Shown in pieces: positions 1-44,849 of a stretch of DNA of 44,849 nucleotides. The position numbers were made by a program, and so were the translations under genes. Below the pieces are notes generated by a model. The model did not search any database. It had not been told where the DNA came from and saw nothing but the letters and a program-made list of their open reading frames with translations. Position 1 is the stretch's first letter; every line of letters begins with the position of its first letter. This DNA comes from a virus: positions 1 through 44,849 of the IMG/VR virus record IMGVR_UViG_3300045996_000505. One strand, written 5' to 3'.

Positions 1-127
1 ATCGTGAGCGGATCAAAGTATTGCGGAAGTTTAGGAGTGCGGGTCGCCCGGTGGATTGCAGCCGCCGAACGACCCCGATCAACCCACAGGTCAACCGCAT
101 CATGAAGGGCATAGACTCCATGAAGGC
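1..127. repeat. Left copy of 127-bp terminal direct repeat
   Basis: Bases 1-127 are identical to bases 44723-44849. An exact overlap of this length at both ends is what an assembler leaves when it closes a circular or circularly permuted molecule, and 127 is a commonly used k-mer size. The unique genome is therefore 44,722 bp. A genuine short terminal repeat on the virion DNA cannot be excluded from sequence alone. Confidence 0.95.
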
Positions 128-158
128 CACCAATCCAAGCACAGGGACAGTCCATTGA
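1..158 (+). CDS. 3' part of a gene that crosses the genome ends, unknown function
   Basis: This is the end of the 100-residue protein that begins with GTG at 44578. Joining base 44722 to base 1 keeps the frame open through a Tyr codon split across the junction and ends at TGA 156-158. The part encoded here is basic, with many Arg and Lys, and ends in a short polar tail. No family is recognised. It directly precedes a small membrane protein gene, with a 4-bp TTGA overlap at its stop. Confidence 0.7.
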   Translation, partial: RERIKVLRKFRSAGRPVDCSRRTTPINPQVNRIMKGIDSMKATNPSTGTVH

Positions 159-391
159 GCAATGTCCCTGAATTACCAGAACATACTACCAAGTTCATCG
201 CGTCACTCAGCAAAGATGACATAGGGCGGCTAAACTGGCTGCTCCAAGTCATTGAGATGGTCGATGGGTGGTGCAAGATCAACCGCGTTATCGGCAAATT
301 CCTGATCGCGTCTATTATCGGGGCGTTGATATTGTTCTCGCAAGGATTCGACGCCTTGCGAAACCTGCTTTCCTGGGGCGGGAAGCACTAG
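155..391 (+). CDS. Small single-helix membrane protein
   Basis: I place the start at TTG 155, which overlaps the stop of the preceding gene and gives 78 residues. A longer reading from TTG 56 would overlap that gene in another frame. The N-terminal half is soluble and helical. One hydrophobic segment (about residues 46-66, around FLIASIIGALILF) is followed by a short basic tail. It lies just after the lysis genes once the ends are joined, so a role in lysis timing or superinfection exclusion is possible, but nothing in the sequence shows this. Confidence 0.65.
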   Translation: MSNVPELPEHTTKFIASLSKDDIGRLNWLLQVIEMVDGWCKINRVIGKFLIASIIGALILFSQGFDALRNLLSWGGKH

Positions 392-392
392 G

Positions 393-1580
393 GTGGCGAT
401 CCCATCGCTGCCCGATGATGTGCTGCAAGAAGCAGTAGATCTCCGGGCCAAGCATCCATCGTCGGCCGCCGCAGCTCGCGCGGCAGGCTTGCCGGAATCG
501 ACGTTCAAGAGCCGCCTGAAGGAAGCGCGCGAGCGGTTCGAGATCAAAGAGGTTTCAACCAAGGTTGATGGCTCTTGGGTCAAGCAGACGCGAGAGCGCG
601 GGCCAGAGTTCGCCGTTCCTGAAGGTCATGCCGTCAAAGGCATATCCGCCTTAGTCGATGGCGAAGGCCGAACGGTTCAACAGTGGATCAAGACGAAAGA
701 GGGCGTACTAGACCCCCTCCAGATCGCGGAGCGCCTGAAAACCGCGTTCGAAAACTATAAGCCAGCCGCCCCGAAAACACCATCACTAAAGCGGTTCGAC
801 AACGACATTTGCACCCTGATCCCATGCAACGACTGGCATATCGGCATGTTCAGTTGGGGCAAGCAAACCGGCAAGAATTGGGATTTGAAAATTGCCGAAA
901 AGATCATAGGCGATGCCGCTGTCGAGACGGTAACGCGTTCACCAGCCAGTAAGGAATGCATCATCCTTGGCGGCGGCGATCTGCTGCATGCCGACAACAA
1001 GCGCAACGAGACGACAGGCGGAACGCCGCAAGACGTAGACGGCCGATATGAGAAGGTCATCGACGTTGCGACGCGCATCATGCTCCGCACAATCGAGGCC
1101 GCTCTACGGCGCCACCAGCACGTCACGGTTCGGCTTCTCAAGGGCAACCACGATGAGCACGCATCAACCGCCGTCGTGTATTTCCTGAAGGGCTGGTACC
1201 GGAACGAGCGGCGCATTACAATCGACGCGGACCCTGCGGAATATTTCTGGCACCGATTTGGTTCGGTCCTCTTGGGCGCCTGTCACGGCCACCAGTCTTC
1301 CAACCATATTGCCAAAATGCCATCGATCATGGCGCACCGCCGGGCAGAGGATTGGGGCGCAACCTCACATCGCTACGTTCACGGCTTCCACCTGCACCAT
1401 TCAGCCAAGTTCGCGACCGAAGGCAACGGCGTGATTTGCGAAATTCATCAGGCGCCGATCCCCCAGGACGCGTGGCATTTTGCCTCCGGCTTCCTGTCGG
1501 GTCGATCCATGCAAGCCATCACCTATCACGCGAAGTTCGGTGAGATTGGCCGCGTCCGCACCGCGATCATGGACGCCTGA
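393..1580 (+). CDS. HTH plus calcineurin-like metallophosphoesterase protein
   Basis: This 395-residue protein starts at GTG 393, two bases after the previous stop. Residues 1-50 resemble a DNA-binding helix-turn-helix of the transposase or terminase-small type. From about residue 140 it carries the metal-binding motifs of calcineurin-like phosphoesterases: DxH (D147, H149), GGDLLH (194-199), GNHDEH (251-256), HGH (298-300) and GFHLHH (331-336). The family hydrolyses phosphomonoesters or phosphodiesters, including nucleic acid, using two metal ions. The HTH suggests a DNA substrate, which is inference. Related proteins occur beside late genes in other tailed phages. It is followed by two overlapping small genes, so the four are probably one transcript. 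Confidence 0.85.
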   Translation: MAIPSLPDDVLQEAVDLRAKHPSSAAAARAAGLPESTFKSRLKEARERFEIKEVSTKVDGSWVKQTRERGPEFAVPEGHAVKGISALVDGEGRTVQQWIKTKEGVLDPLQIAERLKTAFENYKPAAPKTPSLKRFDNDICTLIPCNDWHIGMFSWGKQTGKNWDLKIAEKIIGDAAVETVTRSPASKECIILGGGDLLHADNKRNETTGGTPQDVDGRYEKVIDVATRIMLRTIEAALRRHQHVTVRLLKGNHDEHASTAVVYFLKGWYRNERRITIDADPAEYFWHRFGSVLLGACHGHQSSNHIAKMPSIMAHRRAEDWGATSHRYVHGFHLHHSAKFATEGNGVICEIHQAPIPQDAWHFASGFLSGRSMQAITYHAKFGEIGRVRTAIMDA

Positions 1581-1780
1581 TGAAGTACCATCAGGCCGAA
1601 GACGGAGAGTGGTTTCGGCCTAAAAAGAAGGGGTTTCGTGAACAATGTTGTGGGTGCGGACTCGTGCATGTGGTAGACTTTCGCATCGTTGATGGGCGCG
1701 TTGAATTGCGCGCGAGACAGGACGCGAGAGCCACGGCCGCAGTTCGCAGGGGCTTCAAGTTTTCACCGGAGGAAGAATGA
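1580..1780 (+). CDS. Small Cys-rich phage protein
   Basis: The start codon overlaps the previous stop (TGATG). The 66-residue product has a CCGCGLVH motif (residues 23-30), then a basic stretch with an RATAAVRR element. Such short proteins recur in alphaproteobacterial phages as hypothetical proteins. The Cys cluster and Arg-rich tail would suit zinc or nucleic acid binding, but this is inference. Its stop overlaps the next start (ATGA). Confidence 0.8.
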   Translation: MKYHQAEDGEWFRPKKKGFREQCCGCGLVHVVDFRIVDGRVELRARQDARATAAVRRGFKFSPEEE

Positions 1781-2130
1781 AAAAGGTTTATATTGCCGGG
1801 CCTATGCGCGGCATCCCGGAATTTAATTTCCCAGCATTCTTCGCCGCCGAAGACAAGTTAAGGGCCGGGGGCTACCAGACATTCAACCCGGCTCGGCGCG
1901 ACAATGAGCGACACGGCGCCGACATCAGCAAGGGCAACGCTACAGGCGATGTGTCGCAGGCCGCCGAAAAACACGGGTTCAACCTTCGCCACGCTCTAGG
2001 GCACGATCTGGCTTACATCTGCGCCGAAGCGGATGCGGTCTATATGCTCCCAGGCTGGGAGTCGTCCAAAGGAGCGACAGCGGAAAGGGCGGCGGCCATC
2101 GCCCTTGGTCTCGATGTAATTTACGGCTGA
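1777..2130 (+). CDS. DUF4406 family protein (nucleoside 2-deoxyribosyltransferase-like)
   Basis: The 117-residue product starts KKVYIAGPMRG, the N-terminal signature of DUF4406. That family shares the Rossmann-like fold of nucleoside 2-deoxyribosyltransferases. Later conserved elements are the FNPARRD segment and the C-terminal PGWESSKGATAE segment, which provide the acidic active-site region in the superfamily. The likely substrate is a nucleoside or deoxynucleoside monophosphate, which would place it in nucleotide salvage or DNA modification. The substrate is not established for phage members. The gene overlaps the one before by 4 bp. Confidence 0.88.
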   Translation: MKKVYIAGPMRGIPEFNFPAFFAAEDKLRAGGYQTFNPARRDNERHGADISKGNATGDVSQAAEKHGFNLRHALGHDLAYICAEADAVYMLPGWESSKGATAERAAAIALGLDVIYG

Positions 2131-2134
2131 CGGA

Positions 2135-2383
2135 ATGCGGAGCAATGCGGCCGTCCAGTCGAATACAGAACCATCCCGTCAAGCAGTGGTGAACGAATAT
2201 CAAAGGCCGGAGGCGGTATGGATACTGCATAAGGAGTTTGACGGGGAGGCCACGTTGTCCATCACCTCGGAAGGCAAGAGCCTGTTTTTCAAGGTCAATC
2301 GCCGGCAACTTTTCAACTTGATGTCACAGGGCCACAAAGCCCTAGCGGACATGGAACCACATACGCCGGCAGGCTGGCCCTAG
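2135..2383 (+). CDS. Hypothetical phage protein, last gene of the rightward block
   Basis: An 82-residue protein beginning four bases after the previous stop. The start is uncertain, since the N-terminal 18 residues look less protein-like than the rest; GTG 2189 is an alternative. The core (WILHKEFDGEATLSITSEG) reads like a small beta-rich domain. No family is recognised. It faces the leftward operon, and I see no convincing hairpin in the 64-bp convergent gap. Confidence 0.6.
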   Translation: MRSNAAVQSNTEPSRQAVVNEYQRPEAVWILHKEFDGEATLSITSEGKSLFFKVNRRQLFNLMSQGHKALADMEPHTPAGWP

Positions 2384-2447
2384 CGCCGCCTCGACCTACG
2401 CCAAGCCCGCCACTCCCGACGAAGGCCGATCCACCAGCGGCACACCG

Positions 2448-2705
2448 TCAGTCCCTCGGCTTGGTGGCGTAGACGGGGAGGGGCGCATCCTGATCCTGCC
2501 ATGAAATAATTGCTCGGCGCACCTTTTCGACCTCTTGTCTTTTTACGATGGCATGGTCACGCAAGATTGCCTCGATAACGGCGCGGGCGTCGTCAACGTA
2601 CATGGGCCATGCGGCGTCGATGTGCTTGGCGAAGTAATCCGGGTCCGGCGCTTCGAACTTCGTCGCAGCCAGCGCCCGTGCAACCCGTTCGATCATTTCA
2701 GTCAT
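2448..2705 (-). CDS. Hypothetical helical protein, distal end of the leftward operon
   Basis: An 85-residue product from ATG 2705, chosen over GTG 2708 because a GAGGA element lies 4 bases upstream of it. The sequence starts TEMIERVARAL, a pattern seen in many small phage proteins that also contain a conserved PMYVDDARAVIEAI helix. Function is unknown. It is the last gene of the 12-kb leftward early transcript. Confidence 0.75.
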   Translation of the reverse strand: MTEMIERVARALAATKFEAPDPDYFAKHIDAAWPMYVDDARAVIEAILRDHAIVKRQEVEKVRRAIISWQDQDAPLPVYATKPRD

Positions 2706-2804
2706 CACATCCTCTTCGCTAAATCACCGTGATGCAGTGACGCGAGCACTGCGGGCGTAGTCCCAAAATTCTTCCGCACTTTAGCGCGGGCCGGGGAGGG
2801 CGGT

Positions 2805-2954
2805 CTAGCGGGCTAGACGAACGGGGTAGCAGATGCCCGCGCTGGCTACACAGACGAAGCCGCAGACGGCAAGCGTTATGCTGGTGGAGCCAAACCAGAA
2901 GTACGCCCCAAAGCAAAAGGCGGCGCCGATCAGGCAAAAAGCTGTGGTTCGCAT
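2805..2954 (-). CDS. Small two-helix membrane protein
   Basis: A 49-residue ORF starting ATG 2954. It is almost entirely hydrophobic, with two predicted membrane segments (about residues 5-21 and 25-42) separated by a short FGSTS turn, and an Arg-containing tail. Length and layout resemble the small inner-membrane proteins scattered through early phage operons. There is no homology-based assignment. Confidence 0.6.
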   Translation of the reverse strand: MRTTAFCLIGAAFCFGAYFWFGSTSITLAVCGFVCVASAGICYPVRLAR

Positions 2955-2988
2955 CGATTTTTCCTTAGTCGTGCGCGCATGTTAGGCA

Positions 2989-3348
2989 TTACTGAGCGTC
3001 AGGCTTGCTGTATTTCCTTTGCAGCCTGTCGAGGGTAGCCAATTCTTCCGCGATGCGTTGCTGATCGCGCCGAGCGGTTTGCGCGGCTTCCCTTTGGGTA
3101 CGGGCCGCGTATTCCTCGTCGCTTTCCAAACGTGTCCAGTAGACGGACAACTCAGGGCGCGGGCGGTCATAATCCCCGTCGTCGTCAAACTCGATCTGCA
3201 CGCTTGCGCGGTGCTCGTCTGGGACAAGGGCAATCAACGCCTGAAGCCACACGATGAACTGCGCCGCTGAAGTAGGCGGCGGGCTGTTGTCGTCCCTGCT
3301 ATACGAGGGGGTTCGGTAGAGATCAAAGGAAAGCGTCTGCTTTGTCAT
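2989..3348 (-). CDS. Hypothetical protein with C-terminal coiled coil
   Basis: I start this gene at ATG 3348 (MTKQTLSFDLYRTP) because the upstream in-frame ATG would overlap the next gene; this gives 119 residues. The first half looks like a compact alpha/beta domain with an FIVWLQALIALVPDEHR helix. The last 45 residues are Arg, Glu and Ala rich, helical and probably coiled. Function is not recognised. Confidence 0.75.
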   Translation of the reverse strand: MTKQTLSFDLYRTPSYSRDDNSPPPTSAAQFIVWLQALIALVPDEHRASVQIEFDDDGDYDRPRPELSVYWTRLESDEEYAARTQREAAQTARRDQQRIAEELATLDRLQRKYSKPDAQ

Positions 3349-3379
3349 GTGGCGCCTACTATTCTCTTGTTTCCAAACT

Positions 3380-3538
3380 TCACCAGGGAACGTCAGCAGC
3401 AACCAGCGCCGCGCGGGCCATGGTCAGCCATTTGGCTCGCTCGTATTTAGCGTTCCGCTGCGCCGCTAGGGCTTCCCAATTGCCGCCTCCCGGACGGGCC
3501 TCGTATATAGCCTTGGCCACCCGTTCAACGATGTCCAT
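3380..3538 (-). CDS. Small helical phage protein
   Basis: A 52-residue ORF. Three in-frame ATGs occur in a row; the one at 3538 is at the right distance from the AGGAG element, so it is preferred. The product begins DIVERVAKAIYEA and ends in a second helix (WLTMARAALVAADVPW). It resembles the short protein encoded at 2448-2705, which also opens with an ERVAxA helix, so the two may be distant paralogues. Function is unknown. Confidence 0.65.
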   Translation of the reverse strand: MDIVERVAKAIYEARPGGGNWEALAAQRNAKYERAKWLTMARAALVAADVPW

Positions 3539-3561
3539 CATCATCTCCTGTCTGGAACCAT

Positions 3562-3855
3562 CTAGTTAGTGCGCGGCATCTGCACGATCACTTCTGCGTC
3601 GTCATCCTGGCCGGCGACTGGCAGCATCTCGGGCGGGTACGTCACGATAGGGACGTGCGCGACCAACTGATACATGCGACGGCGCGGCTCATCGCCCGGC
3701 TGCCAGAAACTCGTCACCTCGCCAGCGTTTTCGAGCCGTTGCAGTTCCGGGTACAGCGTACCAGAACCGACATTGCAGATCGATGCAATATCAGCGCCGC
3801 CCAAGGGTTTGCCAGCACATTCCAACAACTTCCGAATCCGGTCGCCTGCTTTCAT
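3562..3855 (-). CDS. PadR-like winged-helix transcriptional regulator
   Basis: The 97-residue product matches the PadR N-terminal winged helix: RIRKLLECAGKPLGGADIA, then the recognition helix region GSGTLYPELQRLENAGEV, then the wing SFWQPGDEPRRRMYQL. PadR proteins are usually dimeric repressors that bind palindromic DNA. No C-terminal dimerisation helix of the long PadR class is present, so this is the short type. AGGAG lies 9 bases before the ATG. As a regulator deep in the leftward operon it may control host genes or a later phage promoter (inference). Confidence 0.85.
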   Translation of the reverse strand: MKAGDRIRKLLECAGKPLGGADIASICNVGSGTLYPELQRLENAGEVTSFWQPGDEPRRRMYQLVAHVPIVTYPPEMLPVAGQDDDAEVIVQMPRTN

Positions 3856-3881
3856 CGCCCTTACTCCTTTGCTGTAATCAT

Positions 3882-4079
3882 CTATGAGTGTTCAGTATTT
3901 TCCATGGCCGCCGCCGTGGCCGGGTCGTAGCGCCAGCGAAGTTGATCGCAGGCCTCGCGAGCGACGGTGATTAGCTCGTCACGGGTTAGGCGGCGGTCTT
4001 CCGCTGACATGCCTCGGGCAATTCGGACCATTGCCCGCCAAGCGATGCCGTATTGGTGATCGTCGAGCTCCACGCTCAT
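3882..4079 (-). CDS. Hypothetical protein
   Basis: A 65-residue acidic protein. The start at 4079 overlaps the stop of the upstream gene by four bases (ATGA), which fixes it over the longer reading. It contains a predicted helix-rich core (RDELITVAREACDQLRW). No family is recognised. Confidence 0.7.
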   Translation of the reverse strand: MSVELDDHQYGIAWRAMVRIARGMSAEDRRLTRDELITVAREACDQLRWRYDPATAAAMENTEHS

Positions 4080-4285
4080 TTCTTGTCCCCACATTGCCCA
4101 TTAGCAACGTCGGACCTGACGGCTTCCAGGGCGGTTATGAGCCGGAGCGCATCCCGTATTGCCTCGACCTCATTGCCTTTGCCGGCAACGACAAACTCTC
4201 GCCCCGTTCTCCAGTCGAGACCCATCTTGCCGTTCACCATGTACGACAAGCGCGCCTTGATGCTGTTCTGCTCGACTCTCGTCAT
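4076..4285 (-). CDS. Hypothetical protein
   Basis: A 69-residue ORF with GAGGAG just before the ATG. The sequence has a short beta region (ARLSYMVNGKMGLDWRTGREFVV) followed by an EVEAIRDALRLITALEAV helix. Function is unknown. It is translationally coupled to the next gene. Confidence 0.7.
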   Translation of the reverse strand: MTRVEQNSIKARLSYMVNGKMGLDWRTGREFVVAGKGNEVEAIRDALRLITALEAVRSDVANGQCGDKK

Positions 4286-4321
4286 TGCTCCTCGTCCTTG
4301 ATATTCGCTTATCTGTAGGGC

Positions 4322-4537
4322 TCAGTCGCAATAGTCGGAGAACGAGCGATAGACGAGAGTGCCGTCTGGCGCTTTCCAGCGGCGCGGCGGGTTGCCTTCA
4401 CCGTGCCAGTTGTATTGTGGGCGCTCTTTGGACGCGACATATTCCATCGTGCATGGCTGACCGGCAGGCCGGAATTTGTTGGTGCACCCGTCTCCGCCGG
4501 GGCAGCCTTCCATCGTGCAGTATCGTTCAACCGGCAT
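4322..4537 (-). CDS. Small Cys-rich protein
   Basis: A 71-residue protein with five Cys residues (positions 7, 12, 18, 29 and 70), including CTMEGCPGGDGC near the N-terminus. The C-terminus is conserved-looking (RRWKAPDGTLVYRSFSDYCD). The spacing suggests metal binding or disulfides, though no zinc-finger family is matched. GGAG lies seven bases before the start. The start overlaps the 3' end of the next gene upstream by 11 bases. Confidence 0.72.
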   Translation of the reverse strand: MPVERYCTMEGCPGGDGCTNKFRPAGQPCTMEYVASKERPQYNWHGEGNPPRRWKAPDGTLVYRSFSDYCD

Positions 4538-4874
4538 CGGGCTTCTCCGTGCTCACGATCTCACCGATTGCGCGGTCGCGCTCCTCGTGGTCGCATTTGA
4601 TCGACTGCACGATCTCGTAGTCGGCCAGCCTGCGCCCGTCCAACCGTTCCACATACGGCCCGTCCTGCACCGATCGATCTTCGATAAAATTCAGGTGCGA
4701 GAACGCAGCGTAGGGCGTTGAGGCCAGGCCAAGGTTCTGGACGCCTATGCACTGGTGGTACATGTAGTACCGCTTCCGGCGCGCTCCGGTGAAGTGAAAC
4801 ACCTTCACCACGTCGCCGCGCTCGAACGGAATGCCGCGCTTGTCGAACAGGTTGATTCCCCGGCGCTCTGTCAT
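4527..4874 (-). CDS. Hypothetical beta-rich protein
   Basis: A 115-residue protein containing ERGDVVKVFHFTGARRKRYY followed by MYHQCIGVQNLG, a pattern seen in small phage proteins annotated only as hypothetical. The repeated short strands and central basic loop suggest an SH3-like or OB-like barrel, which is speculative. Function is unknown. Confidence 0.75.
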   Translation of the reverse strand: MTERRGINLFDKRGIPFERGDVVKVFHFTGARRKRYYMYHQCIGVQNLGLASTPYAAFSHLNFIEDRSVQDGPYVERLDGRRLADYEIVQSIKCDHEERDRAIGEIVSTEKPDAG

Positions 4875-4886
4875 CGTCAGTAAACC

Positions 4887-5111
4887 TCAGTCATGGTCAG
4901 CCTCCGGCCAGCGGAGGCTGCACGGGAAAAACTGCGGGCAGGTATCGGCCATCGTCGTCTGAAAGCGCGGCGCCCGCGTATTGGTGCATTCGCCGTTATC
5001 TTCGCGCGGCTCGCCGTTCGGCAGGAAGCCGTTGCCGTTGTAATATTCGCAGTTCCGGCAGAGCGCCTTGGGCTCTATCCCTTCGTCGAAGAACTGCGCT
5101 GGCGCTTTCAT
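4887..5111 (-). CDS. Small Cys-rich (probable metal-binding) protein
   Basis: A 74-residue protein with CRNC at positions 18-21, a single Cys in GECTNT (about 42), then C in ADTCPQFFPC (about 59 and 64). The CxxC plus spaced Cys layout is typical of small zinc or iron-sulfur binding phage proteins. CAGGAG lies upstream of the ATG. No enzymatic role can be read from it. Confidence 0.75.
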   Translation of the reverse strand: MKAPAQFFDEGIEPKALCRNCEYYNGNGFLPNGEPREDNGECTNTRAPRFQTTMADTCPQFFPCSLRWPEADHD

Positions 5112-5142
5112 GTCGTGCCGACTCCTGTGATGATTGCGCGCG

Positions 5143-5463
5143 TCAGCCCGCGATCTGGGTTTCGATGCCGTGCAGGTCGCGCATGTCCTTCACGCCTTTG
5201 TCGTAGCCGGCCTGTTCAGCCTTGATCACGGCGCGGCGGCTGTCATCTTCCAGCGAGTAGATCGACCGCATCAGGTCGCTATCGTCTGTGCGGTAAGAGG
5301 CAAGTTCCTCCTGCGCTTTGCGGAGCGCCACAAGGATATGAACCTCGTGCGAGCGCAGCTTGCATGCCGGCGGATCGGCCGGCTCTGCCCCGAAGTGGTC
5401 AGCAGCCCGCTTACGGCTGATGAACAACTCGTCGCAGTGGAAGCATCGCCATTGCTTGCGCAT
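5143..5463 (-). CDS. C2H2-finger-like protein with C-terminal helix
   Basis: Start at ATG 5463 is favoured because GGAG lies eight bases upstream; ATG 5469, which would overlap the previous stop, is the alternative. The N-terminus has CFHCDELFISRKRAADHFG, a CxxC followed by a spaced His, resembling a degenerate zinc finger. A second Cys and His (CKLRSHEVH) follow. The rest is helical and charged. It may bind nucleic acid, but function is unknown. Confidence 0.75.
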   Translation of the reverse strand: MRKQWRCFHCDELFISRKRAADHFGAEPADPPACKLRSHEVHILVALRKAQEELASYRTDDSDLMRSIYSLEDDSRRAVIKAEQAGYDKGVKDMRDLHGIETQIAG

Positions 5464-5465
5464 GT

Positions 5466-5744
5466 TCATTTCTCCGGCGCTGTCTGCTGAGTAGTGGGCC
5501 GCGTTACGTGCGCGATGAAATTTTTGCTGTAGTAGGCGCGGATCGAAAAGGTGAGTGTGATGCCCTTCGCGTCCATTACGCGCACGGTCTCGTGGTCGTC
5601 TTCTGTGTTCAGCATCTCGCCGCCGGAATGGCTTTCGCATCGCTTCGCGTATTCCATAGCGGCCATCTGGGCGTCATACGCCTTCACTTCCTCCCAATCG
5701 CCGTCGCCGTCGACGTTGAGCATCTGGCATTGAAATGTCGGCAT
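5466..5744 (-). CDS. Hypothetical protein
   Basis: A 92-residue protein with a beta-alpha start (MPTFQCQMLNVDGDGDWEEV), a helix (AAMEYAKRCE) and two further strands (ETVRVMDAKG, TLTFSIRAYY). It looks like a small compact domain. No family is recognised. It is coupled to the finger-like gene downstream. Confidence 0.72.
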   Translation of the reverse strand: MPTFQCQMLNVDGDGDWEEVKAYDAQMAAMEYAKRCESHSGGEMLNTEDDHETVRVMDAKGITLTFSIRAYYSKNFIAHVTRPTTQQTAPEK

Positions 5745-5756
5745 GGCGTCGACTCC

Positions 5757-6170
5757 CTACCTAATGGCCAACGCGGCTTCGGATGAGGGCTTGAAGTATT
5801 CTTTGTTGCGCTGCTCGCCAAAGCTCCATGGCGTCGGACGGGTGCGGAACTTGTCGAACCAACTTTCGAGGGCGGCCGTCAGCATCTTTTCCAATTCGAT
5901 TTCGGCCTCTCGCGTGACTTCGAAATCGGCGCCGTCCTCGCCCCAACACTCGATGTTGTGTTCCTCGTACATCTCGAAGATGGAGTCGGCGGTGAAAATG
6001 TCGCTCGTCGGCTTGGCCTTATCGGCCTCTACGATGGTGAAGCCACGATCCTTGCCCTCTTCGGCATGGGCCTGAGCGATGGCCTCCTCTTTGCTATCGT
6101 AGGGGCCGTGGTAAAAATCCGGGTCCTGCGTTCCCACGGCCATCCACCATTTGAAATTTCCGTCACTCAT
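5757..6170 (-). CDS. Hypothetical acidic protein
   Basis: I start it at ATG 6170 (MSDGNFKWWMAVG), which has GGAGAG four bases upstream; the longer frame starts inside the next gene. The 137-residue product contains a DPDFYHGPYDSKEEAIAQA segment, an acidic middle and a helical C-terminus. It is plausible as a cytosolic early protein. No family is recognised. Confidence 0.78.
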   Translation of the reverse strand: MSDGNFKWWMAVGTQDPDFYHGPYDSKEEAIAQAHAEEGKDRGFTIVEADKAKPTSDIFTADSIFEMYEEHNIECWGEDGADFEVTREAEIELEKMLTAALESWFDKFRTRPTPWSFGEQRNKEYFKPSSEAALAIR

Positions 6171-6210
6171 CGTTCTCTCCTGGTGTTTGAAATCGACACG
6201 ATTGCGCCGC

Positions 6211-6531
6211 TCAGTCCGGCAGCTTGCAGAACGGGCTATCCTTGCCGGCGCGGTGCGCAAGGCCCATGACTTCCTGGGCATAGTCGGCGTGAGGTTCGCT
6301 GCAAGCGGCGACTGCCGCGTATCTGGCGAGTGCCGGCCCCGCGAACTGGTCTTTCAGCTTTAAAACGAAAAACTCGTTTTCGGTGCCGGGTTCGCCATAC
6401 TCGATTAGGCCATTGATGCGCAGCGTATCCAGTGCCGCGGCTACGGCCTTGTTCGGGCCATCGCTCATCGCCTTCCTCAGGTTGATGATGGCGTATTTGC
6501 CCCGGCCCCAGGCGTTCCGATCAAGTCGCAT
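6211..6531 (-). CDS. Hypothetical protein
   Basis: A 106-residue protein with a strong ribosome site (GGAGAG before ATG 6531). It begins RLDRNAWGRGKYAIINLRKA and has a middle strand pair (GTENEFFVLKLKDQF). The coding DNA contains a short inverted repeat, AAAACGA and TCGTTTT, around 6362-6380; its meaning is unclear. Function is unknown. Confidence 0.72.
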   Translation of the reverse strand: MRLDRNAWGRGKYAIINLRKAMSDGPNKAVAAALDTLRINGLIEYGEPGTENEFFVLKLKDQFAGPALARYAAVAACSEPHADYAQEVMGLAHRAGKDSPFCKLPD

Positions 6532-6583
6532 CGATCTCTCCTGTTAAATTCTGCGGCGGTGCCTAGCCAACAGAGCTACGCCG

Positions 6584-6775
6584 TCAGTACCAGTCGGCCG
6601 CGTTGTGAAAGACATTGCCATCAGGCGTCACGGTCACTTCGCAACCGTCGTGGGCGATGAAACTGACGTTCTTGTTTTCGGCCCGTGCGGTCGCAATAGC
6701 CCGGTCGTTCTCGGCCTTTTCTCTGGCGCGCAGTTCTTCTCTGGCCTTCATGTCTCTGAGCGGGTCGTGGGTCAT
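6584..6775 (-). CDS. Small hypothetical protein
   Basis: A 63-residue protein with a highly charged N-terminal helix (REELRAREKAENDRAIATA) and a short C-terminal beta part (VSFIAHDGCEVTVTPDGNV). GGAG precedes the ATG. No family is recognised. Confidence 0.7.
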   Translation of the reverse strand: MTHDPLRDMKAREELRAREKAENDRAIATARAENKNVSFIAHDGCEVTVTPDGNVFHNAADWY

Positions 6776-6816
6776 GTCGTTCTCCTGTTTTCAGATCGGG
6801 CCGCGTTCAGGGCGCA

Positions 6817-7161
6817 TCAGCGCGCGGCGTGTTTCAAAGCAGGCGGTTCGATCTTCTCTCCGATGATCGCAAATTCATCGTCGGCGAGTGGCCGCTGTCC
6901 ATTTATTTGATACCAAGCTGTGCCGCTCCATTCAGCCACGGACCAATCGCAATCCTTGACCCAATAGAAACCCGGCGCGCGGTCGGGTTTGGCGCCAAGG
7001 TGGTAGCGGCCACCGTGAAAGCTGATCGCCCCGGCGTCCTTCAACCTCTGAACGGTCTTGTGGCTCGCGTAACGGGGCAGGCAACCATTGGCCTTCACCT
7101 GCTCAAGAATGCGATGTGCCGCGCCCCGCCGATCCCGAATGTTGCGTCCACCGATTTCCAT
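6817..7161 (-). CDS. Hypothetical protein with HTH-like N-terminus
   Basis: About 114 residues from ATG 7161; GTG 7164 is an alternative, and GAGAGG is upstream of both. Residues 15-55 (ILEQVKANGCLPRYASHKTVQRLKDAGAIS) look like a winged-helix. The rest (GFYWVKDCDWSVAEWSG) is Trp-rich and resembles a small SH3-like domain. It may be a DNA-binding early regulator (inference). Confidence 0.72.
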   Translation of the reverse strand: MEIGGRNIRDRRGAAHRILEQVKANGCLPRYASHKTVQRLKDAGAISFHGGRYHLGAKPDRAPGFYWVKDCDWSVAEWSGTAWYQINGQRPLADDEFAIIGEKIEPPALKHAAR

Positions 7162-7176
7162 CACGCTTACCTCTCC

Positions 7177-7407
7177 TCAGTGCCGGCCAGCGTCATCTGC
7201 GGTGAGCAGATCGCGGGATACGTTCAGAACTTTGAGGGCGTTGGCATGCCCGTCGTGGACTTGAACAAGGGCAATCCCGATGCCGGACATGGCCGCGCCA
7301 ACCGTGCCACGGGTAAAGCCCATCGATTCCAGATTGTTGACGCACTCACCGATGACAGCCTTCAGCAGGTCTGCTTCATCGCGGGAGGTCATCCGTTGCC
7401 CGCTCAT
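7177..7407 (-). CDS. Small helical hypothetical protein
   Basis: Start at ATG 7407 overlaps the previous stop (ATGA), giving 76 residues; the longer in-frame reading is out of frame with a well supported gene. It contains DEADLLKAVIGECVNNLESMGFTR and a Gly/Ala-rich second helix. Function is unknown. Confidence 0.68.
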   Translation of the reverse strand: MSGQRMTSRDEADLLKAVIGECVNNLESMGFTRGTVGAAMSGIGIALVQVHDGHANALKVLNVSRDLLTADDAGRH

Positions 7408-7697
7408 GACCGCGCCCCCACATGATCGGCGGGAGGGGCGGGGAGAGGCGCCCAATGGGTCGCGTTGCCGTTCAACGGAAAGGTGCACGTCCCATGCAGG
7501 CCCTTGAAGCCGGAGGACCACACGTGCCAGCCGTTGGAGGTGAGAGTGGCTACCTGCACCCAGACCCACTGGCCGAGGCCGGCCGGCTCGCCGGCTTCCT
7601 CGTCACGGGGCACGCTCCAACAGCCGACAAGCGCCAAGCCGCGAAACTTCATCCAGTCTGCCGGCTTCGGCGCCGTCTCGATTGGCTGCCAGTCCAT
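7404..7697 (-). CDS. DUF551-like protein
   Basis: A 97-residue protein from ATG 7697 (GGGAGG upstream, TGATG overlap with the previous stop). The N-terminal DWQPIETAPK and the C-terminal ATHWAPLPAPP are the two hallmarks of DUF551, a small domain common in phages and prophages whose role is not known. The middle is Trp-rich. Confidence 0.82.
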   Translation of the reverse strand: MDWQPIETAPKPADWMKFRGLALVGCWSVPRDEEAGEPAGLGQWVWVQVATLTSNGWHVWSSGFKGLHGTCTFPLNGNATHWAPLPAPPADHVGARS

Positions 7698-8146
7698 CAC
7701 CGACCTCCCTTGTGCTCGGCGTAGGCCGTGGTGAAGGCGGACCAGTCAGCGAGGCCGAGCTTCCGCAGCGCGAAGGATTGCTTCCACGGGGTCTGGGCTT
7801 TGGTTCGCATCGACCAGAGGGCGCGATGGCCCTTCATGATCAGATCTTCCGGCCATTGCTCGAACAGGCTGCGGGTGTCCATCCAGCGCTCGAACGCCTT
7901 CGGATCGGTCGGGATTGCATGGCTGCCCTGCACAGACGGGGAACATTTTTCCACGGCCTGTCCACGTCCAGCAGCGTCATGTTCACGTCGCGTTCCGTCA
8001 GGTTGCGTATACTGGTCGGAACCGGCATCCGGGCAAGCCCCTTGATATTCAAGGGAAATACCGACTTTGCCGACTCCGCTGGACTGTGCTACCTCTCCCA
8101 GGGGAAGGGGTTCATAACCCGGCTTAACCACTTGAGTTTCCGACAT
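7697..8146 (-). CDS. Hypothetical protein, possibly frameshifted
   Basis: A 149-residue reading from ATG 8146. The C-terminal half, from about residue 75 (IPTDPKAFERWMDTRS, then KGHRALWSMRTKAQTPWK), looks conserved and well encoded. The middle is odd: between about 7960 and 8055 the +1 frame has better G/C-ending codons and reads like a real peptide (NIKGLARMPVPTSIRN, then TLLDVDRPWKN). Five As flanked by a run of four Cs (coding strand, near 7940-7952) could mark an indel or a programmed slip. Function is unknown. Confidence 0.6.
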   Translation of the reverse strand: MSETQVVKPGYEPLPLGEVAQSSGVGKVGISLEYQGACPDAGSDQYTQPDGTRREHDAAGRGQAVEKCSPSVQGSHAIPTDPKAFERWMDTRSLFEQWPEDLIMKGHRALWSMRTKAQTPWKQSFALRKLGLADWSAFTTAYAEHKGGR

Positions 8147-8187
8147 AATCTCCAATTCCTATTTTAATTCCACGCCCTGTCCACGAG

Positions 8188-8385
8188 TCAGCGTCTTGCG
8201 CTCTCCACGTCGGCAGCAGTGACCTTGCCGGCCAGCATCAGGCGCAACAGGATCGCCGCGACCCCGCTCACGCCGTCCTTGGCCCATCTACGAGAGGTCA
8301 CGTCGTTCACTCCGAATAGGCGCGCGGCCCCGACCTGGGTCAGGTCCAGCTTGGCCAAGGCGGCGCGGTACTGTTTCGCTGTCAT
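8188..8385 (-). CDS. Small HTH DNA-binding protein
   Basis: A 65-residue protein that is essentially one helix-turn-helix: LDLTQVGAARLFGVNDVTSRRWAKDGVSG, then AAILLRLMLAGKVTAADVE. Proteins like this are common in phages and prophages. It lies directly downstream of the integrase, and a 33-bp near-perfect palindrome ends 11 bases before its start codon. That makes autoregulation or control of integrase read-through a reasonable guess. Confidence 0.82.
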   Translation of the reverse strand: MTAKQYRAALAKLDLTQVGAARLFGVNDVTSRRWAKDGVSGVAAILLRLMLAGKVTAADVESARR

Positions 8386-8395
8386 AAGTCCAACC

Positions 8396-8428
8396 TAGTG
8401 CATTTTGCATGGGATGCAATATGCACTA
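8396..8428. promoter_or_regulatory. 33-bp near-perfect palindrome between integrase and HTH gene
   Basis: The left arm 8396-8410 and right arm 8414-8428 pair at 14 of 15 positions around a central GGG. Outer arms are TAGTGCAT and ATGCACTA; inner arms are TTGCAT and ATGCAA. It includes the integrase stop codon and abuts the ribosome site of the downstream HTH gene. No T-run follows, so it is not a canonical terminator. It could be an operator for the HTH protein or an mRNA hairpin. Confidence 0.7.
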
Positions 8429-9451
8429 CCCGAACTTTGATTCACGTTTTATTACAGAGCCGGGCGTCGGCAGGTTGACGGCCTGTCGCGCTTCCTCAGA
8501 GGACTCGCTGTGCGAATATCGCTCGACCGAATCCGCGTCGGTCCATGCGCCGGTACGTGTGAGGCCAACGCTGTCGAGCCCGGCATAGCGCCGCATCCAC
8601 GTCCCGTAGTTATGCCGAAACACATGGAAGGCCGTGCCCTTCGGCAGCGCGATCCCGGCAAGGTCACATGCCTGCTTGAACAACTCCCGCAGCTCGCGCC
8701 CGTCCTTGAAGCGGAATACCGGCCCCTTGCGGTCCATGCCGCGTGGATGGTTCGCCAGTGCAGCAACGACGACCGGGGGCAGGTACACGGGGCGCGGCTC
8801 GCCGGTCTTGGTGTCTCCGATGTAGGCGAACGCCCGTTCCAATTCGACGCGTTCGCAATCCATCTCCTCTAGCGGCTCGCTCACCCGCATCCCGGTGTAA
8901 TTCAGGAGGGTGCAAAGGACGCCCAACTCGCGGTCAACCTTGGTGGCCGCTTCAAGCAGCTTGAACGTCGGCTCCGGCGCCAACCAAAAGGTACGCTTGT
9001 TGCCCTTCCAGCCCTTCGGCCGTTTGATGTGCCGCTCGATGCCGGCGCGCTTCATCACGGCCGAAATCGGCGTATAGACTTGCCTGTTTTTGGTCGAGGC
9101 CGGACCGTCCGGGTAAAGCTGGTCCGCTACGGAATCGATGGCGATCTGGTCAATGTCGGCCAGAGGCTTCGCGCCCATCAGTTTCAGGATCGGGCCGAGA
9201 TACTGCCGCTCGCCGCCCGCCTGCATGTACGCGATGGCGGCGCTTAGGAAGGTTGCTTCTGCCGGCTTGACGGCGCGCTTGCGGGAAAACTCACCACGTT
9301 CGGCTTGCTCGCGCCACGTCTTGAGGATGCGCCCCGCCGCTTTTCGGTCAGCAGTTTCTGTGCTGTCGTCCACTCGGATTCCGAGGTACGTCCCCCGGAC
9401 ATACCAGTTCTGGGTTTTGCCTTTGCGCGGCGGGACGAGCTTCCAGGGCAT
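8426..9451 (-). CDS. int: Tyrosine-family site-specific integrase
   Basis: The 341-residue protein has the catalytic set of tyrosine recombinases: Arg189 in NYTGMRVSE, Lys215 in GDTKTGEPR, His276 and Arg279 in HVFRH, Trp303 in the position often held by His, and the nucleophile Tyr312 in SVERYSH. The N-terminal half (about 65-155) is the core-binding domain. It catalyses phage integration and excision at att sites, helped by the excisionase encoded just upstream. No tRNA fragment or obvious attP was found beside it. The 5' end overlaps the upstream gene by 208 bp. Confidence 0.95.
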   Translation of the reverse strand: MPWKLVPPRKGKTQNWYVRGTYLGIRVDDSTETADRKAAGRILKTWREQAERGEFSRKRAVKPAEATFLSAAIAYMQAGGERQYLGPILKLMGAKPLADIDQIAIDSVADQLYPDGPASTKNRQVYTPISAVMKRAGIERHIKRPKGWKGNKRTFWLAPEPTFKLLEAATKVDRELGVLCTLLNYTGMRVSEPLEEMDCERVELERAFAYIGDTKTGEPRPVYLPPVVVAALANHPRGMDRKGPVFRFKDGRELRELFKQACDLAGIALPKGTAFHVFRHNYGTWMRRYAGLDSVGLTRTGAWTDADSVERYSHSESSEEARQAVNLPTPGSVIKRESKFG

Positions 9452-9609
9452 GGCAACGCCTCGATCAGTCGGAGGACATCTTCATCGGTGAACAACTTCG
9501 TTCGGCCGGCTAGCCGATAGTACTTGTGCTCGGCAACAAAGTCCCGTAGCCAGCGCGGGGTCTTCCGCAGCTTCTCCGCAACTTCATCGAACGTGTACAA
9601 AGCCATCAT
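9244..9609 (-). CDS. Excisionase-like HTH protein overlapping the integrase
   Basis: A 121-residue protein. Residues 1-50 (LYTFDEVAEKLRKTPRWLRDFV, then RLAGRTKLFTDEDVLRLIEAL) form a MerR/Xis-type winged helix-turn-helix. The tail is Ser, Arg and Lys rich, as expected where a second frame is read through the integrase start region. Similar overlapped HTH-integrase pairs occur in rhizobial prophages. It probably directs excision and may regulate the operon. An A-rich tract (9619-9624) precedes the start. Confidence 0.8.
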   Translation of the reverse strand: MMALYTFDEVAEKLRKTPRWLRDFVAEHKYYRLAGRTKLFTDEDVLRLIEALPCPGSSSRRAKAKPRTGMSGGRTSESEWTTAQKLLTEKRRGASSRRGASKPNVVSFPASAPSSRQKQPS

Positions 9610-9635
9610 TGGCTTACCTTTTTTGAACTCACATA

Positions 9636-10031
9636 TCAGTCGTCAGAGCGCGCGCCGAAGAAATCCGGCGTTTTTTCACATCGAAACGGCCTGACGACAG
9701 TTTCAGTGACTGGCGAGAATGCCGTGCAGCATGGACGCCCGTCGCGCCCGTGTATCCATTCCTTGGGATACTTTGGGTGGTCGATTTCGTAGGCAAATGT
9801 CCTTGCCAGTATCTGGCATCCGGTTGCCGGGTCGTTGATGTCCGGGTCCTTCCGATACTCCGCATCTCGCGCACAGTGGTCGCACCAAGCATCATCGAAG
9901 GCCATGCCTTCAGTGCCGGACCCAGGCCGGTACGGTTTCAACGCGCGCTCCAAACAGGAGTCGGTGGCTGTCGCTGCCTTGCCGTCGATGACGGTCTCGA
10001 CTTCATGCCACGGCTCATATTTTGCGCCCAT
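9636..10031 (-). CDS. Cys/His-rich hypothetical protein
   Basis: A 131-residue protein with CDHCARD (about 50-56), later Cys residues (GCQIL, RPCCTAF, FRCEK) and a conserved-looking EIDHPKYPKEWIHG segment. The spaced Cys and His residues suggest a metal-bound fold. It has a GAGG ribosome site that overlaps the stop of the upstream small gene. No family name can be given. Confidence 0.75.
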   Translation of the reverse strand: MGAKYEPWHEVETVIDGKAATATDSCLERALKPYRPGSGTEGMAFDDAWCDHCARDAEYRKDPDINDPATGCQILARTFAYEIDHPKYPKEWIHGRDGRPCCTAFSPVTETVVRPFRCEKTPDFFGARSDD

Positions 10032-10039
10032 AGCATCCT

Positions 10040-10165
10040 CTAAAGATTAATCGCGGTGAACAGCACGATGGCGAACACGGCCAGAACGAACAGGCTCGTG
10101 TACATCTTGGCGTCGATGTCGGCGTGGGACTTGCAGTCGCTATAGTCGAGCGGCTTCCAATTCAT
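10040..10165 (-). CDS. Tiny single-helix membrane protein
   Basis: A 41-residue ORF from ATG 10165, overlapping the previous stop (ATGA). A soluble N-terminal half is followed by one membrane helix (LFVLAVFAIVLFTAINL). It is coupled to the membrane protein gene upstream of it. Function is unknown. Confidence 0.6.
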   Translation of the reverse strand: MNWKPLDYSDCKSHADIDAKMYTSLFVLAVFAIVLFTAINL

Positions 10166-10278
10166 GGAAGCCACCAGCGCCACCAGAAGCCCAGCGCCCA
10201 GATCGTCGGCGGCGCGACAATAAAGCCGAAGGCAAAAATGCCGAATGCCGCGCCTGCACCTTTAAGTATGTCCTTCAT
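10162..10278 (-). CDS. Tiny Trp-rich membrane protein
   Basis: A 38-residue ORF from ATG 10278, overlapping the previous stop (ATGA). It is hydrophobic (FGIFAFGFIVAPPTIWALGF) and ends with WWRWW. The coupled trio at 10040-10442, all tiny and linked by 4-bp overlaps, looks like one unit. No function is known. Confidence 0.6.
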   Translation of the reverse strand: MKDILKGAGAAFGIFAFGFIVAPPTIWALGFWWRWWLP

Positions 10279-10442
10279 GTTCGCCGCTCCATCGCGTCCG
10301 CGATCCGCTCCACGGCCGTGACGAACCGATCCATGGTGTCGAGCATCATCATTTGCTCGGTGCGCTCCCGGACCTGAAATTCCATATCCTTGAGCTTCGC
10401 GCGCTCGACCTTTCGGGCTTCGTACTGTTCTTTCGGGGTCAT
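10275..10442 (-). CDS. Small charged helical protein
   Basis: A 55-residue ORF, almost all helix, beginning TPKEQYEARKVERAK and ending VTAVERIADAMERRT. It probably forms a coiled coil. It is the first gene of a trio linked by ATGA overlaps to two tiny membrane proteins, so it may be their soluble partner (inference). Confidence 0.6.
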   Translation of the reverse strand: MTPKEQYEARKVERAKLKDMEFQVRERTEQMMMLDTMDRFVTAVERIADAMERRT

Positions 10443-10478
10443 CTGTTGGGTTCCGTCCCTAGATCTGTCAGTAGTCGA

Positions 10479-10904
10479 CTACGCGCCCTTGGCGACCATT
10501 TCGCGGATTCGCTTTGCCACAAGGCGCTCGGCCTCGGCGCCCTGGGTGGGCAGGCAGTCTCTCTGATAGGCGTCATCAGTGAAAAGGTAGCTGGACTGCT
10601 TCCAGCTCAGGCCGAAGAACGCCTCGACCGCAGGGAATCCGTCTTCCCCGGCGAAAATAGGCTCAATGGCGTTGTCGTGTTTATCTGGCGTCCATGTGAG
10701 GCCGTCGGCCGCGAACACGCCGGACAGGCATGCCAGCCCCACTGCACACGCCGTCGTCTTGCAGTCGAGCTTTTCCAGCTTGTCAGGAAACTTTCCTCGG
10801 CTCCCGTGCGTGGCCCACAAGCCAAGGTCGAACTTGACGCCCTTCGGATTGTCGGCGTCCTGCTCAAGCAGATCAGCAAGTTTCAGAAGTCGTTCGGTGT
10901 GCAC
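10479..10904 (-). CDS. Hypothetical phage protein with CKTTACAVGLA motif
   Basis: A 141-residue protein from GTG 10904 with GGAGAG upstream. The motif LDCKTTACAVGLACLSG (about 45-61) is conserved in many uncharacterised phage proteins. The N-terminal RLLKLADLLEQD helix and C-terminal REMVAKGA helix flank it. Function is unknown. Confidence 0.8.
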   Translation of the reverse strand: MHTERLLKLADLLEQDADNPKGVKFDLGLWATHGSRGKFPDKLEKLDCKTTACAVGLACLSGVFAADGLTWTPDKHDNAIEPIFAGEDGFPAVEAFFGLSWKQSSYLFTDDAYQRDCLPTQGAEAERLVAKRIREMVAKGA

Positions 10905-10954
10905 GTCTCTCTCCTATGAATTTTGCGGCGCAGTTTCCGTATTAGCGCGCGGCG

Positions 10955-11536
10955 TCAGCTTTTGAGCTTCACATCGACCTTGAGGGCTTCGGAGACCTCC
11001 TTGAGTTTGATCTTCACCGCGCGCTCGATGCCCTCGACGATCTTCGAGTTCGCCGTTTTGAGCGCCCCTTCCATGGCGGTCTGGATGCTGTATTGCAGAT
11101 GCTTATGGACGATGTGGCTAACGCGCGTGCCTGAAGCCTTCCAGCTATAGGCATCGCGCTCTCCCTTCGCCCGGCCTTCATAGTCGACAGGCTCGACGAG
11201 GTACGCCTCTGCCCGCTGCACCAGGTACTCGGTAAACGTCAGCTTCTGGCCGGTCCGCTCGCCCCACTGGTTGGTCTGCTGGAGGCAGAGGTTTTCCACG
11301 TACTGCTCAATGTTTGGAAGCACGTTTCGGCCGGCGATAGCCGAAACCGCCGCGTCGATCTTCTCCGCGACTTTCTTTTCAAGCGCCTTCATGAATGCGG
11401 TGTCGCGGGCGCCGGCCGGCTCGCCGTCTTCGTCGTACACCGGATATTCCAGCACCGAGTCCGCGACGCGCTGAACGACGCGGTCGATCAGCTCGTTGGA
11501 TGTGATGCCCAAGGACTCGATGGTGATCGCGGTCAT
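10955..11536 (-). CDS. Hypothetical helical phage protein
   Basis: A 193-residue protein with a strong ribosome site (AGGAGGG before ATG 11536). It is rich in long charged helices (FMKALEKKVAEKIDAAVSAI, then VEGIERAVKIKLKEVSEAL). This pattern suggests a multimeric or scaffold-like protein. It sits between the recombination genes and the unknown small genes. No family is recognised. Confidence 0.78.
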   Translation of the reverse strand: MTAITIESLGITSNELIDRVVQRVADSVLEYPVYDEDGEPAGARDTAFMKALEKKVAEKIDAAVSAIAGRNVLPNIEQYVENLCLQQTNQWGERTGQKLTFTEYLVQRAEAYLVEPVDYEGRAKGERDAYSWKASGTRVSHIVHKHLQYSIQTAMEGALKTANSKIVEGIERAVKIKLKEVSEALKVDVKLKS

Positions 11537-11583
11537 AAATCCCTCCTGTTGTGTTGGTTTTGACTAATCGTTGATCGCGTGCA

Positions 11584-11928
11584 TCAGCGCAGCACGACAG
11601 ACCCGTCTATTTTCTTCTTCCATCGGCTGTTGCGAGAGGCCGGGAAGCGTGAAGGCTTGCGAATGCCGAGATGCGATGCGCGGATGCGATCAGTCTTGGC
11701 TTTGACAGGAGCCTCCGAAACAGTCTTGGCAATCGCGCAAGCTTGGTGCGCTGGCCCCATGTTCGTTTCATCGTCTGCGCCTCCCATCCACAGGGGCTTT
11801 TCGTGTTCAACGATCCACTTGGCGCCATGCTCGGCGTCGATCTTGGTGTGACAGATGCAGCAGACGCCCTTCGTGCTATCGAAGATGCGGGTGCGCATAA
11901 GGCGGGTGAGGTGACGACGGCGGCTCAT
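11584..11928 (-). CDS. HNH endonuclease
   Basis: The start at ATG 11928 overlaps the NinB stop (ATGA), giving 114 residues. CCICHTKI supplies the CxxC pair; EHEKPLWMGGADDETNMGPAH provides the His and Asn of the HNH motif; HQAC supplies a further His and Cys. A basic tail follows. HNH proteins near ninB-like genes may assist recombination or packaging, or be free-standing nucleases. The target cannot be told from sequence. Confidence 0.85.
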   Translation of the reverse strand: MSRRRHLTRLMRTRIFDSTKGVCCICHTKIDAEHGAKWIVEHEKPLWMGGADDETNMGPAHQACAIAKTVSEAPVKAKTDRIRASHLGIRKPSRFPASRNSRWKKKIDGSVVLR

Positions 11929-12326
11929 TGCGTCGGCCCCATGGTCGGGTCGCTCCAGACAATTCCGTTCTCGGCTCCCCACGCAAAGATGAACTCGATA
12001 AGCTCCGACATTTCGTTTTTGGACAGGTCGGACGACCGGCCGCCCCACGGGATGAACGTCGAGCCGTCCAGGGCAGGGAGGAATTGCACCTCGTTGCCGC
12101 AGGCGTGCATGAACAGGATTTTCCATTGGTCGGTCGTGTATTTCTTGCCGCAGTGTGTGGCCTGTCGCGCAACGTCCGTGAGCATTGCCCAAAGCCGATC
12201 ATTTTGCGGAATGCTCCGCTTCGTCTGCTTGAACTCCAGCCGCGTGCCGGTAGGCGCCTTCGATACCCAACGGACCGCGCGCTGGCGATCAACCTCAGAA
12301 TGAACGGTGATTAGGGCTCTGCTCAT
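11925..12326 (-). CDS. ninB: NinB-family recombination protein
   Basis: A 133-residue protein from ATG 12326, with AGGTGA five bases upstream. It shows the NinB pattern: an N-terminal RQRAVRWVSKAPTGTRLEF segment, then RSIPQNDRLWAMLTDVARQ, then GRSSDLSKNEMSELIEFI and IVWSDP at the C-terminus. In lambda, NinB (Orf) binds single-strand binding protein and single-stranded DNA and supports RecFOR-like loading. The ssb gene lies immediately upstream, which fits. Confidence 0.9.
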   Translation of the reverse strand: MSRALITVHSEVDRQRAVRWVSKAPTGTRLEFKQTKRSIPQNDRLWAMLTDVARQATHCGKKYTTDQWKILFMHACGNEVQFLPALDGSTFIPWGGRSSDLSKNEMSELIEFIFAWGAENGIVWSDPTMGPTQ

Positions 12327-12335
12327 GGTCGTCAC

Positions 12336-12809
12336 CTAGAACGGAATTTGGTCGTCCATGTCTTCCGCGTAGTCCTTCATGGACCCGCGCCCTGGCACAT
12401 TGCCGCCCGGCGGCTTGATATCGTCCGGCCGTTCGCGCTCGGCTGGCGCGTCGCCGCTCTTGCCGTCCAGCATCGTCAGAACGGAGTTGAAACCGTTCAG
12501 CACGACCTCGGTTGAGTACCGTTCAACGTCGTTTTTGTCGGTCCACTTGCGGGTTTGAAGCGCACCTTCGATGTAGACCTTGGCGCCCTTTTTCAGGTAT
12601 TGCTCGGCAACCTTGCAAAGCCCATCATTGAAAATGACGACGCGGTGCCACTCGGTTTTCTCTTTGCGCTCGCCCGAAGTTTTGTCGCGCCAGTTTTCCG
12701 ACGTTGCGACCGTCAGGTTTGCGATGGCCTTGCCGTCCTGAGTGCGTCGGATTTCAGGATCGCGGCCTAGATTGCCGACGACGATGACCTTGTTGACTGA
12801 GCCCGCCAT
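12336..12809 (-). CDS. ssb: Single-stranded DNA-binding protein
   Basis: A 157-residue protein starting [20 protein letters not shown], the conserved start of bacterial SSB. The OB fold covers about residues 1-110. A Pro/Gly-rich linker follows, and the protein ends in DDQIPF, the acidic tip that recruits partner proteins. The start codon overlaps the previous stop by one base. It coats ssDNA during replication and recombination, probably with NinB. Confidence 0.97.
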
Positions 12810-13429
12810 TATGCTGCTTCCTTGTTGCGCAGGTCGGCGAGCATTTCCTCGCACTGAAGGCGAAGAATGTCCTGCCAGTCTTCGGGGAGAACCTTGATCC
12901 GGTCGGCGTTGCCGGCCATCCATTCCTTGAGGTGCGCCCGCGAGACGCACGCCTGGACCTCCTTTTGCATCTTGCTGTATGCCTCGCGGGCGTCCTTTTT
13001 CGGCAGCGTGGCGATCTGGCGCGCGTTGCCGTTCGACGGCGATTGCGTGAAGTCGTCCGCCTCGGCGTCGGAGTAGAGCGTGCCGTGCGCGTTCAGCAGT
13101 TTCAGGATCACGCGATCCTTGGCGCGCTTTTCGGCCATGGCGTAGCAATAGGCATTCTTGTTGTTGGCCGGCGATGCTTCGCCAATCGACCATTCGGCGC
13201 GGTCACCAAGGCGGCCGGTAACGCACATAGCCACGATCTTGTCGGCGCCCTTGCCTTCGATGATGGTCGGCGGATCGAACTGAATGCCCTGGCCAGCCGC
13301 CGCGCGCTCCAGGGCCGCGTGCTTGACCGCCCAAGCGCCCCCGGCGCGGACCTCCCACACCTCATCGGCGGCGATGGCGTAGCGTTCCATAAGCTCTAGG
13401 ATCGCGTCGGAAGGCTTTCCCATGGTCAT
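12809..13429 (-). CDS. Probable recombination-associated protein (Rad52-like fold possible)
   Basis: A 206-residue protein immediately upstream of ssb. The central block ([21 protein letters not shown], then [20 protein letters not shown]) recalls phage single-strand annealing proteins: a beta-sheet followed by an MAEKRAKDR helix similar to the ETRAxxRAL helix of Rad52/Erf types. The C-terminal 60 residues are helical and charged. The neighbours (SSB, NinB, HNH) support a recombination role. Assignment to Rad52-like is inference and needs a profile search. Confidence 0.65.
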
Positions 13430-13650
13430 TCTGCCGCCTGTAGGGCGGGCTCCTGATACGGCTGGAAATTGTCCGCCAGCGTTTGCAGCTTGTCGGCAGC
13501 TTCACGAAGGCGGGCCGCCGACATGCGCAGTTCGAGCCCGCGCAAATCGAGCATTCCGCATTGGTGCCAGCGTTCCAGACAGCCGGCGCGGCGCTCGATG
13601 TTGGCAGTCTCGCGCCATACGTCGTGAATCTCTCGTTCAAGGTCGAACAT
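13426..13650 (-). CDS. Small helical hypothetical protein
   Basis: A 74-residue protein; ATG 13650 overlaps the previous stop (TGATG), and its own stop overlaps the next start (ATGA). It has two long helices (REIHDVWRETANIERRAGC, then MSAARLREAADKLQTLADN) and probably forms a helical hairpin. Function is unknown. Confidence 0.72.
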   Translation of the reverse strand: MFDLEREIHDVWRETANIERRAGCLERWHQCGMLDLRGLELRMSAARLREAADKLQTLADNFQPYQEPALQAAE

Positions 13651-13844
13651 CACGCGGTCCTCCGGTTACGTCGGTCCAACTTGTTCTCGTAGTCCAATTG
13701 CTCGGCCATCAACTTCGTCATGTGGAATTGTGGAATGCTGCCGTTTTGGCCGGAGCGAACGAGACGCAAGAATTGAGCTTTGTATTCCTCGATCTGCCGG
13801 CGGCGCTCGATGGCCTGCTTGCGTTCGCGTTCGGAGGCTTTCAT
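13650..13844 (-). CDS. Small highly charged protein
   Basis: A 64-residue protein from ATG 13844, overlapping the previous stop (ATGA). It is Arg, Lys and Glu rich and mostly helical (ERERKQAIERRRQIEEYKAQ) and ends KLDRRNRRTA. It could bind nucleic acid. No family is recognised. Confidence 0.7.
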   Translation of the reverse strand: MKASERERKQAIERRRQIEEYKAQFLRLVRSGQNGSIPQFHMTKLMAEQLDYENKLDRRNRRTA

Positions 13845-13963
13845 TGAATGTCCCCCAGGAAGTAAGCGGCAATCGCGCCAAGGTTCATGATCGCGGAGCC
13901 GAACAGGACTATGGCGATGAGCGCGACCAGATCGGAGACTTGTGTGACAGGGGCGCGGGTCAT
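13841..13963 (-). CDS. Tiny single-helix membrane protein
   Basis: A 40-residue ORF with one membrane helix (LVALIAIVLFGSAIMNLGAI). It ends in an ATGA overlap with the next gene. It is one of several very small membrane proteins in the leftward operon. Function is unknown. Confidence 0.6.
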   Translation of the reverse strand: MTRAPVTQVSDLVALIAIVLFGSAIMNLGAIAAYFLGDIQ

Positions 13964-13965
13964 GA

Positions 13966-14229
13966 TCACTCCGCAGCCTGAAGCATCGCAGCCGACCGAT
14001 CTCGGCGAATGCCGTAGTCGATGTGCCCGACGATCTCGCCCTTGACCGTGATGTTGTCGAAATGATCGTCGTTATCGATGCAGTCCACATCGTCCTCGTC
14101 GCAATTCATGTTGGCGGCGACGTTTCTGACGACCCACCACCACAATTCAGCGGTTGACGCTGAAAACGTGGATTTGATCTCCCGGCCGTCGTTGAGCTGG
14201 ATCGTGATGCGGCGAAGGTGCTGGGCCAT
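13966..14229 (-). CDS. Hypothetical acidic protein
   Basis: An 87-residue protein from ATG 14229, with GGGAGA six bases upstream; the longer reading lacks such a site. The N-terminus is beta-rich (RRITIQLNDGREIKSTFS). A strongly acidic middle (CDEDDVDCIDNDDHFD) gives it a DNA-mimic-like charge, and a GHIDYG element follows. It is an early protein, probably expressed at once after induction. Function is unknown. Confidence 0.72.
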   Translation of the reverse strand: MAQHLRRITIQLNDGREIKSTFSASTAELWWWVVRNVAANMNCDEDDVDCIDNDDHFDNITVKGEIVGHIDYGIRRDRSAAMLQAAE

Positions 14230-14283
14230 CGGGTGTCTCCCTGTTCGTAGGGGCGGGCGGGGCATTTGCGCCCCGCCGTGCCA

Positions 14284-14727
14284 TTAGGCGTGGGCAGCGT
14301 CGCCGTTCGCCGTAACGGGGATGGTGGTGGAGGCGCGGGTTTCAGCACCCGAGATGCGCGGGAGGCAGAGCCGGAGTGAGCCCGAGCCGGCCACGAAGCG
14401 AACATCGGTCGTCTTGATGCTCGGCTTCTTCGCCCAGCCGATGTGGTAAACGCCGACATTGATTGTCGAGGTGCCGGTGCAGCGCTTGTTCGAGTTCATC
14501 ACTTTGTAAGAGTGGGGCGCTCCCTCGTCGCAGGGTGTGATGGCGAGCCAGCCGGCATCCGGGCCGGACCCCACGGCGACCTTCGCGCGATTGCCGAGGC
14601 CGATTTCTTCCGCGATGTCGCGGGAAATCACGATCTGCGCGCTGCCGCCGGACGAGCGGATCTTGACGGCGTTGGCGAGCTTGGCCCGGCCAACCTTCAG
14701 GCCCGGAATGATCTGGGTGAAGGACAT
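14284..14727 (-). CDS. First gene of the leftward operon, AbrB-like N-terminus
   Basis: A 147-residue protein. Residues 8-60 (VKIRSSGGSAQIVISRDIAEEIGLGNRAKVAVG) resemble the swapped-hairpin AbrB/SpoVT fold, a dimeric DNA-binding beta element. The C-terminal half is beta-rich and unassigned. As the gene closest to the leftward promoter it is a candidate immediate-early regulator. The AbrB link is based on pattern only. Confidence 0.72.
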   Translation of the reverse strand: MSFTQIIPGLKVGRAKLANAVKIRSSGGSAQIVISRDIAEEIGLGNRAKVAVGSGPDAGWLAITPCDEGAPHSYKVMNSNKRCTGTSTINVGVYHIGWAKKPSIKTTDVRFVAGSGSLRLCLPRISGAETRASTTIPVTANGDAAHA

Positions 14728-14746
14728 CTATCTCTCCCTTGAGGAA

Positions 14747-14763
14747 GGGAGCGGTGCGCTCCC
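14747..14763. other. Perfect hairpin in the leftward leader
   Basis: GGGAGCG (14747-14753) and CGCTCCC (14757-14763) form a perfect seven-base stem with a three-base loop, inside the untranslated leader of the leftward operon. A weaker stem (ATCGG with CCGAT, about 14764-14778) lies next to it. No T-run follows in the leftward direction. It may affect translation or act as an antitermination signal. Confidence 0.55.
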
Positions 14764-14787
14764 CATCGGTGATCCGATAGAGGGGAG

Positions 14788-14858
14788 ACTAAACCAAGCC
14801 GGTAGGAAATACAATAGGTCCGACCAAAATAATTTAGCCAAGATGGTAGGATCGCCAA
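14788..14858 (-). promoter_or_regulatory. Leftward early promoters with repressor operators O1 and O2
   Basis: Read leftward, TTGGCG (14858-14853) and TAAATT (14836-14831) are 16 bp apart, and operator O2 (CCTACCATCTTGG, 14850-14838) fills the spacer. A second set of the same design lies downstream: TTGTAT (14814-14809), operator O1 (CCTACCGGCTTGG, 14806-14794) and TTTAGT (14793-14788). Binding of the repressor between -35 and -10 would block RNA polymerase directly. These would drive the operon that starts at 14727. Confidence 0.75.
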
Positions 14859-14895
14859 AGACGCAATACGGCCAAAGGCTTAAATGAGTCGGATT

Positions 14896-15204
14896 TTAGC
14901 GGCGAAGGGCCTTGATTAGCCGGATGGCCTGGTCGCGGACCTCTTCGGGCTGATCGCGAAGCAGTGCGTCGGCGCTGGGCGTGGTCGGCAGCCGGTATAG
15001 GTCGGATATCTCGATATCCAACGCCTCTGCAATGGCCGCCTGAGCGTGCATGTCCGGCTGGCGCTTACCCGTCTCCCATCGGGAAACGGTCACATCAGAC
15101 GTGCCCAGGCGGTCGGCGAGCTGCTGTTGGGACAACTGCCGATGCTCACGCCATAGGGCGATGTAGATCTTGAAGGGCCGCCGGGGGCCGATGCGCGCTG
15201 GCAT
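14896..15204 (-). CDS. CI-like repressor (XRE-family HTH)
   Basis: The 102-residue protein has a classic XRE helix-turn-helix (about 15-70): REHRQLSQQQLADRLGTSDV, then TVSRWETGKRQPD, then AAIAEALDIEISDLYRL. It is divergent from the Cro-like gene across a set of operators, the arrangement of a lysogeny repressor. It lacks a C-terminal peptidase domain, so it would not be cleaved by the LexA-type route. No Shine-Dalgarno is at the usual place before ATG 15204. The upstream sequence instead has a DnaA box next to the start codon. Confidence 0.88.
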   Translation of the reverse strand: MPARIGPRRPFKIYIALWREHRQLSQQQLADRLGTSDVTVSRWETGKRQPDMHAQAAIAEALDIEISDLYRLPTTPSADALLRDQPEEVRDQAIRLIKALRR

Positions 15205-15212
15205 GTGGATAA
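15204..15212 (-). promoter_or_regulatory. Perfect DnaA box overlapping the repressor start codon
   Basis: Read leftward, bases 15212-15204 are TTATCCACA, the consensus DnaA box; its last base is the A of the repressor ATG. A related sequence, TTATCCAGG, lies at 15233-15225. I found no other perfect consensus box while reading the window. The box occupies the region where the repressor promoter -10 or initiation site would be, so DnaA or the phage DnaA-like protein could affect repressor expression. Confidence 0.6.
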
Positions 15213-15216
15213 CTTG

Positions 15217-15255
15217 CCTACCATCCTGGATAAGTCACTTGACCAAAATGGTTGC
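15217..15255. promoter_or_regulatory. Repressor operators O3 and degenerate O5
   Basis: O3 is CCTACCATCCTGG at 15217-15229. On the other strand, 15243-15255 (CCAAAATGGTTGC) matches the reverse complement of the O2 operator sequence at 10 of 13 positions. Together with O4 they lie in the 95-bp divergent region between the repressor and the Cro-like gene. This resembles the multiple-operator arrangement of lambda-type switches. Confidence 0.7.
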
Positions 15256-15264
15256 CCGCCGCGC

Positions 15265-15300
15265 TTGACGGTCCTACCAGATTGGTTTATATGACGGGGA
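15265..15300 (+). promoter_or_regulatory. Rightward early promoter with operator O4
   Basis: TTGACG (15265-15270) and TATATG (15288-15293) are separated by 17 bp, close to the sigma-70 optimum. The 13-bp operator O4 (CCTACCAGATTGG, 15273-15285) lies in the spacer in the same register as in the leftward promoters. Predicted initiation falls close to base 15300, the A of the Cro-like ATG, so the message may be leaderless. Confidence 0.8.
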
Positions 15301-15533
15301 TGGTCGATCTTCACCCGATACGCCAATACCGTGACAAACGGGGCATCACCCAAGAGGCTCTTGCCAGAGAGCTTCGTGTGCATCCGTTCACGGTCTCTCG
15401 ATGGGAAACCCGTTCTCGCCAGGTCGATAGAGAAATTTTGCCAAAAGTGTCCGAGGTCACCGGGATTCCGGCCGGCGAACTTCGTCCAGACCTTCTCGCT
15501 GAACTGCACGCCCTCGTCGGGGGCGAGCCATGA
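15300..15533 (+). CDS. Cro-like HTH regulator
   Basis: A 77-residue protein from ATG 15300; upstream in-frame ATGs (15291, 15252) lie in or before the promoter. The XRE fold is clear: IRQYRDKRGITQEALARELR, then VHPFTVSRWETRSRQVD, then VSEVTGIPAGELRPDLL. It is the first gene from the rightward promoter and the counterpart of the leftward repressor, so a Cro-type role is likely. The start codon coincides with the predicted transcription start. Confidence 0.85.
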   Translation: MVDLHPIRQYRDKRGITQEALARELRVHPFTVSRWETRSRQVDREILPKVSEVTGIPAGELRPDLLAELHALVGGEP

Positions 15534-15535
15534 TC

Positions 15536-15796
15536 TCAGCGCGCGGGCCTTGGGAATCTCACGATCTTGTCGGCCGCGTCCAATTCGTCGGCCAGTTCGA
15601 TGAGCTGCTTTGCCATCGGTCGCAGCGCGTTCTTGGAAATGACGGCGCTGTATTCCAGCCGGAGCACGCTGTTCCGCTTCGATGCGAGGTAAAATCTCAC
15701 ATCGTGGTCGTTGGCCGGCTCCACCCGCAGAATGTCGGTAATGTAATAGTCGGGCTCGTTTCCCGTCTCGAAAACGTCGAGGCGTGGCATTTCCAT
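15536..15796 (-). CDS. Hypothetical protein, leftward, between Cro-like gene and RNA region
   Basis: An 86-residue protein with GGAGGG four bases before ATG 15796. It looks like a small alpha/beta domain (NEPDYYITDILRVEPANDHD, then VRFYLASKRNSVLRLEYSAV, then MAKQLIELADELDAADKI). It is convergent with the Cro-like gene with a two-base gap, so the two transcripts oppose each other. The AT-rich stretch at 15845-15900 is the likely promoter area. Function is unknown. Confidence 0.7.
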   Translation of the reverse strand: MEMPRLDVFETGNEPDYYITDILRVEPANDHDVRFYLASKRNSVLRLEYSAVISKNALRPMAKQLIELADELDAADKIVRFPRPAR

Positions 15797-16017
15797 TTAA
15801 CCCTCCCGGACGCAACAACTTCACCCCGGAGGCATCGTGCTCAAACCTGGAACTATAACAAGCCATATTATCAAAATACGTATTCAACATTACGCGAATG
15901 TGAGATTGGCGCGTCGCGTAACGTGCATTTGATTGATGAATTTCTGAACGATCCACAGACGATGCAGCGCGATACCGCACGCTCGGTTGTGTTCCCAAAA
16001 TGCAACTCAGTTCGAAT

Positions 16018-16107
16018 GCTCGGCGCTCCCTCCCTGTCCCCACAGGTGCCGAGCCGGCGCGCGACACGCACTCGTCCCAACGGACGGTCGCGCGCCACCT
16101 TTTCTCT
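16018..16107 (+). terminator. Two strong hairpins, the second terminator-like
   Basis: The first stem pairs GCTCGGC (16018-16024) with GCCGAGC (16048-16054) and holds an inner stem CCTGT with ACAGG. The second pairs GGCGCGCGAC (16056-16065) with GTCGCGCGCC (16087-16096), ten perfect pairs, with an inner CGTCC/GGACG hairpin. It is followed by ACCTTTTCTC. It could end rightward transcription that runs past the Cro-like gene. The T-run is short, so termination is not certain. Confidence 0.55.
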
Positions 16108-16404
16108 CGGCGGCGTGGAGAGTAGACACGCTGATACATCCTCAAGGCTCGATTGGGTTGGAAGCGCAGCGCTGGCAATACCAGCGTCGGAGACGGCCAT
16201 TGCGCTGAAAAGCGGATGGACCCTGGATGCGTGCGGTGCAAGTCCGCAATCGCGCAAGCGATCTCAAGGCTCGGACCCAGGATGTAACGGAGCCATAGCT
16301 GGCGTAACGCCCAGCCCGAGAGAAGCTTCTCCCTGCCGGCATTCCTCCCGCCGGTTGACTGCGCGGGCCGTCCCAACATGGCAACGGCCCGCGCCTCTTT
16401 CTCC
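16107..16404 (+). ncRNA. Candidate structured noncoding RNA or leader RNA
   Basis: No credible protein is encoded in the 629-bp gap 15797-16425. This part folds repeatedly: CGCTGG/CCAGCG around CAATA (16170-16186); TGCGG/CCGCA around TGCAAGT (16232-16248); ATCGC/GCGAT closed by a GCAA tetraloop (16249-16262); GCTGG/CCAGC (16298-16315); CCGGC/GCCGG (16336-16354); then the 16361-16394 stem. An 11-base direct repeat CTCAAGGCTCG occurs at 16141 and 16263. GGTGCAAGTCCGC slightly resembles cobalamin riboswitch cores, but no B12 box is evident. It may be a trans-acting RNA or an antitermination leader. Confidence 0.45.
16361..16404 (+). terminator. Terminator-like hairpin before the rightward early genes
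   Basis: GCGCGGGCCGT (16361-16371) pairs perfectly with ACGGCCCGCGC (16384-16394), an 11-base GC-rich stem, followed by CTCTTTCTCC. It stands 31 bases before the next start codon. It could terminate the candidate RNA, or act as an attenuator that must be read through to express the replication operon. Confidence 0.6.
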
Positions 16405-16425
16405 AATGCATCGGAGAGTAAAACA

Positions 16426-16584
16426 ATGAAATTCGCACTGTGCGTCGCCGGCGGTTTAGTGCCGGCCGCGTTCACGTATCTCACTGGATACGGGGTACTT
16501 GAGTGGCAGTTTTGGGCCATATGCATGCCGTTCGCGATTGCCTTCGGCGGAGCTTGTGGATTGATCGCCGCTCGCTGCGCGTAG
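16426..16584 (+). CDS. Small two-helix membrane protein
   Basis: A 52-residue ORF with GGAGAG seven bases before ATG 16426. Two hydrophobic segments (about 2-18 and 27-50, around FWAICMPFAIAFGGACGLIAA) are joined by GYGVLEWQ. It is the first gene after the structured RNA region. No family is recognised. Confidence 0.65.
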   Translation: MKFALCVAGGLVPAAFTYLTGYGVLEWQFWAICMPFAIAFGGACGLIAARCA

Positions 16585-16752
16585 CCGCCAGCCGCACAAA
16601 CTAATCACTTCCGCGCTTGGTGCTCTGCAAAGCCCCTCTGCGCGCAACATAACCAACCGCCACTGTGCTGGCGGGATTGAAGTAGGAATCTCTAATCGCT
16701 GCCTCTGTGCCGTCCTTTCCATACCAGGAAAATGACATAGGGGTTTTCGCAG

Positions 16753-17157
16753 ATGTCCGAATTTCGAGAGCACATTTCCGAAAAATCGTCGGAGCCGTAC
16801 AGGATGAGTGCCGTAGCAGAAGCCCAAACACTGGTTCGCGTAATCGCTGAACCGCGCGCTGTTGGCGACAGCGTGAAGACCTCGATTAACAAAGCAGCCC
16901 GTCGCCTCGGGTTCTCGTTCTCTCGTGCCAAGGACATTTGGTATGGCGATGCCCGCCGGATCGACGCCGCCGAAATCGACAAACTCCGTGAACTCGCCGG
17001 ACAACGCCGGCTCCACTTGGCTCGCAAGAGCGTACTGGAGCTTCGTCACGCATTGGCCGGTTCGGATGAGGGAAGCCATCGCGAAGCTGTTGCTTCGCTC
17101 GATCACGCGCTTCGCCAGTTGGGTGCCGAAATACGCACCATGGATGACCAGAGGTGA
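16753..17157 (+). CDS. Putative DNA-binding regulator
   Basis: A 134-residue protein; ATG 16804 is an alternative start. The segment SVKTSINKAARRLGFSFSRA, then KDIWYGDARRIDAAEIDKL, looks like a helix-turn-helix and recurs in alphaproteobacterial phages and rhizobial genomes. The C-terminal third is helical. The 168-bp gap upstream (16585-16752) holds no feature I can name. It opens a row of DNA-binding proteins, so regulation of the replication genes or of the host is likely. Confidence 0.75.
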   Translation: MSEFREHISEKSSEPYRMSAVAEAQTLVRVIAEPRAVGDSVKTSINKAARRLGFSFSRAKDIWYGDARRIDAAEIDKLRELAGQRRLHLARKSVLELRHALAGSDEGSHREAVASLDHALRQLGAEIRTMDDQR

Positions 17158-17160
17158 GAA

Positions 17161-17475
17161 ATGATGACACGCAAATCGCTTGCTGACGCCATCGACGGCT
17201 ACGAAGCCGAGATCAAGCTTCTGCAGGACGGCAAAGCAGAAACATACGCCGCCTATCGCGAGCAGATGAAATCCACGGGCGCCGGCAAGGACGCTGTGAG
17301 GCTCGAAATGCTGGCGATCAAGACGGCTATCCGTCAGCGCCGCGCGCTCGCTGAGGACGCCAGCGGAGTGGAGGAGCGCGACAGCCTAACCGACGAAATC
17401 CTCACGGAAATTCGTTCTGGCACGCATCCTGCAATCGCGCGTGCGGGTGCGCGAGAAGATCACGCGGCAGCGTAG
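17161..17475 (+). CDS. DUF2312 (GapR-like) nucleoid-associated protein
   Basis: A 104-residue protein with the DUF2312 pattern LADAIDGYEAEIKLLQDGKA, then a charged helix and LEMLAIKTAIRQRR, similar to the layout of GapR. In Caulobacter, GapR is an AT-rich and overtwisted DNA binder that supports replication and cell-cycle control. The phage version may bind phage or host DNA ahead of forks (inference). AGGTGAGAA precedes the ATG. It sits between two other DNA-binding genes. Confidence 0.85.
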   Translation: MMTRKSLADAIDGYEAEIKLLQDGKAETYAAYREQMKSTGAGKDAVRLEMLAIKTAIRQRRALAEDASGVEERDSLTDEILTEIRSGTHPAIARAGAREDHAAA

Positions 17476-17484
17476 GGGCTCGTC

Positions 17485-17883
17485 ATGAAAGGCCGATCCG
17501 TGCTTTGGACCGACGAGGAAACCCAAACGGCCGTGCGCCTTAAGGCTGACGGCATGGGGGTGCCGCAGATAGCTCGGGTGCTTGGCCGGACTGCGGCGGC
17601 ATTACATTGCCGATTCAAGTTCATCGCGCTGTCACCGGAGCAGAAGGCTGCGCGGTACAAGAAATACCACGTGAAGGCGAACGAGCGCCGCCGGATGGAG
17701 CCAAAGCACAGCTCAGGTTTGCACCTGCGCTACATCCACCGACCATCGGCTGAGCAGGTCGCCGAGCGCGACGAACGATTCAGCAAGCCGCGCAGCTTTG
17801 CCCAACTGTATCTCGGTGATCCGTTGCCCGGTCAATCAGCGTTGGACAAGCGTAGCATGGAGTCGCGTCATGGGACCAATTGA
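17485..17883 (+). CDS. Myb/SANT or GcrA-like HTH protein
   Basis: A 132-residue protein. Its N-terminal [20 protein letters not shown], then [20 protein letters not shown], has the W-T-D-E start and QIA-x-x-L-GRT recognition helix shared by Myb/SANT-like phage proteins and the N-terminus of GcrA, an alphaproteobacterial cell-cycle activator. The C-terminal 80 residues are basic then variable and do not match GcrA. GcrA-like is one reading; a general Myb-like HTH is equally possible. Confidence 0.72.
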
Positions 17884-18349
17884 GCAGCAGACCCGTCAGG
17901 AGGCGATAGAGCGCCGAGCGCGGTTGTTCTCGCCGCCACCAGCGAAGCCTCCGTCGAAGCCTGAGCCGGCGCCAGCATTCCTATATCGCGGCAAGCCATA
18001 TCGCCAAGCCGAGTGGGAGCCTCTGTCCGTCACGGAGTGGTGGCAACAGGAAATTCGCGCGATTCCGGTCAAGACGATCATCCGGGCCGTGGCATTCGAG
18101 TATGGCGTTCCCTTGAATGATATACTCAGCGGGCGCCGTACCGCTTGTGTCGTCCGGCCGCGTCAGATCGCCATGTATCTGGCGAAAAAGCTAACGACGC
18201 GGTCCCTCCCGGAAATCGGACGGTGCTTTGGCGGGAAGGATCACACGACAGTTTTACACGCGGTTCGCAAGGTCGAAAGCCTTCTGAAGTCAGACATGGA
18301 GTTGGTGGGCCTCGTTGCGAAGTTGGAGGCGCGTGTTTCGCAGGCATGA
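17870..18349 (+). CDS. Orphan DnaA domain IV protein
   Basis: A 159-residue protein from ATG 17870, overlapping the previous gene by 14 bp. Residues 60-145 match the DnaA C-terminal DNA-binding domain: [20 protein letters not shown], then [20 protein letters not shown]. The DHTT box-contact residues (124-127) are kept. The AAA+ domain is absent, and the N-terminus is Pro-rich. It can probably bind DnaA boxes but not assemble or hydrolyse ATP. It could start phage replication with host factors, or compete with host DnaA. A perfect DnaA box lies at the repressor start. Confidence 0.92.
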
Positions 18350-18693
18350 TCTCGCTCAACCTTCCCAAGCCGCCATCGGTCAATAACCTGCACTTAAACG
18401 TGCGGGGGCGCGGTCGCGTGAAGTCGCCAAAGTATCGGGCGTGGATCGAGGAGGCCGGGTATGCCGTGGCAATTGCCCGCCCGGCCAAGCTGCAAGGCCC
18501 GGTATCGATCAACTGCGAATTTGAAGATAAGGGCAGCGGCGACATCGACAATTTCTCGAAAGCCGTTTTGGACCTGCTTGTGCGCCATCAAGTGATCGAG
18601 GACGACAGGCGTTCCATTGTCCGCCGGTTAAATTTGAGTTGGTCCCCAGAAATCACAGGTTGCCAAGTCACCATCACGCCGGAGGCGAAATGA
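18346..18693 (+). CDS. rusA: RusA-family Holliday junction resolvase
   Basis: The 115-residue protein starts at ATG 18346, overlapping the previous stop (ATGA). RusA features are clear: an N-terminal [20 protein letters not shown], the acidic metal-binding DIDNFSK (Asp66, Asp68, Lys72) and VIEDDRR (Asp86, Asp87). RusA cuts four-way DNA junctions, so it would resolve recombination or branched replication products before packaging. Confidence 0.93.
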
Positions 18694-18950
18694 GCGGGAA
18701 ATATCAGAGCGTGCACGTCACAGACCATGCGCTGATCAGATACATCGAGCGTGTGCATGGGATAGACCTGGAGGATGTAAGAGCGGAGGTGGCTCGCGTC
18801 TGCGAGCAGGCCGCCGGGGTGTCTGGAAATGTCACCATTCGCGCGGACGGTCATTTCTTCGAGTGCCGTGACGGCACTGTCGTGACCGTTACCCCGGTCG
18901 GCTACAACCGTACCAAGCGGCGGCTGATGGCTGAGGAAGCCGCTGCCTGA
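18690..18950 (+). CDS. Small hypothetical protein next to RusA
   Basis: An 86-residue protein from ATG 18690 (ATGA overlap with rusA). It begins [20 protein letters not shown], a pattern of small proteins often found beside rusA in alphaproteobacterial phages. A beta region follows (NVTIRADGHFFECRDGTVVT). Its stop overlaps the next start by one base. Function is unknown. Confidence 0.78.
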   Translation: MSGKYQSVHVTDHALIRYIERVHGIDLEDVRAEVARVCEQAAGVSGNVTIRADGHFFECRDGTVVTVTPVGYNRTKRRLMAEEAAA

Positions 18951-19798
18951 TGGCTCGCATCCGCACAATCAAGCCCGAGTTCTTCCGGCATGAAGCCTTG
19001 TTCGAGGCAGAGCGGGCGACCGACTTGCCGTTGCGACTGGCGTACGCCGGCCTGTGGACTGCCGCTGATCGTGAAGGTCGGTTCAAGTGGAAGCCGCGCG
19101 AACTGAAGCTCGATTGCCTGCCGTATGACGATGTGGACTTTGCCGCCGTGCTGGACGCGCTGCACCAGTGCGGGGCCGTCGTAAAGTACACATTCGAGGG
19201 CGCCGAGTACGGCCATATCCCTAGCTGGCACAAGCACCAGCACATTAATCAACGTGAAGCTCAGAGCACCTTACCGGACCCAGCTAGTGCAAGCACGTGC
19301 ATGCATATTCCTGCACATGGGGAAGGGAAGGGAAGGGAAGGGAATGGAAATATTGGTGGTGGAGGTACGCGCGAGCCGTTGGTGTCTCGAGAGGCAATCG
19401 AGTGCGCCGAGCTCGTAGCTACCATTGCTGGCCTTCCTGATCCGAAGGGTTGGCCGCCGAACTGGTGCGGAGCACCGATGCGAGCTCAAGAACTCATCGC
19501 GAACGGCTGGACGAGAGGCGATTTCGAGGCCGGTGCTCGAGCAACGATGACCGGGAAAACCGACCCGCCCGCCAGCTTTCGATATTTCGAGCCTGCAATC
19601 GCTCGAGCATACGCAACCCGAACCGCCCCTATTCCTGTCGGAAAGCCGGAGAGATCGAATGCAAAAGTTGGGAATGTCCTTGGAGCCGCAGACGAACTCA
19701 TTGATCTCGTCCGACAATTCGATGAGCCCGCCCCTCGAGAGGGTGCAGTACGCATCGGAACGAGCTCGGCTGCTATTCGGGCAATACCGCAAGGGTGA
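18950..19798 (+). CDS. Replisome organiser-like replication protein
   Basis: A 282-residue protein. Its N-terminal 100 residues (RIRTIKPEFFRHEALFE, then PLRLAYAGLWTAADREGRFK, then INQREAQSTLP) match the winged-helix start of phage replication proteins often called replisome organiser or DnaD-like. Then comes a low-complexity Gly-rich linker encoded by a G-rich repeat, and a C-terminal helical domain like helicase-loader regions. It probably binds the phage origin, which in lambda-like phages can lie in the replication gene itself. Its last 140 bp overlap the next gene. Confidence 0.8.
   Translation: MARIRTIKPEFFRHEALFEAERATDLPLRLAYAGLWTAADREGRFKWKPRELKLDCLPYDDVDFAAVLDALHQCGAVVKYTFEGAEYGHIPSWHKHQHINQREAQSTLPDPASASTCMHIPAHGEGKGREGNGNIGGGGTREPLVSREAIECAELVATIAGLPDPKGWPPNWCGAPMRAQELIANGWTRGDFEAGARATMTGKTDPPASFRYFEPAIARAYATRTAPIPVGKPERSNAKVGNVLGAADELIDLVRQFDEPAPREGAVRIGTSSAAIRAIPQG
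19319..19342 (+). repeat. GGGAA tandem repeat, potential G-quadruplex
   Basis: Five G-runs (19319-19322, 19325-19327, 19330-19332, 19335-19337, 19340-19342) are separated by AA. This is a perfect intramolecular G-quadruplex pattern on the coding strand. It lies in the linker region of the replication protein. The repeat may vary in unit number and could mark or affect an origin. Confidence 0.8.
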
Positions 19799-20081
19799 CG
19801 CGAACGACCCGCAGACCTATGTGGCGACCATCGCGGCGATCATGGCTGACTATCCGCTCGAGATAATCAAACACGTCACGGACCCGCGCACGGGCATCGC
19901 AGCCAATCCGCCGGGTGATTGGACGGGCATGCCAAATCCGGCTGACGTGAAGCGGGCGCTCGAGGAGCGAAGGCGATATCTCGAGAGAGTTGCAGAGGGT
20001 GAACGCTGGCAGGCTCGCCTAGCCGCGTCGAAGGCTGTCGAAAGGCTTCCCGCGCCACGCAAAGAGCACATCGAGGGCTGA
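19659..20081 (+). CDS. Hypothetical protein overlapping the replication gene
   Basis: A 140-residue protein. GGAGAG is five bases before ATG 19659, the best ribosome site, although the start lies 140 bp inside the previous gene. The core is well formed: ASERARLLFGQYRKGDANDP, then YVATIAAIMADYPLEIIKHV, then NPPGDWTGMPNPADVKRALE. Similar proteins sit after the replication gene in rhizobial phages. A helicase-loader or accessory role is possible (inference). Confidence 0.75.
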   Translation: MQKLGMSLEPQTNSLISSDNSMSPPLERVQYASERARLLFGQYRKGDANDPQTYVATIAAIMADYPLEIIKHVTDPRTGIAANPPGDWTGMPNPADVKRALEERRRYLERVAEGERWQARLAASKAVERLPAPRKEHIEG

Positions 20082-20083
20082 GA

Positions 20084-20641
20084 ATGGCACGACGCTCAAA
20101 GCTAAAACACGCGGTATCTCTCGCCGGCCCAGGCAGCGCCGTACACGACCGCAGGGCGCAGGATCTCACGATCAACGCGGTTGTGGCTCCTGTCGAGATG
20201 GCGGACCCATTCGGGGATCGTGTCGTGGTGCTGCGAAGCCTCCGGGACGATCCATTGGCAGGCATGTTCGCCCGCCGGCAGATCGATCAGGCTCAGTACG
20301 ACGCCGGCCGGGAATGGCAGCGCCTGACTGAGCAAACCGAGGTGGGTAACATCCGGGCCATCGACACGACCAAGGAGGCGGTAGACGGCGGCCGGTTTCC
20401 AGAGCCGTTATCGGACAATGCCGCGCGTGCGTTCAAGGAGCTAAACCGGGCTCACGGGCTGCTTGGCATGATCGGTGAGAACATCGTCCGGGAAATTCTC
20501 GGTAGCCGTCTGTCGATCATGGAGATGGCGCAGCGCCGTGGCTACACGACAAGGACGGAGATTGAGTTCATGGGCAAGCGATTCCGGGAGGCGCTGGACA
20601 CGCTGGCTGTGGCATTTGGGTGTGCGACGGGAGGGCGGTGA
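20084..20641 (+). CDS. Hypothetical early protein with helical DNA-binding-like C-terminus
   Basis: A 185-residue protein. The first 60 residues are variable. From about 75 it has YDAGREWQRLTEQTEVGNIR, then EPLSDNAARAFKELNRAHGL, then IVREILGSRLSIMEMAQRRG, and a final helix. The layout recalls DUF6456-type or phage late-gene regulator proteins. It sits near the end of the early right operon before the packaging genes, where a late activator would be expected. This is position-based inference. Confidence 0.65.
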   Translation: MARRSKLKHAVSLAGPGSAVHDRRAQDLTINAVVAPVEMADPFGDRVVVLRSLRDDPLAGMFARRQIDQAQYDAGREWQRLTEQTEVGNIRAIDTTKEAVDGGRFPEPLSDNAARAFKELNRAHGLLGMIGENIVREILGSRLSIMEMAQRRGYTTRTEIEFMGKRFREALDTLAVAFGCATGGR

Positions 20642-20949
20642 TGCTAACCAGAATACGTGGGCCAATCCTTGATCGTATGGGCGCGGACCCGACCTCATAC
20701 GATGCTCGGATATTCGCTGTGGACCGAACTCCGGGCGGGACATTCATTGTCGAGGAGCAGTGCGACGCATATTTTCGCGTGGAGATTACGGCCGATGAGC
20801 TTCGCGCGCTGGGGCAGGAATTGATTGACGCCGCGAACTCCGTCGAACGAACACCAGTGGTGACGGTCAGCGAGCATGGCGGTCAAAGTCCCCCAAATAA
20901 CAGTGGACAAAAACACTCACTATTGACCCCAGGGGCGAACGGGGTATGA
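20641..20949 (+). CDS. Hypothetical protein, end of early right operon
   Basis: A 102-residue protein; ATG 20641 overlaps the previous stop (TGATG). The middle (YDARIFAVDRTPGGTFIVEE) and FRVEITADELRALGQELI suggest a small alpha/beta domain. The C-terminal 30 residues look disordered. It is followed within 50 bp by an intrinsic terminator. Function is unknown. Confidence 0.7.
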   Translation: MLTRIRGPILDRMGADPTSYDARIFAVDRTPGGTFIVEEQCDAYFRVEITADELRALGQELIDAANSVERTPVVTVSEHGGQSPPNNSGQKHSLLTPGANGV

Positions 20950-20969
20950 TTCGGTATAGTGATTTGCTG

Positions 20970-20995
20970 CGCCCGGTCGAAAGGTCGGGCGTTTT
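20970..20995 (+). terminator. Intrinsic terminator after the early right operon
   Basis: CGCCCGGTC and GGTCGGGCG (20970-20991) form a nine-pair stem, including two G-U pairs, capped by a GAAA tetraloop and followed by TTTT. This is a canonical rightward intrinsic terminator. Confidence 0.82.
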
Positions 20996-21097
20996 GAATC
21001 CAGGGTGCAGATGGCCCCCCGCGCATCGCGTCTGATCAACGCGGTATCTCCGAAAGCCATCAACATTCCCCCTAGCCGACACGTTCGGTTTGACAGA

Positions 21098-21123
21098 CCA
21101 GTCCTTAACCGGGCTGGCCTTTT
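21098..21123 (+). terminator. Second intrinsic terminator before the packaging genes
   Basis: CCAGTCC (21098-21104) pairs with GGGCTGG (21111-21117), with one G-U pair, around a six-base loop, followed by CCTTTTCATTT. Together with the terminator at 20970 it insulates early from late genes. A late antiterminator may act here. Confidence 0.7.
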
Positions 21124-21135
21124 CATTTGGTGCCA

Positions 21136-21303
21136 ATGCTCGCCGAGCCAATCAGACTCTACGATTACACCTACACCCAATGGCGAGAGATAGCAGACCG
21201 CATCCGCAAGGACTGGTCAGAGGACGATCTAGACGAGTCATGGATGCGGCATATTGAGTTTCCAGTGAGAGCGCAGGCTGAAACGAGCCATGGGCCGGCC
21301 TAG
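21136..21303 (+). CDS. Small hypothetical protein before the terminase
   Basis: A 55-residue ORF from ATG 21136, just after the second terminator. It is rich in Trp and charged residues (YTYTQWREIADRIRKDWSED). Its end overlaps the terminase small subunit start by 14 bp. No family is recognised. It is the first gene of the late block. Confidence 0.6.
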   Translation: MLAEPIRLYDYTYTQWREIADRIRKDWSEDDLDESWMRHIEFPVRAQAETSHGPA

Positions 21304-21724
21304 CGATTACAAACCAGAGTTTTGCGAGGAAGCTCGGAAGCTATGCGAGGGTGGGGCCACTGACATCGAAGTGGCTGATGCGTTAGAGATTTCTGCCGCC
21401 ACGCTATATCGATGGAAAGCCAAGCATCCAGAGTTCTGCGAGGCCCTAAAGGCCGGCAAAACAGTGGCGGATGAACGGGTTGAGCGCAGTCTGTACGCCA
21501 AGGCGACGGGCTACTCGTTTGATGCGGTCAAGATATTTATGCCGGCTGGCGCCAAAGAGCCCGTCTATGCGCCATACCGCGAGCATGTCGCGCCCGACAC
21601 CACGGCGGCCATCTTCTGGTTGAAGAACCGGCGCCCGGATTTGTGGCGCGACAAACACGATCATGAGCACGGCGGCAAGGATGGCGGTCCAATAGTGGTT
21701 TCATGGCTGCAAAGCGGATCGTAA
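21290..21724 (+). CDS. terS: Terminase small subunit
   Basis: A 144-residue protein. The N-terminal GRPSDYKPEFCEEARKLCEG, then ATDIEVADALEISAATLYRW, is an HTH of the terminase small-subunit or transposase type. C-terminal AAIFWLKNRRPDLWRDKHDH is the element typical of this terminase family. It recognises phage DNA and partners the large subunit, whose gene overlaps it by 22 bp. Confidence 0.92.
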   Translation: MGRPSDYKPEFCEEARKLCEGGATDIEVADALEISAATLYRWKAKHPEFCEALKAGKTVADERVERSLYAKATGYSFDAVKIFMPAGAKEPVYAPYREHVAPDTTAAIFWLKNRRPDLWRDKHDHEHGGKDGGPIVVSWLQSGS

Positions 21725-22992
21725 TCCCCTACGCGCCGCGCCCGCAGTTCGAGCCATACCACAACAGAACCGAACGCTTTTCCAAAATCGTCGCACATCG
21801 GCGCTTTGGCAAAACGGTCGGCTGCATCAACGACAAGATCAAGCAGGCGATAACGAACCCGAGGCAGTTCCCGCCGCCTCGGTACTCGTACATCGCCCCG
21901 ACATTCACCCAGGCCAAGGACGTGGCTTGGAGCTACGTTAAGCATTACTGCCAAGCCATTCCGGGCGTGAAGACCTCGGAATCGGAATTGTTCGTTGAGT
22001 TCCCGCATAACGCGGCGCGGTTCAAGCTCTACGGGGCTGACAACTACGACCGTATGCGCGGCACGTACAACGACGATGTGACGATTGACGAGCCGGCGCA
22101 GATCGATCCGAGGGCGTGGCCCGAGGTTATCCGTCCGACGCTGGCCGACTTCAACGGCGGCGCCACGTTCATTGGCACGCCGAAGGGTCGTGACTGGTTT
22201 TACAAGATCGATAAGGACGAGGCTGGCGCCGAATTGCCTGGCTGGTTCCGGCTGATCCTGAAGGCGAGCGAGACGGGCATCATCGCCCCGGATGAGTTGG
22301 ACAGCCTCCGTTCGGGCTTGACCGAGGAACAATACGCCCAGGAGTTCGAATGCTCCTTCGACGCGGCTGTGGTCGGCGCCTACTACGGCCGGCTGATGGC
22401 GGCGGCCGAACAGGACAAGCGCATCACGGGCGTCCCCTATGAACCGACGGCGCAGGTCTACACGGCTTGGGACTTGGGTATCCGGGATAGTACGGCCATT
22501 TGGTTCGCTCAGGTTATCGGCCGCGAGATCCACATCATCGACTACTACGAAGCGTCGGGCGTGGATCTTGGTCATTATGTCCGGGAAATCTTCAACAAGC
22601 CGTACATTTACGCGGGCCATATTGTACCGCACGACGCCCAGGCGAAAGAGTTGGGAACGGGCAAAAGCCGCCTTGAAGTTCTGGAAAGCCTGCAACTCAA
22701 GAATATCACGGTTGCTGCGATGCATCGGGTGGAAGACGGCATCAACGCCGCCCGCACGATCATCCCGCGATGTTGGTTTGACGCCAAGAAATGCTCGCGC
22801 GGCATCGACGCGCTGAAACTGTACCGCTCCGAATATGACGAGAAGCTACAGGCCCTTAAGCCGCGCCCTGTCCATGACTGGACGAGCCACGCGGCCGACG
22901 CCTTCCGCTATCTCGCGATGACATTGGACAGCCAGATAGTGAACACCGGATTTAACCGCACGATCAGCTACCCGAGGCTCGGCGTAGCCTAA
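21703..22992 (+). CDS. terL: Terminase large subunit
   Basis: A 429-residue packaging motor. The ATPase part has a Walker A variant HRRFGKT (32-38) and a Walker B VTIDE (126-130, Glu130 catalytic). The nuclease part contains TAWDLGIRDSTAIWF (acidic metal ligand) and a C-terminal HAADAFRY with the last acidic residue. It translocates DNA into the procapsid and cuts it. It follows terS and precedes the portal, as is usual. Confidence 0.97.
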   Translation: MAAKRIVIPYAPRPQFEPYHNRTERFSKIVAHRRFGKTVGCINDKIKQAITNPRQFPPPRYSYIAPTFTQAKDVAWSYVKHYCQAIPGVKTSESELFVEFPHNAARFKLYGADNYDRMRGTYNDDVTIDEPAQIDPRAWPEVIRPTLADFNGGATFIGTPKGRDWFYKIDKDEAGAELPGWFRLILKASETGIIAPDELDSLRSGLTEEQYAQEFECSFDAAVVGAYYGRLMAAAEQDKRITGVPYEPTAQVYTAWDLGIRDSTAIWFAQVIGREIHIIDYYEASGVDLGHYVREIFNKPYIYAGHIVPHDAQAKELGTGKSRLEVLESLQLKNITVAAMHRVEDGINAARTIIPRCWFDAKKCSRGIDALKLYRSEYDEKLQALKPRPVHDWTSHAADAFRYLAMTLDSQIVNTGFNRTISYPRLGVA

Positions 22993-25196
22993 TGCCCAAG
23001 ATGGACCTGCTCACGCTCAAAAGCCTCTTGGCCGATGAGAAAGCAGCCGCTATGGCCGCTCAGTCCGCAGCCGAGCTAAGCCAAGAACGCTCCGACGCGA
23101 TGGACTACTACCTCGGTGACATGTCCAAGGACATGCCGACCCAGGAGGGTAAGTCCAAAGCCGTGTCGACCGATGTAATGGACACCATCGAGGGGCTGAT
23201 GCCTCCGTTGATGGACATCTTCTGTGGGTCTGACGAGGTTGTCAGGTTCGAGCCGGTCGGGCCGGAAGACGAAGATGCCGCACAGCAGGAAACCGACTAC
23301 ACCAATCACGTCTTCATGCAACAGAATCCGGGATTCATGGTCCTGTATTCGTTCATCAAAGACGCGTTGTTGCAGAAGGTCGGCATCGTCAAGGTGTTCG
23401 CTGAGGAATACCAGGACGAACAGCGCGAGACGTATTTAGACCAGTCCGACGATGCATTCGCCCTGTTGGCCCAAGCCGTCATGGCTGAGGACTCAGGCCT
23501 TGAGATCATCGAGCATACGCCTAAGACCGATGAGGCGACGGGTGCGGTCACGCACGATGTGACGGTCCTAACGACCAAAAAAGGTGTCAGGTCGCGGGTT
23601 ATGGGTGTTCCCCCGGAGGAGTTCGGGATTGAGCGCAACGCGCGGGACATCAAGACGTGCAATTACTGCTTTCACGAGGTCAACACCAAGACCGAGGCGG
23701 ACCTGATCGCTGAGGGCTACGACGAACAGCAGATCAAGGCGCTTGGCGACTACACCGGGACGAACGACAGTGAACGCCTGGCCCGCGACAGCGTCGATGA
23801 GAGTTCGGGTGCTGGCGGCGATATCAACCCGGCAGCCCGCCTTGTAAAGATCACCGAGCATTACATCCGCCTGGATTACGAAGGCAAGGGCCGTCCGTGC
23901 CTGTACCAGGTCGTAACGGGTGGCGACCAGGGCGAAATCCTTCGGCGCGATGGCAAGGAGCATATCGAGCCTTACGACATGATCCCGTTCGCAACGACCA
24001 CGCCGGTTCCGATCACGCATCGGTTCTTTGGCCGGTCCATTGCCGACTTGGTCATGGACATCCAGCGGATTAAGACCGCGCTGACCCGCGCGATGCTGGA
24101 CAACATGTATTTGCATGTTAATCCGCGTGTGGAAATCGCGGAAAGCCATTCCGGCCCGAACACGATTGACGACTTGCTCGTCTCGCGTGCCGGCGGCGTC
24201 GTGCGGACCAAGACCCCAGGCGGCTTGCAGTGGCAGGTCGTCCCGAACATTACCGACTCGATCTATCCTGCCCTGCAATACATGGACGCCACCCGTGAGA
24301 TGCGGACAGGCGTGACCAAGCAAGGGCAGGGCGTAGACGCCAACGCCTTGCAGAACCAATCCGCCACGGCGGTCAATCAGGTGTTCACGGCCTCGCAGGC
24401 CCGGATGAAACTGATTGCCCGTATTATGGCTGAGGGCGTGCGGGACATCTTCTCGCTGCTTCACGCCACGATCCGCAAGCACGGCGGACAGGCCGAGACG
24501 GTCAGGCTGCGCAATTCGTGGGTTCAGGTCGATCCGCGCAATTGGAAAACCCGCAACGACATGACGATTAATGTCGGGCTGGGCAACGGCGGCAAGGCCG
24601 AGCAGTTCGCGCAGACCATGGCGCTGGCCAATTTCCAAAAGGAATTGGTACTCGGCGGCAAGACCAACATCGTGGACGACGCCAAGCTATTCGCAACGGC
24701 GGCTGAGCTGGCCAAGATCATGGGCCACAAGTCCCCCGATAAGTTTTTCAACGACCCGAGCGCGAAAGACCCGCAGACCGGCCAGCCGATGCACCCGGCG
24801 CCGCCCCCGCCTGAAGATCCCAAGGTTACGCAAATCAAGATGCAGGCGGAATTGCAAAAGGCCGCCGATGAACGGAAGGGGCGAATTGAGACGCTGCAAG
24901 CGGAAGCCGACATTGCGACCAACCGCGAGAAGGTGAACGCTGACATTGCACTGAACCGCGACAAAGCTCAGATGCAGAAGGAATTGGCGGTTCTTCAGTT
25001 CAATCTTGATGAAGCTAGGGACCAGCGAGAGCATCAACTTAAAATGGCCCAGCTGAACGCCAAGCTTTCGGCCGACCGCGAAACGCATCAAATGAAGATT
25101 GAGCAGGGTGCATTCCAAATCGCTGCCGGCGCTGAGGCGCACGGTCAGAAGATGGAACAGAACAAGGCTGCGGCAGAAGCGAAGGGCGCCGAGTGA
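22992..25196 (+). CDS. Portal protein
   Basis: A 734-residue protein, long like the portals of short-tailed phages of the P22/SU10 type. The N-terminus contains MDTIEGLMPPLMDIFCGSDE and TNHVFMQQNPGFMVLYSFIK, characteristic of this portal family. From about 600 the protein is a long charged coiled coil, corresponding to the barrel. It forms the dodecameric ring at the capsid vertex for DNA entry and exit. It starts at the last base of terL. Confidence 0.93.
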   Translation: MPKMDLLTLKSLLADEKAAAMAAQSAAELSQERSDAMDYYLGDMSKDMPTQEGKSKAVSTDVMDTIEGLMPPLMDIFCGSDEVVRFEPVGPEDEDAAQQETDYTNHVFMQQNPGFMVLYSFIKDALLQKVGIVKVFAEEYQDEQRETYLDQSDDAFALLAQAVMAEDSGLEIIEHTPKTDEATGAVTHDVTVLTTKKGVRSRVMGVPPEEFGIERNARDIKTCNYCFHEVNTKTEADLIAEGYDEQQIKALGDYTGTNDSERLARDSVDESSGAGGDINPAARLVKITEHYIRLDYEGKGRPCLYQVVTGGDQGEILRRDGKEHIEPYDMIPFATTTPVPITHRFFGRSIADLVMDIQRIKTALTRAMLDNMYLHVNPRVEIAESHSGPNTIDDLLVSRAGGVVRTKTPGGLQWQVVPNITDSIYPALQYMDATREMRTGVTKQGQGVDANALQNQSATAVNQVFTASQARMKLIARIMAEGVRDIFSLLHATIRKHGGQAETVRLRNSWVQVDPRNWKTRNDMTINVGLGNGGKAEQFAQTMALANFQKELVLGGKTNIVDDAKLFATAAELAKIMGHKSPDKFFNDPSAKDPQTGQPMHPAPPPPEDPKVTQIKMQAELQKAADERKGRIETLQAEADIATNREKVNADIALNRDKAQMQKELAVLQFNLDEARDQREHQLKMAQLNAKLSADRETHQMKIEQGAFQIAAGAEAHGQKMEQNKAAAEAKGAE

Positions 25197-25492
25197 TCGA
25201 CGAGGTCAAGCTACGTCACGACGCGGCCCGCGCCGCCAAGGCCAAGACGCTCGCAAGCGATGAGCTTCTGGTTCAGGGCTTCGCCGATCTGGAATCCGCC
25301 TATATCGAGGCATGGCGCGCATCGCAGGCCACGGACACCGCAGGCCGGGAGAAGCTATTTATCGCGATTAACGTGGTCGGCAAGGTCAGACAGCACCTTG
25401 AGGCGATCATGGCGAACGGCAAGCTGGCCACGGCTGAGCTTGAGCAACTGACGAAGGAAGCCGAGCGCAAGAAGAGGTTTGGGATCATATGA
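25193..25492 (+). CDS. Small helical head-gene protein
   Basis: A 99-residue protein from GTG 25193, overlapping the portal stop (GTGA). It is all helical (LLVQGFADLESAYIEAW, then VRQHLEAIMANGKLATAELE), with a basic end. Small helical proteins occur between portal and scaffold genes in related podoviruses; the role is unknown. Confidence 0.75.
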   Translation: MIDEVKLRHDAARAAKAKTLASDELLVQGFADLESAYIEAWRASQATDTAGREKLFIAINVVGKVRQHLEAIMANGKLATAELEQLTKEAERKKRFGII

Positions 25493-25668
25493 CCATCCGT
25501 AAGGTTCTGGCTATCCCCGGCACAACAAATAATGGCGTCGAGAAAGAAACTAAACGCCAGATAGACGAAGCGATGCGCCAATTATTCGATGAGGGATACC
25601 GGCGATTCCGGTTTGTCCGACTGCTCAACACTGGCGATGCGACGAGGATAGCGGCCTACGCCGCCTAA
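25489..25668 (+). CDS. Small hypothetical protein
   Basis: A 59-residue ORF from ATG 25489, overlapping the previous stop (ATGA). It has an alpha/beta character (KVLAIPGTTNNGVEKETKRQ, then DEGYRRFRFVRLLNT). No family is recognised, but the coupling and codon use support expression. Confidence 0.65.
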   Translation: MTIRKVLAIPGTTNNGVEKETKRQIDEAMRQLFDEGYRRFRFVRLLNTGDATRIAAYAA

Positions 25669-25680
25669 CCAAGGAACAAT

Positions 25681-26799
25681 ATGTCTGACGATTTCAGCGC
25701 CCCTGTTGGCGACAGCGCGCCCGCGCCTGTCGTCATCACCCCGGCGGCAGATACCGGCGAAAACCTTTCAGTCTCACAGGCCGCCCGCGCGCTAGCCGCA
25801 GCAAGGCACAGGCCGAAGGAGCCGGCACCGAGCGCAGTAAATGATGCTGCTCGTGCGGCCATGGCGGGTGACGAAACCCCGCTAAACGAATTGTCCGATG
25901 AGGACAACGCTGCCCCGGTTGAAGAACCGGCTCTCAGCGAAGACGCCACGGAAGCCGAACCGGCAGAAACGCCGCCCATCGAGCCGCCGAGGTCTTGGAC
26001 GAAGGAAGCGAAAGAACGATGGCAGTCCTTGCCTCGTGAGACGCAGGAATATCTTGCGGAACGCGAACAGGAACGTGATCGGGAAGTCCGCCGTAGTCAG
26101 AACGAAACCGCTGACAAGCTCAAGGGCCTAACCGCCAAAGAGCAAGCAGCGGAACAGGCAAGGCAGGAATACGAGGCCAAGCTACCGGCCATTATGCAGG
26201 CCCTTCAGGACGTAAATGCGGGTCAATTCTCGGACATCAAAACGATGGACGATGTTACCCGGATGGCGGCCGAGGACCCCTTCCGCAAGATCCAATGGGA
26301 CGCCCACCAGCAGAAAATGCAGGCGGTCAATTGGGAATTGCAGCAGGCGGAAACCCGAAAGGCGCAAGAGAAGCAAACCAAATGGACGGAGTTCGTCCAG
26401 AAGGAAAACACTCTCTTCGTCGATAAGGTTCCGGAGGCGGATCGACCCAAACTCAAAGAGTTCATGGCGAACGCCCCTGCATTTCTGGAAGACCACGGAT
26501 TCACGCAACAGGACCTGACTGACCTCGCGAGCGGCAAAGAGCGTGTTGCCGTTTACGACCATCGGTTTCAGTCACTCATCCTCGACGCGATGAAATACCG
26601 GGACATCCAGAAGGCCAAAACGGTAGCCGTCGCCAAGCCTGTCCCGCCTGTACAGCGGCCCGGCGTTGCCCGTCCCCAAGGGGCGGCGGCATCGGAAGCC
26701 CTCCAAGCCCTCGCAACAAAGTTCGAACGCACCGGAAGCCTCAAGGACGCTGCGGCTCTGCGCATAGCGCAGACCAAGGCCCAGGCCCGCCGGGCATAA
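25681..26799 (+). CDS. Scaffolding-like protein
   Basis: A 372-residue protein placed between portal and capsid genes. The N-terminal 100 residues are Ala, Pro and Glu rich and look disordered. The middle (about 110-240) is long charged helix with few hydrophobics, and the C-terminus is basic (TKFERTGSLKDAAALRIAQT). Charge, low complexity and position fit the internal scaffold that shapes the procapsid. No sequence hallmark beyond this. Confidence 0.75.
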   Translation: MSDDFSAPVGDSAPAPVVITPAADTGENLSVSQAARALAAARHRPKEPAPSAVNDAARAAMAGDETPLNELSDEDNAAPVEEPALSEDATEAEPAETPPIEPPRSWTKEAKERWQSLPRETQEYLAEREQERDREVRRSQNETADKLKGLTAKEQAAEQARQEYEAKLPAIMQALQDVNAGQFSDIKTMDDVTRMAAEDPFRKIQWDAHQQKMQAVNWELQQAETRKAQEKQTKWTEFVQKENTLFVDKVPEADRPKLKEFMANAPAFLEDHGFTQQDLTDLASGKERVAVYDHRFQSLILDAMKYRDIQKAKTVAVAKPVPPVQRPGVARPQGAAASEALQALATKFERTGSLKDAAALRIAQTKAQARRA

Positions 26800-26812
26800 A
26801 GGAAACACTTCC

Positions 26813-27781
26813 ATGGCGACCCCCGAGAATACCCTCATCGCTCCGACCGCAGTTGGTAACCGCGAAGATCTGTCCGATATGATCTATCGGATCGACCCGA
26901 CCGATACCCCGTTCATGTCCGGTATCGAGCGGGAGAAAGCGACCGCCATCAAACATGAATGGCAGACGCAGGCGCTGGCTTCCGTCGACACCTCAAACGC
27001 GGTGCTCGAAGGTGACGACGCCACGACCGACGCCATCACCGTGACCGTCCGCCTGGATAACCAGTGCCAGATTTCGGACAAGGTGGCGCGCGTTTCCGGC
27101 ACTCAGCAGGCCGTCGATTCGGCCGGCCGCGATGACGAGCTTGCCTATCAGGAAATGCTCAAGGGCCTAGAACTGAAGCGTGACATGGAGTCGATCTTGG
27201 TCGGCACCAATCAGGCCAAGGTCACTGGCGCCTCAACTATCGCCCGCGTGACGGCATCGGTCCTGTCGTGGATCAAGACCAACACCAGCAAGCAGACCAC
27301 GACCGGCACCTCTGGCGTCGATCCGGTTACCGCGACCGGCACCGGCACCCGCACGGACGGCACGCAGCGCGCTTTCAACGAAAGCCAGTTGAAGGCCGTT
27401 GTGCAGTCGATCTGGACGGCCGGCGGCAAGCCCGACACCGTCATGACGGGCGGCTTCAACAAGCAGGTGTTCTCGACCTTCACCGGCCGCGCCACTCAGA
27501 CGGAAGACACCGGCAAGAAGAAGATCATCGCTTCTGTCGATGCCTACGAGTCCGACTTCGGCACGCTCAAGGTCGTGGCCAACCGCTTCCAGCGGGCGCG
27601 TGATGTGCTCGTGCTGGAGATGGACAAGTGGGCCATCGCCTTCTTGAACGGCCGCAAGATGGTCTCGATCCCGCTGGCCATTACGGGCGACTCGAAGCGC
27701 AAGCAGATCCTGTCGGAATACTGCCTCGTCTCGCGCAACGAGAAGGCATCTGGCGGCGTCTTCGACCTCACCACGAGCTGA
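26813..27781 (+). CDS. Major capsid protein (SU10/DUF5309 type)
   Basis: A 322-residue protein. The N-terminal REDLSDMIYRIDPTDTPFMS and the KHEWQTQALA segment are typical of the DUF5309 or SU10-like major capsid family with HK97 fold. A Thr/Gly-rich insert (about 155-180) is likely a surface loop. It forms the head shell. A hairpin follows its stop, which would favour strong capsid expression over downstream genes. Confidence 0.93.
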   Translation: MATPENTLIAPTAVGNREDLSDMIYRIDPTDTPFMSGIEREKATAIKHEWQTQALASVDTSNAVLEGDDATTDAITVTVRLDNQCQISDKVARVSGTQQAVDSAGRDDELAYQEMLKGLELKRDMESILVGTNQAKVTGASTIARVTASVLSWIKTNTSKQTTTGTSGVDPVTATGTGTRTDGTQRAFNESQLKAVVQSIWTAGGKPDTVMTGGFNKQVFSTFTGRATQTEDTGKKKIIASVDAYESDFGTLKVVANRFQRARDVLVLEMDKWAIAFLNGRKMVSIPLAITGDSKRKQILSEYCLVSRNEKASGGVFDLTTS

Positions 27782-27788
27782 TGACGTT

Positions 27789-27812
27789 GGGCGCGGGGTA
27801 ACAGCCGCGCCC
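27789..27812 (+). terminator. GC hairpin after the capsid gene (attenuator-like)
   Basis: GGGCGCGG (27789-27796) pairs perfectly with CCGCGCCC (27805-27812), eight bases from the capsid stop. No T-run follows, so full termination is unlikely. It could protect the capsid mRNA or slow read-through. It fills the 55-bp gap, one of the larger gaps in the head region. Confidence 0.6.
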
Positions 27813-27836
27813 ATCCATCCCAACATAGGACCAACC

Positions 27837-28547
27837 ATGTCTTCCGAAGGCAACGCTCCTACGAAGGAGCGCAAGATTGCTATTGTCGGCACGGCGCCAT
27901 CCTCACGAAGCCTGGCACCATTGCACGATCCGACGTGGGAGATATGGGCGTGCTCTCCGGGTAATCAGAACCTGGGGCGCGTGGATCGATGGTACGAAAT
28001 CCACGCGATAGACGCCGACTGGTCCGAATGCACGACCGAGCGCAAGATCGAATGGATCGAGTGGCTTCGGGACAAGCCCAATATCGTGATGGCCGAGAAG
28101 TATCCCGGCTTTCCCGGCTCGCGGGCCTATCCGATTGACAAACTGACGGCCGAGTTTGGCCCGTGGTTCTTCACCTCTACGCCATCCATGATGATGGCAG
28201 AGGCCATTTACGAAGGCGCCACGACTATCGGCGTGTTCGGCATCGATCTAGCGCAGGCGGATGAATACGCCTGCGAGCGGCCTGGATTCCAGTTTTGGAT
28301 TCAGGAGGCGCAAAAGCGCGGCATTCAGGTTGTTGTCCCGGCCGAAAGTGACGTGGCCGAGCCAACGCCCGTGTACGGCATCAGTCTCGGCAGTCGCATG
28401 TCGCGCAAGATATTGGCGCGGCGCAGCGAGTTGCAGGGTCGCATTCAGAATCTCAGCCACACCATCAATACCTGCACCCAGGAAAAAACCCTCCTTGAGG
28501 GCGCCCTTCAAAACCTCGATTGGGTTCACAAGACCTGGGCGAGATAG
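27837..28547 (+). CDS. Rossmann-like protein of unknown function within the head genes
   Basis: A 236-residue protein. It opens with KIAIVGTAPSSRSLAPLHD, a beta strand plus nucleotide-binding-like GxxPS loop, then WEIWACSPGNQ, RVDRWYEIH and TIGVFGIDLAQ. This looks like a Rossmann fold, similar in outline to phage proteins related to DUF115 or glycosyltransferase-like proteins. The C-terminal 45 residues form a coiled coil. It is not an obvious structural protein. Sugar-nucleotide or phosphate binding is possible, but the substrate is unknown. Confidence 0.7.
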   Translation: MSSEGNAPTKERKIAIVGTAPSSRSLAPLHDPTWEIWACSPGNQNLGRVDRWYEIHAIDADWSECTTERKIEWIEWLRDKPNIVMAEKYPGFPGSRAYPIDKLTAEFGPWFFTSTPSMMMAEAIYEGATTIGVFGIDLAQADEYACERPGFQFWIQEAQKRGIQVVVPAESDVAEPTPVYGISLGSRMSRKILARRSELQGRIQNLSHTINTCTQEKTLLEGALQNLDWVHKTWAR

Positions 28548-28556
28548 GAGAACACA

Positions 28557-28943
28557 ATGGCTTACCCGGAAAATTCCCCGTTCAATCAGGTTACGGTTTC
28601 TTCGGTCGGCGCCAATCTCACGAGCGGTAACAACGTCGCCGTTCGCGTGCCGTTCCGATCCAAACTCATGAAGACAGCGGTCTGTCTCGGCTCTGCGGCG
28701 GCTACGGCCAACGCATCCGTCGCCGTGTCGTATGTAAACGCCGGCTCCACCGTTGCGGTCAGCGTGCTTGGCTCCAGCGTCGTCACGGTCACGCAGTCCA
28801 ACTCCTACGCCGGCCAGGTGTTTGAATCCACCCCGACCGCCGAAATCATCCTCGAAGAAGGCTCCGGCATCATGTTCGCCGTGACCGGATCGAGCACCAG
28901 CGGCGGCGCGGTCCAGTATTCGGCCGTTCTGCGCGAGGCGTAA
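28557..28943 (+). CDS. Small beta-rich virion protein (head decoration candidate)
   Basis: A 128-residue protein, Ser, Val and Ala rich with repeated short strands (VAVSYVNAGSTVAVSVLGSS) and few charges. This composition suits an extracellular beta-sandwich on the virion, and the place after the capsid gene suits a decoration or minor head protein. Good ribosome site (AGGAGAACACA). The call is by composition and position. Confidence 0.65.
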   Translation: MAYPENSPFNQVTVSSVGANLTSGNNVAVRVPFRSKLMKTAVCLGSAAATANASVAVSYVNAGSTVAVSVLGSSVVTVTQSNSYAGQVFESTPTAEIILEEGSGIMFAVTGSSTSGGAVQYSAVLREA

Positions 28944-28945
28944 GC

Positions 28946-29269
28946 ATGAGCAATTTCATCAGCAAACAGCCGTCGTCAAGGCTGGGCGTTTCGGCCACGC
29001 ACACGGTCGCTAGCTCGACCGTGGCGGCGGTTGTTTCGTCCGCGTTCGGAGCGCAGACCCGGCAGGTTCGCGTTGCCTTCCGGTCGGCCGTTGCTGGCGA
29101 CGGGGCGCTCATCTCGATTGACGACGGAACGCCGACCATCTCGTCATCTGCCACCATGATCCCTGCCGGCACGCGGGAGTATTTCACGTGCAACCCCGGT
29201 CAGAAGATCGCGGTGACTGGCGCAACCACGACCAGCGCCGGCACACTCAGCGTTACCGAGTGTAGCTAA
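28946..29269 (+). CDS. Small beta-rich virion protein
   Basis: A 107-residue protein with the same character as the gene before it (VRVAFRSAVAGDGALISIDD, then GQKIAVTGATTTSAG). It probably forms a beta-sandwich and may be a paralogous decoration protein. Its stop overlaps the next start by one base. Confidence 0.65.
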   Translation: MSNFISKQPSSRLGVSATHTVASSTVAAVVSSAFGAQTRQVRVAFRSAVAGDGALISIDDGTPTISSSATMIPAGTREYFTCNPGQKIAVTGATTTSAGTLSVTECS

Positions 29270-29604
29270 TGCGGGTTTCCGACAAGGGCGTTGCCGCCTC
29301 CGCTCAAATGGATGGCGTGGCGCTTATCCCGCATTACGACGCGGCTGAGCGCAAGTTCGTGTTCGAGCGAGTTCAGGACGTTGAAGACATCCTGGAGAAC
29401 AACAAGCGCCTTCGTGCCGAGCCGCAGAAAAGCGATTGGGGCCGACACATCGCCAGCATTCCGAACATCATCATGGAGCGTTGGTTAAACGAAGAGTTCG
29501 AGCGCGGGAACACGACCGTCCGCATGTTCAGCAAGGAATTTGACGAGATAGTTGCGAAAAAACTCCGCGATCCTGATTGGGCGTTCTTGAGGACCGATAA
29601 GTAA
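29269..29604 (+). CDS. Conserved podoviral morphogenesis protein
   Basis: A 111-residue protein. The segment VEDILENNKRLRAEPQKSDW, then GRHIASIPNIIMERWLNEEF, is conserved among short-tailed phages, where the gene lies between capsid and adaptor genes. Function is not established. It is coupled to both neighbours by one-base overlaps. Confidence 0.8.
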   Translation: MRVSDKGVAASAQMDGVALIPHYDAAERKFVFERVQDVEDILENNKRLRAEPQKSDWGRHIASIPNIIMERWLNEEFERGNTTVRMFSKEFDEIVAKKLRDPDWAFLRTDK

Positions 29605-30248
29605 TGGCCATCGGGACGTATGACGAATTGCAGGCGGCCGTTGCTAACTGGCTCGCCCGCAACGATCTGACCGACCGCATTCCCGAGTTCATCGTGCTTG
29701 CAGAGGCGAAGTTCAACCGCGAACTGCGCTGCATTCAAATGGAGCGGCGTTCTACTGCTTCGGTGGACTTGTCCAGCGACGAACCTGAGTTCATCACGCT
29801 TCCGAGCAACTTCCAGACCATGCGCCGCATTCGCCTGTCTAGCGTATCCGGTAAGCCCCGCCTGGAGTTCATGAGCGGCGCGCAGGCCGATGAGTTTCGG
29901 TATGGCATCGGCAATACAGCCGCGCAGCCGCGCTATTTCACGATGCTGGGCGATGAGATCGAACTTCTGCCAACGCCGGACCTCGCATACACGGTCGAGA
30001 TGACCTATCGGTCTTACCTTACGCCGTTGTCCGATGCGGCGCCGACCAACTGGCTGCTAACGCTGGCGCCCGATGCGTACCTATACGGCGCATTGATGGA
30101 ATCCGCACCGTACATGAAGGAAGACGCGCGGATCAATACATGGTCCGCTGGCCTGGGATTTGCGATGGACGGGCTGAACAATCTCTCCATGGAGCAAGCG
30201 AACGGCTCCGGCCCGCTGGTCATGCGCATCACGGGCAACGCGCAGTGA
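29604..30248 (+). CDS. Head-tail adaptor protein
   Basis: A 214-residue protein. The N-terminus (GTYDELQAAVANWLARNDLT, then RIPEFIVLAEAKFNRELR) matches the phage adaptor family of podoviruses, which fills the position between portal and tail nozzle. The rest has a beta part (PRYFTMLGDEIELLPTPDLA, then EMTYRSYLTPL). It probably forms a dodecameric ring under the portal. Confidence 0.87.
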   Translation: MAIGTYDELQAAVANWLARNDLTDRIPEFIVLAEAKFNRELRCIQMERRSTASVDLSSDEPEFITLPSNFQTMRRIRLSSVSGKPRLEFMSGAQADEFRYGIGNTAAQPRYFTMLGDEIELLPTPDLAYTVEMTYRSYLTPLSDAAPTNWLLTLAPDAYLYGALMESAPYMKEDARINTWSAGLGFAMDGLNNLSMEQANGSGPLVMRITGNAQ

Positions 30249-30412
30249 TTTCCGTTAAGGGCAAGGCCAAGTCCTCCAGCATTTGCGCGGTTGTCAATCG
30301 TGCGGATGGCACGGTGCAGAACCTCGGCATGATCGCCTACTGGCACAAAAACCCCGTCATTTGCTGGCTTGTCAACCGCTACATCAAGATTAAAGAGAGG
30401 CTTCGCGCATGA
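30245..30412 (+). CDS. Small basic hypothetical protein
   Basis: A 55-residue ORF from GTG 30245, overlapping the adaptor stop (GTGA), and overlapping the next start (ATGA). It is basic and Trp/Ile rich (GMIAYWHKNPVICWLVNRYI) and ends in KIKERLRA. It could be peripheral to a membrane or bound within the virion. Function is unknown. Confidence 0.62.
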   Translation: MISVKGKAKSSSICAVVNRADGTVQNLGMIAYWHKNPVICWLVNRYIKIKERLRA

Positions 30413-30786
30413 CTGCCAGGGTCCAAAACGCCGGCCTAGCCCGCATTACGGCGGCGCTTATTGCGCTCAACTGGTATCTCCAATGGGGCACAGGTTCGGG
30501 CGCTGCTGCGACTGCCAACGCCGTCACCACGACCACCACGACCGAGGCGCGCACGCTTGCCGTTGCTTCACAGGCCACCACGACCGTCACCAACGACAAG
30601 ATGGTCCTGACCGGCACGATCACGGCTGCGGGCGCCAGAGCCATTACAGAGGTCGGCGCGTTCGATGCGACCGGCGCCGGCTCGCCCCCGACCGGCGGGA
30701 ATATGGACATCTATGGCGACTTTTCCGTCATCAACCTTGCCACGGGCGACTCCATCGCGTTCACGATTAATACGACGTTCTCCTGA
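30409..30786 (+). CDS. Thr/Ala-rich virion protein
   Basis: A 125-residue protein, very rich in Thr and Ala (NAVTTTTTTEARTLAVASQA) and beta-prone. The end (GDFSVINLATGDSIAFTINT) resembles phage proteins that carry or attach tail fibres. It is followed without a gap by the next structural gene. Confidence 0.65.
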   Translation: MTARVQNAGLARITAALIALNWYLQWGTGSGAAATANAVTTTTTTEARTLAVASQATTTVTNDKMVLTGTITAAGARAITEVGAFDATGAGSPPTGGNMDIYGDFSVINLATGDSIAFTINTTFS

Positions 30787-31869
30787 ATGGCAAAAATTTA
30801 TAACTTGGCCCGGGTTGCTTCTGCAACGGCCGGGACGGGCACTCTTACGCTTGGTTCGGCGGTTGCGCCGTTCCTGACGTTCGCAGAGGCCGGCGTGGCC
30901 GATGGCGATACGGTGTATTATTCCATCATTGATGGAACGGCAGACAGCGAAATCGGGATTGGCACCTACACGTCGTCTGGCACGACGCTATCACGCGATA
31001 CGGTGCTGCGGTCTACGGGCGCGGGCAATACCGCAAAGATCAGTTGCTCCGGCAATCAGCAGGTTGCCATCGTCTATGCCGGATCGAGCGTTCGTGAGCG
31101 TCTTACCGGAAACCTGACGCTGTACGTCCGCACGGACGGTTCTGATTCCAACAACGGACGGGCTAACACGGCGGGTGGGGCGTTTCTCACGCTCCAGAAA
31201 GCCTACGACGTTATCACGTCCGACTTTGATTTGGGCGGCTATAACATCACCGTCCAGATCGCGGACGGCACGTACACGGCCGGCTTGACGACTGCGCAGC
31301 CATGGACCGGCGGCGGAACGGTCATCTTCCAGGGCAACAACGGCACGCCCGCGAACGTGGTTATTAGCACCACAAGCGCCAACTGTTTCACGGTCGGAGC
31401 GCCGATCCCAGGCACGCTCCGCATCATCGACATGAAGTTGCAAACGACCACTAGCGGTTCGGGCATCGTGGTCAATTCGGTCGGCTATGTTGAATATGGA
31501 AACCTGAACTTCGGGGCTATGCCGACGTTCCATGTTCAGGCTGTCGGGACCGGGGCCTACGCCAGAGGCATCTCGGCATACACGATTTCTGGGGGCGCCA
31601 CCTATCATTGGGTGTCGTCCAGCAACGCATTCCTTGTCGATCAAAGCAAGACAATCACCATCACGGGCACCCCGGCATTCGGCACAGCGTTCGCCTACTC
31701 GACGCGCGGCGGGGCCATGACGGTCAACGCTAATACTTTCAGCGGGTCCGCGACGGGGTCGCGCTATTTAGCGGAATCCAACGGAATTATTTTCACGAAT
31801 GGCGGTGGTGCCACGTACCTGGCTGGTGACGCGGCTGGATCAACAACTACCGGCGGCCAATACGTTTAA
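30787..31869 (+). CDS. Tail fibre/spike protein with beta-helix
   Basis: A 360-residue protein. The N-terminal 100 residues have a short-tail-fibre-like start (VYYSIIDGTADSEIG, then GTTLSRDTVLRSTGAGNTAK). From about 110 it has a parallel beta-helix pattern like pectate lyase folds (LYVRTDGSDSNNGRANTAGG, then GYNITVQIADGTY). It probably forms a trimeric receptor-binding fibre or a spike base that works with the next gene. Enzymatic residues cannot be assigned. Confidence 0.78.
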   Translation: MAKIYNLARVASATAGTGTLTLGSAVAPFLTFAEAGVADGDTVYYSIIDGTADSEIGIGTYTSSGTTLSRDTVLRSTGAGNTAKISCSGNQQVAIVYAGSSVRERLTGNLTLYVRTDGSDSNNGRANTAGGAFLTLQKAYDVITSDFDLGGYNITVQIADGTYTAGLTTAQPWTGGGTVIFQGNNGTPANVVISTTSANCFTVGAPIPGTLRIIDMKLQTTTSGSGIVVNSVGYVEYGNLNFGAMPTFHVQAVGTGAYARGISAYTISGGATYHWVSSSNAFLVDQSKTITITGTPAFGTAFAYSTRGGAMTVNANTFSGSATGSRYLAESNGIIFTNGGGATYLAGDAAGSTTTGGQYV

Positions 31870-31879
31870 AGGATATCGG

Positions 31880-33031
31880 ATGCACGGTCTTATTGATGCT
31901 GTCACTGATCACGGCGCTATTGGAGATGGCGTGGCAGACGATACCGCCGCGTGGCAGGCCGCTATCGCGGCTGCGGAGGCGGTTGGCGGCATTGCGTTCG
32001 GCATCGGAACGTTCCGCATCACGTCGCCGCTCCTGATTTCGTCGCACGTCAAGGTTATGGGTGGAGGCTACCAGAGCGACGACGGGACCGGTTATCGCGG
32101 TGTAGGGTTTCAGCCGACGCCCGTTGCGGCATTGCGCGGCACGACGTTCCTGCCGGAGGACTGTGATTGCTTCGTTGCAGTGTCCGACAAGTCGGTTCAA
32201 TTTGAGTCGTTCCAGATCAGCTACACACTGACCGACCCGTCGCCTCCGGGAACGAACCGGATAGGCATCCAGATTTCGGCTCCTGCTGGCGACCGCATCG
32301 TCAACATGCACTCGGTTATTCGAGACGTGACGATCACGCGCGCCGATATAAGCGTGAAGCTGACGAACTGCCTGGAATTTCGTGTCGACAACTGCAACAC
32401 GATGTATAACCGCAAGGGCGGGATTTGGGTGACGGGTTCAGCCATCCCCTATGCTGGCGATTCCACCATATGTAACAGCACTTCATGGGGCAGCGTCGCT
32501 TGGCACTACCTCTTGGAGGTTCATGGCGGGCTGCGCGTCGTCAACAACAAACTGAACGTAGGCAAGCCGAACGTTTCCAGCGGCATCCTCATTCAGCCAA
32601 ACACGCCAGTTGGGGGCCACGTAGAGCCTCTGATCATCGCCAACAATTCCCTTGAGGGTCAGACCAACGGTATCACCTTCAATAAGGGGCCGGGTTCTGA
32701 CTCCGACGCAACACAAATCGTGATTGGCTCAAATCAGATTTGGTCCGGTCGGCATGCCATTCGTGCGAATGCCGATACGACTGGCGGGCCGATGTGGATT
32801 CGCGGCATGACGGTCACCGGGAACGTTCTCTGCGTGAACGGCGGCGACGGTTGCGAGAATATCCACCTCGATGGCGTGGGCGACACAGCGATTGTAGGCA
32901 ACCTGTTCGCCACCGCCGGACAAGGCGCATCTACGGCAATCGTCAAGGGCGCCAACACGACGAACATTAAGGCGACTGGAAACGTGGCCACCGGCTCTCC
33001 CGGATCGGTGGTAACTCTCGTTGAGCCGTAG
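31880..33031 (+). CDS. Pectate-lyase-like tail spike (possible depolymerase)
   Basis: A 383-residue protein from ATG 31880; the longer frame starts inside the previous gene. It begins with the spike motif TDHGAIGDGVADDTAAWQAA, common to pectate lyase superfamily spikes, followed by many beta-helix turns (VVNNKLNVGK, then IIANNSLEGQTNGITF). Such spikes often degrade capsule or lipopolysaccharide chains at adsorption. Substrate is unknown. Confidence 0.85.
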   Translation: MHGLIDAVTDHGAIGDGVADDTAAWQAAIAAAEAVGGIAFGIGTFRITSPLLISSHVKVMGGGYQSDDGTGYRGVGFQPTPVAALRGTTFLPEDCDCFVAVSDKSVQFESFQISYTLTDPSPPGTNRIGIQISAPAGDRIVNMHSVIRDVTITRADISVKLTNCLEFRVDNCNTMYNRKGGIWVTGSAIPYAGDSTICNSTSWGSVAWHYLLEVHGGLRVVNNKLNVGKPNVSSGILIQPNTPVGGHVEPLIIANNSLEGQTNGITFNKGPGSDSDATQIVIGSNQIWSGRHAIRANADTTGGPMWIRGMTVTGNVLCVNGGDGCENIHLDGVGDTAIVGNLFATAGQGASTAIVKGANTTNIKATGNVATGSPGSVVTLVEP

Positions 33032-33226
33032 TCATTCCGCGACGATAGGAAGCTTAAACCCTGTATCGGCCTCACGCTGAATGTTTTTCGCCCACTGTAT
33101 GCCCAGCGCGGCAAGACGCTCTTTTGTTACGGTCTCATCAAACTTCGCGCTCTCGAAATCTTCATGCATCCGGTCTGACATAAGCCTGAGTCTGACGGCG
33201 GGATCGGTGGGGTTCATTTCGGCCAT
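33032..33226 (-). CDS. Opposite-strand small protein (moron candidate)
   Basis: A 64-residue acidic-helical protein on the minus strand inside the rightward tail genes. GGGAGA lies five bases before ATG 33226, and the sequence (RLRLMSDRMHEDFESAKFDE, then RLAALGIQWAKNIQREADTG) is protein-like. It begins and ends within the gap between two plus-strand genes. This is the pattern of a moron: a separately expressed gene added to the late region, often expressed in the lysogen. Function is unknown. Confidence 0.75.
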   Translation of the reverse strand: MAEMNPTDPAVRLRLMSDRMHEDFESAKFDETVTKERLAALGIQWAKNIQREADTGFKLPIVAE

Positions 33227-33254
33227 CTAAGTCTCCCAGAGTTGAGGTGGCATA

Positions 33255-33812
33255 ATGCCGGGATTTGGAGCGGTTGGCGAGCTTGCGGTTGGTCAACATA
33301 GCTCCGGAGCCCGATATTTTCAAACTGTGACGGTTGGGTGCTCAGCCACGGTCGCAATCTCCACCCCTCGCACGGTGGTCCAGACGGTCGCGGCGACGTG
33401 TGCCGGAGCTGTGGTTCTAGCGAGGGATATCAGCTTTTCGGTCGCTGTCGCGTGCCTCGGAACGGTCGCGGCGGTCAAGGCCGTATCATTCGCCGTCGCG
33501 GTTGCGTGCGCCAGCGCCGTTACGGTTTCCACCCCTCGCACGGTCGTCCAGTCGATCATCGCGACATGCGCCACTAGCGTCTCCGTCGTGAAACGGGCGG
33601 ACAAGATTATCGGCCTGACGTGCTCCAGTTTCCTCGCGTTCTTCCGTGAGTATTGGACCCAGGGAACATCGCAAGACGAAAGCTGGACCGAGCGTAGCGC
33701 GAGCGACGAGACGTGGACAGCCAAGACCAAGGCGAACGAAGCTTGGACCGAAAGAACCGCCGCCGATGAAACATGGACTGAACGCACCAAGGATAGCGAG
33801 GGCTGGAACTAA
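33255..33812 (+). CDS. Repeat-containing structural protein with WT repeats
   Basis: A 185-residue protein in two parts. Residues 20-130 are Ala, Val and Thr rich with Cys recurring about every 19-20 residues; STPRTVVQ occurs twice, 56 residues apart, and the DNA repeats (TCCACCCCTCGCACGGT at 33360 and 33528). The last 45 residues are a roughly ten-residue repeat built on E-x-W-T (ESWTERS, ETWTAKT, EAWTERT, ETWTERT, EGWN). It is probably a tail component. Its repeat number may vary. Confidence 0.72.
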   Translation: MPGFGAVGELAVGQHSSGARYFQTVTVGCSATVAISTPRTVVQTVAATCAGAVVLARDISFSVAVACLGTVAAVKAVSFAVAVACASAVTVSTPRTVVQSIIATCATSVSVVKRADKIIGLTCSSFLAFFREYWTQGTSQDESWTERSASDETWTAKTKANEAWTERTAADETWTERTKDSEGWN

Positions 33813-35525
33813 ATGCCCCTGAACCCTTGGGGCGAGTACCGGCCTGACGTGTCGGACTACGAAGGAAAGACCAGCAAGAACATCCTGAACGTCATTCCCC
33901 AAGGGGACGGCTATGCGCCGTTCCCGGACTTCGCAAACCTCACAGCGGCCCTGCCTGCCCCATGTCGCGGCGGGTTCTATGCCCTTAAATCCGATGGGTC
34001 TGTTGCTACGTTCGGCGCGACGGTCGATAGGCTTTACCTGCTGAACAACACGGACCAGACTTGGGTCCCGGTTTCAAAGGTCGCGGCGGTCTCGTCGATC
34101 ACGCAAGCCGACCCTGCGGTAGTCAACTACACGGGCCATCCGTTCGCCGCCAACGATCCCGTCGTGTTTTCGACAGACGGCGCGCTGCCGGAAGGTCTGA
34201 CGGCCGGCACCGTCTATTACGTCATGTCCACCGGCCTGACGGCCAATGCGTTCCAGGTGTCCGAGACGGTCGGCGGCGCTGCTGTGGAGACGACGGACGC
34301 CGGTTCCGGCACGCACTCTGTCACGGCGGATTATTCGGACCTCTCTTCGACCGCGCTGTGGCAGTTCGTACAGTTCAATAGTCTTGTAATCGCCGTGCAG
34401 GCTAACGCGGCTCCGCAAGTCTATGACCTGTCGTCCGCGTCCGCGTTCGTAAATCTGGCCGGCTCGCCGCCCCAGGCCGCATATGTCAGCGTAGTTGGCC
34501 GATTTGTCGTTCTGTCGGGCCTGCTGTCTACGCCGTTCCGCATTCAATGGTCCGGCCTGAATAGCGTCAATGGGTCCGACTCTTGGACCTCTGGCGTTAA
34601 TTCGTCCGACTATCAAGACCTGCCGGACGGCGGCATTGTTCGCGGCGTGGCTGGCGGTGAGTACGGAACGATCTTCCAAGACCAGGCCATTCGTCGCATG
34701 ACGTATGCGCCGGGGTCTGCGGTAATCTTCCAGATCGAGCGCATCGCGGAGCAAAAGGGCCTATTCGCTCCGTACAGCGTGGTCCGGTCTGGCGATAGAA
34801 TCTTTTTCTTCTCGGCGAAGGGATTCCACAAGATCGAGCCGGGCGGCCTCCCGGTACAGATCGGTCGCGAGAGAGTTGACCGCACGTTCTTTTCCGACTT
34901 GGACAAGGCAAGTCCGCAACTGTTCATGGGCGCGGCCGATCCGCGATCCTCTCGGGTCTATTGGGCCTACAAGTCATCCTCCGGTACGGCGGGACTCTAC
35001 GACAAGATCATAGGGTACGACGATGCACTAGACAGATTTTTCCCCGTCATGATGACAGGTGAATATCTGTTGGGCGTCTCGCAAGCCGGCCTCACATTGG
35101 AAAGCCTTGACGCCATTTCAGGCTCAATCGATGCGCTGGTGTCGTCGCTCGATAGCTACTCGACATCGGTTACTCCAGAGATCGCGCAGTTCAGCAGCGA
35201 ACACAAACTCGGGTTCTTCCGGGGCTCGAACTTGGAAGCAACCTGCGAATCCGCAGAGGTCGGCACGGACGGGGAACGGATATTCATTCGCGGGTTCCGG
35301 CCCATCACGGATGCGGCGACGCTGTACGGCTCTTGTTCGTCGCGAGAAACACAGCAGCAAGCGACTACGGCTGGGTCTGAGGTGCTTATCAATTCCAGAA
35401 CCGGCCGCGTCGATCTACGCAAGTCCACACGGTATTCGCGGTTTAAGGCGCGCATCCCGGCCGGCACGACATGGACATTCACGGCGGGCGTTGAGCCGGA
35501 CCTGACGACCGAGGGCGCGCAATGA
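33813..35525 (+). CDS. Large tail tube (nozzle-like) protein
   Basis: A 570-residue, beta-rich protein. It starts LNPWGEYRPDVSDYEGKTSK, then has ARGV-free but repeated beta blades and segments (GGEYGTIFQDQAIRRMTYAP, then RIFFFSAKGFHKIEPGGLPV) of the podoviral tail proteins related to P22 gp10 and T7 nozzle-like proteins. It is expected to close the tail and bind fibres. A propeller-like inner domain (about 80-150) is possible. The call rests on pattern and position. Confidence 0.78.
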   Translation: MPLNPWGEYRPDVSDYEGKTSKNILNVIPQGDGYAPFPDFANLTAALPAPCRGGFYALKSDGSVATFGATVDRLYLLNNTDQTWVPVSKVAAVSSITQADPAVVNYTGHPFAANDPVVFSTDGALPEGLTAGTVYYVMSTGLTANAFQVSETVGGAAVETTDAGSGTHSVTADYSDLSSTALWQFVQFNSLVIAVQANAAPQVYDLSSASAFVNLAGSPPQAAYVSVVGRFVVLSGLLSTPFRIQWSGLNSVNGSDSWTSGVNSSDYQDLPDGGIVRGVAGGEYGTIFQDQAIRRMTYAPGSAVIFQIERIAEQKGLFAPYSVVRSGDRIFFFSAKGFHKIEPGGLPVQIGRERVDRTFFSDLDKASPQLFMGAADPRSSRVYWAYKSSSGTAGLYDKIIGYDDALDRFFPVMMTGEYLLGVSQAGLTLESLDAISGSIDALVSSLDSYSTSVTPEIAQFSSEHKLGFFRGSNLEATCESAEVGTDGERIFIRGFRPITDAATLYGSCSSRETQQQATTAGSEVLINSRTGRVDLRKSTRYSRFKARIPAGTTWTFTAGVEPDLTTEGAQ

Positions 35526-35830
35526 CCGCCACAGTCGTCAACAAAGACGAGAAAGACCTAACCAAGTTCGCGTTTGCGATCAATCAGCTTGCGGAAGGTC
35601 GTTCAAACGCGGTCGGCACGTTCACGCTAACGACGGGCTCCACCACCACGACCGTAACGGCGATCAACTGCGGCGCGGATTCCGTACCGCTCTGGGTGCC
35701 CACGACCTCGAATGCCGCTGCCGCCGTGGCAAGCACATTCATTGCCAGCGTGTCCGCCGGATCGTTCACCGTCACGCACGCCAGCAACGGGCAGACGGAT
35801 CGCACATTCGGGTTTGTCTGTCTTGGCTGA
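35522..35830 (+). CDS. Small beta-rich virion protein
   Basis: A 102-residue protein, overlapping the previous stop (ATGA). It starts with a helix (DEKDLTKFAFAINQLAEGRS) and then becomes a Thr/Val-rich beta region (TFTLTTGSTTTTVTAINC). Similar small proteins follow the nozzle gene in related phages and may plug or cap the tail. Function is unknown. Confidence 0.68.
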   Translation: MTATVVNKDEKDLTKFAFAINQLAEGRSNAVGTFTLTTGSTTTTVTAINCGADSVPLWVPTTSNAAAAVASTFIASVSAGSFTVTHASNGQTDRTFGFVCLG

Positions 35831-36224
35831 CCTCGTTTGCGTCGATCCCAAGCACGTCAACGAGGCATGGCCGCACGTAAAGCACCTCATTCAACGCGCG
35901 ATCAGCCGGACGGACCTTAGCTGCTTCTGCGATGTCGAGGATGAAATTCTAAACGGCGACGGCCTTCTATGGATCGTATGGGACGGCAAGAAAGTCCTTT
36001 GCGCCGCGACGACCTCACTAACGAGAACCGAACACAGCAAGGTTTGCACCCTGACCGCATGCGGCGGTGAGGACATGAACCAATGGCTTCCGTTGTTCTC
36101 GCAGATCGAAGCATACGCCAAGGCCGAGAATTGCGCAGCCGTCCGCATCTACGGGCGCAAGGGCTGGCAGCGCGTTCTTGAAGGCTACCACGTCAAGCAC
36201 GTCATACTTGAGAGGCCACTATAA
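35823..36224 (+). CDS. GNAT-like phage protein
   Basis: A 133-residue protein from TTG 35823, overlapping the previous gene by eight bases; the downstream sequence gives no better start. ADLVCVDPKHVNEAWPHVKH, then AISRTDLSCFCDVEDEI, then a strand LLWIVWDGKKVLCAATT, and a final NCAAVRIYGRKGWQRVLEGY, follow the order of a shrunken GNAT acetyltransferase fold. Such proteins occur among podoviral tail and ejection genes; enzymatic activity is not certain. Its stop overlaps the next start. Confidence 0.75.
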   Translation: MADLVCVDPKHVNEAWPHVKHLIQRAISRTDLSCFCDVEDEILNGDGLLWIVWDGKKVLCAATTSLTRTEHSKVCTLTACGGEDMNQWLPLFSQIEAYAKAENCAAVRIYGRKGWQRVLEGYHVKHVILERPL

Positions 36225-37087
36225 TGGGCGGCAAGAGCGAAACCACGCAGTCGCAGTCTTCGCAGACGGAGCCGTGGGCTCCCGCGAAAGCCGCGATGAA
36301 GGGCATTCTCGGCCAGCTTAATCCGATGATTCAGGATGTCGGCTTGACCGGCGCTCAGACCGGAGCAATTGACCAGCTCCAGCAGAACGCACAGCAGGGT
36401 AATCCGTTCGCGGATCAGATCGGCGCATACGTCAAGAACATGCTCGGCGGCGGCGGCGCGAACGATCAGGCCGGGAATATCTCGGGCAATCTCTCGACGT
36501 ACCAGAACCAGCTTACGCCGTATGCCAACGGGTCGATGGTCGGAAAGAACCCGGCGCTACAGGCCCAACTCGACACGATCATGTCGGACGTTGGCAATAA
36601 CATCAACAGCCAGTTCGCGGCGGCCGGCCGCGATATGTCGGGCGCAAATCAGCAGGCATATGGGCGCGGCGTTGCTCAGGGCATCGCCCCGGTTCTGGCC
36701 AATCAATACAATCAGGACGTATCGAACCAGATCAACGCGGCCGGCGCGCTGTACGGGGCGGGGAACACGTCTGCGGGCCTGCTGTCCGCACTGACCCAAC
36801 AGGGCAATATCAATCAGGGCGCGGGCGTAGAGGCGTCTCAGGCCGCGCTTGATGCTCAGAATTATGCCCCGGCCCAGATGCTCCAGCTTGAGCAGTTGAA
36901 GAAATCGCTCCCGGCGGAAACGCTCGGGCTTCTGGCGCAGATTGGCATTCCGATTGCGGGCCTTGGTGGCGAGTCCACTGGCCAGTCGCGAGGCACGCAG
37001 AAAATGTCCGGCGCGCAGCAATTCGCGACGATCACGGGCGGCATAAAGAACCTCATGCCGTCGTCTCCGATTAGCTTTGGGGGCTGA
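36224..37087 (+). CDS. Ejection/internal virion protein
   Basis: A 287-residue protein rich in Gln, Asn, Ala and Gly. The N-terminal KSETTQSQSSQTEPWAPAKA is typical of proteins ejected by short-tailed phages. The middle (LANQYNQDVSNQINAAGALY, then GNTSAGLLSALTQQGNINQG) is helical and glycine-broken. It probably enters the cell with DNA. Confidence 0.8.
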   Translation: MGGKSETTQSQSSQTEPWAPAKAAMKGILGQLNPMIQDVGLTGAQTGAIDQLQQNAQQGNPFADQIGAYVKNMLGGGGANDQAGNISGNLSTYQNQLTPYANGSMVGKNPALQAQLDTIMSDVGNNINSQFAAAGRDMSGANQQAYGRGVAQGIAPVLANQYNQDVSNQINAAGALYGAGNTSAGLLSALTQQGNINQGAGVEASQAALDAQNYAPAQMLQLEQLKKSLPAETLGLLAQIGIPIAGLGGESTGQSRGTQKMSGAQQFATITGGIKNLMPSSPISFGG

Positions 37088-37091
37088 ATAA

Positions 37092-38381
37092 ATGAGCGGT
37101 GGCCTTTTCGACGCCCTCCAATTCAATACCGGCGGCTATGGTGGCACGCAAGGCGGGTTGTTGGACATGCTGCGCATGTTCCAGCAGCAGCAGGACGTGA
37201 AGCCGAGCGCGGGCTTCACTTACGGGGCGAGCGAGTTCAACCCGATTGATGCGGCGGGCCAGTCTCAGCAGCAGGCCGCCGCTATTCCGCAGAACGCGCA
37301 GCCCGCACAGGGCCAGATGCCGGCGCAGATGCCGCAGCAGCCGGAAGGTCCGAACCGGCTCATGACGGGCCTTGAAGGGTTCATCAACAACGCGCACACG
37401 GGGCCGATTGGTGCGATCCTTGGCGGCATTGGCGGCGCTGTATCTGGTCAGAGCGCGAGCGCAAACCGCAATCAGACCCAACAGCTTCTTATCCAGAAGG
37501 GGCTTGATCCCGGCATTGCCAAGATGGTCACGCAAAACCCGGAACTGCTAAAGGCCGTTCTTCCGCAGATCATGGGGACGGCTGGCCAGACTGATGACAT
37601 CAGGGAATATAAATTCGCAAAGACGGAAGACCCGTCGCTGACGTTTGAAAAGTTCATGGCGCGCAAGAAGTCCGTCACGGGCGAGTATGGATTAACCCCA
37701 ATTTGGGGCACGGGACCAGACGGCAAGCCGGCATACATTCAGCCTGGCAAGAGCGGTGACGCGCGACTCGCGACGCTCCCCGAGGGGTTCAATATCGCTC
37801 GCGACCCAATCAAGGTAGACGCGGTAACGCATTTTATTTTGCTTGACCCGCAGACGCGACAGCCGGTCGGCCAAGTACCCAAGGACATTGCCGGCAAGGA
37901 AGCCGCAGAGGAAGTCGGCAAGGCTCGGGGACAGGCCCAAGTCAATCTGCCAAACGTCATTGCTAACGCCGAACAAACTTTGAGCGTGATCGACAGCATC
38001 AAGAACGATCCGAACCGAGAACGGGGCACGGGCGTGTCCTCGCTGTTCAATACCGTCCCGGGCACTCGCGGTTTCGACTTTGCCCAAAAGGTTGAACAGC
38101 TCAAGGGCAAGACGTTCCTTGAGGCGTTCCAGGCTCTCAAGGGTGGCGGTGCCATCACTGAGATTGAAGGCAAGAAAGCCGAGAACGCCATCGCGCGGCT
38201 GAACGTAGCGCAATCCGAAGGCGAGTTCGTGAAGGCCCTCGATGAGCTTCGCGACGTTGTGGTGGCTGGCATGGGCAGGGCGCGGACCAGGGCGGGCCAA
38301 GCGGCCCCTGTCGCGGCTCCAGCTTCCGATACCGGCTGGACTGATTTAGGCGGCGGCGTCCGCATCCGTGAGAGGCGCTGA
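37092..38381 (+). CDS. Ejection/internal virion protein with coiled C-terminus
   Basis: A 429-residue protein. The first 100 residues are Gln- and Pro-rich and flexible. Later it contains VGKARGQAQVNLPNVIANAE and a C-terminal FLEAFQALKGGGAITEIEGK, a segment shared by many phage ejection and internal proteins. The last 40 residues are an Ala/Pro linker with a GWTDLGGGVRIRERR end. It overlaps the next start by one base. Confidence 0.8.
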   Translation: MSGGLFDALQFNTGGYGGTQGGLLDMLRMFQQQQDVKPSAGFTYGASEFNPIDAAGQSQQQAAAIPQNAQPAQGQMPAQMPQQPEGPNRLMTGLEGFINNAHTGPIGAILGGIGGAVSGQSASANRNQTQQLLIQKGLDPGIAKMVTQNPELLKAVLPQIMGTAGQTDDIREYKFAKTEDPSLTFEKFMARKKSVTGEYGLTPIWGTGPDGKPAYIQPGKSGDARLATLPEGFNIARDPIKVDAVTHFILLDPQTRQPVGQVPKDIAGKEAAEEVGKARGQAQVNLPNVIANAEQTLSVIDSIKNDPNRERGTGVSSLFNTVPGTRGFDFAQKVEQLKGKTFLEAFQALKGGGAITEIEGKKAENAIARLNVAQSEGEFVKALDELRDVVVAGMGRARTRAGQAAPVAAPASDTGWTDLGGGVRIRERR

Positions 38382-39976
38382 TGCCCGTCTTTGAAGTAGA
38401 GGCCAACGGCAAGATTTACGAGGTCGAGGCGCCGGACCAGCAAGCGGCGCTGTCTGCCCTGAAAGTTGCGCCCACTTCGATGCCAGCCGCCACGCCCGAG
38501 CCCGACGTTTCAATCATGGGCGACATGGCGAAGTCCGGTGGTATCGGCCTTGTCAAAGGCGGCCTCGGGATGCTCGGCGCTCCTGGCGACATGGGGTCGC
38601 TCGCGTCTGGTGCATTTGATGCCGTGACCGGGGCGCTTGGCGCCGACTCCGGCAAGGTTCAGCAGTTCAAGGATATGGCACGCATGGCCACGAAGGCCGT
38701 GCCGATGCTGGCTCCGTTCGCGGGTCCGACCTCCCAGGATCTGCAAAAGACGGTCGAAGGCGTGACTGGCGATTTCTACAAGCCGCAAACCATGGCTGGG
38801 GAGTACGCGCAGACCGCAGGCGAGTTCGCCCCGGCAATGATCGGTGGTCCCGGTGGTGTCGGCTCTAAACTGCTTTCGCGCGTTGCCGCCCCGGCGCTGG
38901 CAAGCGAGACGGCAGGGCAGATCACTAAGGGCACTGAATTTGAGCCTTACGCTCGGGTGGCGGGTGCGTTGGCCGGCGGTGCGGGTGCTGCAAAGCTGAT
39001 GGCGCCGAAGGCTGCGGCGGTCGCTAGTGTCGATGAACTGTCCGACGCGGCAAGCTCGGCCTACAAAGCGCCGGAAGTGAAGGCTCTCGCCATCAACCCC
39101 GCATCGACCAAGGCGGCGTCCGGCTCGATCAAACAAACGCTATACGGGGAAGGTTTCGACGAGAACGTGGCGCCCATGACGTTCGCGCTGGTCAAGAGGC
39201 TTGAAAATCCTGTCGGGAATACTGCCAACGTCGCGGACATCGACAATATCCGAAAGGTGCTCAATAAGATCAACGGCAATTTCGCGCAGCCGATAGAGCA
39301 GGGCGCCGCGCGTAAGGCCATCGAGGGCATAGACGACTACTTGGCCAACATCAAAAAGCCGGACGTGATCGCGGGCGATGCTATGGCGGCATCAAAGACC
39401 CTAAAGGAAGCCCGAGCAAACTCCGCAGCAAAGTTCCGGCTAGAGCGCGTCGAAGGCGCGGAGTATCGCGGCGAACTCAATGCGGCGTCAGCCCATTCTG
39501 GCCAGAACACCAACAACGCGACTCGACAGGCAATCAAGTCCATTCTGCTCAGCCCGTCGAAGCGTCGCGGGTTCAATGACGAAGAAATCGCGCAGATGGA
39601 AAAGGTGGTCAAGGGCACGGCCACTGGCAACGCCATGCGCGCGGTTGGTAAGGTCCTTTCCACCTCTGGGATGCAGGGTGGCTTGGTTGCTGGCGGCAGT
39701 ATCGTGGCGGCGCCGGCAACGGCCGGTCTTTCGCTGGCTCTGCCGGTCGCTGGCTATGCAGCTCAGAAGCTCGGGGACAAATCGACCGCTGACGCGATCA
39801 AAGAGTTGCGCCGGCTCATTGCCAGTCGGTCGCCTCTTGCTGCGCAGATGGCGGCGCAAAACCCGCAAGCTGTGAAGCAGCTCGGCCCGGCGTCAACCGG
39901 CGCTCTGGCGGCTCTGATTGCGGCTGATCCGTCGCTGACGAACCCGTTGAATGCAGTAAGTCAGAGCAACCGTTAG
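38381..39976 (+). CDS. Large internal virion (ejection) protein
   Basis: A 531-residue, Ala/Gly-rich protein starting PVFEVEANGKIYEVEAPDQQ, a module that occurs at the N-terminus of phage internal proteins. It is helical, with an amphipathic stretch near 450-470 (GGLVAGGSIVAAPATAGLSL) that could insert into the membrane during DNA entry. There is no catalytic motif. It follows two other ejection-type genes. Confidence 0.78.
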   Translation: MPVFEVEANGKIYEVEAPDQQAALSALKVAPTSMPAATPEPDVSIMGDMAKSGGIGLVKGGLGMLGAPGDMGSLASGAFDAVTGALGADSGKVQQFKDMARMATKAVPMLAPFAGPTSQDLQKTVEGVTGDFYKPQTMAGEYAQTAGEFAPAMIGGPGGVGSKLLSRVAAPALASETAGQITKGTEFEPYARVAGALAGGAGAAKLMAPKAAAVASVDELSDAASSAYKAPEVKALAINPASTKAASGSIKQTLYGEGFDENVAPMTFALVKRLENPVGNTANVADIDNIRKVLNKINGNFAQPIEQGAARKAIEGIDDYLANIKKPDVIAGDAMAASKTLKEARANSAAKFRLERVEGAEYRGELNAASAHSGQNTNNATRQAIKSILLSPSKRRGFNDEEIAQMEKVVKGTATGNAMRAVGKVLSTSGMQGGLVAGGSIVAAPATAGLSLALPVAGYAAQKLGDKSTADAIKELRRLIASRSPLAAQMAAQNPQAVKQLGPASTGALAALIAADPSLTNPLNAVSQSNR

Positions 39977-40093
39977 CCCGTAAGCCGCGCCAACTCCGAA
40001 CAACGATGCGACAAAGCCATTCGGCGTCCACTTCCAATAAATGTTGGAAGAAATGACGGCGAAGATAATTGAGCACTGAAAGAGCAGCCACAT
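39893..40093 (-). CDS. Opposite-strand small membrane protein (candidate)
   Basis: A 66-residue reading with two likely membrane helices (WLLFQCSIIFAVISSNIYW and FVASLFGVGAAYGLTVALTY) and a basic tail. The stretch 39977-40091 has no plus-strand gene, so an opposite-strand gene explains it. Its 3' part overlaps the ejection gene. No clear ribosome site precedes ATG 40093, which lowers confidence. It would be one of several opposite-strand genes in the late region. Confidence 0.5.
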   Translation of the reverse strand: MWLLFQCSIIFAVISSNIYWKWTPNGFVASLFGVGAAYGLTVALTYCIQRVRQRRISRNQSRQSAG

Positions 40094-40820
40094 GGGTTTG
40101 GTCGATCAAATCATTGGGGTTGAAAGCGGAGGGAATCCAAACGCCACCAATCCACGCTCGTCGGCGACGGGAGCCGGTCAATTCCTGGCGTCAACCTGGA
40201 TTGATACGCTCGCAAAGCACCGCCCCGATTTGGCGGGTTCGATGGGCAAAGACGAACTTCTGGCACTGCGGAACGATCCCCAACTGTCGCGGGCCATGAC
40301 GGAGGCCTACGCGGCGGATAACGGCGCAATTCTATCAGGTGCCGGGCTTCCCGTCACGCCGACAAACACCTATTTGGCGCACTTCGCCGGCCCCCAGGGG
40401 GCGGTAAAGGTGCTCAGCGCAGACCCAAGCACCTCGGTCGAAAGCATCCTCGGATTGAAGGTGGTCGAGGCCAACCCGTTCCTGAGAGGCATGAAGGCCG
40501 CCGATTTGCAGGCTTGGGCGGCCCGGAAGATGGGCGGGGCTCAATCGGCCCCCCAGGTCAGCCCCCAGCCTCGTCCGGTGGTGAGTCAACAAGTCGCAGC
40601 CGTACAGCCGCCTATCCAGGTGCCGCAGGCCCCTCCGATTTTCGCCAGCGCGCCACGGTCGGCCGCGCCGCCCCAGGCGGCTCCTATGGCCGCTCCCGAG
40701 CAAATGCAGGCGCCGCCGATCTTTGCCCCACCTCGGAAACCAATCGACCTATCCCGGCTCAAAGCCGCCCTCGAAGCCCGCCAATCCGGCGGGTTTTTTA
40801 ATGGCAGAGGCACCGTATGA
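40092..40820 (+). CDS. Virion-associated lytic transglycosylase
   Basis: A 242-residue protein. IIGVESGGNPNATNPRSS and ATGAGQFLASTWIDTLAKHR are the SLT transglycosylase motifs, with Glu11 as catalytic acid and the G-Q-F element following. Residues from about 145 are a long Pro/Gln/Ala linker. It would open peptidoglycan locally during DNA entry. Its last codons lie in an intrinsic terminator. Confidence 0.87.
   Translation: MGLVDQIIGVESGGNPNATNPRSSATGAGQFLASTWIDTLAKHRPDLAGSMGKDELLALRNDPQLSRAMTEAYAADNGAILSGAGLPVTPTNTYLAHFAGPQGAVKVLSADPSTSVESILGLKVVEANPFLRGMKAADLQAWAARKMGGAQSAPQVSPQPRPVVSQQVAAVQPPIQVPQAPPIFASAPRSAAPPQAAPMAAPEQMQAPPIFAPPRKPIDLSRLKAALEARQSGGFFNGRGTV
40777..40799 (+). terminator. 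Intrinsic terminator inside the transglycosylase 3' end
   Basis: CCCGCC (40777-40782) and GGCGGG (40788-40793) form a six-pair GC stem with an AATCC loop, followed by six Ts (40794-40799). This is a textbook rightward terminator, but it lies inside the coding sequence, about 20 bases before the stop. It would lower expression of the tail fibre gene that begins at 40817. Confidence 0.8.
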
Positions 40821-42241
40821 CTTTCTACAAATGGTCTAAGACGGCGGCGACCAATTCCAGCGCCGACGCCACGATCAATTGGGCGGAAGGCCAGCCCCCG
40901 TCTTCGGTGAACGACTCCGGGCGCGCCATGATGGCGGCCACTGCGAAGTGGCGCGATGACATCTCTGGCACGATCACCACGGGCGGGACGAGCACTGCCT
41001 ATACGGTAACGACAAATCAAGGGTTTACGACGGCCGCGCTAATGTCCGGCGCGCTGATTTGTTTCATTCCACATACCGACAGCGGCGCATCTCCGACCCT
41101 GGCTGTGGATGGACTGACAGCGCGGGCCATCAATGTCTCGACCGGAGTTGCCGTTCCAACGGCAGCACTCAAGTCCGGCACGCCGTATTGCGTCACGTAT
41201 ATTCATGCCACGACCGAATTTATCATGGTCGGCGCGCTGAACAAAACGCTGCTTACGGCCCTCGATATCATCAACGGCACGTCACTCACGGCGCCGGCCG
41301 TAGACGACACGCTGCCGATTTACGATCTGGACGCGACGGCGAACAAGCGCATTCTGCTGTCCGACTTCTTCAAGGTCATTAACGGGCTGACCGCCGATGC
41401 CACCCCGTCTGCGGCTAATGATTATGCCTTAACCTACGACGCTTCAGCCGGAGCAGCCAAAAAGGTTCTGCTGCAAAACATGCCAAGCGCGCTGCCGCGT
41501 GGCTACATTGACGGCTGCATTGTCTCCAACGGCACGGACGCAACAAACGATATTAACATCTCGGCTGGCGTCTGCCGCGACAGCACCAACGCTGTGAACA
41601 TCACGGTTGCGGCAATGTCCGGCAAGCAGCTTGACGCCAATTGGGCGCCGGGCGCTGCGGCAGGGATGCGTAATTCCGCAGCCGGCATTACGGATACATG
41701 CTATCATATCTACGCTGTGGCAAAAGCGGACGGCACGCAGGATATTTATGCCCATACGAGCCTGACTGTCGCGACGGTAATTACTGCGCTTCAGGCCGAG
41801 ACAGGCGGCGGAAGTTATGTTTACGCCCGGCGCATCGGGTCTATCACGCGCTCATCGAGTGCTATCCTCGCCTTCACGCAGCTAGGCGATCAAGTCCTCT
41901 GGACAACGCCAATTCTGGACGTGGCCGGGAACATCGGAACGACTTCCTCGCTGCACGCACTGAGTGTTCCGGCCGGCTTGAAGATTGTGCCGATTATAAA
42001 CGCGATCATCGATAGCGGCAACGTTACGATCTATCTTTCGTCGCCGGATCAGTTGGACAATGCGCCGGGTCTTACGACATTTTGGACCCTGTTCGGGAAC
42101 GCTCAGTATAACGGCGCTGGGGCAGTTTCGCCGTTGCGCACGGACACCAGCCGGCAAATTCGCGCTCGCTCAACTGCCGCTGCCACTCCGATACGCATTC
42201 TCACGCTGGGATACTTCGATCAGCGCGGCAAGGACTCGTGA
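40817..42241 (+). CDS. Tail fibre protein
   Basis: A 474-residue protein starting TFYKWSKTAATNSSADATIN, a start shared by tail fibres of many phages of alphaproteobacteria, and continuing GQPPSSVNDSGRAMMAATAK. It is Thr/Ala/Ser-rich with repeated short strands. The C-terminal 100 residues (VPAGLKIVPIINAIIDSGNV, then TLFGNAQYNGAGAVSPLRTD) are the likely receptor-binding tip. The gene overlaps the previous stop by four bases and follows a terminator. Confidence 0.85.
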   Translation: MTFYKWSKTAATNSSADATINWAEGQPPSSVNDSGRAMMAATAKWRDDISGTITTGGTSTAYTVTTNQGFTTAALMSGALICFIPHTDSGASPTLAVDGLTARAINVSTGVAVPTAALKSGTPYCVTYIHATTEFIMVGALNKTLLTALDIINGTSLTAPAVDDTLPIYDLDATANKRILLSDFFKVINGLTADATPSAANDYALTYDASAGAAKKVLLQNMPSALPRGYIDGCIVSNGTDATNDINISAGVCRDSTNAVNITVAAMSGKQLDANWAPGAAAGMRNSAAGITDTCYHIYAVAKADGTQDIYAHTSLTVATVITALQAETGGGSYVYARRIGSITRSSSAILAFTQLGDQVLWTTPILDVAGNIGTTSSLHALSVPAGLKIVPIINAIIDSGNVTIYLSSPDQLDNAPGLTTFWTLFGNAQYNGAGAVSPLRTDTSRQIRARSTAAATPIRILTLGYFDQRGKDS

Positions 42242-42442
42242 TTATCGTTCGTGCGCCAGCAACGCGTCCATCATCGCGTCGAGAAACTTCAAACCGTTCT
42301 CGTCAACGCCGTCCATCTCAATGACGGGCTTGGTCGGCATCTGCCGGCCGAGTTCGTTGACCAGCATTGCAAAGCGTTCCGGGTCGAGGTCGCGCGCTAG
42401 ATCGCGGAACGTGATCGACAAGGGCATCGTGGGCAGTCCCAT
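42242..42442 (-). CDS. Opposite-strand small protein, second of a pair
   Basis: A 66-residue protein, GGAG seven bases before ATG 42442, directly after the stop of the gene upstream on the same strand. Its sequence (LSITFRDLARDLDPERFAML, then PTKPVIEMDGVDENGLKFLD) is protein-like and acidic. It converges on the tail fibre gene with no gap. Function is unknown. With 42443-42619 it forms a two-gene minus-strand unit. Confidence 0.7.
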   Translation of the reverse strand: MGLPTMPLSITFRDLARDLDPERFAMLVNELGRQMPTKPVIEMDGVDENGLKFLDAMMDALLAHER

Positions 42443-42619
42443 TTATGCGCTCCATGCGAGATAAGTTACGGCGTGGCTCAAGGCGAACACGGCGAGAAAC
42501 CCGAATAGCAGCTTAAAATTCGGAATGCCTTCTGTTGAATATCGGTCACTGAACGCAACGAAGGCGCCGATAGCGATCATGTTTAGGCCAATGCCGAGCG
42601 CGGCAATCAAAGCAGTCAT
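42443..42619 (-). CDS. Opposite-strand small membrane protein
   Basis: A 58-residue ORF from ATG 42619, AGGA seven bases upstream. It has two membrane segments (ALIAALGIGLNMIAIGAFVA and FKLLFGFLAVFALSHAVTYL). Its stop touches the next start. It is a plausible lysogenic-conversion or superinfection exclusion protein (inference). The 79-bp gap to the next plus-strand gene should hold divergent promoters. Confidence 0.66.
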   Translation of the reverse strand: MTALIAALGIGLNMIAIGAFVAFSDRYSTEGIPNFKLLFGFLAVFALSHAVTYLAWSA

Positions 42620-42698
42620 GGCTAAGTCCTGGGAATGGCGTTCACGCGGCGAACACTAGCCCCGGAACCGACCGCCCGCAACTCCCACGAGAGGTTTT

Positions 42699-43040
42699 AT
42701 GCGGCTCCTTACCGCCATTGCGGCTCTATGCCTGGCGCTCCCAGCCATGGCCCAAGAGCATCACCACCCGCCCGAACACGCGGAAATTCACGATAAATTC
42801 TATTCCTCTTGGGAAAGGCCAGACCAGCCCGGCATTTCTTGCTGCAACAAGCAGGATTGCGCCCCGGCCGAGGCCCGCATGGTTGGCGGCCAGTGGCAGG
42901 CCCGGCACATCGGGCAGGCTACATGGTTGCCCATACCCGAATCCAAGATCGAGCGCCGCCGGGACTCCCCGGATGGCCGGAACCACCTATGCGCCATGTC
43001 GGGGATGGTTTTTTGCTTCGTGACTGGCGCGGGGATTTAG
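42699..43040 (+). CDS. Secreted Cys-rich protein
   Basis: A 113-residue protein with a signal peptide (RLLTAIAALCLALPAMA, cleavage probably after AMA) and a His-rich mature start (EHHHPPEH). The core (ISCCNKQDCAPAEARMVGG, then ESKIERRRDSPDGRNHLC, MVFCF) has six Cys, likely disulfide-linked in the periplasm. Related secreted proteins occur in rhizobial genomes and prophages. It may affect lysis or envelope, but the role is unknown. Confidence 0.8.
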   Translation: MRLLTAIAALCLALPAMAQEHHHPPEHAEIHDKFYSSWERPDQPGISCCNKQDCAPAEARMVGGQWQARHIGQATWLPIPESKIERRRDSPDGRNHLCAMSGMVFCFVTGAGI

Positions 43041-43042
43041 CC

Positions 43043-43195
43043 ATGGAACCCGTCAAGAAATACGGCCGGCTCGCACTGGCCGGCCTTGTCCTGTCTCACA
43101 AGGTCATCGGGGCATTTTGCCAGGAATACCCATCCGCAACGACTTGGCTGATTTACGCGATGGCCCTTGGCCTCGTGGTCATGAGGTTCATCTGA
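43043..43195 (+). CDS. Small membrane protein (holin-like candidate)
   Basis: A 50-residue ORF two bases after the previous stop. Two hydrophobic segments (LALAGLVLSHKVIGAFC and TTWLIYAMALGLVVMRFI) are joined by a short turn. It overlaps the endolysin start by one base. Size and position suit a small holin or pinholin, but a better holin candidate lies downstream. Confidence 0.62.
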   Translation: MEPVKKYGRLALAGLVLSHKVIGAFCQEYPSATTWLIYAMALGLVVMRFI

Positions 43196-43941
43196 TGCAA
43201 ATCAACGCCGCCGGTCTCGCCATCGTCAAAGCCTTCGAGGGCTGTCTAAAGAAGCTGCCGAACGGCAATTTCACGACGTATTACTGCCCCGCAAACGTGC
43301 TGACCATTGGCTACGGCCACACGAATCTTGCCGGCGTGTTGCCCAAGATCGCGCCCGGCATCGTCTGGACGCAAGCAGATTGCGACAACGCACTGCGCAA
43401 CGACATGGGCAAATTCGAGCGCCATGTCATGAAAATGGCGCCGGAGGTCAAAGACCCCAACCAGTTCGCGGCGCTGGTGTCGTTTTCGTTCAATACCGGA
43501 GGCCCGGCCAGTTCGTCCGTCTGGAAATACGCCAGGGCCGGCAATAAGGCCGAAACCCGCGTTCGTCTGTCTCGATGGAATAAGGGCGGGGGCAGGGTGC
43601 TCAATGGCTTGGTCCGCCGCAGAGAGGCGGAGGCAGACCTGTTTGACGGCAAGGTCGATGAGGCGCTGAGAACCGCTGGCGTCGCCCGTGGCACGCTTCC
43701 CATGCCGCAGCGCGCCGATACGCCGAAACCGCCGGCAAGCACTGTGGCGAAGGCCGCGCGCAAGGAGGCGGCCGGCGCCGCGATAGGCACGGCAACCGCC
43801 GGCACCACGGAACAGCAAGCGTCTCCGGTCGGCAAATCTCTCATCGAATGGACGCTTATCGGCGCGGGCGTCGCCATCGCTTTGGTTTGCGTCTTTTTGG
43901 CCGCCAAGAAGATTAAGGCTCTGAAAGAGGATTGGGCATGA
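43195..43941 (+). CDS. Endolysin (GH24 lysozyme) with C-terminal membrane helix
   Basis: The 248-residue protein starts at ATG 43195 (TGATG overlap). GH24 motifs are clear: AFEGCLKKL with catalytic Glu15, a Cys31 at the usual Asp/Cys position, and LTIGYGHT with Thr37. It cleaves peptidoglycan glycan strands. The lysozyme domain ends near residue 150. A Pro/Ala linker leads to a membrane helix (about 218-238, IGAGVAIALVCVFLAAKKIK), an unusual C-terminal anchor. It is embedded among holin-type genes. Confidence 0.92.
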   Translation: MQINAAGLAIVKAFEGCLKKLPNGNFTTYYCPANVLTIGYGHTNLAGVLPKIAPGIVWTQADCDNALRNDMGKFERHVMKMAPEVKDPNQFAALVSFSFNTGGPASSSVWKYARAGNKAETRVRLSRWNKGGGRVLNGLVRRREAEADLFDGKVDEALRTAGVARGTLPMPQRADTPKPPASTVAKAARKEAAGAAIGTATAGTTEQQASPVGKSLIEWTLIGAGVAIALVCVFLAAKKIKALKEDWA

Positions 43942-44195
43942 CCGAGAAACTTAAGGCGCTCGGCGCATGGCTGTACGAGTGGGTCACGGTTATCACGGCC
44001 ACCATCGTTGGCGGCATGGCAACTGTTTTCGAGGTGCTGGACGCATTCGGCGCGGTCGATTTGACGCCGCTCTTGCCGCCAGAACACGCGGCCAAGATCA
44101 TCACCATCATAGCTATCGCGAAGGGGCTGGCCGCGTGGTTGTCCGGGAAGAAGGCGAACGAACCGGATGACCCAGACTATAGCGCGGACGTGTAG
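43938..44195 (+). CDS. Holin-like membrane protein
   Basis: An 85-residue protein from ATG 43938, overlapping the endolysin stop (ATGA). It has an amphipathic start, a hydrophobic helix (VTVITATIVGGMATVFEV), a second one (KIITIIAIAKGLAAWL) and a charged tail (KKANEPDDPDYSAD). The layout is that of a two-helix phage holin. It lies between the lysozyme and another holin candidate. Confidence 0.72.
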   Translation: MTEKLKALGAWLYEWVTVITATIVGGMATVFEVLDAFGAVDLTPLLPPEHAAKIITIIAIAKGLAAWLSGKKANEPDDPDYSADV

Positions 44196-44197
44196 CC

Positions 44198-44581
44198 ATG
44201 TGGGCGCTGATCTTCAAATTTCTATCCGGCCCGCTGCTTGGCAAGCTGGTGGATGGCTATAAGGCCAAACTCGAATCCGGCAACACATCGGAGCGCATCG
44301 CGGCCGATCTTGCAGGGCGCGAACTCGCGGTTCAACAGGCCGAAATTCAGGCGCAGACGCAATTGCGTATCGCGCAAATCGGCCACTGGTACACCCCGGA
44401 GAACTTGGCCGCTTACATCTTCGTGGCGTATCTCGGCAAGGTCGTCATCTACGACGTGATGCTTGGCCTCGGAACGACCGACGCTATCCGTGGCAATGTC
44501 GGGGAATGGCTTGGTCTGATTGCCATGTTTCTGTTCGGCAAGAGAGGAATAGAAAACGTTGCGCGGATCTTGAAGCGGTGA
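44198..44581 (+). CDS. GTA-type 3TM holin
   Basis: A 127-residue protein. It begins with a short helical segment (WALIFKFLSGPLLGKL), then a charged helix (ERIAADLAGRELAVQQAEIQ), then two membrane helices (NLAAYIFVAYLGKVVIY and VGEWLGLIAMFLFG) joined by TTDAIRGN. This matches the holin family found in gene transfer agents and alphaproteobacterial phages. It would release the endolysin. Confidence 0.85.
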   Translation: MWALIFKFLSGPLLGKLVDGYKAKLESGNTSERIAADLAGRELAVQQAEIQAQTQLRIAQIGHWYTPENLAAYIFVAYLGKVVIYDVMLGLGTTDAIRGNVGEWLGLIAMFLFGKRGIENVARILKR

Positions 44582-44849
44582 ATGTCGTTATTCTTGTGTG
44601 CGACCTTTACGTTGCGGCTCTATCGTCTTGCACTGAACGAAGCGCGGTAGCGATATTTGAAGCAGCGCCGTCGCAGGTCGCCCGCGTGATTGACACCTAC
44701 ATTACCCCTCGTGACACGTCCTATCGTGAGCGGATCAAAGTATTGCGGAAGTTTAGGAGTGCGGGTCGCCCGGTGGATTGCAGCCGCCGAACGACCCCGA
44801 TCAACCCACAGGTCAACCGCATCATGAAGGGCATAGACTCCATGAAGGC
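44578..44849 (+). CDS. 5' part of the wrap-around gene, unknown function
   Basis: GTG 44578 overlaps the holin stop (GTGA). The frame is open to the end of the window and, joined at base 1, ends at TGA 158. The full product is 100 residues: a short hydrophobic start (NVVILVCDLYVAALSS), a helix-rich middle (AVAIFEAAPSQVARVID) and a basic C-terminus. The last 127 bases repeat the window start. No family is recognised; a membrane-linked lysis accessory is possible from context. Confidence 0.68.
   Translation, partial: MNVVILVCDLYVAALSSCTERSAVAIFEAAPSQVARVIDTYITPRDTSYRERIKVLRKFRSAGRPVDCSRRTTPINPQVNRIMKGIDSMK
44723..44849. repeat. Right copy of 127-bp terminal direct repeat
   Basis: Identical to bases 1-127; see that entry. 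It marks circular closure of the assembly. Confidence 0.95.

Follow-up and report, generated by a model that had tools for sequence, protein, structure and literature searches.

The window, a viral DNA record of 44,849 bases, contains a conserved RNA element of 225 nt on its plus strand (16102–16326). Our best reading is that this element belongs to an undescribed, phage-specific RNA family lying outside the Rfam library. Members share a common layout: a closing stem P1, a hairpin P2 (CGGCGTGGAAAGCAGACACGC), a variable arm, and a hairpin P10 (GCCGGAGTAGCGCCCGGC) that abuts P1. Computation shows that these parts form a closed four-way junction of P1, P2, the hypervariable arm and P10, with P10 stacked on P1. 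A conserved RNA that occurs in many unrelated phages, is nearly absent from sampled bacterial genomes and has no Rfam entry is a sign of a so far unstudied function in phages, and the combination of a fixed core with a fast-changing, exchangeable arm is the product expected of an arms race. The sequence pattern and covariance model presented here make the family searchable, also in those phages of Pseudomonas and Ochrobactrum that are available in culture.

The RNA of the window and its first relative

Among the genes of the window are those for an integrase, a major head protein and an SU10-type portal, together with a GcrA-like gene; on their evidence, the source is probably a temperate phage with an alphaproteobacterial host. 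The original prediction had marked a segment of about 390 bp (16018–16404) as an RNA candidate. The hairpins it listed are real: stems of 10 pairs (16056–16096) and 11 pairs (16361–16394) are present, the seven-base-loop stem (16232–16248) is followed by an abutting tetraloop hairpin (16249–16262), and the direct repeat CTCAAGGCTCG is found at 16142 and 16263. The conserved unit is smaller than the proposed segment, being confined to the 225 nt at 16102–16326. Neither of the two long GC stems, which flank it on the outside, has a counterpart in the relative described below. They had also been described as terminator-like and bounding the segment, a weak claim, as neither outer stem is called by a scan for a stem plus T-run. 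The plus strand of 16018–16404 folds better than 100 of 100 dinucleotide-preserving shuffles (z −3.44), as anticipated for an RNA, while folding of the minus strand is not unusual compared to shuffles (z −0.71). No Rfam 15 family reaches its gathering score in the window, in agreement with the original prediction, which recognised no known RNA family, and a permissive Rfam scan of the region returned just two matches, both weak and implausible.

Several features were noted around the element. The sequence CGTCCCAAC lies in or beside the loop of both flanking GC stems, and the RNA of contig G423 (see below) is flanked by other, different GC-rich hairpins. On the 3' side of the window RNA, a 52-codon open reading frame (16426–16584) encodes a small, probably membrane-spanning protein, for which a search detected no relatives; a small membrane-protein-like frame also lies beside the RNA of G423, on the opposite strand. 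The element itself was considered as a coding sequence and rejected: the single frame that is open in both the window and its first relative yields low-complexity, poorly conserved peptides.

The first relative was found by scanning IMG/VR with a 17-base pattern taken from the seven-base-loop stem, which returned 11 stretches. One of these, L005, is truly related: it lies on contig G001 (44,416 bases) and is 70% identical to the window over a length of 235 bases (E 7e-22). The similarity starts and stops with the closing stem and thereby defines the ends of the element (window 16102–16326, G001 16878–17105). G001 remained the sole true relative obtained with the first, arm-based patterns; the matches L008–L020 and L021–L031 are due to chance. 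Aligning the two sequences revealed a structure of ten helices and 57 pairs, all 57 of which are kept, with 15 compensatory double changes. Since the structure was drawn by hand from both sequences, the percentage of paired positions is favoured by construction, and the number of compensatory changes carries more weight. When the partners were slid by 1–3 columns as a control, 0 or 1 compensatory pairs were found instead of 15. The retention of pairs through compensatory changes supports the candidate RNA.

The phage carrying G001 is related to that of the window (66–67% identity in the head protein and 62% in the portal), and the position of its RNA relative to the gene modules differs from that in the window. 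The G001 RNA lies in frame within an open 332-codon frame (L033 7532–8530, corresponding to G001 16531–17529) that combines a Lar-like N-terminus with a DUF551-like C-terminus and may represent two genes or one interrupted gene.

In the window, P1 is formed by nine pairs between TTCTCTCGG (16102–16110) and CCGAGAGAA (16316–16324), two of which are compensatory with respect to G001. The 5' strand of P1 is followed by the P2 hairpin CGGCGTGGAGAGTAGACACGCTG (16111–16133), and its 3' strand directly abuts the P10 hairpin GCTGGCGTAACGCCCAGC (16298–16315). The intervening arm (16134–16297) comprises helices P3–P9 and is the window version of a region that is mostly unrelated in other members. P3 pairs GGCTC (16146–16150) with 16290–16294, and P4 pairs 16154–16159 with 16274–16279, including three compensatory pairs. 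The P6 hairpin (16198–16218) contains five compensatory pairs, and the hairpins P5 (16170–16186) and P9 (16249–16262) are paired in both the window and G001. P7, formed by 16221–16225 and 16265–16269, never varies and so gains no support from covariation. The same holds for P8 (16232–16248), a T-arm-like hairpin of five pairs and a seven-base loop (TGCGG-TGCAAGT-CCGCA) that is identical in G001.

Size and distribution of the family

A covariance model, R1, which matches the window at 16101–16326, was applied to 50 contigs that encode related head proteins. It identified one more phage, represented by two nearly identical contigs, G422 and G423 (E about 2e-19), the RNA of which keeps P1, P2, P3 and P10 around a different interior. 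A strict pattern for the P2 hairpin (GGCGNGGARAGYAGACNCGC), which the window matches at 16112–16131, is found in at least 120 viral stretches; family sizes given here are lower bounds. When R1 was run on 78 viral loci, 76 gave a full-length match at E ≤0.1, with a partial match in L134 and none in L152. Simple rules locate P10 and P1 at 98 of 126 P2 sites across all loci, so that the family has at least 98 complete members. These are spread over 97 loci, almost all of them on viral contigs. Among the viral loci, P10 together with a P1 of at least seven pairs lies 3' of 73% of P2 sites, compared with 0.4% of control GGCG sites. The window RNA shares these family hallmarks, with a covarying P1 and, at 16298–16315, a hairpin that has the loop NGTARCGN and directly abuts P1. 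Several contigs carry a second copy of the RNA. Annotated carriers are the Pseudomonas phages PotUPM1, Orimi01 (with Orisa01–03) and Persinger, and the Ochrobactrum phage POI1126.

Bacterial genomes yielded little. Among 398 Pseudomonadota genomes, none has the strict P2 pattern; among 398 genomes from the order to which G002 belongs, one does, and its site adjoins genes with phage-family matches. No family match was found in the E. coli genomes, and a single, weak plasmid match was not a family member. The weak genome matches L039, L040, L041, L248 and L249 look spurious: L039 lies on the strand opposite a predicted enzyme gene, L248 is a perfect GC inverted repeat, and L040, L041 and L249 are devoid of P2 and P10. 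R1 left 16 of 50 contigs bearing the P2 pattern unmatched in the genome search, and its negatives in genomes are weak because it misses known members. The absence from bacteria is also incomplete, because one bacterial genome contains a variant member (L247 1501–1600). This variant has the P10 sequence, P1 and a variant P2 with the loop TGAAGCGGAA, and is followed by three tRNA genes; it has no phage-family matches nearby.

Searching open-access literature text for the core sequences produced no hit, and the family may have been described earlier elsewhere. The conserved structure, the compensatory changes, the large phage-specific family and the lack of an Rfam match bear out the original prediction of a candidate new phage RNA.

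Core, variable arm and genomic settings

Across the family, P2 and P10 are near-invariant, and P1 varies in sequence while covarying strongly. P1 is paired in 96–100% of cells among 95 unique members; membership required at least four P1 pairs, so that positions 1–4 are biased by selection and positions 5–7 much less. At positions 5–7, all four Watson–Crick types occur, and 96–100% of members are paired compared with 38–40% when partners are shuffled. The pairs of P10 and the variable pair of P2 covary as well. A C-G combination between a base in the P2 loop and a base in the P10 loop is seen in 93 members, and a U-A combination in two, the window being one of these. This rare double change supports pairing of the two loops; the putative contact rests on two double changes, in a P2 loop that the search pattern had largely fixed. 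The pair types include 13 G-U and no A-C pairs, which identifies the plus strand as the RNA. Unconstrained folding of two short members, L190 (104 nt) and L168, yields the four-way junction.

The arm ranges from 44 to 178 nt and has almost no sequence in common across members. On average, the folding of arms is just marginally better than that of shuffled sequences (mean z −0.37). The loci L170 (6609–6825) and L183 (3035–3157) have flanks that are 96–97% identical and arms that are unrelated, which suggests recombination of the arm. A T-arm motif is present in 8 of 95 arms, P8 of the window among them, compared with 0.17 expected from shuffles. One subgroup of arms (L250, L173, L174, L175, L146, L208 and L241) shares modules such as CACCTGAA..AACCGGAG and GAGAGAAAGGC..GTCGGCCT..GAGG. 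The arm of L232 resembles a tRNA, with a D-arm, a T-arm and a shortened anticodon arm.

The genomic settings vary between the immunity region, the 3' side of the integrase and the structural region. The window RNA lies just upstream of early genes, and those of Orimi01, PotUPM1 and G423 are likewise close to an early gene or to the immunity region. In Persinger, the RNA is 3' of the integrase and the genes that come next lie on the opposite strand; in POI1126 it is located among structural genes, on the opposite strand. Two members are embedded in dense tRNA arrays and have a related arm in common: that of L147 directly follows tRNA-Asn, and that of L167 ends two bases before tRNA-Val. L186 is another phage with the RNA and nearby tRNA genes; most members are found outside tRNA arrays. 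All 16 T-arm sequences located up to 500 nt from a member share the strand of the RNA. The ends of members are enriched neither for promoters nor for terminators. Models in which the RNA has its own promoter or its own terminator were rejected on this basis, and the lack of enrichment fits processing out of longer transcripts.

Likely function and relation to known RNAs

The most likely function is probably that of a trans-acting tRNA mimic, a reading based on the tRNA-like order of parts, the tRNA neighbourhood and the T-arm motifs. P1 would correspond to the acceptor stem, P10 to the T-arm and P2 to the D-arm, with the variable arm standing in for the anticodon domain. A longer phage transcript would be cut to yield the stable mimic, which might then act in trans by binding or occupying a tRNA-handling protein, either from the host or from an anti-phage defence; the variable arm would set the specificity. 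We give the full account, a phage-specific structured-RNA family with a tRNA-like layout that acts in trans as a tRNA mimic, about an even chance of being correct, the mimic step being drawn from layout and neighbourhood. That phages swap arms on a fixed tRNA-like core to defeat different tRNA-targeting host defences is a tentative extension, and an unlikely one as it stands.

The tRNA resemblance could also be superficial and the RNA have another role in trans, as a sponge for a non-tRNA protein, an RNA antitoxin or a base-pairing regulator. We consider this rather unlikely but credible: the conserved core and the lack of tRNA neighbours in most members would suit such a role, whereas the excess of T-arm motifs over expectation, in the arms and nearby, speaks against it. 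The original prediction had proposed put-like antitermination, and a cis-acting leader of this kind, or an attenuator, controlling the downstream early operon would agree with the location of the window RNA and with those of Orimi01, PotUPM1 and G423. It appears improbable in view of the relatives outside early regions, namely 3' of the integrase in Persinger, among structural genes in POI1126 and between tRNA genes in L147 and L167, and of ends that lack promoter and terminator enrichment.

A mobile RNA-encoding element or intron-like insertion, moving between loci and being removed or tolerated there, would account for RNA locations that differ even among related phages, for the two copies on some contigs and for the G001 copy within an open frame. 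That frame may be two genes, however, because its halves match different proteins, and a search for an uninterrupted homologue found none. No group I or group II intron match covers the element, and the variable P1 sequences show no fixed target site, leaving mobility a quite improbable explanation. The exchange of arms between the near-identical flanks of L170 and L183 could also reflect an element acting as DNA, such as a recombination or packaging hairpin. The occurrence of G-U pairs without A-C pairs fits an RNA made from one strand instead, as do the shared strand of the RNA and all 16 neighbouring T-arms and the unremarkable folding of the minus strand, making a DNA-level element highly improbable. 

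Among known RNAs, YrlA (RF02553) is nearest in concept. Like the family described here, it is modular, its ends pair into a stem and it has tRNA-like arms. Phages are said to carry YrlA (PMC7765460), and one has been reported in a Mycolicibacterium prophage (PMC8190616). It differs in its basal stem (GCGAAUGC/UUGUCGC), in the permuted order of T-arm, acceptor and D-arm, and in being devoid of the P2 and P10 sequences. RF02553 has no match in the window at E 10 and none in the loci of 14 relatives at E 1. R1 in turn scores at most 9 bits on true YrlA loci, from which the family differs in both order and sequences, and YrlA was rejected as an identity.

GOLLD and ROOL are likewise structured noncoding RNAs linked to phages; they are several times larger than the RNAs described here. 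Their Rfam models match neither the window nor the loci of relatives. A title cited in PMC9569102 places GOLLD in tRNA arrays as well. The small stable RNAs rnaC and rnaD of T4 lie in a phage tRNA cluster, like the members of L147 and L167, but the T4 region is unmatched by R1. The put RNAs of phage HK022 are short, two-hairpin, cis-acting leaders and share with the family the presence of phage RNA hairpins in early regions. The relatives found here are not tied to early operons as their leaders, and the hypervariable arm is unlike known put RNAs. An intron was rejected, as no Rfam model for group I or group II introns matches over the element in the window or in the loci of relatives; the T-arm-like loop GGTGCAAGTCC also occurs in what we take to be cyanobacterial group II intron sequence (L022 and L030).

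ARAGORN makes no tRNA or tmRNA call in the window, and unlike a tRNA the element has no CCA end, carries a non-standard loop on P10 where a T-loop would be expected, and has the variable arm in the position of the anticodon stem. In common with tRNA and tmRNA, it has a closing stem, a D-arm-like hairpin, a five-pair hairpin abutting the closing stem and loops that would contact each other.
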